Assembly (NCBI GenBank): GCA_903933805.1
Contig: CAIZLM010000019.1
Span: 1-44,941 of the forward strand
DNA length: 44,941 nt
Direction of reading: 5' to 3'
Source of the DNA: an uncultured Bacteroidota bacterium
GTDB taxonomy: Bacteria; Bacteroidota; Bacteroidia; Chitinophagales; Saprospiraceae
Position numbers and translations under genes: made by a program. Of the stretch, positions 1 to 44,941 are shown piece by piece (the stretch's first letter is position 1; every line of letters starts with the position of its first letter). The notes beneath the pieces were generated by a model. That model had not been told where the DNA came from and searched no databases. It saw only the letters and a list, made by a program, of their open reading frames with translations.

Positions 1-1
1 G

Positions 2-898
2 ATTAGTGGGAAGAAAAAAAGTGGTTTTCGAAGGTTTGTGATCTACCAAAGTAGCCCTCTTCCAAGCTATGGGGACCGCCTTTGCTTCATCCTGTTCTAC
101 TTCAAGCACAAAGTAAGTTTCTCTCCATTGGGAGATAGAATGGTCAGATACTACCCAAATGAAGATATTCAGTTGCTAGAGTTTGACCGCGAAACAGGTA
201 CTTTTGTTAACTACTCAACCTTTAAACTAGATGTAGGAACATCATTGGCCTTTGCTGGCGGCTGTTCATTTTCTCCTAATGGTCAATATTTATACGTTGC
301 AGCACTTACCAACATCTATCAATTTGATATGGCTGCATCTGATATTAGTGCTACCCAAACCACTGTCGCAACCTGGGATGGTTTTGTAGATCCAATAGCT
401 ATATCGTTTCTTAACTGCCAACTCGGCCCCGACTGCAAAATCTATATCCTTGGCGGCGGCGATACCAAATACTACCATATCATCCACAATCCCGATGAAC
501 CAGGTCTTGCCTGTAACGTAGAGCAGCGCGGCCTGGTGCTGCCCACACCCAGCGGCGCCAGTATTCCATATTTTCCGAATTACCGTTTGGGGCCAATCGA
601 TAATCCGGGGCTGCCTTGTTCTCCGGTAGTGGCCTCGAATAATTCACCTTTACCCTTGCCAGAAGGCCAAGTTTGGCCTAATCCAGCGCATGATCAACTT
701 AGTTTTTCCCTGGTAGAAAACAGAATTAAAAGCATTAGCCTTCGTGATGCCATGGGGCGTGTTGTGAAAACGGTCAGCCTTGGTAGCAACAGTGAAGCCT
801 ATACCATGTCCGTTTCTGATCTGGCAGGCGGGCTTTATTTTTGGGTAATGGAAGATGTGAAAGGACGTAGTTTGGTGGGGAAGGTTATTATTCAATGA
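2..898 (+). CDS. T9SS-sorted secreted protein, 3' part (5' end outside window)
   Basis: The frame is open to the left edge, so the gene is cut; a GTG at 38 is the first possible internal start, but it is probably not the true one. From about base 120 the product reads like the repeat-type surface proteins of Saprospiraceae (motif FSPLGDRMVRYYP, then FDRETG, later YHIIHNPDEPG and IPYFPNYRLG), which resemble propeller-like domains. The last 75 residues, starting at VWPNPAHDQLSF and ending GKVIIQ, form a type A T9SS C-terminal sorting domain, which implies export through the outer membrane and surface attachment or release. The first 35 or so readable residues do not look like the family, so a frameshift near bases 30-115 is possible. 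Function of the exported part is unknown. Confidence 0.7.
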   Translation: MSGKKKSGFRRFVIYQSSPLPSYGDRLCFILFYFKHKVSFSPLGDRMVRYYPNEDIQLLEFDRETGTFVNYSTFKLDVGTSLAFAGGCSFSPNGQYLYVAALTNIYQFDMAASDISATQTTVATWDGFVDPIAISFLNCQLGPDCKIYILGGGDTKYYHIIHNPDEPGLACNVEQRGLVLPTPSGASIPYFPNYRLGPIDNPGLPCSPVVASNNSPLPLPEGQVWPNPAHDQLSFSLVENRIKSISLRDAMGRVVKTVSLGSNSEAYTMSVSDLAGGLYFWVMEDVKGRSLVGKVIIQ

Positions 899-920
899 TT
901 TTCCTAAAAGCTTAAATGTT

Positions 921-1080
921 CTACCCCTCGTTTACCGGTGCCACGCTAAAGTAGAGATTCTGGTTCAGGTTTTCAAAGGCTGCAGGGGTTTTGTACTTGA
1001 GACTTGAATGGGGTCAGGCGGTGGTAACTCTGAAAAAACTGTTGGTTTTTGGGCGGAGTATAGTAGCTTTTAATGGCAGA
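921..1080 (-). pseudogene. 3' remnant of an IS3-family transposase (OrfB/integrase core)
   Basis: Read on the minus strand, bases 1010-921 encode HSSLKYKTPAAFENL followed by about 14 more residues and a TAG stop. HSSL.YKTPAAF is the usual end of the IS3-family DDE integrase core. Just upstream (1011-1080) the reading continues with residues such as YHR that fit the family only after a frame change, and no catalytic core remains. This is therefore a short dead tail of an insertion sequence. It lies immediately downstream of the DUF4248 gene on the same strand. No terminal inverted repeat could be recognised. Confidence 0.6.
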
Positions 1081-1088
1081 AAGCGCAT

Positions 1089-1376
1089 TTAGGGTTCACC
1101 AAACGCATCCACGATCAGTCTGACCTGTGCCGGACTCAGAATCTTGCAGCCCGGCCTGCGGCCAGTCTCACAGAGGGCGGATTTCAGGGCGGGAGCCGAT
1201 TTAATCCAGTTATTCAGGTTCGTACTGGCAGTTTTGGGCGATACAGCCGGAAAATACATCTGGGCCAGTTCCCCGAAACCATAGACTTGCTTAGGAAGAA
1301 GACGAGAAAAAAGGTTTTTTTTTGGATGACATAAGGCATCAAATTTTGAAATTGAGCCCCCCACTTCTAAGTGCAA
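1089..1376 (-). CDS. DUF4248 domain protein
   Basis: A 95-residue protein. Residues about 30-95 match the small DUF4248 family of Bacteroidota: a YGFGELAQMYFP segment, a helical middle with NNWIKSAP, and the hallmark end LSPAQVRLIVDAFGEP. The family has no established function; the fold looks like a small helical, possibly DNA-binding, protein. The first 28 residues are not typical and the true start may be further in. It sits between the tRNA-Ser gene and a decayed IS3 tail, so it may belong to an old mobile insertion; this is inference. The family identification is fairly sure because the C-terminus matches closely. Confidence 0.6.
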   Translation of the reverse strand: MHLEVGGSISKFDALCHPKKNLFSRLLPKQVYGFGELAQMYFPAVSPKTASTNLNNWIKSAPALKSALCETGRRPGCKILSPAQVRLIVDAFGEP

Positions 1377-1453
1377 AAATACTGCGGTGCAATGCGAAAA
1401 AACAACACTTAACTCATTGATTATCAGTAATATTATGTCCTAATTTGTCCGGC

Positions 1454-1510
1454 AAGTGGGTTGCGATTTTTTGGCAGAAACAGAATAGCAACCCAGATTA
1501 CAACCCACTT
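1454..1510. repeat. Inverted repeat in the gap between DUF4248 gene and tRNA-Ser
   Basis: AAGTGGGTTG at 1454-1463 is a perfect inverted copy of CAACCCACTT at 1501-1510. A second partial arm, GCAACCC at 1488-1494, can pair with the same left arm. There is no T-run, so it does not look like a terminator. It may be a recombination-site relic beside the tRNA, or chance. Nothing else was recognised between 1377 and 1545. Confidence 0.35.
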
Positions 1511-1545
1511 CGTGGAAATTCCCGGATAAAACGGGACTGAAAATA

Positions 1546-1582
1546 ATAAAAAAAGCGCGTAAATCATTGATTTACACGCTTT
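1546..1582 (-). terminator. Rho-independent terminator of tRNA-Ser
   Basis: On the minus strand, downstream of the tRNA, a 14-bp stem (AAAGCGTGTAAATC / GATTTACGCGCTTT, one G-T type mismatch) with a three-base loop is followed by seven T and an AT-rich stretch. It lies 26 bases beyond the tRNA 3' end. Confidence 0.75.
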
Positions 1583-1607
1583 AAAACATTTCTGGACAAT
1601 CTGTCAG

Positions 1608-1692
1608 CGGAGGAGGAGAGATTCGAACTCCCGGTACCTTCCAGTACGACGGTTTTCAAGACCGCTCCATTAAACCACTCTGGCACTCCTCC
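1608..1692 (-). tRNA. tRNA-Ser (TGA anticodon)
   Basis: An 85-base class II tRNA. The acceptor stem GGAGGAG pairs with CTCCTCC, with discriminator G. The anticodon loop CTTGAAA gives anticodon TGA, and the long variable arm is as expected for serine. The T-arm is GGGAG-TTCGAAT-CTCTC. The CCA end is not encoded. A Bacteroidota-type promoter lies upstream at 1741-1768 and a terminator downstream. Confidence 0.93.
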
Positions 1693-1740
1693 GTTGCGAC
1701 CAACAGTAAACATAGATAGGCTGCGCTGTCAATCGGGGTG

Positions 1741-1768
1741 CAAAGGTAAATAAAAGACCAAAAATCAA
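1741..1768 (-). promoter_or_regulatory. Promoter of tRNA-Ser
   Basis: On the minus strand, a TACCTTTG box (1748-1741) fits the Bacteroidota -7 consensus TAnnTTTG. A TTG lies 17 bases upstream (1768-1766). The box is about 50 bases before the tRNA 5' end. Confidence 0.55.
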
Positions 1769-1879
1769 AAAAATATCAAACGTTTTTTTTGACTGCAACA
1801 CGTTTTTTTTCTGAGTGATACGATCTCCCTTGAAAAATCCCCTAAAATGGCGGTAAATTCATTCGTTATTGCCACTGAA

Positions 1880-2902
1880 CTAGTCTGATTCCGGCATCTT
1901 CAACAGCTGAGGCATCTCATCGTTTTCTGCTATCTTGTCAAAAAAAGTATCCAGAAACAAAGAAATATCTTCAACTGCATCCCTAGACAGGTATTTGCTT
2001 TGACAAATGGCATAGATATCTGACTTCGACTTTCTGATCAGGGAGAGCGCCCTTTTAAGGGATTCCGGTTTGATACCACTGGGCATCAGGAACCTGTCCC
2101 GCACGGTTTTCAAACCGGTATCTGAGGCCGGACTTGAATAGGGTGCGCTGACCAAGCCTGAAAAATCAAAATCGTATGGCATTGCAATTATTTTACTGGA
2201 CTCGTGCCCTTTGACCAATCGTACATTGCGCAACATGGAAATTTCCCAATCCGTATTGCCAATCATATACTCAAATACGACCATCAGGGCGGCCTGGTTG
2301 GTGTGCAAGCTATCCGGAGAAATACCGTATTGTTCCACAGGAGAGCCCCCAATTCTGGCGCAAGTTTCTTCTTCATCCTCCACCAAGATGGCATACATGG
2401 TCTTTTTAGATTTCTCTACGTGGGTATCATGTATGGTGAGCTTGATCAAACGGGCCCTGACACTGGCTGGCGATAAACGCTCATAGATTTTATACGCTAG
2501 GTATTCCCGAATCACCAACTCATCGCCCAACTGGTTTTCATAACAAGGCAATACCAATTTTATCTCATTAAGGGTGTCAAATCCAGCATTTAACAGCTCC
2601 TTTTTTTTGAATTTTAGCTTAAGTGGCGGGTAAAAAGCATTTTTTCTTCGAAACTTACCGCGGGGACGTACCTCTACCTTGAATGCCGTACCATCCCCAG
2701 AAATAATCGCCGCTGGAAAATATTGGTCGCTCCTTTTTTGAGCTGTGATGGTGGTTAAATCCATCTCCAAGGTCATCTTTTCACCTTCATTTTTTGTCAG
2801 CGCTTCAAAAACTGAGGTCAAATGCTGCTGAGCCACACAACTTTGTGTTGCAAACCATGGTAATATCAGGAATAAAATGTAATAATTGTAAGACTTTTGC
2901 AT
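1880..2902 (-). CDS. Secreted CotH-like (kinase-fold) protein
   Basis: A 340-residue protein with an N-terminal signal peptide (hydrophobic YYILFLILPWFATQSC, then VAQQ); the cysteine could make it a lipoprotein, but the lipobox is imperfect. The body has the marks of bacterial proteins distantly related to the CotH spore-coat kinase fold: RPRGKFRRK, FYPPLKLKF, VREYLAYKIYERL-like region, a conserved EYMIGNTDWEIS with the candidate Asp/Asn residues, and AMPYDFDFSGLV, which has the DFD arrangement of a metal-binding loop. CotH proteins phosphorylate secreted proteins, but activity here is only inferred. It is transcribed alone, with the next gene on the other strand about 500 bases away. The large gap upstream (2903-3420) holds a dispersed repeat and a promoter box. 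Confidence 0.6.
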   Translation of the reverse strand: MQKSYNYYILFLILPWFATQSCVAQQHLTSVFEALTKNEGEKMTLEMDLTTITAQKRSDQYFPAAIISGDGTAFKVEVRPRGKFRRKNAFYPPLKLKFKKKELLNAGFDTLNEIKLVLPCYENQLGDELVIREYLAYKIYERLSPASVRARLIKLTIHDTHVEKSKKTMYAILVEDEEETCARIGGSPVEQYGISPDSLHTNQAALMVVFEYMIGNTDWEISMLRNVRLVKGHESSKIIAMPYDFDFSGLVSAPYSSPASDTGLKTVRDRFLMPSGIKPESLKRALSLIRKSKSDIYAICQSKYLSRDAVEDISLFLDTFFDKIAENDEMPQLLKMPESD

Positions 2903-3125
2903 GGCATCAGCGGTTTATGAGGGTAAATGATGCAGAGTTAAGAATACAATGATAAGGCAAAAAAGGTTGCATTTAATCAACTAATTTTGATATTTAATTT
3001 TGAATTGCGCCAATCAATTTACTAAAAACAAAATAAAAATTATGTAATACACAAAAAAAAAGGGTATTGTTTTAAATCATGGCATTTATAGCGTAGATAT
3101 TTCTTTGTTAATTAAATAAAAATAA

Positions 3126-3285
3126 ATGGTTAGGTGGAAGGCTGTTTGGCCAAAAAAGGGCCATTTTTCGCTATACTTCGCAGATTTTTTTGATCGTAGT
3201 GCTGCTACGGCCTGCAAAAATCTGCTTTGTCTGGCAAAAAGTAGCCACTTTTTTGTCTCAGACGCGACCACGCTAACCAGTTGCC
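3126..3285 (+). repeat. Dispersed intergenic repeat, long form, copy A
   Basis: About 160 bp. It starts ATGGTTAGGTGGAAGGCTGT and ends CGACCACGCTAACCAGTTGC, so its ends are inverted versions of each other. Inside is a large palindrome: GCAGATTTTT (from 3180) pairs with AAAAATCTGC, enclosing the smaller stem CGTAG/CTACG. It is clearly alignable over its whole length with the copy at 31432-31596 (roughly 80% by eye), and its outer parts match the short copies at 12395 and 17573. It fills much of the gap between the CotH-like gene and the M43 protease gene. Confidence 0.85.
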
Positions 3286-3368
3286 ATAAAAAAATACACA
3301 TTCTAATGCTGAAATTACAAAAACAAGGCAAAATGACAGCGGCGGACAAGTTAACATGAACTTCTTTT

Positions 3369-3376
3369 TACCTTTG
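3369..3376 (+). promoter_or_regulatory. Putative -7 box for the M43 protease gene
   Basis: TACCTTTG fits the Bacteroidota -7 consensus TAnnTTTG and lies 44 bases before the chosen ATG at 3421. I see no good TTG box at the expected distance, so support is partial. Confidence 0.4.
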
Positions 3377-3420
3377 TAGTTTCATTTTGTAATTTGCTTT
3401 CATCAATTCAACTGCGTCCA

Positions 3421-4965
3421 ATGAAACAGGGAATCTTCCTTTTGAGTTTGCTTGCTGTGTTATCAGTAAAAGCCCAAGAAACCGGTCATGTTTGTGGCAA
3501 CTCCGCCGCAGATCAATTTATGTTCACCCCTAGGCTAATGGAAAATTTGGCCGTCGTAGAATCAGGCCAAGTTTCGGACAGAGGCGGCGTTCAGTACGTA
3601 CCCATTCATTTCCACCTTGTTGGGGATGCTACTGGGGCTGGAAAGTGCCGGGAACTGAAGGTGCTAGACCAACTTTGCGCCTTGAACGCATTTTATGCGC
3701 CTGTTGGTATTCAGTTTTACCTGAGTCCACACCCCACACTCGGTCTTTTCGATAAATCTATCAACAACGCTTCGGTTTACACCACCCAATCCAATAGCTT
3801 TTTGATGCAAGCGAAACGCCACCCCAACGCCATCAACTATTTCATCGTGGATGTGGCCGCCTCCGGAAACAACGATCCGGGTCTGGTGCTGGCATATTAC
3901 TCTCCGGTGGGCGACTGGATCGTAAGCCGTCGCGATCAAATCAATGGAGCCTCCAACAACGGTACCATAGCACACGAAACTGGGCACTTTTTTAGTCTGC
4001 AACACCCATTCCTTGGATGGGAAAGCACCTCAGGTTTTGGCCCCACTTACCCAGGATGGCCGGTGGCGCCCGTTCAGGCCCCCGATGGAGGCACCACCGA
4101 GCGTACCAACGGCACCAACTGTACAACGGCGGCAGACCGTATTTGTGACACCAATCCGGACTATAAGTTTGCCTTTTTACAATCCGGTTGCGGCACCTAC
4201 AATGGTGGTGCAAAGGATCCCCTGGGCGAGTTGGTTGATCCGCTCGAAAACAACACCATGAGCTATTTCAACGGCTGCGCTGATTATCAATTTACGCCGC
4301 TTCAGAGCGCAGCCATGCTGGCTGACCTCAACAATGCTTACCGTAATTTTCTTGACAACGCTTACACGCCGGTAGCCACCAACATTGATACGCCAGCTGA
4401 CTTACTCGTGTCCCCCGCAACCGGCGTAACCGTACCTTTTTACAACGCCATCACGTTGGAATGGAATGCCGTGGCTGGTGCAACGCACTACCTCATCGAA
4501 GTAGATGAGGTGCCATCTTTTGCAACAAACAATATCAAAACCTATATCACGACGAGTACGTCCTTTTTGTTGACGGAGATGGGAGCCAGTGACACCTATT
4601 ATTGGCGTGTAAAACCCTTCAATTACTCCGTGGGATGTGCCGCTGTGAAAAGTCGTTCTTTCAAAACTCCTGCCACAACAACGAGTACTGTTGACATGGA
4701 AGGGCTTTCTGCTTGGCAGGTATCACCCAATCCAGCTTCTGGCAATGAAGCGCATTTGACGATCAATGCAAACAGTGACTTTGTGGCCAATATCAGTATT
4801 TTGGATGCTGCCGGTAAGTTGGTGAAGAATATTCGGGATGTCCACTTCGTAGCAGGGGCTTCTACCGTCGATCTTCCTTTGGAAGGTTTATCCAATGGTT
4901 TCTATTGTGTTTTCCTAGACAATGGTATTGCCCGTGATATGCGGAAATTGGTGCTTGCCCGTTAA
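3421..4965 (+). CDS. Secreted M43 (pappalysin-like) zinc metalloprotease with T9SS signal
   Basis: Counted from the ATG at 3421, the protein has 514 residues; this start is preferred to the one at 3394 because it begins the signal peptide MKQGIFLLSLLAVLSVKAQ. The zinc site HETGHFFSLQH (185-195) has the three metal His and catalytic Glu186 of the M43 family, and NNTMSY (277-282) gives the Met-turn. Several Cys around 233-286 probably form disulfides, as in relatives. A fibronectin type III-like sandwich follows at about 325-425 (LEWNAVAGATHYLIEV, YYWRVKP). The last 80 residues (SPNPASGNEAHLTI onward) form a T9SS sorting domain. The enzyme should be an exported endopeptidase; its substrate is unknown. 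It is probably a single-gene unit ending at the hairpin at 4981. Confidence 0.9.
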   Translation: MKQGIFLLSLLAVLSVKAQETGHVCGNSAADQFMFTPRLMENLAVVESGQVSDRGGVQYVPIHFHLVGDATGAGKCRELKVLDQLCALNAFYAPVGIQFYLSPHPTLGLFDKSINNASVYTTQSNSFLMQAKRHPNAINYFIVDVAASGNNDPGLVLAYYSPVGDWIVSRRDQINGASNNGTIAHETGHFFSLQHPFLGWESTSGFGPTYPGWPVAPVQAPDGGTTERTNGTNCTTAADRICDTNPDYKFAFLQSGCGTYNGGAKDPLGELVDPLENNTMSYFNGCADYQFTPLQSAAMLADLNNAYRNFLDNAYTPVATNIDTPADLLVSPATGVTVPFYNAITLEWNAVAGATHYLIEVDEVPSFATNNIKTYITTSTSFLLTEMGASDTYYWRVKPFNYSVGCAAVKSRSFKTPATTTSTVDMEGLSAWQVSPNPASGNEAHLTINANSDFVANISILDAAGKLVKNIRDVHFVAGASTVDLPLEGLSNGFYCVFLDNGIARDMRKLVLAR

Positions 4966-4980
4966 GATTATAGTATCATC

Positions 4981-5017
4981 AAAAAAGCCCTTCGGAATCG
5001 CTCCGAAGGGCTTTTTT
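4981..5017. terminator. Bidirectional Rho-independent terminator
   Basis: A perfect 16-bp stem (AAAAAAGCCCTTCGGA with its complement), with loop ATCGC, is flanked by A-run and T-run. It lies between the convergent M43 protease and TonB-receptor genes and can serve both strands. Confidence 0.92.
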
Positions 5018-5064
5018 ATTGCTGAAACAACCCTTTTTTGTGGTATCCGCAACCGCGAAGGCTA

Positions 5065-7722
5065 TTAAAATCCACCCTCCATTCCTTCAGATTCCATCCG
5101 GGTGTTTTTACGGCGGAAAAGCGAAACGTCAAACTTGCCAAACCGGTAAGAAAAATTAAGTCTTACCAATTGTGGATCCCGCCTGCGCCAAGTGTCTTGA
5201 CTAAAAAAGGTGGATTCTGTGTGGGATCCAGATTTCCTAGAACGAAAAATGTCCTGCATATTGAGGGTCAAACTCGCCTTCTTATTCCAAAAATCTTTTC
5301 GAATGGACGCATCTACAAACCAAACAGGAATGGAATAACCCTGGGCTGAACTGGTTGGGCCACCGCCCCATCCGCCGCCGCTTTGACCACCGCGCCCGCC
5401 GCCGCCACCACCGCCTGTGTCAAAAGAGGTGCGACTCTGGTAGGAACCATTGACTTGAAAAGTAATGTTCTTTTTTAGTTTTAAACTGACATTTTCCTTG
5501 ATAAACCAAGTAAACTGCTCCACGTTTACCTGTTCGTTTTCGGTTCCCAGCAGTTTGAGCTGCGAGTTATAGCCATTCAGGTTGCTGGTCAATTCAAGCA
5601 TTTTCCAAAAGGTATTCTTTACGGTGATTTCCATACCGTAAGCAACACTTGAATTGGCATTCTGGAAGGTTGAAATACCGATGATACGCTGTAAATCTGC
5701 ATCAAATTCCGAGTATGCATACCGCGTTATCAAGTCTGTTGATCGCTTGTAATACACAGATGTCAGTAAATTGTGGTTCCGGTTGAAGATGTTTTGGTAA
5801 GAAAGTTCAACAGCATTGGCAAATTCCGGCAACAGCGCGGGATTACCCTTGGAAAGGTTGAGTGAATCAGAAAAATCGGTAAACGGAATCAGTTGAAAAA
5901 AATTGGGGCGATTGATCCGCCTCGTGTAACTCAACTGAAGGTTGTCTTCATCGTTCACTTTATACGTCAAAAATGTACTGGGGAAAAGGCTGATGGGGTA
6001 GGAGTTGCCAAATGTAGAGTCTCTGTCAAGTAAGGTGCCCGAATATTTCGAACTTTCAGCGCGTAAACCGACTTGATAACCCCATTTGGCAAACGATTGA
6101 CTGTATGTGCCGTAAGCAGCATATACATAGTCGTCAAATTTGTAACGGTCTGTAAATCCGGGGACATATACGTAGTCGCCTTGCAGGTCGTCAAACAAAA
6201 AGTTGGCGTTGTCTGCGTTGAAACTGCGGATGGCCGCCCGCGCGCCCAACTCAACTTTTTTTCCTTTAGCAATTGGGTTGACAAAATCTGTTTGTAGGGT
6301 GTAAAACTGATTGCCCCCGGAACCCTTCTGACGTTCTTTGGAGGTAATGCCTGTTTCGTTAAAAATAGTCTGAAATTGGCTTTCGTTGTCGGAGGTAGAA
6401 CGGTTGTAGTTGAGGTCCGCCGTGAGTTCTTCCCCTTCTTTGGGGAATAAATGCTTGTACAGGAGTTGACTCCCCATGTTTCTAAAATTACGATCGGCAT
6501 CAGATGTTCGCGTCGATCCAATGGAGTAGGGTAGGGGTGTCGGGAAAATAAATAAAGTCTCAGTTTTCAACAACTTATCCACGTTGTTGAAAGAACCACC
6601 GTGAATATTGCCGCTCAGGGTAAGGGTGTTGCGGTTGTTAATAAACCAGTCCACACCAGCCCGACCCATCAAGAACAGACCATTGTTGGTCGGTGCGTTG
6701 GTCTGTGCAACTGAAGAGGTAAGGTTGTCTGACAGGTCGTAATTCAATCGATCGGTACCACTTGTGCTCAGGTTGCGGCGTTGGTTGACGTTCAACCCAA
6801 AAAAAGCGTTGACTTTGCCCTCTCGCGCATTGAGGTCTGTGCCGAAATTGGATCTGCCCCGCATGTCTATACCCGTACGAACGGACCCGTTGTAGCCAAT
6901 TCTCCGGTTCTTTTTGAGTACAATATTCACAATCCCGGCACCACCACCAGATGCATCATATTTGGCAGAGGGATTGGTAATAACTTCTACATTGTCAATC
7001 GCGTCTGCTGGTATTTGGTCCAGGGTGAGGTTGGTGGGGCGACCATCCACAAAGATTTGAGGTGCCGCATTCCGCAACGATAAGTTGCCATCAATATCCA
7101 CATTCAAGGTCGGAACATTCTTCAGGGCATCTTCCGCAGTTCCACCTGCTGCTACATTGTCTTTGTCGAGCCGATACACTTTTTTATCCAGTGCAAGGGA
7201 AACCTGCGATGCATCACCCTGAATGGTTACTTCTTTCAACAGACTCGAGGTGGCAGCCAGTTTGATATTTCCGAGATCCTTGTCAAAAGCTGCTGCTGAA
7301 AAGCCATTACCAGGTTTTCCGCCACCGTTTGGCCGCGTTCCAGGATCAATAAAGGCAACCTTACGCTCTATTTGAGCATACCCCAAATAATTAATTTTAA
7401 GGGTAAATTCGCCCCGGATAGGAATGTTATCAAGACTAAAGTCGCCGTTTTCCAGTGTAAGTTGTCCTCCTACAACAGCCGGTTCCATCTTGCGCTTGAT
7501 ACTGTCCCATCGCATACCGGTCAACTGAACTGATGCATAAGCTAAGCCCTTCCCGGTAGCTTCGTCCACTATTTTGCCGTAAAACCTGCCAGATATATTT
7601 GGCATGGCGCCACCACCCGGACGCCCACCCTGTGGCACCTGCGCTGATGCCGCGCTTTGAAAGATGCACAAAAACAAAGACATCAAAAAGATGGCATGAG
7701 AAAATCGAAAAACAAACGTCAT
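5065..7722 (-). CDS. Outer-membrane TonB-dependent receptor-like barrel protein
   Basis: Starting at the ATG at 7722, 885 residues; an in-frame ATG at 7764 would add 14 residues ahead of a clear signal peptide (FRFSHAIFLMSLFLCIFQSAASAQ). Order of domains: a carboxypeptidase-regulatory-like sandwich at about 40-150 (GRFYGKIVDEATGKGLAYAS), a plug at about 165-270 (EDALKNVPTLNVD, FVDGRPTNLTLDQIP, NPSAKYDASGGGAGIVNI), then an outer-membrane beta-barrel of the OMP_b-brl_3 type ending in FSYRFGKFDVSLF plus a short polar tail. The type usually imports or binds an unidentified ligand; no SusD partner is nearby. An odd glycine-rich stretch (about 20 residues, almost all Gly) lies near residue 780 in the barrel and probably forms an extracellular loop or periplasmic turn. 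Confidence 0.85.
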   Translation of the reverse strand: MTFVFRFSHAIFLMSLFLCIFQSAASAQVPQGGRPGGGAMPNISGRFYGKIVDEATGKGLAYASVQLTGMRWDSIKRKMEPAVVGGQLTLENGDFSLDNIPIRGEFTLKINYLGYAQIERKVAFIDPGTRPNGGGKPGNGFSAAAFDKDLGNIKLAATSSLLKEVTIQGDASQVSLALDKKVYRLDKDNVAAGGTAEDALKNVPTLNVDIDGNLSLRNAAPQIFVDGRPTNLTLDQIPADAIDNVEVITNPSAKYDASGGGAGIVNIVLKKNRRIGYNGSVRTGIDMRGRSNFGTDLNAREGKVNAFFGLNVNQRRNLSTSGTDRLNYDLSDNLTSSVAQTNAPTNNGLFLMGRAGVDWFINNRNTLTLSGNIHGGSFNNVDKLLKTETLFIFPTPLPYSIGSTRTSDADRNFRNMGSQLLYKHLFPKEGEELTADLNYNRSTSDNESQFQTIFNETGITSKERQKGSGGNQFYTLQTDFVNPIAKGKKVELGARAAIRSFNADNANFLFDDLQGDYVYVPGFTDRYKFDDYVYAAYGTYSQSFAKWGYQVGLRAESSKYSGTLLDRDSTFGNSYPISLFPSTFLTYKVNDEDNLQLSYTRRINRPNFFQLIPFTDFSDSLNLSKGNPALLPEFANAVELSYQNIFNRNHNLLTSVYYKRSTDLITRYAYSEFDADLQRIIGISTFQNANSSVAYGMEITVKNTFWKMLELTSNLNGYNSQLKLLGTENEQVNVEQFTWFIKENVSLKLKKNITFQVNGSYQSRTSFDTGGGGGGGRGGQSGGGWGGGPTSSAQGYSIPVWFVDASIRKDFWNKKASLTLNMQDIFRSRKSGSHTESTFFSQDTWRRRDPQLVRLNFSYRFGKFDVSLFRRKNTRMESEGMEGGF

Positions 7723-7775
7723 AATGTAATACTTGAAATGGCGAAATAGCTGTATTTGAAACATATAAACACAAA

Positions 7776-7819
7776 GAACCGTCGAAACACTGATAAATGG
7801 TCAGTTGTTTCGACGGTTC
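7776..7819 (-). terminator. Long hairpin between two minus-strand genes
   Basis: GAACCGTCGAAAC (7776-7788) pairs perfectly with GTTTCGACGGTTC (7807-7819), and the stem extends inward by CTGA/TCAG across one bulge, leaving a loop of about seven bases. On the minus strand it lies 3' of the choice-of-anchor V gene and 5' of the TonB-receptor gene, and is followed by TTTGTGTTTAT, a weak T-rich tail. A terminator or attenuator-like element is likely. Confidence 0.55.
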
Positions 7820-7886
7820 CAACAATTAAGAGCACATACGACGGATATTAAAGCACAAAGTTTAACATCACGTGTAATTTTGCCGA

Positions 7887-8684
7887 TTAATATTTTAAAA
7901 ATTTCTTCGTGATGGCCCCAGCAGCAGTCTGGATTTTGACTACGTAAGTACCCACCTTCAAACCTGAAACATCCAGCGTGTTGGTTGTCATAAGCGCTTT
8001 TTCCAACACCAATTTACCCGCACTAGAGTACAAAAAGAGTGTGCCTTTCATGTCACGCACCAAGTCAACGTTCAGAATATCCGATACTGCTGTGGGGAAA
8101 ACTTTCACATCACCGGAAGCGAGGGGCTCTGTGGTTGGTGATGTCTGTGTGAGCACAATTGGTTTCATGCTGATCAACACATTGTCGCCGCTATTTTGTC
8201 CGTTCCCGTTGGCACACAGCGAAACAAAGTAAAAAGTTGCCTTGTTGCCGCTGCATGTGGCGGGTGCTGTCCAGTTGAAAGTCCAAGAGGTTGTTCCGCC
8301 GCTCAAATTTTTTGGCTGTGACTGCCGGGCATACTGCCTGCTATTGAAGCTGGTAACACTGATACCCGTGGCGGTCGAAATGGCGCCGCACTTAGTGTTG
8401 ATTGAATCGAGGCACGTCATTTGGAACCCCGCACGCACAGCATTGCTGGTGTTGTGTACGGTAATGGGGTAGGATTGTCCTAACAAAGCCGTATCTGGAA
8501 TACCCGTCAGCGTTACGGTTCCGGTATAGCCGCCACCCGAGTGGCACCCCGATTTAGCACAGGTCGTTTCTCCAGGCGCGCCGGTGTTCCCTGCAGGCGG
8601 GTTGTTTGGATTCTTCATGGAGGATGTAAAAAGCGTGAAAACAATCCCCAAGGCTGTAATCACAGAAAATGTATTTAATCGCAT
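7887..8684 (-). CDS. Choice-of-anchor V domain protein with T9SS signal
   Basis: 265 residues from the ATG at 8684; the longer frame from 8753 is less likely, since MRLNTFSVITALGIVFTLFTSS looks like the true signal peptide. The mature part starts with a conserved GAPGETTCAKSGCHSGGG segment typical of choice-of-anchor V proteins (reeler-like), followed by a beta-sandwich (GYTGTVTLTGIP, FQMTCLDS, WTFNWTAPA) to about residue 185. The C-terminal 75 residues (VKVFPTAVSDILNVDL to KKFLKY) are a T9SS sorting domain. The C-x4-CH motif resembles, but is not, a standard CxxCH haem site. Function is unknown; it is probably displayed on the surface. It lies upstream of the TonB-type receptor gene on the same strand, separated by a hairpin. 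Confidence 0.8.
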   Translation of the reverse strand: MRLNTFSVITALGIVFTLFTSSMKNPNNPPAGNTGAPGETTCAKSGCHSGGGYTGTVTLTGIPDTALLGQSYPITVHNTSNAVRAGFQMTCLDSINTKCGAISTATGISVTSFNSRQYARQSQPKNLSGGTTSWTFNWTAPATCSGNKATFYFVSLCANGNGQNSGDNVLISMKPIVLTQTSPTTEPLASGDVKVFPTAVSDILNVDLVRDMKGTLFLYSSAGKLVLEKALMTTNTLDVSGLKVGTYVVKIQTAAGAITKKFLKY

Positions 8685-8760
8685 ACGTGTAAACAGAAAT
8701 TTTTTAAGTGTTAAAAATGTTAAAAAATCAGGTAGAGCGTCGTATTGCCCCAAAAACTAG

Positions 8761-8810
8761 TTTTGTTTCAAAAGAGACCACCCAACCATTTATTTAGCGT
8801 AACTGGTTAG
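8761..8810 (+). repeat. Degenerate ends of the dispersed repeat
   Basis: Bases 8761-8792 align with the right end of the dispersed repeat (TTTTGTxTCA...GACCACxC.AACCA), and 8799-8810 reads GTAACTGGTTAG, a perfect left end. The two pieces look like the end of one worn copy next to the start of another. The minus-strand stop codon of the gene ending at 8807 lies inside the second piece. Confidence 0.55.
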
Positions 8811-10096
8811 AATTTATACATTGCCTCAACGCGGCCATAAACAGCTTCCAGTGTCGGTTTGTTTTGTTTAATCGATTTAGAATAATCACCCAACACACCA
8901 AAAGCCCAAGCCGGCGTTTCAAAATGCAATCCAATACCCATTTTCCAAATATTGGAAACCCAATGTTTGGGTGTTGGAAGGGTCAGGTACTCATCCTCTT
9001 GGTGAGAGGGGCCACCATGTGGCGGATTTTTTTCAAAGCGGTAACTTACAAGTCTGGAGGGCAAATAGGACCAATTGTGAGACAGGTTGATAGACGTGCT
9101 CCACTGCCGGGCCAATGGGAGGGTGTAACTCAACCCCAAACTGTATTGGTTCAGTACTCGGTTGGAAGCAATGTTTTTCAATGGCGGATAATTGGGCCCC
9201 AATGGTGGAGGCGGGGCTACATCGGCAAAATGACGGGGAATACTGTCGGTATTTAAATCAAACTTTAAAAAATCTACAGCAGCTATTAAAGATAAATTTT
9301 TAATGACCCGATAAGAAACGCCCATGCCTTGTCCGAAAATCGCCGAAACTCCACGCTCTTTTGGCAATGCAAATCCAACGATTGCGCGTACACCCACTCG
9401 CCATGGCTTATCCACAGGCCTAACGGGCTTAACAACAGAGACAGGCGCTAGATCAATGGTTGTCAATGTTGTAGCATCCAGCTTATCAACCACGGAAGTG
9501 ACCACTGAATCGAGGTGTAATAGCGGAAGTTCCATCACAACGAGCGCTGAATCGTGTGCAGTTGCCAACACCTGTACACTTGATAAAACAGGCTCCTTAC
9601 TTTCTTGGGCCGCTTTGATCGAGTGGGGTAGAACTGCCGAAACAGTATTGGAATCTACGACTGAATACATCCTTGAATGGGCAGACAACGCTGTTTGGTA
9701 AGCGTACCTGCCCCCACGCAGCAACTGATTTTCAGCCCCTTTTTTTTCCACTTGTTGTTGGGAATAACCAGCATAATCAAGCGGCAGTTGCTGGGTCGTT
9801 GGCGGCTCGAAGGAAGCAGACTCCCTTAGTTTAGGCGTTGTTTCCAGTTGACGGTTGACAGATTTCAGCAGTTTGTTTTCCTGGATGATGTGTTGACGAT
9901 CCCATACAAGGGCAATAACACTTAGCATTGCCACAAGTCCCAACACCTTCCACAGGGTAAGGGCAGTTTGTGAGACACCGGAACCAAGTTCGTAGGCGTG
10001 TAAATTTTTATTGACTTTAAACCAACTTTGCTTCCGGCCGTCAAAAGACTGCTCTTCGTTGAGTTTTTTATTAAAAACGTCGTCAAACTGATTCAT
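8807..10096 (-). CDS. Membrane protein with barrel-like C-terminus, partner of ECF sigma factor
   Basis: 429 residues. A polar N-terminus of about 45 residues is followed by one membrane helix (residues 46-65, LWKVLGLVAMLSVIALVW), a low-complexity periplasmic linker rich in Ser, Val and Gln (66-225), and a C-terminal region (226-429) of alternating hydrophobic strands (WRVGVRAIVGFAL, SLGLSYTLPLARQWSTSINLS, MGIGLHFETPAWAFGVLG) ending in aromatic MYKF, like a small outer-membrane barrel. Its start overlaps the ECF sigma gene by four bases (ATGA), so the two are translated together. By position and topology it is probably the regulator (anti-sigma-like) of that sigma factor, although no known anti-sigma motif such as zinc-binding HxxxCxxC is present. 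Role is inferred from context. Confidence 0.6.
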   Translation of the reverse strand: MNQFDDVFNKKLNEEQSFDGRKQSWFKVNKNLHAYELGSGVSQTALTLWKVLGLVAMLSVIALVWDRQHIIQENKLLKSVNRQLETTPKLRESASFEPPTTQQLPLDYAGYSQQQVEKKGAENQLLRGGRYAYQTALSAHSRMYSVVDSNTVSAVLPHSIKAAQESKEPVLSSVQVLATAHDSALVVMELPLLHLDSVVTSVVDKLDATTLTTIDLAPVSVVKPVRPVDKPWRVGVRAIVGFALPKERGVSAIFGQGMGVSYRVIKNLSLIAAVDFLKFDLNTDSIPRHFADVAPPPPLGPNYPPLKNIASNRVLNQYSLGLSYTLPLARQWSTSINLSHNWSYLPSRLVSYRFEKNPPHGGPSHQEDEYLTLPTPKHWVSNIWKMGIGLHFETPAWAFGVLGDYSKSIKQNKPTLEAVYGRVEAMYKF

Positions 10097-10659
10097 ACAA
10101 ATTGATTTAAAGAAATTTCGTTTGAGAGTAGTTTTTTTAAATGTTGGCGAGCCCTTGAAAGATTTGACTTTGAGTTGCCAAAACTAATGTGTAAAATTTC
10201 GGCAATTTCTTCGTGGGAATAACCATCCGCAACAAAAAGACCAAAAACCGTCCTGTAGGCCGGCGGTAAGCGTTCCAACAATTGGAGAACTTGCGCAAAT
10301 GTCAGGCGCTCCAGCAGGCCATCCTCCACCACTACATCGTGTGTTTCCAGCCATTCATCGGTGGGTGGGGTATTCAAGGAAGATCGGCAACGATCAATGG
10401 CGGTATTGATAATGATCCGTCTAAACCAACCACGAAAAGCTGCCTGAACATCACCTTCTCGTGACACAAATTGGTCAATTTTCGTAAATAACTTAAAAAA
10501 AGCATCGTTGGCTACTTCTTCTGCTGCCTCGGTATTGGTCGCATAGCGGCGGGCTACATTCATGGCATAGTTGTACAAAAGGCCATGAAGCCGATATTGG
10601 CTCGCCCGCTGCTGATCTTTACAGCCTCGTAGAACAATGACAAATTCTTTTTCAGTCAT
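10093..10659 (-). CDS. ECF-type RNA polymerase sigma factor
   Basis: 188 residues. Region 2 (about 22-95) contains YNYAMNVARRY, EEVANDAFFKLFTKI and the DNA-melting/-10 segment FRGWFRRIIINTAIDRCR. Region 4 (about 125-180) contains RLPPAYRTVFGLFVADGYSHEEIAEILHIS and SNLSRARQHLKKLL, a helix-turn-helix for the -35 element. There is no region 3, which defines the ECF group. The gene is first in a two-gene unit with the membrane protein starting at 10096. Its regulon is unknown; it may answer a cell-envelope signal passed by the partner. No other anti-sigma gene is nearby. Confidence 0.92.
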   Translation of the reverse strand: MTEKEFVIVLRGCKDQQRASQYRLHGLLYNYAMNVARRYATNTEAAEEVANDAFFKLFTKIDQFVSREGDVQAAFRGWFRRIIINTAIDRCRSSLNTPPTDEWLETHDVVVEDGLLERLTFAQVLQLLERLPPAYRTVFGLFVADGYSHEEIAEILHISFGNSKSNLSRARQHLKKLLSNEISLNQFV

Positions 10660-10841
10660 GTATGAATCTCTGCGCTACAACGTATAAACATGCGCAAAAG
10701 GTTGCGTGGAATGCCCTTAATTTTATAAAAACAATGCGGTGTGCCAAAATTAATGGCATTTTATCTTAAATATTGAATCTGTTTTCAAAACAAACATCAA
10801 AAAACGCATTTTTTCGTACCCCTGCAGGGACTGAATCTTTG

Positions 10842-10849
10842 TATCTTTG
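10842..10849 (+). promoter_or_regulatory. Putative -7 box for the coiled-coil membrane protein gene
   Basis: TATCTTTG fits TAnnTTTG and lies 75 bases before the ATG at 10925. No clear TTG box was seen at the right spacing. Nothing else was recognised in the 265-base gap between the divergent sigma-factor and coiled-coil genes. Confidence 0.4.
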
Positions 10850-10924
10850 CAATGGTTTTCACCCAGCCTTTTTTTAGGTGGTGAATGCCGATATACCAAA
10901 CATTCATTTCTGATCTTCCAACTC

Positions 10925-11848
10925 ATGAGCAACAATCAAAACTCAAACGTTTATGGCATTGTCATCACCATTCTCCTTGCTCTTGCTGCGGGAATAGGAT
11001 TTTTTTTCTGGCAACAATCAAAAAGTTATTTTGCCGAAAATGAAAAAAATAAAATGGAACGTCAGATGCTAGAAGTGGAAAAAATTAGCATCGAAAGTTC
11101 CTTGGATAGTCTCTCCAATGCCTATTCAGAACTGCGTACAGAAAACGAAAGTCTTCAGGGAAGGGTGAATGCAACGGCCCAACTTATTCAGCAAAAAGAA
11201 GCCAATATCAAGAACATCAAGGAAGCCAATGCCAAAGATATCAAGGAATTGCGCGCCCAGTTGGCCGAACTAAAAAAAGCCAAAATTGAAATCGAGACCA
11301 TTGTAGCCGCTCTACGAGCCGAAAACGAAGTGCTGAAATTGGAAAACCAACGACTGACGGACGAAAACAGCCAACTTAAGGGTAGTAACACAGAACTGAC
11401 CGGCATGATGCAGGACATGGCCAAACAATTGGAAGATCAAATTAGAAAAACCCAGTCAGCAGCATTTAAAGCAACCTCCTTTTCGGTACAACTGGAACGT
11501 CGCAACGATAAACTAACCACCAGAGCCAAAAAATTGCGCGAAATTTTCGTGAGTTTTGACTTGGCAGAAGTACCAAAAACATTTCAAGGTCAACAAAAAA
11601 TATACCTGGTTATCACTGACGACAAAGGGAATCCAATCTTGAGTAATAACCCAACCAAAGCAATCGTTTACGCGCCATCCGGTTCTGTTGACATCATCGC
11701 ACAACAAATTAAAGAAACGGTACTCGACGAAACCCAGCGCCTTTCCTTTAGTCATAAATTCGATGATCGCTTGAAACCAGGTCACTATGTGGTGGCTATT
11801 TACTGCGACAAAGGCCTTTTGGGCGCATCCAGCTTCAAATTGGCCTAG
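10925..11848 (+). CDS. Membrane-anchored coiled-coil protein
   Basis: 307 residues from ATG 10925 (MSNNQNSNVY); the frame extends back to 10847 but the extra residues do not look coding, and a promoter box lies in them. One membrane helix (10-29, GIVITILLALAAGIGFFFW) is followed by a long heptad-rich coiled coil (about 35-195, many Glu/Lys/Leu, e.g. LRAENEVLKLENQRLTDEN), then a small beta-rich C-terminal domain (about 215-307; VSFDLAEVPKTFQGQQKIYL and TDDKGNPI). Proteins of this layout recur in Bacteroidota but have no assigned role. It may act in envelope organisation. It appears to be transcribed alone and ends at the hairpin at 11906. Confidence 0.7.
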   Translation: MSNNQNSNVYGIVITILLALAAGIGFFFWQQSKSYFAENEKNKMERQMLEVEKISIESSLDSLSNAYSELRTENESLQGRVNATAQLIQQKEANIKNIKEANAKDIKELRAQLAELKKAKIEIETIVAALRAENEVLKLENQRLTDENSQLKGSNTELTGMMQDMAKQLEDQIRKTQSAAFKATSFSVQLERRNDKLTTRAKKLREIFVSFDLAEVPKTFQGQQKIYLVITDDKGNPILSNNPTKAIVYAPSGSVDIIAQQIKETVLDETQRLSFSHKFDDRLKPGHYVVAIYCDKGLLGASSFKLA

Positions 11849-11905
11849 GAGCGTACACCTTGATTAAAAAAATCGACGTGTAAACGCTTCGTCCTGACAA
11901 CCAAC

Positions 11906-11945
11906 ACGCCGCCTCGATGTTTTCAGGTGGTGTAGTTTTCTTTTT
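11906..11945 (+). terminator. Probable Rho-independent terminator
   Basis: A nine-pair stem (ACGCCGCCT with AGGTGGTGT, two G-T pairs) with a ten-base loop is followed by AGTTTTCTTTTT. It lies 58 bases after the coiled-coil protein gene. Confidence 0.6.
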
Positions 11946-11963
11946 CACGTATTCAATGATCTT

Positions 11964-12368
11964 ATGCACTTATTCAAAAAGGATAGCAAACGGTACAGTA
12001 TTTTTTACTTAAAATGTCCAAGATGTCACGAGGGAGATGTTTTTGAAACGGGCAGTTGGTCGTTTGTTCGGTCGTTTGATATGCTGCAGCGCTGCCCCAA
12101 ATGTGACCTCAATTACTTTCCAGAACCAGGATATTACTACGGCGCCATGTTTATTTCTTACATCTGGACCGGCTGGTTTTGTCTGCTCTTTGTCGCGCTT
12201 TTCCATTGGTGGTTGGGCTTTAGCCAAACAGTAGCCTTCAGTTTGCTGGGCGCTTTCATCGCCTTGAATTTCGTTTATATTTTTCGCATCTCAAGAATGA
12301 TGTGGATCAACTTACATGTGCGGTATAATGTAAAAGCCATTGAAAAACACCGAGCTGTAAAGCCATAA
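11964..12368 (+). CDS. DUF983 membrane protein
   Basis: 134 residues. The N-terminus carries two zinc-ribbon half-sites, CPRC (18-21) and CPKC (44-47), followed by the family signature YFPEPGYYYGAMF and two membrane helices (about 59-80 and 88-108). The last 25 residues are basic and cytoplasmic. DUF983 proteins occur widely in Bacteroidota and alphaproteobacteria; their function is not established. It is separated from the upstream gene by a terminator and from the tamB-like gene by a repeat copy, so it may be transcribed alone. Confidence 0.88.
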   Translation: MHLFKKDSKRYSIFYLKCPRCHEGDVFETGSWSFVRSFDMLQRCPKCDLNYFPEPGYYYGAMFISYIWTGWFCLLFVALFHWWLGFSQTVAFSLLGAFIALNFVYIFRISRMMWINLHVRYNVKAIEKHRAVKP

Positions 12369-12394
12369 GTGCCCGACGGCGTTTTAAAAAAAAT

Positions 12395-12473
12395 GTAACT
12401 GGTTTGGGTATCACGCTGTCCGGCCCAACAAGATCCACTTTTTGTCTCAGACGCGACCACGCTAACCCGTTAC
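12395..12473 (+). repeat. Dispersed intergenic repeat, short form, copy C
   Basis: 79 bp, from GTAACTGGTTTGGGTATCAC to CGACCACGCTAACCCGTTAC. It lacks the internal hairpin module of the long copies but has both ends. The reverse complement of copy D (17573-17651) has the same length and differs at about 10 positions by my hand alignment. Confidence 0.85.
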
Positions 12474-12576
12474 CAAAAAAATATGTTTTTGGCTCATTGT
12501 AACGCATTTGCCGGTCAACAACATTTTTTTCCTGTTTTTTCGTTATGATGTTTTGTAATCCGAATTCATTCCTATT

Positions 12577-15500
12577 ATGTCAAAAAACCAGGAGGCACAA
12601 CACAACGTACAGGAACAACCTACAGCACCGCGCTTCCGGATGCTGGCTAAAACTTTGTTGCGACGGGTAGAAAATACCATTTTTGGCCTTATCCTGATCA
12701 TCGTATCGCTGTACTTTCTGCTTCAAATGCCTGCCGTACAAAATTGGCTGGTCGCAAAAGTTACGACCTATCTCTCCCAAGAGTGGGAAACAACCGTTGC
12801 ACTTCAACGGGTTGATCTTGAATTTTTTGACAACCTCGTTCTGGAAGGACTCTACGTGGAAGACGTAAAAGGCGATACACTTTTATACGCCGGCAAGGTG
12901 AGTGCCGGAATCAAGTCTAATTTTTTCGCATTTCTAGGCAAAGAAGTCGTTTTTAGCGATATTAACCTTTCAAATGCACGTCTCTTCATCCATAAATCTG
13001 AGGGCGAAATCAGAAATACCCTTAGTTTATTTCTTTCCAAAATCGCCGGTAACAATACCAAAAAACAAACATCAAAAAGTATCGTTTTGCGGGTTCAAAA
13101 CCTACTGCTCAACGATGTGGTGATCTTGCGGGACGTGGAAACAAACAACAAACGCAATCCAAAGGTCATCGACCGCGAAAAACACCTCTTTAAAATACCT
13201 TTCGGACAGATCAGAATCAATGCCATAGACCTTGATAATGACCTAATAGACGTTGCTTCCGTGCACCTCGATGGACTGACGGTGGACCTCGAAGAATCTG
13301 AACGTCCAGCCACTTTGAACCCACCGGTACCTACTACCCCCGTCTCTAAATCCATTCAAAAAGCGCCAACACCACCTATTGTATTTAAAATTGGTACACT
13401 AATGGTGACCAATGGCCATTTTGAGATGGATAAATACGACGCATCCCCCACCAGATCATCCTTGCTCGATGTCATGGACTATGATCATTTAAACGTTCGT
13501 AGCATTGTACTTCAAGGGGAAAACTTCTCGTTCAACGACGAATTCAACAACAACAATTTTAAACTTTCAGGTACCATCAAGCACTTGGCGGCGCAGGAAG
13601 ATTGCGGATTTTCACTTGTGCATGCCGAGGTTGGCCAATTGTCGCTGACCGATACGATGGCCAGCCTGGTTAACACAAAAATACAGACCAACAACACATC
13701 ACTCGGCGACACCATACAATTCAAATATTCGGGTTATCGCGATTTTCGAAGTTTTGAAGACAGTGTTGATATGGACATACGGCTGAACCTTGGCTCTCAA
13801 CTCCAATTGAGTGATTTGCGTTATTTTGATAAAAATATCGCAGAAAACGAATTTTTCAAAACAAATGCAACTGAAATTACCAGCGTCAAAGCACTTATAC
13901 ACGGAAAAGTAGATCGTTTGCGGGCGGATAACCTAGAACTTAGATTGGGCAATTCCACCTATATCGCCTGTGATTTCCGGGGGAATGGCCTCAACAGTCA
14001 GGGTACTCAAACACTCAATTTTGCATTTAAAGAACTGCGAACGGATGTCAATACCATTGGTCGGATTATTCCAGGATTCAAACCTCCAGATCAATTTCGC
14101 AAATTGGGCAGTATCGCCTTCAAGGGAGACTATCAACTTTTTGATGGTATTGACCATGTTTTGTATGGCGATATTTCCACCGATTTAGGTTCAGGAAGGG
14201 CCGATATGCAGCTGAATTTGAAGGCAGGCAAAGAAAAGGCTGTTTACAGTGGCGGACTTGAAATGAAACATTTTGATTTGGCCACCTGGACAGGTGATCA
14301 AAATTTTGGGAGGTCCACCTTCCGCGTAAAAATTGCAGAAAACTCTACCGGTCTTACGCTGCCAACCATCAAAGCAAAAATAACCGGTAAAATTGATACC
14401 CTTTCCTACCGTGGATACAGCTACCGGAACATTTCACTTGACGGATCTTTTAGGGAAAAAATATTTGAGGGTGTGCTCAACAGCGGTGACCCCAACGTAG
14501 ATTTCACCTTTGATGGAACCATCAACTTGAAAGAAGCAATACCACGCTTTGAATTTAGCGCAAACCTCCGGCGCCTTGACTTGGGCGTACTCAATCTCAC
14601 AGACAACGATCTGGTGTTGGCAGGAGATATTGAAAACCTTAGCCTGCAGGGAAAATCGTTGGATGAAATAACAGGATCAGCCACTTTGCGCCATTTTAAA
14701 CTGCTACAAGATCGGGAAGAGTGGCACCGCATCGACTCTTTGCAGTTTTTTTCGAGTGTCAGGGCCGACGGGTCTAGGGTTCTGGGATTCAATTCAGATA
14801 TCGCAAAATGTGCCCTTACCGGTAACTTTAACCTCAACAACCTGCCGCAACACCTGGCGTCTTTGATGCAGCAGTACTATCCTGCCTTTGCATCGCGTTT
14901 CGGTATCAAGGAAGAAACCCCAAACAACGGCACACTCAACGACAATTACGAACTGCAACTTCAAATACGGGACTCGAAGAACTTCACTAAAATTTTCTCA
15001 GATCAACTGGATACGCTTCGAAACCTGAATTTATCCGTTCGGGTCAACGCCAAAATCGGGTCATCAGACATCCTGTTGGAGGCTCCAGCGATCAAATTTG
15101 CCGGCATAACTTTTCATGACCCAAGCTTCCGGTGGAACAGTCTCCAAGACAGTGCTTGGTACAGTTTGCGACTACCAGGCACCAAGTTGTCATCGAAACA
15201 AAACTTACCCCCAATCTTGTTTTCAGGGCAGGTATTCAGCGACGAACTGCACTTTACCCTAGAGGCTTCAGAAGAGAACAGCCTGTATCTTGAAAACCTA
15301 TTTTTAAAGGGAACCCTGTCAACGGTTGATTCACTTTGGCAAGTGCGTTTTAATACCTCCAAAATCAGTATGTTTAGCCAGGAATGGCGTATTGCCGATG
15401 AAAACTACATCAGATTTGGGCCCAATTACATAGAAACCAGAGCATTTGAATTTTTCAATGGCAATCAGCGTATTTCCCTGGAAGGCGGCAACAAAGGTCG

Positions 15501-17553
15501 AGGTATTAATTTTTCATTGACCAATTTTAACCTTCAAGAGCTCAATCACTTCCTTGATCCCGAAAGTTTGGTCATTGGCGGCAATATTTACGACTTTGAC
15601 ATTTCCGTTCAGGATGTTTTTCAAATGCAGGGAATGGAGGTCAGCTTACTGACCGATACGTTGTTTCTGAACGGCAGGCCCTATGGAATGCTATCCGGAA
15701 ATGTTGAAATGGAAAACCTCACATCCCCGCTCTTTTATAAATTGTTTTTACAAAACGAGGGAGTTCAGCGGCTGAGACTTGCTGGTGCATGGCTACCCAA
15801 TACCACGGAGCCATTTTATTCTGAAGTGTTTAAAACTGAATTAAAATCAGGTGAACTGTTTGCAGTCGCCACTATTCATGCATTGCCCTTTGAAATAGTG
15901 GAAATCTTCATCCCGGACATTTCCAAAACAGCCGGCTATTTAGATGCTAATTTGGAGCTTTCAGGCACACCTGATGGGGTAGGGGCTTCGGGAAACGTTC
16001 ACATCACCGAAGGGCAGTTCCAAATTGACTATTTGAAATCCATGTTCTACCTGAAAAATCAAGCGGTCAGCATATCAAAAAATAAAATTGAAGTCACCAA
16101 TGATACCATTTGGGACGCCAGTCAGTTGCACATGGCCATCGTACAAGGCAGTCTTGAACACGAATATTTCAAAAAATGGCGCGTAAATTGCACCATTGAG
16201 TCGCTGGACCGCGCTTTTATGATCCTCAATACCACCGCTGAAGACAATGAGTTGTATTACGGACAGGGAATTGGTTATTTTAAACTCTTGATTACAGGTT
16301 CTTTCACTCGAACCAATATGGTGATTGATGCAACGACCGGAAAAGATACCCGGTTGTACATTCCACTTTCCTCCACTTCGGATGCCAAAGAAGTCAGTTT
16401 TATTAAGTTTACCAACAAAGGCGTAGAAAAAAAAGATCCCATAAAAAACAAGGCATTCACCTTTACGGATCTGAAAGGATTGAATTTTGAGATGAATTTA
16501 ACCGTAACCGACGATGCAGAGGTCCAATTGATTTTTGACGAACAAGCCGGTGACATCATCAAGAGTAGGGGAGAGGGCGATATTAAGTTGAGCATCAATC
16601 GAGAAGGTGAATTTAAAATGTACGGCGGGTATCGAGTACTCCGAGGAGAGTACCTATTTACCTTGCTTAATTTTGTGAACAAACCTTTTACCTTGGTTAC
16701 CGGCGGTACCATCAACTGGTTTGGCGATCCTTATGGTGCACAATTGAATTTGGATGCAAAATATGACCAAAATACAGCCGTGTACAACTTCATCCGGGAT
16801 GAAGTGGAATTGCTGACCAATGTTAAGGATGAGGCATCCAAAGCTACTAGGGTGGTGGTAACAATGCACATCAATGGAGATTTACTGAAACCGGATATTT
16901 CATTTGGCCTGGAATTTCCAAACATTACTACACAGCTTAAAAGTCTGACAGACAATAAATTAAGGCTTATTCGACAAGATCAGAGCGAGCTCTCCCGACA
17001 GATTTTTGGGTTGATTGTGATTGGGTCCTTTTTGCCTTCTAACACCGAGTTTGTCCAGTCGTCGGACTATGTCGCCTCTGCTTTTAACACGTTTACGCAA
17101 ATGATCAGCAACCAATTCTCCAACTACCTTGCCGGACTTGCGGCCGAGTGGTTTAAGAATGACGTTTCCAGTATCGACCTAGACATTGTGTACAGTGACT
17201 ACCAGAACGTACTCTCTGACCCATCACAATCCTTGGCTGCAGGAGGCCGTGAGTTGCAGGTGCGACTGAAAAGCGGTTTTATCAACGACAAAATTACCGT
17301 ACAGGTAGGCTCTCAATTTGGATTGGGAGGCCGGACAAATTTGCCCATTTCCAACGGTTTATTGGGGGAAGATGTCAGTATTGAGATCCGGTTGACCGAG
17401 AACAACCAATGGCGTCTGAAAGTGTACCAGCGGACGGAACCGGACATATCCGGCCAACGGAGGGATCGGTATGGTTTGGGTGTCAGTTTTCAAAAAGATT
17501 ACGACTCTTTCAACGACATGTGGAAAGGATTTGGGCATTGGATCGGCCATTAG
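12577..17553 (+). CDS. tamB: TamB-like translocation and assembly module protein
   Basis: 1658 residues, within the usual range for Bacteroidota TamB/YtfN homologues. An N-terminal membrane anchor (36-51, FGLILIIVSLYFLLQM) precedes a long series of beta-strand repeats of the AsmA/TamB kind (e.g. ALQRVDLEFFDNLVLEGLYVEDVKGDTLLYAG near 70-100). The C-terminal 450 residues contain the DUF490/TamB domain (GYRVLRGEYLFTLLNFVNKPF, ITTQLKSLTDN, ASAFNTFTQMISNQFSNYLAG, VQVGSQFGLGG) and a final YGLGVSFQKDYD. Such proteins span the periplasm and are thought to move phospholipids to, or help assemble proteins in, the outer membrane. No BamA/TamA-like partner is in the window. The gene stands alone between two inverted repeat copies. 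Confidence 0.88.
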   Translation: MSKNQEAQHNVQEQPTAPRFRMLAKTLLRRVENTIFGLILIIVSLYFLLQMPAVQNWLVAKVTTYLSQEWETTVALQRVDLEFFDNLVLEGLYVEDVKGDTLLYAGKVSAGIKSNFFAFLGKEVVFSDINLSNARLFIHKSEGEIRNTLSLFLSKIAGNNTKKQTSKSIVLRVQNLLLNDVVILRDVETNNKRNPKVIDREKHLFKIPFGQIRINAIDLDNDLIDVASVHLDGLTVDLEESERPATLNPPVPTTPVSKSIQKAPTPPIVFKIGTLMVTNGHFEMDKYDASPTRSSLLDVMDYDHLNVRSIVLQGENFSFNDEFNNNNFKLSGTIKHLAAQEDCGFSLVHAEVGQLSLTDTMASLVNTKIQTNNTSLGDTIQFKYSGYRDFRSFEDSVDMDIRLNLGSQLQLSDLRYFDKNIAENEFFKTNATEITSVKALIHGKVDRLRADNLELRLGNSTYIACDFRGNGLNSQGTQTLNFAFKELRTDVNTIGRIIPGFKPPDQFRKLGSIAFKGDYQLFDGIDHVLYGDISTDLGSGRADMQLNLKAGKEKAVYSGGLEMKHFDLATWTGDQNFGRSTFRVKIAENSTGLTLPTIKAKITGKIDTLSYRGYSYRNISLDGSFREKIFEGVLNSGDPNVDFTFDGTINLKEAIPRFEFSANLRRLDLGVLNLTDNDLVLAGDIENLSLQGKSLDEITGSATLRHFKLLQDREEWHRIDSLQFFSSVRADGSRVLGFNSDIAKCALTGNFNLNNLPQHLASLMQQYYPAFASRFGIKEETPNNGTLNDNYELQLQIRDSKNFTKIFSDQLDTLRNLNLSVRVNAKIGSSDILLEAPAIKFAGITFHDPSFRWNSLQDSAWYSLRLPGTKLSSKQNLPPILFSGQVFSDELHFTLEASEENSLYLENLFLKGTLSTVDSLWQVRFNTSKISMFSQEWRIADENYIRFGPNYIETRAFEFFNGNQRISLEGGNKGRGINFSLTNFNLQELNHFLDPESLVIGGNIYDFDISVQDVFQMQGMEVSLLTDTLFLNGRPYGMLSGNVEMENLTSPLFYKLFLQNEGVQRLRLAGAWLPNTTEPFYSEVFKTELKSGELFAVATIHALPFEIVEIFIPDISKTAGYLDANLELSGTPDGVGASGNVHITEGQFQIDYLKSMFYLKNQAVSISKNKIEVTNDTIWDASQLHMAIVQGSLEHEYFKKWRVNCTIESLDRAFMILNTTAEDNELYYGQGIGYFKLLITGSFTRTNMVIDATTGKDTRLYIPLSSTSDAKEVSFIKFTNKGVEKKDPIKNKAFTFTDLKGLNFEMNLTVTDDAEVQLIFDEQAGDIIKSRGEGDIKLSINREGEFKMYGGYRVLRGEYLFTLLNFVNKPFTLVTGGTINWFGDPYGAQLNLDAKYDQNTAVYNFIRDEVELLTNVKDEASKATRVVVTMHINGDLLKPDISFGLEFPNITTQLKSLTDNKLRLIRQDQSELSRQIFGLIVIGSFLPSNTEFVQSSDYVASAFNTFTQMISNQFSNYLAGLAAEWFKNDVSSIDLDIVYSDYQNVLSDPSQSLAAGGRELQVRLKSGFINDKITVQVGSQFGLGGRTNLPISNGLLGEDVSIEIRLTENNQWRLKVYQRTEPDISGQRRDRYGLGVSFQKDYDSFNDMWKGFGHWIGH

Positions 17554-17572
17554 TTGATGTATAATTTTTGTA

Positions 17573-17651
17573 GTAACTGGTTAGCGTGGTCGCGTCTGAG
17601 ACAAAACATGGACCTTTTTGGGCCAGACAGCGTGCCACGCTAACCAGTTAC
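17573..17651 (-). repeat. Dispersed intergenic repeat, short form, copy D (inverted)
   Basis: 79 bp with perfect 17-bp terminal inverted repeats: GTAACTGGTTAGCGTGG at 17573-17589 and its complement at 17635-17651. It has the opposite orientation to copies A, B and C. It starts 20 bases after the tamB stop codon, and its stem could also act in RNA 3' ends. Confidence 0.9.
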
Positions 17652-17656
17652 AAAAA

Positions 17657-17715
17657 GTAATTGGTTAGCGTGGTCATTGTAAAAGCGCCTTTTTTTGTCA
17701 CAGATACGACCACCG
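17657..17715 (-). repeat. Degenerate dispersed repeat, copy E
   Basis: It begins GTAATTGGTTAGCGTGGTC, close to one end of copy D, and has TTTGTCACAGATACGACCACC resembling the other end; the middle is lost or changed. It lies five bases beyond copy D. With copy D it occupies half of the 315-base gap before the arginine decarboxylase gene. Confidence 0.55.
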
Positions 17716-17836
17716 AGGGCGTTTTAGTGGGTTTTAACAAAAGAGTACGTCTTTTTCTCACTCATTATTTTTCTATAATTTATATTATGTTAAATAGCGA
17801 CCCGAAATTGATGCGCGTATTTCAAAATCATCGCTG

Positions 17837-17844
17837 TACATTTG
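17837..17844 (+). promoter_or_regulatory. Putative -7 box for arginine decarboxylase
   Basis: TACATTTG fits the Bacteroidota -7 consensus and lies 24 bases before the ATG at 17869, so transcripts would have a very short leader. No matching TTG box at standard spacing was seen. Confidence 0.45.
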
Positions 17845-17868
17845 CACCTGTTTTTCAGACAAAACTAC

Positions 17869-19269
17869 ATGAAGAATTCATATTACGACCTGGTTGCGCA
17901 GACTTTTGATTTTCCACAAGATGGATTTAGCTTAAAATCAAACAGACTCTTTTTCAACGACATTGACCTTCACGACCTTATTCAAAGGTACGGAACGCCC
18001 CTAAAATTGACTTATTTGCCTAAAATTGGGGAGAAAATTCAATTGGCACGGAAACTGTTCAGGGATGCTATACAACGGTACAACTACAATGGAAAATACG
18101 TCTATTGTTACTGTACTAAAAGTTCCCACTTCGCATTTATCCTGAATGAAGTGCTGGAAAATGGTACCCAGCTAGAAACCTCGTCTTCTTTTGACATCGA
18201 CCTTATTTGGAGGCTTTACAAACAAGGCAAAATCAACAAAGGCACCATTATTATCAACAATGGGTACAAACCAAGGCAGTATGTTGAGAGAATTGCCAAT
18301 TTGATCAATGAGGGGTTTACCAATGTTATTCCTGTCTGCGACAATGAAGACGAACTATTTCAGTATGAAGAACTTGTACACAAAGACACCTGCAAAATTG
18401 GACTTCGTATGGCAACGGAAGAGGAACCCAATTTTGAATTCTACACCTCACGTCTGGGTATTCGACAGAGCGAACTAATCGCATTTTACACAGAAAAAAT
18501 TGCCAACAATCCCAAATTTGAGTTAAAAATGCTCCACTTCTTTGTAGATGTGGGCATTAAAGATACCATATATTATTGGAGTGAACTAAAAAGGGGTATC
18601 AAAACGTACTGCCAACTTCGCAAGCTCTGCCCTACCCTAACCTGCCTCAACATTGGTGGTGGAATGCCCATCAGGAATTCATTGGGTTTTGAATTTGATT
18701 ATGCCTACATGGTCAGTGAAATCATTCGCCTCATCAAGGAATATTGCGACAGCGAGGGGGTGCCAGAGCCTGATATTTTCTCAGAATTCGGAAAATACAC
18801 CGTGGGAGAAAGCGGCGCCACCATTTTTTCTGTGATCGGTAAAAAACAGCAAAATGATGCGGAAGAGTGGTATATGCTCGACAATTCGCTGATCAATACC
18901 TTGCCGGACAGTTGGGGGATCAAAGAAAGATTTATTTTGTTGCCCATCAATCACTGGAATAAAGAGTACCAAAGAGTCAATATTGGCGGGATCAGTTGCG
19001 ACAATGCCGATTATTACAACTCAGAAGCCCATATTAACCAAGTTTATTTACCGTCGTACGACGAAAAAAACGAAGAGCCGCTTTACATTGGGTTTTTCCA
19101 CACCGGCGCCTATCAGGAATCGCTCAGTGGATATGGCGGGCTCAAACACTGCTTGCTACCAGCCCCAAAACACATTCTAATCGACAAAAACTATTACGGT
19201 GAATTTGTAGATACGGAAGTGTTCAAAGAACAAGACGCCGAATCCATGTTACAGATTTTGGGATACTAG
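17869..19269 (+). CDS. speA: Biosynthetic arginine decarboxylase (fold III, short Bacteroidota form)
   Basis: 466 residues from ATG 17869; an upstream in-frame ATG at 17842 overlaps the promoter box and is unlikely. The protein is an alanine-racemase-fold PLP decarboxylase: the PLP lysine is in CYCTKSSHFAF (about residue 75), a Gly-rich phosphate-binding segment is in LNIGGGMPIR, and the C-terminal part has the cysteine-containing SCDNADYY and HTGAYQESLSGYGG, which complete the active site across a dimer. It turns arginine into agmatine for polyamine synthesis. It is shorter than the E. coli enzyme (about 650 residues) but of the length usual in Bacteroidota. Specificity for arginine over diaminopimelate or ornithine is inferred from the resemblance. 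No other polyamine gene lies next to it. Confidence 0.82.
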   Translation: MKNSYYDLVAQTFDFPQDGFSLKSNRLFFNDIDLHDLIQRYGTPLKLTYLPKIGEKIQLARKLFRDAIQRYNYNGKYVYCYCTKSSHFAFILNEVLENGTQLETSSSFDIDLIWRLYKQGKINKGTIIINNGYKPRQYVERIANLINEGFTNVIPVCDNEDELFQYEELVHKDTCKIGLRMATEEEPNFEFYTSRLGIRQSELIAFYTEKIANNPKFELKMLHFFVDVGIKDTIYYWSELKRGIKTYCQLRKLCPTLTCLNIGGGMPIRNSLGFEFDYAYMVSEIIRLIKEYCDSEGVPEPDIFSEFGKYTVGESGATIFSVIGKKQQNDAEEWYMLDNSLINTLPDSWGIKERFILLPINHWNKEYQRVNIGGISCDNADYYNSEAHINQVYLPSYDEKNEEPLYIGFFHTGAYQESLSGYGGLKHCLLPAPKHILIDKNYYGEFVDTEVFKEQDAESMLQILGY

Positions 19270-19285
19270 TGCCGTGCCCAAGTAC

Positions 19286-19507
19286 TTACTCGTATAAAAC
19301 ACTCGCACCCCGACGAATATACCTGCGCATATTAAACCAAAACGCGATGATCAGGTAAATAATCAATGGAGAGCCCATTCCAATAAATGAGGTGTAGATG
19401 AAGTACTTGCGAACTTCTACAGGCGCAATTCTCATCCGGTATCCCAATTGTTGGCATACGCCAAAAGCATGTCGCTCGATTAAATCTTTGAGCCAGTGTT
19501 GTATCAT
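19286..19507 (-). CDS. PspC-domain small membrane protein
   Basis: 73 residues from ATG 19507 (MIQHWLKDLIERHAFGVCQQ); an ATG at 19537 would add ten unlikely residues. The layout is that of Bacteroidota PspC-like proteins: amphipathic start, LIERHAFGVCQQLGYRMRI, then a membrane helix (about 44-60, IGMGSPLIIYLIIAFWF) with the GSPLIIYLI signature, and a basic end NMRRYIRR. PspC proteins take part in phage-shock-type membrane stress responses, but here only the domain is present. It is convergent with the arginine decarboxylase gene, whose stop codon is 16 bases away. I recognise nothing in the 294 bases between this gene and the transglycosylase gene. Confidence 0.75.
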   Translation of the reverse strand: MIQHWLKDLIERHAFGVCQQLGYRMRIAPVEVRKYFIYTSFIGMGSPLIIYLIIAFWFNMRRYIRRGASVLYE

Positions 19508-19801
19508 GTTTGTAAAAGTTGTTGAAAGACGGAACAAAATTAATCAAACGTGGTCATTTGTCCAGAAAATTCACTTGTTTAACTAATTGCGAAAATATTA
19601 ACAGAAAACACTTCTTGGTTTCTGGTTAATATTCCAATTTTGCACGTCGCTTTTTTCTCGCGCTACTCCCTATTCAATTCTACAGAAACTCGCATCACAA
19701 TTTCCAAAGTCTATTGTGACTGCATTCTTGGGTGTTTTTTGAACAACACCTGGTTGCTAAGTTAATTATGTTGCTCAGTTTTTTCATTTAAAAAAATTAC
19801 A

Positions 19802-21307
19802 ATGGTGATAAAGACGCTTATAGGTCAGTTGAGTTTGGCTTTTTTTCTACTATTTTTTTCATGCGCACTTTTTTCTCAAAACAATATTTCTGTCAATACG
19901 GTAGAGGAATCACTGGATTCTCTGGATCTGCTCACAGAAAAAGGTGATGTTGCACCTTTTGTTCTGTCGGACGCTGACTTTATGGAGAAAATGTCCACCC
20001 TTTCCAGTTGTGTGGATGTTCGAATGACAGATGTCGTTAAGGGATACATCAGAACATACACGCAATTTAAGTCGGACAAATCCAGAATTATGCTGGGTAA
20101 AAGACTTACCTATTTCCCCCTATTCGAAGAAAAATTCAAAGAATATGGCATCCCACAAGACCTGAAATACCTTTCAGTTGTGGAATCTGCGCTCAACCCC
20201 AAGGCCGTTTCCCGCGTCGGAGCAACAGGACTTTGGCAATTTATGCCTTCTACTGGAAGTGAATATGGCCTTCGGGCAAACAGTGCCGTCGAAGATCGCA
20301 GCAATCCTGTTAAAAGTACCGATGCCGCTGCCCGTCACCTGCGTGACTTGTACAAACAGTTCAACGACTGGGCATTGGTATTGGCTGCTTACAACAGCGG
20401 CGCTGGTCGTGTGAATGCAGCCATTAAAAGATCCGGCAGCAAAAACTTTTGGGAATTACAGCGTTTTCTACCCCTCGAAACCAGAAATTACGTCCCGGCT
20501 TTCATTGCAGCCACCTACATCTGCAATTATTTCCAAGTGTACGGGCTTACCCCATACGACCCAGATATGGACCAACAGTTGACCACCTACATCAATGTTT
20601 ACGAGGGAATTTCTTTCCGCGATATTGCTGATGTGACGGGTGTATCCTATGAGGTGGTAAAGGACCTAAATCCGGGTTTTAAGCGGGATTACGTGCCGCC
20701 CACCAACGAAGGCCATTACGTTGTGGTACCGCTAAGGGTGATGCCTGCCTTCGTTCGATATTTAAATACCGTGAGCAATGCCAGACATTACGTCTTGGAA
20801 AACCCTGAAAACTATACCAGTCCAGATATTGGGGACGGGAGATACTGGCAAAGCACCGTAAACCTAAAAGAAAATGTAAGCGTGGAAGATTTCGCAAGCA
20901 GACTCGGTATGTGCGGTGAACACATTAAATCTTGGAACAACATAAATACGAATTACCTTTGTCCCGGTCAATCCATCAAACTGATACGCCCTGTTTTTGT
21001 GCAAAAGCACACGGCCATCCGAATCGATGCCCCAAATGCTTCCGTGCCCAAAGTACAAAGTACAGGATTGACACCCATTAAAAATGAACCAATATCAGGA
21101 TCTAAAACAGGGGCAAAAAAACAAACCCTTGCGCCCGTTCAGACAGAAACACCCCGCATCATCCAATACCAATACCATACGGTTAAAAGAAATGAATCAT
21201 TAGAAGACATCGCCAGGCAATATTCAACTTCCGTCGAAAGCCTTCGAAAACATAATAATTGCGCGGCAGTAAAATTTGGAATGCGCCTGAAAATCAGGGA
21301 GTTCTAA
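19802..21307 (+). CDS. mltD: Lytic murein transglycosylase with LysM repeats (MltD-like)
   Basis: 501 residues. A signal peptide (LIGQLSLAFFLLFFSCALFSQ) directs export; Cys21 sits in LFFSC and could be lipidated, though the lipobox is imperfect. The SLT domain at about 105-215 has the catalytic Glu128 in SVVESALNPKAVS, then GATGLWQFMPSTG and AYNSGAGRV. Three LysM-like modules follow (about 263-315, 357-400 and a clear one at 457-501, YHTVKRNESLEDIARQYSTS), which bind peptidoglycan. The enzyme cuts glycan strands to form 1,6-anhydro-muropeptides during wall growth or recycling. It stands alone and ends at a good terminator. Confidence 0.9.
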   Translation: MVIKTLIGQLSLAFFLLFFSCALFSQNNISVNTVEESLDSLDLLTEKGDVAPFVLSDADFMEKMSTLSSCVDVRMTDVVKGYIRTYTQFKSDKSRIMLGKRLTYFPLFEEKFKEYGIPQDLKYLSVVESALNPKAVSRVGATGLWQFMPSTGSEYGLRANSAVEDRSNPVKSTDAAARHLRDLYKQFNDWALVLAAYNSGAGRVNAAIKRSGSKNFWELQRFLPLETRNYVPAFIAATYICNYFQVYGLTPYDPDMDQQLTTYINVYEGISFRDIADVTGVSYEVVKDLNPGFKRDYVPPTNEGHYVVVPLRVMPAFVRYLNTVSNARHYVLENPENYTSPDIGDGRYWQSTVNLKENVSVEDFASRLGMCGEHIKSWNNINTNYLCPGQSIKLIRPVFVQKHTAIRIDAPNASVPKVQSTGLTPIKNEPISGSKTGAKKQTLAPVQTETPRIIQYQYHTVKRNESLEDIARQYSTSVESLRKHNNCAAVKFGMRLKIREF

Positions 21308-21328
21308 CCTTTTTTCATTCCAATGATC

Positions 21329-21369
21329 AAAAAAGGCTCTAGGGAAATCTCCTTTGAGCCTTTTTTTTT
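21329..21369 (+). terminator. Rho-independent terminator of mltD
   Basis: AAAAAAGGCTC pairs with GAGCCTTTTTT around a 16-base loop that can itself partly pair, and is followed by a run of T. It lies 20 bases past the stop codon. Confidence 0.85.
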
Positions 21370-21425
21370 AACCAAGTAAATTTTGTACCCGCTTCACATA
21401 ATCAAGTACCAAATACCGCTATCTC

Positions 21426-22193
21426 ATGCTCACACGTGCACTCATTATTGAAGATGAGCCGGAAGGCTTGGAAAACCTAAAAAATTTGCTCCGAATGTAC
21501 TGTCCGGAGGTGGAAGTAGTGGCAGAGGGAGGATCAAACGCTGATTTGTTGCGCCTCGCCGATGAAAACGAAGACAAGTTTGATGTCGCATTTCTTGACA
21601 TCGGTCTGCCCGATGGATTGGTGTTTCAAAGCCTCCAACAATTGGATGAAACACCATTTGACATTATTTTTGTGACGGCTTTCGACAAATACGCCTTGAG
21701 GGCATTTGAATTTGCGGCGATTGACTATGTGACAAAACCCATTGAGCGAGAGGAACTTATGCGTGCTGTAAGCCGTATTCGCCTCAAAAACTCTGAAACC
21801 AAAGAGCGGCTGGAAATCCTACAACAAACCTACAACGCCAATACCCCTAATGCGTTTGAAAAAATTGGGATTTCAGCCATGGATGGGGTTCATTTCGTGC
21901 GACTTGGGGAGATCATTCGGCTGGAAGCTGCTGATAATTATACCCATTTTTTACTGAGCAATGGTACCAAGATCACCGCAAGCCGTACCATCAAGGGCTA
22001 TGAAGAAACCCTCGGAACCTTCAATTTTGTACGCGTACACAAAAAACACATCATAAACCTTAACTTCATGAGAACATACATCAAGGGGGAAGGCGGTTAT
22101 ATCGTGTTGGAAAACGGGGACACCATCGAGGTGTCCAGAAGAAAAAAAGCCAACTTAATGGAAGCGATGCGAAAATCACACGGCGAAATTTAA
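21426..22193 (+). CDS. LytTR-family response regulator
   Basis: 255 residues. A receiver domain (1-120) has acidic residues E9, D10, E11, the phospho-acceptor D58 in FLDIGLPDG, and the conserved K104 in YVTKPI. The C-terminal LytTR DNA-binding domain (about 150-250) has FVRLGEIIRLEAADNYTHFLLSNG, SRTIKGYEETL and FVRVHKKHIINL. The usual partner, a LytS-type histidine kinase, is not next to it, so it is an orphan here. LytTR regulators control genes by binding paired direct repeats; the target genes are unknown. The next gene, ftsY, follows after 30 bases on the same strand, so the two may be co-transcribed. Confidence 0.92.
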   Translation: MLTRALIIEDEPEGLENLKNLLRMYCPEVEVVAEGGSNADLLRLADENEDKFDVAFLDIGLPDGLVFQSLQQLDETPFDIIFVTAFDKYALRAFEFAAIDYVTKPIEREELMRAVSRIRLKNSETKERLEILQQTYNANTPNAFEKIGISAMDGVHFVRLGEIIRLEAADNYTHFLLSNGTKITASRTIKGYEETLGTFNFVRVHKKHIINLNFMRTYIKGEGGYIVLENGDTIEVSRRKKANLMEAMRKSHGEI

Positions 22194-22223
22194 CCAACAT
22201 GTTCATCCACTACAAACCTATAC

Positions 22224-23192
22224 ATGGGATTTTTTGATAAGTTTTTTAGCAAAGAGAAAAAAAATGACCTCGACAAGGGGCTTGAAAAAACAAAGGAGGG
22301 CTTTTTTGACAAACTCAGCAGGGCCGTTGTCGGAAAGAGTACGGTTGATGTTGACGTGCTCGATGAGTTGGAAAGCATCCTGATTTCAAGCGACGTGGGC
22401 TTAGATACCACCGTGAAAATTATCGAACGTATTGAGGCCAAGGTTGCAAAAGACAAGTATGTCAATGTCGCTGAATTGAACAATATTCTTCGCGATGAAA
22501 TTGTGGACCTCCTTTCGGAAAACAACACCCAGGATACAGAAGATTACGAAATACCCAAAGTCGCCAAGCCCTATGTTTTGCTGGTCATTGGGGTCAACGG
22601 TGTCGGGAAAACCACCACCATCGGTAAACTAGCCTACCAATACCAACAAAAAGGCTACAAAGTAGTGCTCGGCGCTGCAGATACTTTTCGCGCAGCTGCC
22701 GTTGATCAACTCAAAATTTGGGCTGATCGGGTTGGTTGCGACTTCTACTCCAAAGGAATGAACGCAGATCCCGCTGCCGTAGCTTTTGAAACAGCCAGCT
22801 ATGCCCTTGAAAACAACTGCGATATTGCCATTATTGACACCGCAGGCAGGCTCCACAACAAAAGCCACTTGATGCTCGAACTGGGGAAAATTCACCGATC
22901 TATCGAGAAAAAAATACCCGGAGCGCCGCATGATGTACTCTTGGTACTCGACGCCAGTACCGGACAAAACGCGCAGGAACAAGCAAGGCATTTTACAGAA
23001 GTTGCACCCATCAGTTGCTTGGCGCTTACAAAACTCGATGGAACTGCCAAAGGAGGGGTCGCCATCAGTATCAGCGACCAATTCAAAATACCCATCCGTT
23101 ACATAGGCGTTGGTGAAAGCATCGACAAATTGCAGATTTTCAACAAAAAAGCCTTCGTCGAAGCCATGTTCAGTGGCAAAAAACTCGGGTAA
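22224..23192 (+). CDS. ftsY: Signal recognition particle receptor FtsY
   Basis: 322 residues. A short acidic/basic A domain (MGFFDKFFSKEKK) leads into the N domain (about 30-110) and the GTPase G domain: P-loop GVNGVGKTT (123-131), AADTFRAAAVDQL, DTAGR (205-209) and TKLDG (269-273), with the closing RYIGVGESIDKLQ near the end. FtsY docks ribosome-SRP complexes at the membrane for co-translational insertion. The protein is of ordinary length for Bacteroidota, which lack the long A domain of E. coli. It converges with the kdsC gene, with six bases between stop codons and no terminator. Confidence 0.97.
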   Translation: MGFFDKFFSKEKKNDLDKGLEKTKEGFFDKLSRAVVGKSTVDVDVLDELESILISSDVGLDTTVKIIERIEAKVAKDKYVNVAELNNILRDEIVDLLSENNTQDTEDYEIPKVAKPYVLLVIGVNGVGKTTTIGKLAYQYQQKGYKVVLGAADTFRAAAVDQLKIWADRVGCDFYSKGMNADPAAVAFETASYALENNCDIAIIDTAGRLHNKSHLMLELGKIHRSIEKKIPGAPHDVLLVLDASTGQNAQEQARHFTEVAPISCLALTKLDGTAKGGVAISISDQFKIPIRYIGVGESIDKLQIFNKKAFVEAMFSGKKLG

Positions 23193-23198
23193 TCTCCC

Positions 23199-23780
23199 TC
23201 AATAGTTGGGCCAAGTGGCTTGTAACTTCATGACACGCTCCAAAATGTCACGTACGCATCCCTCGCCTCCGTTGTATTCGGAGATAAAATCACAGGAAGA
23301 TTTTATCTCCGGAACAGCGTCCGCAGGACAACAAGACAAACCCACACTGCGCAATACCGGCAGATCAGGCAAGTCGTCTCCCATATAGCATATTTCACTG
23401 GCAAGTAGGCCCGAAAGCTGTAAAAAAGACTTGAAAGCAGTCGTTTTATCGGTAATATTGGCGTAATACGCTTCGATTCCAAGACCCAACAAACGTTTTT
23501 TTGTACCCTCTGAACGACCGCCGGTGATGATACAGATGGGGTAATTCGACTGCCTTGCCCATTTTATTGCTTGCCCGTCGCGGATATTCATCGTACGCAA
23601 CAATTCGCCTGATTCCGTTACTAGAACAGCATTGTTGGTCAATACACCATCAATGTCAAAAATAAATGCCTTGACGGCTTTCATCTTATCAAAGACATGG
23701 AGCAACTCAACACCCTCAATTGGGTGAGATTCAGGGTGATGTTGCATGCCTCCGATATTTATTTGTTGTTTGCTCTCCAT
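23199..23780 (-). CDS. kdsC: KDO-8-phosphate phosphatase (KdsC, HAD family)
   Basis: 193 residues from ATG 23780; an inner ATG at 23684 gives 161 residues, closer to the family's usual size, and the first 32 residues are not conserved-looking, so the start is uncertain. HAD motifs: FDIDGVLTN (nucleophile and acid Asp), ITGGRSEGTKKR (Thr motif), and GDDLPDLPVL (metal Asp). The family removes phosphate from KDO-8-phosphate for lipid A core synthesis in tetramers without a cap domain. Related C0 HAD phosphatases act on N-acylneuraminate 9-phosphate, so the substrate is likely but not certain. Its 5' end overlaps the end of the iscX-like gene by 22 bases, suggesting translational coupling. Confidence 0.85.
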   Translation of the reverse strand: MESKQQINIGGMQHHPESHPIEGVELLHVFDKMKAVKAFIFDIDGVLTNNAVLVTESGELLRTMNIRDGQAIKWARQSNYPICIITGGRSEGTKKRLLGLGIEAYYANITDKTTAFKSFLQLSGLLASEICYMGDDLPDLPVLRSVGLSCCPADAVPEIKSSCDFISEYNGGEGCVRDILERVMKLQATWPNY

Positions 23781-24007
23781 TCATAGACCCATTTAGCCTG
23801 AATTTGTTCCAAGTGACCTTCATTGCTATCGTCCTTTACCCCCTCAAAATGAGGAATCTCCAAAATCCACTCGAGCAAATCTGTAAACCGTAGTCGGTAT
23901 ATTTTTCGCTCGTCGAATTCACTACCAAAACGCTCGTACAGCGCCATGGCAATATCCTCGTGATCAGCCCAATGGATGGGCATATTGTCAAATTCCTGAA
24001 AAGCCAT
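23759..24007 (-). CDS. iscX: IscX-like Fe-S cluster assembly protein
   Basis: 82 residues. It carries the IscX (YfhJ) pattern: IHWADHEDIAMALYERF at the start, LRFTDLLEWILEIPHF in the middle, and SNEGHLEQIQAKWVYEW at the end, all acidic helical segments of the known winged-helix fold. IscX binds the cysteine desulfurase IscS and iron and adjusts cluster assembly. It is followed by kdsC with a 22-base overlap, and a 2Fe-2S ferredoxin gene lies 165 bases upstream on the same strand, as in isc gene sets. No iscS or iscU is in the window. It has about 15 more residues than the E. coli protein. Confidence 0.85.
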   Translation of the reverse strand: MAFQEFDNMPIHWADHEDIAMALYERFGSEFDERKIYRLRFTDLLEWILEIPHFEGVKDDSNEGHLEQIQAKWVYEWRANNK

Positions 24008-24172
24008 TTGCTATGTACAATGTTTGATTGTTGTGTAAGATAGGTTAAAATGCTCAACGGTGGAAGAGCAATTAATAATGTCGGTTACAATATCCCGTAT
24101 TGATCCCTCCTCACGCCTTGATGAAGGAAAAATTCGCCTCCCTAATTAATGGGCCATTGACTGGACGCGGCA

Positions 24173-24514
24173 CTAGTGCTCATGCCCGATAATCCGTTTT
24201 TGATCTGGAATAGTAACTGAAATTTCAGCGCCTTCTTCCAAAACAATACACTGACACGCCAATCGACTTTCCAACCGAGGATTGAAAGCACGATCAATAA
24301 AATCCTCTTCTTTGTCAGAAATTTCCTCCAAAAAAACCTCCCCTTGGTCCACATATATGTGGCAGGTTGAACAGGCACAAACACCGCCACAATTGTGGTT
24401 CAAGTGTACATCGTGCTCTTCTGTTATTTCCAGGATCGACAAATCCAAAAAATTCCCTGTCACTGTCTTGACGGGAATGTTACTGTCCTCAAATTGAAAC
24501 CGAATAGTGGCCAT
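24173..24514 (-). CDS. fdx: 2Fe-2S ferredoxin (adrenodoxin/Isc type)
   Basis: 113 residues from ATG 24514 (MATIRFQFED); a TTG three codons earlier is less likely. The cluster ligands are the expected C-x5-C-x2-C (Cys42, 48, 51 in CGGVCACSTC) plus a later Cys87 in SRLACQC. This spacing is that of the adrenodoxin-like ferredoxins that supply electrons to Fe-S assembly. The pairing with iscX supports that role. An additional Cys46 and Cys89 are extra and not needed for the cluster. No promoter of the Bacteroidota type was clear on this strand. The gap 24008-24172 holds no gene I can recognise. Confidence 0.9.
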   Translation of the reverse strand: MATIRFQFEDSNIPVKTVTGNFLDLSILEITEEHDVHLNHNCGGVCACSTCHIYVDQGEVFLEEISDKEEDFIDRAFNPRLESRLACQCIVLEEGAEISVTIPDQKRIIGHEH

Positions 24515-24674
24515 ACGTGGCAATTATAAATTTTAACCTCAAACAATACAATGCCGATATTGTTTAAAATTTGTCTTTATAAGCGAATAAAATAAACAAT
24601 CGTTCCAGCCTCCATTGTACAATTGTTGATAAGTTTAGCCAAAAGAGATTTTTTATTCCTAAAGAAGTATTCAA

Positions 24675-24706
24675 TTTTGCGGGGTAAAAAATTAGCGTTA
24701 TATTTG
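24675..24706 (+). promoter_or_regulatory. Promoter of the AAA+ ATPase gene
   Basis: TTTTG (24675-24679), 19 bases, then TATATTTG (24699-24706): a very good fit to the Bacteroidota promoter. The transcript would have a leader of about 95 bases before ATG 24808. A GTACCTGGTTAGG piece at 24738-24750, like the end of the dispersed repeat, lies in that leader. Confidence 0.7.
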
Positions 24707-24807
24707 AGAGAATTAGGCCTCTTGGATTTTTCAAAAAATGTACCTGGTTAGGTATCCTGATATACAAAAACGGGCTTCTTTAACATTTACGCAGCACTGA
24801 CGATTTT

Positions 24808-27459
24808 ATGGAATTTGGAACACATCAATCACACCAACCACAGGATTCAGCAGACGTAAAACTTTGGAAATTCAAAGAACTGCGTATTTATGCCTCAACG
24901 GAGTGGTTGGCAGACAATAAAAAAAAATACCGCCAGGTTTTTGACCGCTTGGAAACAAGTTATATTTATGCCGAACTTTCCTTCCAAAACAAACAATTTG
25001 ATCTGGAGGACTGGGAAATCAATGTAGAGCTCAAATGTTTTTCCATCAAAAAACAACGGAAAGAAATTTGCGCCCTACCCTTCCGACGCAAGGTTAGTAA
25101 ATATGACCCAGTAGGGTACATTCGCGAAGGTTGGGGCAATAAAATGGAAGGCGTTTTTTGGAAAAAAGGCGCTTACTATTGGGAAGCATGGATTGAAGGT
25201 GAAAAAGTAGCCACCAAATATTTCTACATCGAAGATGCCGGGCGTCCCATTACCCGTGGGGACAATCCCTATTGCCAAATCAAGTCTCTTCGGATTTATG
25301 AAGGGCCATACGACGATACGCCTGATTTCGAACGCACCTACCTCAAAAAGTTCCATGGTGATGAAACTCGGTATGTGTATGCGGAAATTATGCTGAAGAA
25401 CCTACTGCCAACAAAGCAGTGGCAATGTGAACTCTTTATCAAATTTTACAACAACGCCCGGGAACTGAAGGGGCAGGTCGTGCGACTGCACAAAGTGGAA
25501 AAAGCGGAAGATGGTTTCAAGATAACCGCAGGATGGGGCAGCAACGTGAAGGGCTCTTGGCGGCACGACCTATACAGCACCGAGATTGTTTTCATGGATC
25601 ATTTGGTCGCCGTGGTAACGTTTGAAGTTGGGGATGCCGTTGAAGAAGGCACAAACCCCGTCTTGTTGCCAGATAAGGGTCAACAGGTATTACTCGAACC
25701 GGAAGCAGAAGACACCCATACTTTTCAAGAAGTACTTGCAAAGTTGGATGTTATGATTGGCTTAAATGAAATCAAAGGAAAAGTCCGAGAACACGCCCAG
25801 TACATACAGTTTTTACAGATTCGTAAGGAACGTGGATTTGTGGAAAAAGACGGCATCAATGTACACGCTGTTTTTATTGGAAACCCAGGGACGGGTAAAA
25901 CCACTGTCGCCAAAATGATGGGGCGATTGTATAAAAAAATGGGGTTACTTTCAAAAGGGCATGTACACGAAGTAGATCGTTCCGATCTGGTTGGTGAATA
26001 TATTGGCCAAACGGCCCCCAAGGTTAAAGATGCCATCGAATTGGCGCGGGGAGGCGTACTGTTTATCGACGAGGCATACGCATTGGCCCGTTCTGCGGAA
26101 GACAGCAAGGACTTTGGCCGTGAAGTAATCGAAATACTGGTCAAAGAACTCTCCAATGGTCCCGGCGATCTGGCCGTTATCGTCGCCGGATACCCCAAAG
26201 AGATGAAAACTTTCCTGGATTCAAACCCTGGATTGAGAAGTCGTTTCAAACTCACGTTTGAATTCGCTGATTATCTCCCACAGGAACTGTCCCTGATTGC
26301 TGATTTTGCCTCCCAAGATAAAGAAGTCGCCCTCGCTCCCGATGCAAAATTACTGGTAGATGAATTGATCACCGAAGCCTATCGCTCCCGGGATCGCTCC
26401 TTCGGAAACGCCCGTTTTGTCAATGACCTGATAGATAAGGCAAAAGTTCAAATGGCACTTCGAGTTATGGGCCAGGCCGATGTGCGGAACTTGCCGCCCG
26501 AAGCACTGACCCTGATTTCAAAACCGGATGTCGAAAAAGTGAATGTCTCACACAAACGGCAACTCCCAAACATTCCGGTAGATGAAAAACTCCTTGCCAA
26601 AGCACTCCATGAACTTGATAGCCTCATTGGAATGCACAACATCAAACGAGATATCCGTGAATTGGTGGATTTGGTCAGGTTTTACCGCAATTCTGGACGT
26701 GACGTGCTGGGGAGATTTTACCTTCATACTGTTTTTGTCGGCAATCCGGGTACAGGTAAAACCACCGTTGCGCGCATTCTGACAAAAATTTACAAGGCGA
26801 TTGGCGTGCTGGAACGTGGGCACATGGTTGAAACGGACCGACAAGGTCTGGTGGCCGGTTATGTTGGTCAAACAGCCATCAAGACAGCTGAACGGGTAGA
26901 AGAAGCCATTGGCGGGGTATTGTTTATTGATGAAGCATACTCCCTCAACAGCGCGGCTTCACGCGGCAACCACGGCGATTTCGGTGATGAGGCAATTCAG
27001 ACGCTGCTCAAGCGAATGGAAGATAAACGGGGTGAGTTCTTTGTGTTTGTTGCAGGTTATCCAGAAAACATGGATAATTTCCTAAGAACAAACCCGGGGT
27101 TGGGCAGTCGTTTTGACAAGGCGCTGCGTTTTGAGGATTATTCTCCCGAAGAGTTGCTCGAGATAGCTTTGTTTATGTTCAGCCAAGAGGAGTACCGCGT
27201 GGATGAAGATGCACGGGAATACTTGGGTAAGTATATGGCCTTTTTACACCAATTTCGCGACAAGTACTTTGGCAATGCCCGTTTGGTACGCCAAGTAGTG
27301 GTTGAAGCCATAAAAAACCAAAACCTGCGAATTGCTGCTGCCAAACCACAAGATGAGCGCATGTTACAAGCCATCACCTTGGATGATGTCTCCACTTTCA
27401 CTTTTGAAAAAGACAAGCTTAATTTGTTTGTTCGGCGCAGTATTGGATTTGGAAAATAA
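24808..27459 (+). CDS. Tandem AAA+ ATPase (CbxX/EccA-like) with duplicated N-terminal domain
   Basis: 883 residues. Two AAA modules of the CbxX/CfqX (Rubisco activase) and EccA type: Walker A GNPGTGKTT at 358-366 and 645-653; Walker B VLFIDEAY at 417-424 and 704-711; each with a GEYIGQTA / AGYVGQTA pore-loop segment and NPGLxSRF sensor region. The first 285 residues are two copies of an unnamed beta-rich domain: LRIY (25-28 and 161-164), Y(I/V)YAE (53-56, 189-192), W.(I/C) strand (69, 205), GWG..(M/V)(E/K)G (108-115, 242-249) and an end ...IEDAG / EVGDA. The AAA part suggests a ring remodeller; the N-part probably recognises a client. Client, partner and pathway are not shown by neighbours. 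It has its own promoter. Confidence 0.85.
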   Translation: MEFGTHQSHQPQDSADVKLWKFKELRIYASTEWLADNKKKYRQVFDRLETSYIYAELSFQNKQFDLEDWEINVELKCFSIKKQRKEICALPFRRKVSKYDPVGYIREGWGNKMEGVFWKKGAYYWEAWIEGEKVATKYFYIEDAGRPITRGDNPYCQIKSLRIYEGPYDDTPDFERTYLKKFHGDETRYVYAEIMLKNLLPTKQWQCELFIKFYNNARELKGQVVRLHKVEKAEDGFKITAGWGSNVKGSWRHDLYSTEIVFMDHLVAVVTFEVGDAVEEGTNPVLLPDKGQQVLLEPEAEDTHTFQEVLAKLDVMIGLNEIKGKVREHAQYIQFLQIRKERGFVEKDGINVHAVFIGNPGTGKTTVAKMMGRLYKKMGLLSKGHVHEVDRSDLVGEYIGQTAPKVKDAIELARGGVLFIDEAYALARSAEDSKDFGREVIEILVKELSNGPGDLAVIVAGYPKEMKTFLDSNPGLRSRFKLTFEFADYLPQELSLIADFASQDKEVALAPDAKLLVDELITEAYRSRDRSFGNARFVNDLIDKAKVQMALRVMGQADVRNLPPEALTLISKPDVEKVNVSHKRQLPNIPVDEKLLAKALHELDSLIGMHNIKRDIRELVDLVRFYRNSGRDVLGRFYLHTVFVGNPGTGKTTVARILTKIYKAIGVLERGHMVETDRQGLVAGYVGQTAIKTAERVEEAIGGVLFIDEAYSLNSAASRGNHGDFGDEAIQTLLKRMEDKRGEFFVFVAGYPENMDNFLRTNPGLGSRFDKALRFEDYSPEELLEIALFMFSQEEYRVDEDAREYLGKYMAFLHQFRDKYFGNARLVRQVVVEAIKNQNLRIAAAKPQDERMLQAITLDDVSTFTFEKDKLNLFVRRSIGFGK

Positions 27460-27511
27460 CCCAACACAACGTTCACCGTAAATTGTCTGCGTTTCTGTTA
27501 CGCCATTTCAA

Positions 27512-29881
27512 ATGGACGTTGTACTTTTCCGGAAAAATAGCATGGCTTTTCTTTCCCAACGCTGGACATTGATGGGTATGGCCCTTATTATTGGGGTCGT
27601 ATGTTTGGCAAATCTGTGTACTTCCGTCAATGACACAGATAAACCTTTGCCCAAGGTCGTCGATTTCAATTGGCACATAAGGCCCATCCTCAGCGACAGA
27701 TGTTTCGCCTGTCACGGGCCTGACGAGGGCAAGCGAAAAGCCAATCTCCGATTTGACACAAGAGAAGGTGCTTTTTCTCCTGTTGATACGCTCAACGGCG
27801 TTCCGCGATTTGCGATTTTACCTGGAAATCCCGAACAAAGTCTGTTGGTTCAGCGAATATGCTCCAGCAGCCAGGATTCTATCATGCCCCCGTTAGACTC
27901 CCATCTCTCCCTCACGTCGTATGAAAAGCAACTGCTAATACGCTGGATTGAACAGGGCGCCCCATGGAAAAATCACTGGGCATTTACTGCTCCAGAACGC
28001 CCAAAGGTGCCGGAAGTTGCAAAAAATGGTTGGAACCAAAACCCGATAGATGCCTTTGTTTTAGAAAAACTGACGGAAAACGACCTCTCCCCTTCTGAAG
28101 AAACGGACAAAGCCCGCTTGCTGCGCAGGGCCAGTTTTGCACTCACAGGATTACCCCCTACCCCTGCTCAATTGCAGCAGTTTCTACAGCATGATGCGCC
28201 TGATGCGTATGACAAGGTGGTGGATGATTTGCTCAATACAGCTGCTTATGGCGAACGATGGACCATGTACTGGCTTGACCTCGCACGCTATGCCGATACC
28301 CACGGATATCAGGATGATTTACCGCGCACCATGTGGCCATGGCGAGATTGGGTCATCAATGCTTTTAATAAAAATATGCCTTACGATCAGTTCGTAACAT
28401 GGCAATTGGCTGGAGATCTTTTACCTGATAAATCCAAAGAAACGCTGCTCGCCAGCGCGTTCAACAGAAACCACAAAATTAGCCAGGAAGGCGGAGTCAT
28501 TGAAGAAGAATACCGGGTGGAATATGTCGCTGATCGTACCAATACTTTTGGAAAAGCATTCCTAGGGCTTACTTTGGAATGCGCCCGATGCCACGACCAC
28601 AAATATGACCCCATTTCAACCCGCGAATATTACAGCACATTTGCCTTTTTTAACAACCTAGACGAGCGCGGATTTGTCCCAAATCTGGAGACTCCGAAGC
28701 CATATATGGTTATTTCAGCGGCAGATTATGATGGATCGTTGCCCTTTTTGAACAAACGCTCCGGACTCAAAAAACCGCAAGATACCATCCTGCAAATGGT
28801 GATGCAGGATAGCATTGGTCTTCGAAACACGTACCGCTTGGTTCGCGGAAAATATGACCAACCTGGGGAAATGGTGACCCCTACCCTCCCGGCAGCTGTT
28901 CTTCCTTTTGACACCTTGACTTTTCAACAAAACAGGCTTGGGATGTCTCAGTGGCTGTTTTCACCCGCTAATCCACTCACCGCCAGGGTCTGGGTGAACC
29001 GACTGTGGCAGGAGGTTTTTGGTCGTGGTATCGTACAAACCTCTGAGAACTTCGGCGTACAGGGCGCACTTCCCAGCCACCCTGAACTTTTGGACTGGCT
29101 CGCGGTGGAGTTCAGGGAAAGTGGATGGGACATCAAACATATTTTGCGGTTAATGGTCACATCCGCCACCTTCAAACAATCAGCTGTCGCCAATCAAGAT
29201 CGTTTGGCCAAAGACCCAGAAAACAATTGGCTCAGCCGGGGTCCTAGGGTGCGTATGCCCTACGAATTTTTAAGAGATAACATACTGTCTTCCAGTGGTT
29301 TGCTGGTACAAGAACTCGGTGGTCCATCGGTCAAGCCATGGCAGCCGCCTGGCCTCTGGGAAGAAATATCAACAGAAAAGACCGCCAATGCTTTCCGCGG
29401 TGAGTACAGCTATGTTACCGATACCCTTCCAGAAAAAAAATACCGACGCAGTCTTTATACTTACCAGCGCCGTACCATCCCTCCGCCAACGCACCTCACT
29501 TTTGACGCCCCCATGCGCGACAACTGCGAAGTACGGCGTACACGATCCAATACCCCCTTGCAAGCATTGGTGCTGCTGCACGACAAACAAGTCTTGGAAG
29601 CTGCCGACGCACTAGCAGCTCTGCTGCTGCAAGACCCCCAACTGACAAATCCAACGGATCTGTTGAATGCCGCCTTTCAGAGAATCATGACCCGTGCACC
29701 TGATCCAACTGAAATGAGATTGCTCGTTCAATATTTTGAAAATGAGCGCGCCCGACCCGACCCGGATACCCTGCAAAAACCTTCCGTTTCGACGCAGAAA
29801 AATACGACGCCCAAGGACCAGAATGCACTAATGCTGACCATTACGGTCATTTACAACATGGACGAGGCCATCGTCATGTAA
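27512..29881 (+). CDS. PSCyt1/DUF1549/DUF1553 cytochrome-type protein
   Basis: 789 residues (ATG 27512; an ATG ten codons on at 27542 is possible). N-terminal hydrophobic segment (19-37) for export, then a planctomycete-type cytochrome C domain with haem site CFACH (64-68) and MPPLDS as distal Met region, DUF1549 at about 175-385 with a second CxxCH (CARCH, 357-361), and DUF1553 at about 505-785 ([50 protein letters not shown]). Such proteins nearly always precede a DUF1501 gene, as here, and are suspected in redox breakdown of complex carbohydrates or sulfated material; no substrate is proven. First gene of a five-gene set. Confidence 0.92.
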
Positions 29882-29906
29882 CTACGTCCGCTACTTTATC
29901 TTACTT

Positions 29907-31349
29907 ATGGAAGAACTAAAATACCACCTCAACGTCAATAGAAGAACTTTTCTACACCGTTCCGCCATTGGAATTGGTGGCTTGGCCCTGGGCGCTCTGC
30001 TGCAAGATTCCTGTAAGTCAGCCCATGATAATAGTAGGTTGTCCATGGGCGCACTTCCCCACTTTCCGCCCAAAGCAAAACGTATTATCTATCTTTTTCA
30101 AAGCGGCGCGCCTTCTCAACTGGAATTGTATGATTGGAAGCCAAAATTGAGAGATTTAAATGGCCAAGAATTACCAGCCAGTGTGCGAAATGGTCAAAGA
30201 CTGACCGGCATGACGGCCAATCAAAAATCATTCCCATTGGTCGGCTCTAAAGTAGATTTCAAACAGTACGGCCAAAGTGGCTCCTGGTTCAGCGATTTGC
30301 TCCCACATACCGCGAAAATCGCCGACGACTTGTGCATCATCAAGTCGATGCACACGGAGGCCATTAACCACGACCCTGCCGTGACATTCTTTCAGACCGG
30401 CAATCAACAACCCGGGCGACCTTCTATCGGATCTTGGCTGAGTTACGGCTTGGGAAGTGAAAATAGCAATTTACCTGCTTTTGTGGTCTTGTTATCCCGT
30501 GGTAAGGGCAATATTCAACCACTGGCTTCCCGCGTCTGGGGCAGTGCCTTTCTTCCCAGTGAACATCAGGGCGTTCAATTCAGGGGCGGTGCTGATCCCG
30601 TTTTGTACCTCAACAACGCGGAAGGACTTGACAGTTTGAGTCGCAGAAAAATGTTGGATGTGCTCTCCCAATTAAACCACCACCAACTGGAAAAGTTTGG
30701 GGATCCAGAGATCAGTGCGCGCATCAGTCAGTATGAAATGGCCCACAGAATGCAGACATCCGTTCCGGACCTCACAGACCTGAGCGATGAGCCAGACAGT
30801 ACGTTCAAACTTTACGGGGCAGAAGCCATGATTCCAGGCACTTATGCCGCCAATTGCTTGTTGGCAAGACGTATGTGTGAACGAGGCGTGCGGTTTGTCC
30901 AACTGTACAACATGGGATGGGATGCACATTCTGATGTGACCGGTATGACAAGCCGCCTTGCAAAGGACGTGGATCAGGCTTCAGCAGCACTGGTAACGGA
31001 CCTAAAACAACGGGGGCTACTGGAAGATACCTTGGTTGTTTGGGGCGGCGAATTTGGCCGTACCAATTTCAGTCAAGGACTGATGGCGGATAATTTCGGC
31101 AGAGATCACCACCCACGTTGCTTCACGATTTGGATGGCTGGAGCAGGCATAAAAGCAGGTATTACCTACGGTGAAACCGATGATTTTGGGTACAACATCG
31201 TGCAAAACCCCGTCCATGTGCATGATTTCCAAGCGACACTGCTACACTTGTTCGGTATTGACCACGAGCGCTTTGTATTCCCTTACCAAGGAAGAAGGTT
31301 CAGACTCACCGATGTAAGCGGCTCGGTTGTGCACGATATTTTAAGTTGA
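29907..31349 (+). CDS. DUF1501 protein (alkaline phosphatase/sulfatase-like fold, exported)
   Basis: 480 residues. It begins with a Tat-like signal, [22 protein letters not shown], and has the DUF1501 pattern: [51 protein letters not shown]-like segment, WDAHSDV, and [13 protein letters not shown] followed by [15 protein letters not shown]. The fold is of the alkaline-phosphatase/sulfatase superfamily with metal-binding Asp/His candidates in the HDPA, WDAH and GRDHH segments, but no enzyme activity is established for the family. It starts 25 bases after the PSCyt1 gene and is always its companion, so the two probably act together outside the cytoplasm. Confidence 0.92.
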
Positions 31350-31351
31350 TC

Positions 31352-31414
31352 GGTACCTGATTTAGCGAAAAATGGATCTTTTGGGGCCTCATATTGTGCC
31401 AAACAACCAGTTAA
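31352..31414 (-). repeat. Degenerate dispersed repeat next to copy B
   Basis: Reads like short copy D with about 17 bases lost: GGTACCTGATTTAGCG, then AAAAATGGATCTTTTGGGGCC, ending CAACCAGTTAAT. It has the opposite orientation to the full copy B that follows. Confidence 0.5.
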
Positions 31415-31431
31415 TTGCTATAAGTCAAATT

Positions 31432-31596
31432 GCAACTGGTTAGGTGGCACGCTGTCCGGCCCAAAAAGGTCCATTTTCCGCCATACTTCGCCCATTTTTT
31501 TGACCGTAGCGCTGGCTACGGCCTGCAAAAAATCCGATTCGTCTGGTCAAAAATAGTCACTTTTTCGTCTCAGACGCGACCATGCTAACCAGTTAC
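31432..31596 (+). repeat. Dispersed intergenic repeat, long form, copy B
   Basis: About 165 bp, starting GCAACTGGTTAGGTGGCACG and ending CGACCATGCTAACCAGTTAC. The middle holds a strong hairpin, CCGTAGC-gctg-GCTACGG, flanked by T-rich and A-rich arms. It aligns with copy A over the full length. It sits between the DUF1501 and propeller genes, splitting the five-gene set. Confidence 0.88.
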
Positions 31597-31619
31597 ACCA
31601 AATTTTCATCGTTAATTGT

Positions 31620-32624
31620 ATGGAAAGAAGAACTTTTATGAAACAATCATCCCTCATCACCACCGGATTTTGTTTCGGGTTGAAGCCAGAACCAATCATC
31701 GGACATGGTAATTTTCAATACCGCATCAATCAAAATTGGTGCACAGCCAATCAAGCGGAGTTTCCAGTGAAAAACTGTCACGAAATGGCCATGGACAGCA
31801 CTGGCAGAATCTTCATGACAACAGACGACACCCGTAACAACATCTTGATATTCAACAAAGATGGAAAAATTACGGGCGCTTGGGGACGTGATTATCCCGG
31901 CGCTCATGGACTTACGCTCCACAACGAAAACGGGATTGAATTTCTGTACATCGCAGATTATGAACGAAATCAGGTCATAAAAACAACCCTAGACGGAAAA
32001 GTCATCCAGCTATTCGAATGGCCTGCTGATTCGGGAAAATATGCCAACAAACAAGAATTTCATCCCACAGAAACTGCAATAGCGCCCAATGGAGATGTTT
32101 TTGTTGCGGATGGGTATGGAAAAGATTATATCGTCCATTATAGCCCAAATGGTACCCTGATCAATGTTTTCGGTGGTCCTGAACAATTGAAAAATGCCCA
32201 TGGAATCGCTTTGGACACTCGGGACAAAAATATTCCTTGTTGGTTGGTAACTTCTAGGGCAGAAAACCAACTCAAAAGATTCAGCCTTGACGGTATTTTA
32301 CTTGAAACCATCTCGCTGCCGGGTGCTTATATCTGTAGGCCTGTGGTGTATCAGGAGCATGTTTTCTTTGCAGTCCTCATCAGCCAGCTTCCTTGGGACA
32401 GTGGAACAGGATTTGTTTGCATTCTGGACAAAAACAACCGCGTAATTTCTGCGCCAGGTGCCAGTACGCCACGGTATGAAGAGGCATTGTTGCAACCGCT
32501 CTACCAAACCATCAAAGCTTTTAAGCACCCCCACGATGTTTTGGTTGATACGGACGACAGCATTTATGTTACACAATGGAACAGTGGCAACGTGTACCCT
32601 ACCAAACTTACCCGTGTATCATGA
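31620..32624 (+). CDS. Exported six-bladed beta-propeller (NHL-like) protein
   Basis: 334 residues. A short Tat-like start (ERRTFMKQSSLITTG) precedes a propeller of NHL-like blades: HEMAMDSTGRIFMTTDD, LYIADYERNQVIKTTLDGKVI, PTETAIAPNGDVFVADGYGKDYI, HGIALDTRDKN, and HPHDVLVDTDDSIYVTQW as the last blade. Some propellers of this type are peptidylglycine amidoglycolate lyase-like enzymes, but most are binding platforms. It lies after a repeat copy, 270 bases from the DUF1501 gene, and its stop overlaps the start of the next gene (ATGA), so those two are coupled. An exported role beside the cytochrome proteins is likely; the ligand is unknown. Confidence 0.8.
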   Translation: MERRTFMKQSSLITTGFCFGLKPEPIIGHGNFQYRINQNWCTANQAEFPVKNCHEMAMDSTGRIFMTTDDTRNNILIFNKDGKITGAWGRDYPGAHGLTLHNENGIEFLYIADYERNQVIKTTLDGKVIQLFEWPADSGKYANKQEFHPTETAIAPNGDVFVADGYGKDYIVHYSPNGTLINVFGGPEQLKNAHGIALDTRDKNIPCWLVTSRAENQLKRFSLDGILLETISLPGAYICRPVVYQEHVFFAVLISQLPWDSGTGFVCILDKNNRVISAPGASTPRYEEALLQPLYQTIKAFKHPHDVLVDTDDSIYVTQWNSGNVYPTKLTRVS

Positions 32625-33406
32625 ATTTGTTCCTACGCTGCGTATTACTCTTTGTTCCGGCAATCATCAACGCCCAGTCGTTGCAACTCGCCCCACCCCA
32701 ATTTCAAACTGAAGGTGTATTTTTCCGTGGAAAAACGCAGGCAATATTGTCTTTTGACCTCGAAAAAGCCAGTATTCACTACACGTTTTCCGGAACGCCA
32801 ACCTTGCTATCGCCCATCTACACCCATCCTATTACTTGCCGTAAATCTTGTAGCATAAGCGCTATTTCAACCCATCCTGATTATCTGCCAAGTATCGTCA
32901 CCCAAAAGCAGTTCATTAAGATAACACATCGTCCCAAAAAACTGAATTTGTTAACGCCACCCCATAACAATTACCCCGGACAGTCGGCAAAATCACTGTT
33001 CGACCTAAAAAAAGGGAGCCTCAACCTTCACGATGGGGACTGGCTGGGTTTTGAAGGGGATACCGTTGTCGTAGAGTCGTTTTTTGAGCATAAGATCCAT
33101 TGTAAGTCCATCATAATCAGTACGCTATCAGACCTGAATGCCTGGATACTACCCATGCGTAAGATTACTGTTTTTGGTGAAAATGCCCATGGAAGTTGGG
33201 AAAAAATTGGAAGTTGGGAAGCTATGGATGGAGCTTCAATCCCAAATAGCCCGGTTAGTTACGCTACTTTCCAAGCCGTCGAATTGCAGTATTTCATCAC
33301 CAATAAAATTAGACTTGAAATCATTTCCTTTGGAGATTTGCCCAATAACCACCCCGGTAGCGGCAAGCCAGCCTGGCTGTTTTTAGATGAAATTGTCTTT
33401 CAGTGA
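32621..33406 (+). CDS. Secreted two-module beta-sandwich protein
   Basis: 261 residues from ATG 32621, which overlaps the previous stop codon (ATGA); a signal peptide NLFLRCVLLFVPAIINAQ follows. Module 1 (about 25-105) resembles the chitobiase/hexosaminidase C-terminal domain (SIHYTFSGTPTLLSPIY). Module 2 (about 110-261) resembles a discoidin/F5-8-like sandwich (SAKSLFDLKKGS, DWLGFEGDTVVVE, AWLFLDEIVFQ at the end). The same pair of modules, with the same closing pattern, forms the C-terminus of the next gene's product. No catalytic domain is seen; it probably binds carbohydrate or a partner protein outside the cell. Assignment rests on pattern only. Confidence 0.65.
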   Translation: MNLFLRCVLLFVPAIINAQSLQLAPPQFQTEGVFFRGKTQAILSFDLEKASIHYTFSGTPTLLSPIYTHPITCRKSCSISAISTHPDYLPSIVTQKQFIKITHRPKKLNLLTPPHNNYPGQSAKSLFDLKKGSLNLHDGDWLGFEGDTVVVESFFEHKIHCKSIIISTLSDLNAWILPMRKITVFGENAHGSWEKIGSWEAMDGASIPNSPVSYATFQAVELQYFITNKIRLEIISFGDLPNNHPGSGKPAWLFLDEIVFQ

Positions 33407-33580
33407 TGCAATGGCGATTTAGAGCACGGGCGGAATTTCTTAAGTGGGTCAAAAAAATTTTTTCACTATTTTTCGGACACGCAGACCGAGCCATTCTCTC
33501 TTATTAAGTCTAAATTACAATAAAATCCTCGTATTACCTCCAGCCAAAAACTGCGTTTTTGAGCGAACTATTTCCCAGAT

Positions 33581-35626
33581 ATGATACAAATAATAGGCCA
33601 TTTCCATCCATTGCTCGTTCACCTACCGATCGGTATGCTCTTGCTGGCATTTATGTTGGAGTGCATGGCGCGTTGGTTCCGCCAGCATCAACTACGACCA
33701 GCTATACGGGTTGCACTTATTTTGGGGTTGTTGTCAGCGATGTTGAGCGCATTGACAGGATGGCTACTCGCAGAAAACCCGGAGTATGATCCATTGCTCT
33801 TACAGCGACACCGTTGGTCTGGTATTGGTACCTTAGGCGTGTTTTCCTTAGTCGTCTGGTTGAAACAATCGGGAAAATGGTACTTTCCTGCGTTTTGTAT
33901 CGGCGTTTTAGCACTCCTGATCACGGGGCATTACGGGGGTAGTTTGACCCACGGGGAGCACTATCTATTTGAAAGCGACAACTCAATTCAGGAAACATTA
34001 GCCCCGGCACCCTCCCAAGTTCGGGAAGATATGCCAATGTATGCCGGTATGATCGAACCCATTTTGAAAAAAAAATGTATCTCCTGTCACCGGGCAGAAA
34101 AAAGCAAGGGCAATCTAATACTCGATACGGAAGAAGGCATTCTGGCAGGCGGAAAGCACGGAAAAATCTTCATCCCGGGCAATCCGGACAGCAGTAACCT
34201 CATTCGCAGAATACACTTGCCAATGGTGGATGAACAACACATGCCTCCTTCCGGAAAGCCGCAACTGACGGATATTGAAATAAAACTACTCGAATGGTGG
34301 ATCGCTTCCGGCGCAGATTTCAAGGCCTTGGCAAAAGATCATCCCATGCCCAAGGCATTGGAGGCTGCCCTTGGAGCATCAACGGTGGCTCCAAATCCTG
34401 TTTTTTCCTTGTCTGTTGACCTTGCGCCAACGTCCGCCGTCAGAAACCTAGAACAACTCCACGTCAAAGTTCAGTCACTGGGACAAGATATGCCCTGGCT
34501 AATTGTTTCACTGGCTGGTCAGCAATATCTTACAAAAGACCATTGGAAAGCCTTGGGGGCCATTTCAAATCAATTGGTTGAACTGGATCTGTCACACACC
34601 GATGTACTTGACGCTGACCTTTCCGGCAATAATTTTCCGCACCTGACCCGATTAAACTTGGCGCACACAAAAATAGGCAATGGTGCCGTCAAATGGATAG
34701 AAAAGTCGCCTTACTTAACCTCTATTAACCTGACCAACACCGCCATTGGCGATGAATTACAGACAATTCTGACCAAACTTCCACACCTAAAAAAATTGTA
34801 TCTCTGGCAAACCAACATTACGCCGGAAGCAATCGCCGTTTGGAAAAAGCAGTACCCACAGCTTTCTATAGAATCAGGTCAGGAGGTTTCATCCGACAAT
34901 CCGCTGGTGCTACCAAACCCCAAGCTACTCTACGCTCGATCCTTCTTTGACGATACCATGCACCTTGAACTGAACTTCCCTTTCAAGGGGGTATCCATGT
35001 ATTATACCCTGGATGAAAAGGCCGTACCATCCAATCAATCTACTTTATACCAAGATAAAATCGTAGTAACCCAAACATCTCACCTGCGGTGCTTTGCGTC
35101 AAAAGTCGGCTGGCAGGATTCGCCCATCATGGAAGCTGTTTTCGTAAAGAAAAAATTCACCATTGCCGGCGCCACCATGGACAGGCCGCCTTCTCCCAAA
35201 TACCCAGCCAAAGGCGCTGCATCGCTCATTGACGGGCAAATATCAGACGCACAAGGCGCTGATTCCTGGCTTGGCCTGGAAGGTGATCACCTCGATGCGA
35301 CACTGGACCTCGGGCAGGTCAAAGACATCGGAAAAGTGTTTGTACATTGCCTTGAAAACAACAGTCCCTGGATTTTTCGTCCAACCGCCATCAGCGTCCA
35401 AACTTCCCTGGATGGCAAATCTTACAAACAGCAGGGAACGGAGCATTTCGCCCCCAATACCTCCATGGGCGATCAAAGCGTACACTTGCTGGGTTGTGTT
35501 TTCCACCAAAATACCAATGCTAGATTTGTAAAGGTTCATGTGGAAAGCCCCCTCAAAAATCCCGTTTGGCACCCCGGGAAAGGTCAAAAATGTTGGATTT
35601 TTGTGGATGAAATAACGGTAGAATAG
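33581..35626 (+). CDS. DUF2231-cytochrome fusion with C-terminal sandwich modules
   Basis: 681 residues. A DUF2231-type membrane part with four helices (about 12-28, 42-62, 80-95, 102-118; GHFHPLLVHLPIGMLLLAF) is followed by a planctomycete-type cytochrome domain with haem site CISCH (166-170) and HMPPSGKPQLTD, where the Met is a likely axial ligand. Then comes a leucine-rich-repeat-like stretch (about 310-420; LVELDLSHTDVLDADLSG), a chitobiase C-terminal-like module (about 445-525) and a discoidin-like module (about 530-681; SWLGLEGDHLDATLDLGQ, CWIFVDEITVE). Such proteins are membrane anchors and electron-transfer parts for the PSCyt1/DUF1501 pair. It ends the five-gene cluster. Substrate unknown. 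Confidence 0.85.
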   Translation: MIQIIGHFHPLLVHLPIGMLLLAFMLECMARWFRQHQLRPAIRVALILGLLSAMLSALTGWLLAENPEYDPLLLQRHRWSGIGTLGVFSLVVWLKQSGKWYFPAFCIGVLALLITGHYGGSLTHGEHYLFESDNSIQETLAPAPSQVREDMPMYAGMIEPILKKKCISCHRAEKSKGNLILDTEEGILAGGKHGKIFIPGNPDSSNLIRRIHLPMVDEQHMPPSGKPQLTDIEIKLLEWWIASGADFKALAKDHPMPKALEAALGASTVAPNPVFSLSVDLAPTSAVRNLEQLHVKVQSLGQDMPWLIVSLAGQQYLTKDHWKALGAISNQLVELDLSHTDVLDADLSGNNFPHLTRLNLAHTKIGNGAVKWIEKSPYLTSINLTNTAIGDELQTILTKLPHLKKLYLWQTNITPEAIAVWKKQYPQLSIESGQEVSSDNPLVLPNPKLLYARSFFDDTMHLELNFPFKGVSMYYTLDEKAVPSNQSTLYQDKIVVTQTSHLRCFASKVGWQDSPIMEAVFVKKKFTIAGATMDRPPSPKYPAKGAASLIDGQISDAQGADSWLGLEGDHLDATLDLGQVKDIGKVFVHCLENNSPWIFRPTAISVQTSLDGKSYKQQGTEHFAPNTSMGDQSVHLLGCVFHQNTNARFVKVHVESPLKNPVWHPGKGQKCWIFVDEITVE

Positions 35627-35724
35627 AGGCTACTTGGGGAGGTTTTTACTTGGTTTGTAAATCGAATGTCCCCAATATCAAGGTACAATATGAACATTCC
35701 AGTCTCAAACCGGTTTTTCTGAAG

Positions 35725-36288
35725 ATGAAAAAAATTGTTGTTGCGATTTCAGGCTCTTCCGGAGCCGTGTATGCCAAAGTGCTGCTGGACAGGCTGGTAA
35801 CCCTACAATCACAGGTTGAAGCAGTAGGCGTTGTCATGTCTGACAACGCTCGGTTAAATTGGGAACTTGAACTCGGCAAGCCAAATTTTGATCTTTACCC
35901 ATTTCAATTCTATGATAAAAATGATTTTTATGCACCCTTTGCTTCAGGCTCTGCAAAATATGATACCATGATTGTTTGTCCCTGCTCTATGGGGATGCTG
36001 GCGCGTATCGCAACAGGTGTCAGCAACGATCTTATCAGCCGTGCAGCCGATGTTGTTTTAAAAGAGCGTCGAAGGCTGATTCTGGTCACCCGGGATACGC
36101 CCCTGAGCCTCATCCACATCAACAATATGAAAACGGTTACGGAAAGTGGTGGAATTATTGCCCCTGCTTGCCCCTCATTTTACGCACAACCTATTGGAAT
36201 TGAAGCGATTGCAGCCACTGTTATTGATCGCGTACTAGATTTGGCCGGTTTCGAACTAAACAGTTACCGCTGGGGAGAAACCCATTGA
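35725..36288 (+). CDS. ubiX: UbiX-type flavin prenyltransferase
   Basis: 187 residues from ATG 35725 (MKKIVVAISGSSGAVYAKVL); the frame runs back to 35650 but the earlier residues do not look coding. The FMN-binding segment GSSGA (10-14), MIVCPCSMGMLARIATG, RRLILVTRDTPLSLIH and GGIIAPACPSFYAQP are all typical. The enzyme attaches a dimethylallyl group to FMN to make the prenylated flavin used by UbiD decarboxylases. No ubiD gene is in the window. It has the same strand as maf, 56 bases ahead of it. Confidence 0.92.
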   Translation: MKKIVVAISGSSGAVYAKVLLDRLVTLQSQVEAVGVVMSDNARLNWELELGKPNFDLYPFQFYDKNDFYAPFASGSAKYDTMIVCPCSMGMLARIATGVSNDLISRAADVVLKERRRLILVTRDTPLSLIHINNMKTVTESGGIIAPACPSFYAQPIGIEAIAATVIDRVLDLAGFELNSYRWGETH

Positions 36289-36343
36289 TGACCATTTCAT
36301 TTTTGTAACTACTTACTACTTATTAACACCGTGTTCTTAAACC

Positions 36344-36916
36344 ATGATGATTTTCAATCGTCCACTTATTTTGGCCTCAAAAAGTCCGAGGCGCAGCCAA
36401 CTCTTGCGGGAAGCAGGGTTTCAATTTAGGGTAGAAGCCTTTGATGTGGACGAATCTTTTTCCCCGGAAATGATCTGTGAAGATGTCGCGCCTTGGCTCG
36501 CTCAAAAAAAAGCACTTGCTGCAGCGCACCTTATACTAGATCAGGAGATTATCCTTGCTGCCGACTCCGTCGTAATCCTAGACAATCAAATATTCAATAA
36601 GCCGGCCGACTACACAGATGCCTGCAACATGATTCGGGCGCTCTCCGGAAAACAACATACCGTGGTTACCGGTGTTTGTCTGTTGGCAAGGGAAAAAGAG
36701 GTAGTGCTGGCAGCACATACCAAGGTGTGGTTTGACCGTATCTCTGATGAGGAAATTGATTATTACTTGCGTACCTGTGAACCATTTGACAAAGCAGGAT
36801 CCTACGGTGCCCAGGACTGGATTGGCCATTGTAAGATTACAAGAATAGAAGGCACTTTTCAGAATGTCATGGGATTACCGGTTGATCTCGTGTACGCGGC
36901 GCTTGCTGAATTTTGA
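36344..36916 (+). CDS. maf: Maf-family nucleotide pyrophosphatase
   Basis: 190 residues. The N-terminus has LILASKSPRRSQLLREAGF, the SPRR phosphate-binding signature. AADSVVILD and SGKQHTVVTGVCL give the catalytic Asp and conserved Lys region, and TCEPFDKAGSYGAQDW has the E, K and Q typical of the dTTP/UTP pyrophosphatase subgroup. Maf proteins remove non-standard or surplus nucleoside triphosphates and influence cell division. A second ATG three bases on is equally possible as the start. The glycosyltransferase gene begins two bases after the stop codon. Confidence 0.93.
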   Translation: MMIFNRPLILASKSPRRSQLLREAGFQFRVEAFDVDESFSPEMICEDVAPWLAQKKALAAAHLILDQEIILAADSVVILDNQIFNKPADYTDACNMIRALSGKQHTVVTGVCLLAREKEVVLAAHTKVWFDRISDEEIDYYLRTCEPFDKAGSYGAQDWIGHCKITRIEGTFQNVMGLPVDLVYAALAEF

Positions 36917-36918
36917 CC

Positions 36919-38010
36919 ATGAGAATTATTTTTACTGTTTCAAATGATCTGAGCTACGACCAACGGATGCACAGAATCTGTCATTCCTTGGCATCCAACC
37001 ACTTTGATGTAATGCTGGTAGGGCGCACTCGCCCCCACTCTATTCCACTAACAACCAAAGCTTTCAGACAAAAAAGGCTTTCCTGTATTTCTCAAAAAGG
37101 CTTTCTTTTTTATGCTGAATACAATGTCAGATTGTTTCTTTTTTTGCTGTTTCAAAAAAAGTACGATGCCATTTGCTCCATTGATTTAGATACGTTACCT
37201 GCTGGATTTCTAGCGTCCATCCTTCGACAAAAAAAACGGGTATTTGACGCCCATGAATATTTTTCCGAAGTGCCAGAGGTGGTCAACAGACCGATGGTAA
37301 AATCTTTTTGGGAAATGATCGCCCGCAGAATTTTACCACATTACAAACATGCCTATACCGTGGGAAAACATTTGGCGGCAATATTTGAGCAAGCGTACCA
37401 AGTACCCTTTCAAGTCGTAAGAAATGCCGCAGTATTGTCTGAGCACAAACCCGACAACCATACCTCCAGCCAAAAGATACTCCTGTACCAAGGTGCTTTG
37501 AATGAAGGTCGGGGGCTTGAAGCAACCATTGAAGCCATGCAATACTTGGATGGCATTACCTTGGTGCTGGTTGGCGAGGGCGATCTATCAACCAAACTTC
37601 GAACTTTGACCGACGACTTACAACTGGGGGACAAAGTCGTTTTTAAAGGATTTATGGAGCCCATTCAACTTAAGGTAGTCACGCAACAGGCCTGGTTGGG
37701 CATTAACTTGCTTGAAAACAGGGGGCTTTCTTATTATTATTCGCTGGCAAATAAGTTTTTTGATTACGTACAAGCAGGTGTACCAATCCTAACCATGGAT
37801 TTTCCGGAATACAAGGCGCTCAACCAGGAACACGAAGTGGCCTACTTACTTTCGGAGCCTAAACCCGAATTGATCGCAATTGCGATACGCAACATGCTTT
37901 TTGAGCCGAATTATTACGAAAAATTGCAACAGAATTGCCTCGTCGCGCGTAATTTCTGGAATTGGTCACAAGAGGAAATAACATTACTCCGTATTTGGAG
38001 CAGTATTTAA
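36919..38010 (+). CDS. Glycosyltransferase, GT4-like (GT-B fold)
   Basis: 363 residues from ATG 36919; a TTG at 36913 overlapping the maf stop is possible. The N-terminal half has SNDLSYDQRMHRICHSLASNHFDV and DAHEYFSEVPEVV; the C-terminal half has the GT-B nucleotide-sugar segments LVLVGEGDLSTKL, VVFKGFM and KFFDYVQAGVPILTMDFPEYKAL, with a Glu in EYKALNQE for the donor. It probably transfers a sugar to a surface polysaccharide or glycolipid; donor and acceptor cannot be read. It ends in a 27-base convergent overlap with the GluQ-like gene, and there is no glycan gene cluster around it. Confidence 0.85.
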   Translation: MRIIFTVSNDLSYDQRMHRICHSLASNHFDVMLVGRTRPHSIPLTTKAFRQKRLSCISQKGFLFYAEYNVRLFLFLLFQKKYDAICSIDLDTLPAGFLASILRQKKRVFDAHEYFSEVPEVVNRPMVKSFWEMIARRILPHYKHAYTVGKHLAAIFEQAYQVPFQVVRNAAVLSEHKPDNHTSSQKILLYQGALNEGRGLEATIEAMQYLDGITLVLVGEGDLSTKLRTLTDDLQLGDKVVFKGFMEPIQLKVVTQQAWLGINLLENRGLSYYYSLANKFFDYVQAGVPILTMDFPEYKALNQEHEVAYLLSEPKPELIAIAIRNMLFEPNYYEKLQQNCLVARNFWNWSQEEITLLRIWSSI

Positions 38011-38907
38011 GTCAGTTGATTTGGCTGTAGCCAGCAAGGCAGTAGGCGTTTCAACAGGTGACAAACCAAGTAGCTGTGCCACTTTCGCCATCACCACACC
38101 AGGCCCTTCCCCATTCTTCCGCATGGCATGGAGGGAATATGAGCCAGCGGATTTAGAAAGCTTGGCTCCAAGCGAATCGTAGAACAAGGGATGGTGCAAA
38201 AACTGAACATGTAGGAATGAAGTCTCGTTCAGACATCTTGCAATATAGCGTTGAGCAGTAGTGGAAGAGGCCAAATCACCCCCTCGTACAACGTGTGTGA
38301 TTCTAAAAAATACATCGTCTGCAAAACTGGCAATTTGATAAGCAGGAATACCATCCCGTCTTCGAACCACGAAATCGCCCAAATCCAACTCTTCGTCTGA
38401 AACAATACGCCATGCAACGTGCAGATCGTCTAGGGTTAATGGAAGGTTATGTTCAGGGAGTATTTCATCATTCAGCGCGCGTTCTAGGCGTGATTTCGAA
38501 CAGGGGAAAAGCAGTTTTCGATCCCTAAGTTGTTCCAAAACACCCTTGTAAAGGGGCAGTCTCAGGTGCTGAGACCACCGATTTTCAAATTCCAAAACAG
38601 GATCAATGTTGCCAAGCAAACCAGGGCCTTCATCCCAATCAAGCCCTAGCCAAGCAAGACTCTCAAAAATATCTGCTACATATTCAGGTCGTTTGCGCGC
38701 TGCATCCAAATCGTCAATCCGAAGCAATATCTTGCCGCCGTTGAGCCGAGCAACCAGCCAGTTGAGGGTAAAATTCACAGCGTTACCCAAATGTAAAAAG
38801 CCCGAGGGGGTCGGTGCAAACCGCAAACGACATTCGGCCCCAATGGCATTGGAAAAATTGAAGAACAACTGGGGGAACACGCTATTGTTCTTGTTGCTTT
38901 TGTTCAA
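37984..38907 (-). CDS. gluQ: Glutamyl-Q tRNA(Asp) synthetase-like protein (truncated GluRS)
   Basis: 307 residues, about the size of GluQ-RS and far shorter than full glutamyl-tRNA synthetase because the anticodon-binding part is missing. Catalytic motifs: FAPTPSGFLHLGN (HIGH-like, 30-42), RIDDLDAARKRPEY, and AKLSKSAGSYSL (KMSKS-like, about 252). The family charges queuosine in tRNA-Asp with glutamate. The zinc-binding Cys set of E. coli YadB is mostly absent (only one Cys in LFPCSKSR), which is common in many homologues. It overlaps the upstream TPR lipoprotein gene by 26 bases and converges with the glycosyltransferase gene. GluQ-type identity rests on length and motifs. Confidence 0.8.
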   Translation of the reverse strand: MNKSNKNNSVFPQLFFNFSNAIGAECRLRFAPTPSGFLHLGNAVNFTLNWLVARLNGGKILLRIDDLDAARKRPEYVADIFESLAWLGLDWDEGPGLLGNIDPVLEFENRWSQHLRLPLYKGVLEQLRDRKLLFPCSKSRLERALNDEILPEHNLPLTLDDLHVAWRIVSDEELDLGDFVVRRRDGIPAYQIASFADDVFFRITHVVRGGDLASSTTAQRYIARCLNETSFLHVQFLHHPLFYDSLGAKLSKSAGSYSLHAMRKNGEGPGVVMAKVAQLLGLSPVETPTALLATAKSTDLNTAPNTE

Positions 38908-39415
38908 ACTCGCGGATGATCTCTTCAGGTGTTTTTCCCAGCATGGTTAGGGACGTTTTCGCATCATCTGCAAAATCTGGGTCGTTGGGATATTGTTGAA
39001 GGAATTGTTCGTAGGTCTGCTTGGCTTTTACCAAGTCATTCAGGTCATTTTCATAGACAAATCCGATCATGAAAAGCGCTGTAGGAGCCTTTTTATGGTT
39101 CGGTAATCCATTGACCACTTTTTGGTATAATTCAATGGATTTTTGAGGATTGTCGATGGTTTTGGCAAGCCCCGCTGCTTTCAACAGCAGGTCAACATAT
39201 TGATCTGGATTTATTTTTTCCAACAAAGCCGCCAATGTTTCAGAAATTTTGATGAATTCGGAGGCCTTTTGGGTGTTGGTTACATTGGCGCCGCCCATCT
39301 CTTTGTCTAACACAGCAAGTTTTTGCTGGAGTTCCAATGTTTTATCCTCGGACTTTCCGGGGTTACAGGCCATAAAAAAGGGAAAACAAAGTGCAAGAAT
39401 TAGTAATTTTCGCAT
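38882..39415 (-). CDS. TPR-repeat lipoprotein
   Basis: 177 residues. A lipoprotein signal peptide (LLILALCFPFFMAC, lipobox FMAC, Cys17) is followed by a coiled start (DKTLELQQKLAVLDKEM) and helical TPR-like pairs: SIELYQKVVNGLPNHKKAPTALFMIGFVYENDLND and AKQTYEQFLQQYPNDPDFADDA, the pattern seen in BamD/YfiO-like and CpoB-like proteins. The end EEIIREFEQKQQEQ is charged. It is too short to be BamD (about 250 residues). Function is unknown; a scaffold at the envelope is plausible. It lies between purM and gluQ on the same strand, 61 bases after the purM stop codon. Confidence 0.75.
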   Translation of the reverse strand: MRKLLILALCFPFFMACNPGKSEDKTLELQQKLAVLDKEMGGANVTNTQKASEFIKISETLAALLEKINPDQYVDLLLKAAGLAKTIDNPQKSIELYQKVVNGLPNHKKAPTALFMIGFVYENDLNDLVKAKQTYEQFLQQYPNDPDFADDAKTSLTMLGKTPEEIIREFEQKQQEQ

Positions 39416-39475
39416 GGTTACAGCTATAACAAGTGTTTATTTTGAATGGGTGATGGTACGATCAGTCGTGGAAGA

Positions 39476-40645
39476 TTAAAGGTATTCAAAAGCGCCGTAA
39501 GGACTTTCCACCAGCACTTTTTCACCTTGTGCGGGGATAACTTTCCCTATAATTTGAGCTTCAATACCAAAATTTTCTGCTACTTGCATGACAGTTTCTG
39601 CATGTCGCGCGGGCAAGTATATTTCCATTCGATGCCCCATGTTGAATACCTGATACATTTCACGCCAAGAGGTTTCACTGCTTTTCTGAATCAGATTAAA
39701 CAACGGTGGTACCGGAAAAAGGTTGTCTTTGACGATCATCGCATTCTTGAAAAATTTCAAGACTTTTGTTTGTCCACCACCGGTGACATGGATCAATGCA
39801 TGAATTTCTTTTCGGTGTTCTCGAATCAATTCTTGTAAAACAGGAAGGTAGGTTCTGGTGGGTGAAAGGAGCAGTTTTCCTACTGTAGTAAATTGATTAT
39901 CAGGAAGTTCAAATCGATTGGTCAGCAATTGGTTGCCCGAATAAACAACATCGGTAGGAAGGTTAGGATCATAACTTTCAGGATATTTGTCAGCATAAAC
40001 ACTAGATAAGACGTCATGGCGGGCTGCTGTTAACCCATTGCTGCCCATTCCACCGTTGTACTCATGTTCATAGGTACTTTTCCCATACGACGACAATCCA
40101 ACCACCACGTCACCGGGGCGAATATTGGGGACAATAACGGCGCTCCTTTTCATGCGGGCAAAGGCAGTATATCCAACGTCGATCGTGCGCACGATATCGC
40201 CCACATCAGCGGTTTCGCCACCGGCCAATTCAATGTTTACCCCGTGTTGGCGCATTGAATCAGCAAAATCAGACGTACCGCGGATAATCGCTGCGATGAC
40301 AGCCCCTGGGATCAGCGTTTTATTTCTGCCAATCGTACTGCTCAACATAAAATTATCTATACAACCTGCGCAAGCCATATCGTCAAGGTTCATGACAATA
40401 GCATCTTGCGCGATGCCAGCCCATACAGAAAGATCTCCGGTTTCGCGCCAGTATAAATACGCAAGACTTGACTTGGTACCTGCTGTGTCAGCATGCAGGA
40501 TATTGCAATATCGGCTGTTTCCAGCGGCTAAATCAGGCAGTATTTTACAAAAAGCCGTGGGAAATAATCCTTTGTCCAGATGTTCAATTGCGGCATGTAC
40601 TTCTTCTTTGGAGGCAGAAACGCCGCGTTTTTCGTACTTTGTCAT
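39476..40645 (-). CDS. purM: Phosphoribosylformylglycinamidine cyclo-ligase (AIR synthetase, Bacteroidota type)
   Basis: 389 residues from ATG 40645 (MTKYEKRGVSASKEEVHAAI); an ATG seven codons earlier at 40666 is possible. The long Bacteroidota PurM form has HADTAGTKSSLAYLYWRETGDLSVW, NLDDMACAGCIDNFMLSSTIGRNKTLIPG, LAGGETADVGDIVRTIDVGY and GGMGSNGLTAARHDVLSS, and ends with VFNMGHRMEIYLP. It makes the imidazole ring of purines from FGAM with ATP. It follows the GlmU-like gene by 27 bases on the same strand, so both may be one unit. No other purine gene is nearby, which is normal in the phylum. Confidence 0.92.
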   Translation of the reverse strand: MTKYEKRGVSASKEEVHAAIEHLDKGLFPTAFCKILPDLAAGNSRYCNILHADTAGTKSSLAYLYWRETGDLSVWAGIAQDAIVMNLDDMACAGCIDNFMLSSTIGRNKTLIPGAVIAAIIRGTSDFADSMRQHGVNIELAGGETADVGDIVRTIDVGYTAFARMKRSAVIVPNIRPGDVVVGLSSYGKSTYEHEYNGGMGSNGLTAARHDVLSSVYADKYPESYDPNLPTDVVYSGNQLLTNRFELPDNQFTTVGKLLLSPTRTYLPVLQELIREHRKEIHALIHVTGGGQTKVLKFFKNAMIVKDNLFPVPPLFNLIQKSSETSWREMYQVFNMGHRMEIYLPARHAETVMQVAENFGIEAQIIGKVIPAQGEKVLVESPYGAFEYL

Positions 40646-40672
40646 GTTGTGTTGTTGAACGACCATACAGAA

Positions 40673-41881
40673 CTACTTGTCCCAGGATCTGAACATTGAA
40701 GTTTGGTCGTAAATATGGGAAAAAATTGACTTTTCCAGGTCAGTAAATTGTTGATTTCGACGCTTCATAACGATGGCCGCTGTGTCACAGGCATCGGAAA
40801 ATTTATGGGTTCGGTAGTTTAAATTCCCGCCCCATGTAAAGTCGGGAATAAAATTTCTTGGAAAACCAGCCCCAAATACATTGGCGGCTACCCCCACCAC
40901 GGTCCCCGTATTGAACATGGTATTAATGGCACATTTGGAATGATCGCCCATGATGAGGCCTACAAACTGCTCGCCGGATTTTTCAAACCCTGCTGTTTTA
41001 TAGCTCCACAATTTCACCTCCGTGTAATTGTTTTTCAGGTTAGAATTGTTGGTGTCGGCGCCCAAGTTACACCATTCACCGATTACAGAATCGCCCAAAT
41101 AGCCATCGTGGGCCTTGTTGGAGTTGGCAAAAAAGATGGATCTTGTGATTTCACCCCCCAAGCGACAACCTGGCCCAAAAGAAGAAGGACCGTAAATTCT
41201 GGCGCCCATTTTAACGATGCAATCGGCGCCTATTGCGATGGGGCCACGGAGTGAAGATCCCTCCATAACCTCTGAATTTGACCCAATGTAAATAGGCCCT
41301 CCATTGGTATTCAGGATACAACATTCCATTTTTACGCCATCTTCCAAGAAAACCATTTCCGGCGGTCCGATAATTTGGTTGCTTTGAGCTATTTTGTGCG
41401 ACTTTTTTCCTTTGGTCAGCAGGCTAAAATCATCCAACAACGCCAATTCATTCAATCTGGTCAGTTCCCAGAGGTGATTGACATAATAAACTGGCACTTC
41501 TGATTCAATTTCCCGGCCTTGGAGTTCAGATATTTCTTCCTCTTCAATCAAAGACTCAAATCGCGCTTCATTCAAGCGAGCAGCCACCAACTCCCCATGG
41601 AACAACAGCGCTTCGTTTAGTTGTAGCTGTTTGATTCTTTCACACAATCGGGCATTGGGAAGTAACCCTCCATTGATGATAAGGTTCTCATCTTCAATAT
41701 GAATGGGATATTTATCTTGTAAATATTCCTGGGTAATATAGGAAACGGAACCATGTAGCATGCGCTCCCATTTTTCACGAAGGGTCAAAATACCCAAGCG
41801 CAATTCGCCCATGGGCCTTGTAGCTGTGAGCGGCAAGAGTTGGTCGCGGGCATCACTGTCAAATAGAATGATATTCAACAT
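40673..41881 (-). CDS. GlmU-family sugar nucleotidyltransferase-like protein
   Basis: 402 residues. The N-terminal half starts MLNIILFDSDARDQLLPLTATRPMGELRLG, a changed form of the nucleotidyltransferase domain that lacks the usual Gly-rich GxGTRM loop. The C-terminal half is a left-handed beta-helix with hexapeptide-type turns (IIGPPEMVFLEDGVKMECC, IYIGSNSEVMEGSSLRGPIAIG, GVAANVFGAGFPRNFIPDFTWGG). This pairing is characteristic of the Bacteroidota GlmU-like family, which is often thought to have N-acetylglucosamine-1-phosphate uridylyltransferase-like or related activity, but the unusual loop makes activity uncertain. It lies upstream of purM and downstream of rpmE2. Confidence 0.82.
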   Translation of the reverse strand: MLNIILFDSDARDQLLPLTATRPMGELRLGILTLREKWERMLHGSVSYITQEYLQDKYPIHIEDENLIINGGLLPNARLCERIKQLQLNEALLFHGELVAARLNEARFESLIEEEEISELQGREIESEVPVYYVNHLWELTRLNELALLDDFSLLTKGKKSHKIAQSNQIIGPPEMVFLEDGVKMECCILNTNGGPIYIGSNSEVMEGSSLRGPIAIGADCIVKMGARIYGPSSFGPGCRLGGEITRSIFFANSNKAHDGYLGDSVIGEWCNLGADTNNSNLKNNYTEVKLWSYKTAGFEKSGEQFVGLIMGDHSKCAINTMFNTGTVVGVAANVFGAGFPRNFIPDFTWGGNLNYRTHKFSDACDTAAIVMKRRNQQFTDLEKSIFSHIYDQTSMFRSWDK

Positions 41882-41960
41882 AGAAATTGATTATAAAATG
41901 AACGTGTAAGTGGGAGCAATAACTGCCCCAAAAGTAGGGGGATTCATCCACAAGGAAATA

Positions 41961-42002
41961 AAAAAGAGTCCCAATATGCATGTAGCGTATCGGGACTCTT
42001 TG
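41961..42002 (-). terminator. Rho-independent terminator of rpmE2
   Basis: On the minus strand, AAAGAGTCCC pairs perfectly with GGGACTCTTT around an inner part that also pairs (ATATGC with GCGTAT, one G-T), followed by TTTTTATTTC. It lies 26 bases after the rpmE2 stop codon. Confidence 0.8.
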
Positions 42003-42027
42003 GAAAGGCAGGTATTCCCGAAGGAAA

Positions 42028-42300
42028 TTATTCAGGAACCTTTTCAACTTTTGCGAAACTCGCAAATTTCTTGTTGAACTTGTCAATTCGACCTGCGGTG
42101 TCGACGAATTTCATTTTGCCCGTAAAGAAGGGGTGGCTGTAAGCAGAAATCTCCATTTTGATCAACGGGTATTCCTTGCCATCTTCCCAGGTTACCATTT
42201 CTTTTGAGTTGGCACAAGATTTACCCAAAAAGGATTCGTCTGTGGAAATGTCCTTGAATATTACCGTGCGGTAACTGGCCGGGTGGATATCTTTTTTCAT
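42028..42300 (-). CDS. rpmE2: 50S ribosomal protein L31 type B
   Basis: 90 residues from ATG 42300 (MKKDIHPASYRTVIFKDIS); the open frame before it overlaps the promoter and is not coding. The type B form is recognised by the insertion FKDISTDESFLGKSC and by the lack of the four zinc Cys of type A L31; EISAYSHPFFTGKMKFVDTAGRIDKFNKKF is the conserved core. Type B L31 can replace zinc-carrying L31 when zinc is scarce, although in Bacteroidota it is often the only copy, which cannot be judged here. It has its own promoter (42353-42384) and terminator. Confidence 0.96.
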   Translation of the reverse strand: MKKDIHPASYRTVIFKDISTDESFLGKSCANSKEMVTWEDGKEYPLIKMEISAYSHPFFTGKMKFVDTAGRIDKFNKKFASFAKVEKVPE

Positions 42301-42352
42301 ACTGTTGTTGGCTAAAATTTTATGGTAAGCCTGATTCACATTAATTGAGCCG

Positions 42353-42384
42353 CAAAAGTAACACATGCCGGGCATTAATTCAAA
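42353..42384 (-). promoter_or_regulatory. Promoter of rpmE2
   Basis: On the minus strand, TTTG (42384-42381), 20 bases, then TACTTTTG (42360-42353): a good Bacteroidota promoter. The leader to the ATG at 42300 is about 45 bases. Confidence 0.65.
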
Positions 42385-42440
42385 ATATTTTTCCAATAAA
42401 TTACTTTTTTGTTCGATTTATGGGCGCTAATCCATAAATC

Positions 42441-43076
42441 CTAACTTTTTGTGGTTTCACCCACCCGCAATAAAAGCAATTGATGCAGTTTCCACACCTG
42501 TTGAACCAAGGAATGTTGCCCGTCATTCACAATGATACCATCTGCCAATGCAACTTTTTGGATTTCAGGTAGTTGAGCCTGCATTCTAGCCAGAACCTGC
42601 GCTTCGGTGCTGTTGTCTCTTTCAACGACCCTTTGAACCCGCAGTTGTTCCGGAGCAGTAACAACAACCAGAAAATCAACATATCGATGGCCGCCGCTTT
42701 CCACCAATAGAGCCGCCTCTTTGATCGTATAGGGGTATCCAGCCACCGTTTTGTCAGAATGCCAAGCCCGACTGTGCTTTTCAACCGCCGGGTGGGCTAC
42801 CGCGTTCAATGCCGCAAGTTTTTCCGGATTGCTGAAGGCAAACTGGGCCACAAATTTCGTGTTGTAGTCGCCTTCCTGCGTATAAGCTTCGAGTCCAAAA
42901 ATATGTGTAACGGCTTTTTTAAGTTCTTTGTCATGGTTCAACAGCCATTTTGCCCAATAATCAGCATCGTACACAGGAATTCCCAAGGATTCAAAAAGAC
43001 GACACACGGTGCTTTTCCCACTTCCTATGCCACCGGTAATGCCCACGCGGAAGCCGCGATGATGCGCTTTCTTCAT
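42441..43076 (-). CDS. coaE: Dephospho-CoA kinase
   Basis: 211 residues from ATG 43076 (MKKAHHRGFRVGITGGIGSGKSTV); a longer frame to 43112 starts with hydrophobic residues unlikely to be coding. The P-loop GGIGSGKST (about 15-23), VYDADYWAKWLL and AHPAVEKHSRAW mark the CoaE family, and the CoA-domain lid is in VVVTAPEQLRVQRVVERDNSTEAQVLARM with the nucleotide-binding Arg. It phosphorylates the ribose 3'-OH of dephospho-CoA in the last step of CoA synthesis. The DUF3822 and rsmD genes, which often neighbour coaE in Bacteroidota, lie divergently upstream, 131 bases away. Confidence 0.95.
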   Translation of the reverse strand: MKKAHHRGFRVGITGGIGSGKSTVCRLFESLGIPVYDADYWAKWLLNHDKELKKAVTHIFGLEAYTQEGDYNTKFVAQFAFSNPEKLAALNAVAHPAVEKHSRAWHSDKTVAGYPYTIKEAALLVESGGHRYVDFLVVVTAPEQLRVQRVVERDNSTEAQVLARMQAQLPEIQKVALADGIIVNDGQHSLVQQVWKLHQLLLLRVGETTKS

Positions 43077-43207
43077 AACCAAATACACGATCAAGTTAAA
43101 CAATAGAAACAAAACAACAACTGGGTTGCAGGGTTCATGGACAAGATTCAGGAATTTAAGAGTACCTTCGTGCTAAACTGAACAAAGCAACAGATATTAC
43201 CATTGGA

Positions 43208-44041
43208 ATGGATAAGTACGTTTTCTATTTTCAAGACGAAAACCTGAATGCAGAAAAAGCATTGCGTGGTACATTGAAAATGATCGTCGGCACCGATGGC
43301 ATTTCCATTGTGGCCCTCAGTGCAGAAAACGACCTGCTGGGGTTGGAGGCCATTCAGATTTCAAACGACAGCGCCAACCGACAATTTGTCAATGTAAGGT
43401 TTCGTGAAATATTGGCTGGAATAAAATTGTTGGATTATCGTTTTGGTACAGTTCGGACGGCACTATCCGTCCCACTGGTCACCTTGGTACCAGATCGGCT
43501 GTTTTCATTCCAAGACCCAAAAAAATATTTCCAATTATTACATCCTACCAACATCCAGGAAGTGCTTTTCGATCAGGAAAAATTGGCTTCCCTTGACTGT
43601 CATGTTGTTTGGGGGGCGGCAATTGAATTCCAAGATTTTGTAAACCGCTACCAACCAAGGCACCTTTCAGCGGCCCTCATCAACAACTACCACAACCTGA
43701 TAGGCGAAGATACACATACTGTTTTTTTGAATATTAGAGACAATGTGGCCCAAATAACGGTTTTCCATCAGCGGAGCCTTCTTATTTACAACACATTTGA
43801 ATTTGCCAAACCCACAGACCTGCTGTATTTCGTCATGCTTATTTACGACCAATTCAAACTCCGGCCTGAAGAAGCTCCGCTTCATATTACCGGCGCCTTG
43901 TTGGCAGAAAGCGAAGGGTACAAACTATTGAGCAGGTATATTCGACACTTGGCATTTATCACCCCAACATCACTGCCGAAACTCCCCAAAGTCGCGAATA
44001 AAATACCCGGACACTTTTGGTTTGATGTGCTTAGTCTTTAA
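43208..44041 (+). CDS. DUF3822 family protein
   Basis: 277 residues. The opening MDKYVFYFQDENLNAEKALRG is lightly conserved in the Bacteroidota DUF3822 family, and the middle (VSVPLVTLVPDRLF-like segment, then LHPTNIQEVLF) and end (LHITGALLAESEGYKLLSRYIRHLAF) fit an actin/hexokinase-like ATPase fold seen in these proteins. No function is established. The gene typically sits before rsmD, as here (66 bases), and after a divergent coaE. It may be co-transcribed with rsmD. A TACCTTCG at 43163 resembles a -7 box but departs from the consensus at one base. Confidence 0.85.
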   Translation: MDKYVFYFQDENLNAEKALRGTLKMIVGTDGISIVALSAENDLLGLEAIQISNDSANRQFVNVRFREILAGIKLLDYRFGTVRTALSVPLVTLVPDRLFSFQDPKKYFQLLHPTNIQEVLFDQEKLASLDCHVVWGAAIEFQDFVNRYQPRHLSAALINNYHNLIGEDTHTVFLNIRDNVAQITVFHQRSLLIYNTFEFAKPTDLLYFVMLIYDQFKLRPEEAPLHITGALLAESEGYKLLSRYIRHLAFITPTSLPKLPKVANKIPGHFWFDVLSL

Positions 44042-44107
44042 CAATCAACGCTGGATATTTCGAAAGGCCAAAACAGCCCAGCGTCAGTATCAAATCATTT
44101 TCTTGAC

Positions 44108-44656
44108 ATGAGGATTATAGGAGGAAAATTCAAAGGACGCAGGTTCAATCCACCTGCCGACAACTGGCCCACCAGGCCCACCACAGATTACGCCAAAGAA
44201 GCACTGTTCAACATTCTGAACAATCTTATTGATTTTGAGGAAACCAAGGTACTGGATTTATTTGGTGGAACTGGCAGCCACAGCTATGAATTCGTTTCCC
44301 GCGGATGCGAAGACGTTACGTATGTGGATAAATTCCCGGATGCCGTACGGTTTGTGCGCAAAACAATCCAACAACTCGATATTGAAAAGCAGATCAAAAT
44401 AGTTCAGATGGATGTTTTTCGATTTATTGAACATACATCTAACCAGTGGGATTACATTTTTGCAGGCCCTCCTTATGCCCTGCCCACCATTGATACCATT
44501 CCGGACGTCGTATTTGACAAAAACTTGTTGTTGCCGGACGGCATCCTCGTGCTGGAGCATAATCCGCACCACGATTTCTTGGAACATCCCCGGCTCATAG
44601 ACGTTCGAAACTACGGAAAAACAATTTTTAGCTTTTTTAAGAATTCTATTGCGTGA
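44108..44656 (+). CDS. rsmD: 16S rRNA (guanine-966-N2)-methyltransferase RsmD
   Basis: 182 residues. MRIIGGKFKGRRFNPP and RPTTDYAKEALFNIL form the family start; LDLFGGTGSHSYEFVSRG binds S-adenosylmethionine; FRFIEHT and FAGPPYALPTIDTIPDVVF is the catalytic region, where the motif IV that is usually DPPY reads GPPY because the codon is GGC, not GAC. In RsmD this Asp/Asn helps position the target amino group, so the change is worth checking, though some Bacteroidota homologues may share it. The enzyme methylates G966 of 16S rRNA in the small subunit. It follows the DUF3822 gene and precedes a tRNA gene. Confidence 0.9.
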   Translation: MRIIGGKFKGRRFNPPADNWPTRPTTDYAKEALFNILNNLIDFEETKVLDLFGGTGSHSYEFVSRGCEDVTYVDKFPDAVRFVRKTIQQLDIEKQIKIVQMDVFRFIEHTSNQWDYIFAGPPYALPTIDTIPDVVFDKNLLLPDGILVLEHNPHHDFLEHPRLIDVRNYGKTIFSFFKNSIA

Positions 44657-44673
44657 TTTATTTCAAGAATGTC

Positions 44674-44703
44674 TTGTAAAATAAAATGGGCGTCGTACAT
44701 TTG
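44674..44703 (+). promoter_or_regulatory. Promoter of the tRNA (CAT) gene
   Basis: TTG (44674-44676), 19 bases, then TACATTTG (44696-44703): a near-perfect Bacteroidota promoter. The tRNA 5' end is 18 bases downstream. Confidence 0.7.
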
Positions 44704-44721
44704 CGGCCGATTAAAAAAGAC

Positions 44722-44795
44722 GGCGCGATAGCTCAGCTGGTTAGAGCGTGCGATTCATAATCGCAAGGTCGGGAGTTCAAGTCTCCCCCGCGCTA
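44722..44795 (+). tRNA. tRNA-Met (CAT anticodon; tRNA-Ile2 not excluded)
   Basis: A 74-base cloverleaf. The D stem GCTC/GAGC, anticodon stem GCGAT/ATCGC with loop TCATA and anticodon CAT, and T-arm GGGAG-TTCAAGT-CTCCC are all intact. The acceptor GGCGCGA pairs with CCGCGCT, leaving an A-C mismatch at position 7-66. CCA is not encoded. The sequence fits elongator tRNA-Met; an isoleucine tRNA with lysidine-modified CAT cannot be ruled out by eye. It is not an initiator, which would have a mismatched first pair and three G-C pairs below the anticodon. Confidence 0.88.
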
Positions 44796-44811
44796 CAAAT
44801 TATTTATTATT

Positions 44812-44848
44812 GCCTGATTGTGTCATACAATCAGGCACTTTTTTTTGT
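44812..44848 (+). terminator. Rho-independent terminator of the tRNA (CAT) gene
   Basis: GCCTGATTGT pairs perfectly with ACAATCAGGC around GTCAT and is followed by ACTTTTTTTT. It lies 16 bases after the tRNA. Confidence 0.9.
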
Positions 44849-44888
44849 CATCCTATTTTGTAACGGGTTAGGTTTGTTTTTCTGGTAC

Positions 44889-44941
44889 GTAACTGGTTAG
44901 CGTGGCCGCGTTTGAGACAAAAAATGGGCCTTTTTGGGCCA
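44889..44941 (-). repeat. Dispersed intergenic repeat, copy F (cut by window edge)
   Basis: Starts GTAACTGGTTAGCGTGGCCG and continues like copy D (TTTGAGACAAAAAATGGGCC) to the last base. A second, worn end, GTAACGGGTTAGG, lies just upstream at 44860-44872. It has the same orientation as copy D. Confidence 0.75.

Follow-up and report, generated by a model that had tools for sequence, protein, structure and literature searches.

The window (the whole stretch of DNA analysed, 44,941 nucleotides) contains several copies of a repeat, in a long form and a short form. What is this repeat, what moves it, and what is the hairpin inside the long form? We think it probable that the repeat is a MITE mobilised by an IS66-family transposase, that the core of the long form is homologous across elements with different end systems and had its ends replaced a few times, and that the short form is a deletion of the core.

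Copies of the repeat in the window

We set the ends of the window's copies from other copies in the same genome:

3122 to 3284, minus strand (relative to GTAACTGGTTAGCGTGGTCGCG...): long copy A, 163 bp, left end worn
3147 to 3252, minus strand: hairpin core of copy A, about 106 bp, limits carried over from element L007
8761 to 8812, strand not assigned: partial worn copy with a single GTAACTGGTTAG end at 8801-8812
12395 to 12473, minus strand: short copy C, 79 bp
17573 to 17651, plus strand: short copy D, 79 bp, inverted ends near-perfect
17657 to 17715, plus strand: partial worn copy adjoining D, read from sequence
31363 to 31416, plus strand (approximate orientation): partial worn copy ahead of B, ends recognisable
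31432 to 31596, minus strand: long copy B, 165 bp
31457 to 31564, minus strand: hairpin core of copy B, approximate
44889 to 44941, plus strand: copy truncated where contig C19 ends (this contig and the window are identical in extent)

The long, short and edge (44889) copies of the original prediction were all found, with refined coordinates (3122-3284 for copy A), and the pieces that it had called worn (at 8761, 17657 and 31352) are worn but have ends that can still be recognised. The gene for a 1658-aa TamB-domain protein (12577-17553) sits between short copies C and D. The window also has genes for tRNA-Ser(tga) (1607-1692) and tRNA-Met(cat) (44722-44796).

Like several other contigs, this one breaks within a copy (44889-44941), and the repeat probably fragments the assembly, which has 336 contigs. 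Several of the copies listed are at contig ends (for instance, C2:1-163 and C259:2), so it is likely that further copies were lost in assembly gaps.

The repeat is a high-copy mobile element

The 4.2-Mb genome has 263 exact matches to GTAACTGGTTAGNG, of which 139 are forward and 124 reverse, and none to a control in which this sequence is read backwards. Together with the 99 copies described below, this shows that the repeat is not due to chance. A first-look search of the genome gave 796 candidates with the long form as the query and 794 with the short form; the best 40 of each were scored. We then counted copies in the window and in 20 stretches of 20 kb (444,941 bases in all), which is a non-random draw because the stretches are from longer contigs with known copies. 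These bases contain 99 copies (36 short, 34 long, and 29 partial), which make up about 2.4% of the sequence. By extrapolation, the whole genome would have about 936-940 copies amounting to 2.4% of its DNA, so the genome-wide count that had been called for comes to about 940. As for the claim that all copies are intergenic, it nearly holds: 78 of the 99 lie outside of crude ORF calls, which are certainly too many and take in about 90% of the DNA. The exceptions are 12 copies that are partly within these calls and 9 that are inside them.

Intact copies are 77-79 or 163-164 bp long, have the termini GTAACTGGTTAG...CTAACCAGTTAC, and are flanked by 8-bp target duplications. Among 126 distinct end pairs at loci in the genome itself (with spacings of 40-400 bp, and including cross-pairings of adjacent copies), the flanking 8-mers match at 7-8 of 8 positions in 55 cases, although these loci are the best matches and so are biased toward intact copies. 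The duplicated pairs are 77-79 bp long in 28 cases, 163-164 bp in 26, and 42 bp in one. Target duplications, which the original prediction had suggested looking for, are thus present, at 8 bp. Among window copies A-D, comparing the flanks by eye gave no perfect duplication (5/8 matching for A, 6/8 for B, 6/8 for C, and 3/8 for D).

Ends of neighbouring copies face each other at 40 bp or less in 34 distinct contexts. Twelve of these have a spacing of exactly 8 bp, and about 10 of the twelve are clear when read. A spacing of 8 bp between adjacent copies is commoner than other spacings (C37:1145-1478, L002, L024, L028). The two copies in C37 diverge unequally from the same query (87% identity for C37:1145-1307 and 99% for C37:1316-1478), which suggests that new insertions land on the duplicated 8 bp next to an older copy.

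The repeat is short and non-coding (79 and 163 bp), with inverted GTAACTGGTTAG ends and an 8-bp target-site duplication, and its identification as a MITE is well supported. It is a high-copy, non-coding mobile element in a genome that is probably of Saprospiraceae/Chitinophagales type. The earlier proposal of a non-autonomous mobile element with inverted ends was right, given the duplications, the copy number, and the ends of candidate partner elements (see below).

The short form lacks the core

The long and short forms differ by 84 bp (about 80 had been claimed), and the original prediction had correctly described two sizes with an optional hairpin block. It was also right that the join occurs at repeated A/T-rich words: the junction in the short form lies between AAAAAAGTGGCC in the left arm and AAAATGGGCC in the right arm, which form a near-direct repeat and make a slippage deletion likely. 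The short form seems to have lost the core through a deletion of 84 bp and is itself multi-copy. Its junction recurs in a short copy from another genome (L078 in G025), and short copies are flanked by duplications of their own, which implies that the short form spread as such. We propose that the core was lost between AAAAAAGTGGCC and AAAATGGGCC and that the short form then multiplied. Since core-less copies are as frequent as long ones in the sample (36 vs. 34), the core is not required for spread.

Genome G009 has mini-forms of about 55 bp with GACTTGTTGCGG ends (L307:176-230, L311:2281-2335, and L314:2328-2382) beside 160-bp forms. These GACTTGTTGCGG elements are a second lineage that shows two sizes.

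The hairpin core recurs with other ends

A DNA search with a long copy had matches in 10 of 60 genomes (the window's own included), and several of these matched in the middle only. Elements of about 160 bp were found with other ends: GTAAAAACTTAG (G003), GTAACTATCCAG (G012), GACTTGTTGCGG (G023 and G008), and AAGTACC (G022 and G031). This recurrence of the core in elements with unrelated ends, which takes other genomes to see, is absent from the original prediction.

We built a covariance model (R1) from 15 aligned cores from nine genomes; the training elements were GTAA-, GACTT-, or AAGTAC-ended, and the 3-bp types were not among them. With the window's genome counted each time, R1 matched 35 of 42 genomes in the genus (E ≤ 1e-3), 44 of 298 genomes and 31 of 140 genera in the order (E ≤ 1e-4), and only 6 of 395 genomes in the phylum (E ≤ 1e-5); these searches scored the best candidates per genome (93, 13, and 9), so a genome with no match may still have the core. 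A control model (R2, the R1 alignment reversed and its structure mirrored) matched 0 of the 298 genomes in the order. Because chance palindromes reach 32.6 bits with R1 (L236), weak matches were left unused.

A pattern scan of named genomes gave at least 80 matches. Among the matches listed, 46 are from Saprospiraceae/Chitinophagales, 10 from Rufibacter, 6 from Microscilla, and 5 from unplaced Bacteroidetes; the 13 others include Tenacibaculum, three Clostridia/Clostridiales MAGs, and some chance palindromes. The elements from the MAGs (L222, L228, L237) are core-like, with other ends, and score 36-45 bits with R1; they could be real, chance, or from mis-binned contigs. Rufibacter elements L208 and L226 are core-like with GAGCTTGTTTAAATTT-type ends. 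These named Rufibacter genomes offer culturable material.

For the 52 elements examined, an end finder that allowed 100-260 bp made 51 calls, of which 34 are at 158-163 bp and some of the shorter ones are visibly truncated. Calls that begin with GTAA have 8-bp duplications in 4 of 6 cases (a seventh, beginning GTAC, belongs to the AAGTAC group). Calls that begin with GAG have 3-bp duplications in 8 of 8 cases, seven of them TTA or TAA. The end systems around the core include GAGC-type ends (3-bp duplications), GACTTGTTGCGG (TA), AAGTACC, and more. Two end types can occur in one genome: G069 (L283 with 3 bp and L285 with 8 bp), G022 (L072 and L300), and G303 (L159 and L280) each have the core with two. 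In G205, L273 has GTAACTATCCAG ends and 8 bp, and L206 (presumed to be from G205) has GACTTTATG ends. In G009, 12 of 16 listed exact GACTTGTTGCGGTG end pairs are exactly 160 bp apart; these pairs were identified by their ends.

For one of these end systems we found IS5-family elements with similar ends. Elements of this family in G013, G062, G034, and G009 have GAGC-, GAAC-, or GACC-type ends and TTA/TAA duplications, as do core-MITEs in G005 (L138), G020 (L150), G030 (L147), and G017 (L149). The IS5-family element and the compared core-MITE were not found together in one genome. The IS5-family transposase of G009 has matches in 13 of 42 genus genomes. This is another transposase family than the window repeat's candidate partner, and the window's element does not have GAGC-type ends. 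For GACTTGTTGCGG ends, we examined 19 regions where an end stands alone or at an unusual spacing, along with one pair at 341 bp, from six genomes, and found no transposase gene bounded by such ends. Thirteen of these regions are from G009: eight have a 159-161-bp element whose second end is worn, four have the mini-form of about 55 bp, and one lacks a second end. Separately, G014 has an inverted-repeat element (L077:2885-3081) with GTAAAAACTTAG-type ends and another hairpin interior, GGTGCGTAGCACCGTAACGTCGGT, so the same ends occur also without the core.

In a tree built from 42 cores, 5 changes are needed to account for four end labels, compared to a minimum of 3 and an average of 18.9 in shuffles. 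The labels were set by us, the 3-bp group is a mixed one, and the tree does not resolve 21 of its 39 inner branches. As end types mostly cluster on this tree, end replacement looks rare and old. The evidence supports, without proving, that cores with different end types are homologous. We propose that the layout of the core was preserved as its ends were swapped a few times, to other transposase systems including the IS5 family.

A bolder version of this proposal strikes us as possible rather than probable: that the core is a long-lived, selfish chassis of about 106 bp with phased A/T tracts, which repeatedly took the ends of active transposases (IS66, IS5, and others) to give elements of about 160 bp that several transposases can mobilise across the Bacteroidota. 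MITEs are usually viewed as worn copies of one parent transposon, with interiors that are thought not to matter. If the core outlives its ends across transposase systems, then there would be a property of the interior itself on which selection can act. Natural sets of elements (the same core with different ends, or the same ends with and without the core) are a testbed for what makes very short transposons succeed.

We also considered that separate MITEs might have gained similar hairpin and A/T-tract interiors independently, by selection for curvature, nucleoid-protein binding, or an RNA fold, in which case the cores would be analogous. That the conserved features are largely structural (paired changes and phased tracts), and that the loop and much of the arms vary, would fit with this. 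However, in most elements the R1 score is much higher for one strand than for the other (92.3 vs. 49.7 bits for L007), which implies that arm-specific sequence is common to the elements, and the tip and its flanking motifs agree across end types. So we think that convergence is rather unlikely.

Structure of the core

RNAalifold, run on a MAFFT alignment of the 42 cores (A4), gave 15 base pairs, of which 13 have double-sided changes. Runs of at least 4 A or T are phased at 10.5 bp with a mean R of 0.655 across 49 elements (null 0.347, standard deviation 0.024, maximum 0.41 in 500), but the significance of this overall value is overstated, as related elements are not independent and the AAGTAC elements are unphased. 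The distances of the tracts from the dyad are about 16, 37, and 48 bp. Another 90 tracts are weakly phased at 10.5 bp as a group (R = 0.23); among these, 24 fall at 24-28 bp, which is the free slot, and 37 at 60-68 bp. The tracts are clearly phased in three of five end groups: R is 0.82 for IS66 (6 elements), 0.79 for TA (8), and 0.67 for the 3-bp group (12). The flavobacterial elements are little phased (R = 0.48, 5 elements) and the AAGTAC elements are not (0.35, 4 elements), with null values of 0.33-0.37.

For the core's function we can only offer a hypothesis. Intrinsic curvature of the core, hairpin folding, or both might help to bring together ends that are about 160 bp apart, and a core that acts in this way could serve any transposase.

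Alternatively, the core might work as RNA: a co-transcribed hairpin could stabilise or insulate transcripts or be processed, so that insertions are harmless or useful. Copies are mostly intergenic, the whole-element hairpin of the window's long copies is predicted at -54 to -69 kcal/mol depending on the strand, and the paired changes include G-U. But Rfam has no match to the element at the gathering score: in the window only the two tRNAs reach it, and 10 carrier loci gave 10 matches that are all below gathering. Also, template switching can perfect quasi-palindromes without selection. A role for the core in RNA therefore seems unlikely to us. As for an intrinsic terminator, we rejected this because T precedes and A follows the tip hairpin on both strands, as read from the sequence.

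A candidate partner from the IS66 family

PF03050 (IS66 DDE) has four matches in the window's own genome. L061 and L063 were rejected as partners because their ends differ (GTAAGCCTCCCAC and GTAACTATCCAGC); L062 is partial; and L064 is below the family cut-off. L061 (contig C216) is an IS66-family element with other ends and a perfect 8-bp duplication, CACCGGGA, and L063 (contig C180) is an IS66-family element with GTAACTATCCAGCCGCC ends that resemble a core-MITE of G012. L064 is a sub-threshold IS66 remnant that runs into CTAACCAGTTAC; for this end, a remnant is all that the genome shows. Its translation has relatives in 7 of 42 genus genomes (its own included). Stretches in C27, C61, and C63 with GTAACTGGTTAGTG ends were also considered, but they showed ordinary copies.

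Among relatives, L091 in G025, a 1050-bp element, has GTAACTGGTTAG on both sides, with flanks that match at 6/8; its frame is 333 aa and lacks part of the gene. L092 in G009 is IS66 by both Pfam and NCBIfam and has one GTAACTGGTTAG end within the DNA that was fetched. In G007, IS66 elements that have GTAAAAACTTAG ends and are flanked by 8/8 duplications occupy six of nine loci; one of them is 1202 bp long and the other five are 1465-1471 bp. The full-length elements have 1465-1471 bp around a 475-aa frame. In the window's own genome and in genus relatives, we found no IS66 element that is intact and has ends identical to those of the window's repeat: the exact ends are on gene-deleted L091, one-ended L092, and the remnant L064, and sister ends are on the full-length elements of G007. 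The transposase gene with matching ends that had been sought thus has candidates in IS66-family genes of congeners, with the same or sister ends.

ISDge4, a member of the IS66/ISBst12 group that was caught transposing, is described as having GTAACTGCTCAGCA and GTGACTACTCAGCA for its ends, with a repeat of 8 bp and a gene of 449 aa (PMC12898284). In that description its GTAACTGCTCAGCA end is similar to the repeat's GTAACTGGTTAGCG, its target repeats are also 8 bp, and its single transposase gene is similar in size to those in the candidate partners (PMC12898284). The window's repeat likewise has GTAA-type ends and an 8-bp duplication. However, it has no gene, and only about 12 bp of its end is common to the IS66 elements that we saw; at 79-165 bp, the window's copies fall well below the length that a transposase gene needs. 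So, judging from sequence comparison, the candidate partner is an IS66-family DDE transposase, and the repeat would be mobilised by this family rather than being a member of it. An IS66-family (ISBst12-type) transposase would act in trans on the GTAACTGGTTAG ends, and insertion would yield the 8-bp target duplication; ends and duplications are observed, and the enzyme and the movement are our proposal.

The classic explanation for a MITE would be that every element derives from a parent IS of its own through internal deletion and wear, with the likeness of the cores a minor accident or an old piece of IS DNA. Although the ends do match IS66 or IS5 elements, the IS66 elements of 1465-1471 bp have no space around their 475-aa frame for a 106-bp core. 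This reading was already strained by the core's presence with several end types, and we consider it very unlikely.

Finally, there is next to no chance that this is a REP/REPIN-type element moved by a Y1 transposase, as length, ends, and duplications all speak against this: it is palindromic, high-copy, and mostly intergenic, with GTAG at the tip, but this GTAG is paired inside the stem, the element is 79/163 bp instead of 20-40 bp, and it has 8-bp duplications and GTAAC ends in common with IS66. REPs are described as high-copy palindromes of 20-40 bp that are linked to Y1 and have an unpaired GTAG or CGTC end, and the available part of that report gives GTAG repeats from phyla other than Bacteroidetes (PMC3733652). 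The REP-like reading of the original prediction is thus not supported, and an IS66-family DDE transposase is the better candidate.

In titles and the starts of abstracts from open-licence PMC articles, no MITE core common to several IS families and no MITE from Saprospiraceae appeared among the matches listed. A known element with some likeness is MITECca01 of Cardinium, which, in the part of the report available, is derived from IS982, is about 240 bp, and has 169 copies that make up 3.5% of the chromosome (PMC9769881). It too is small, gene-free, high-copy, and mostly intergenic, with the inverted ends of an IS. But MITECca01 is described from one strain with one parent IS (PMC9769881), whereas the core described here spans genera, occurs with several kinds of ends, and has a core-less short form.
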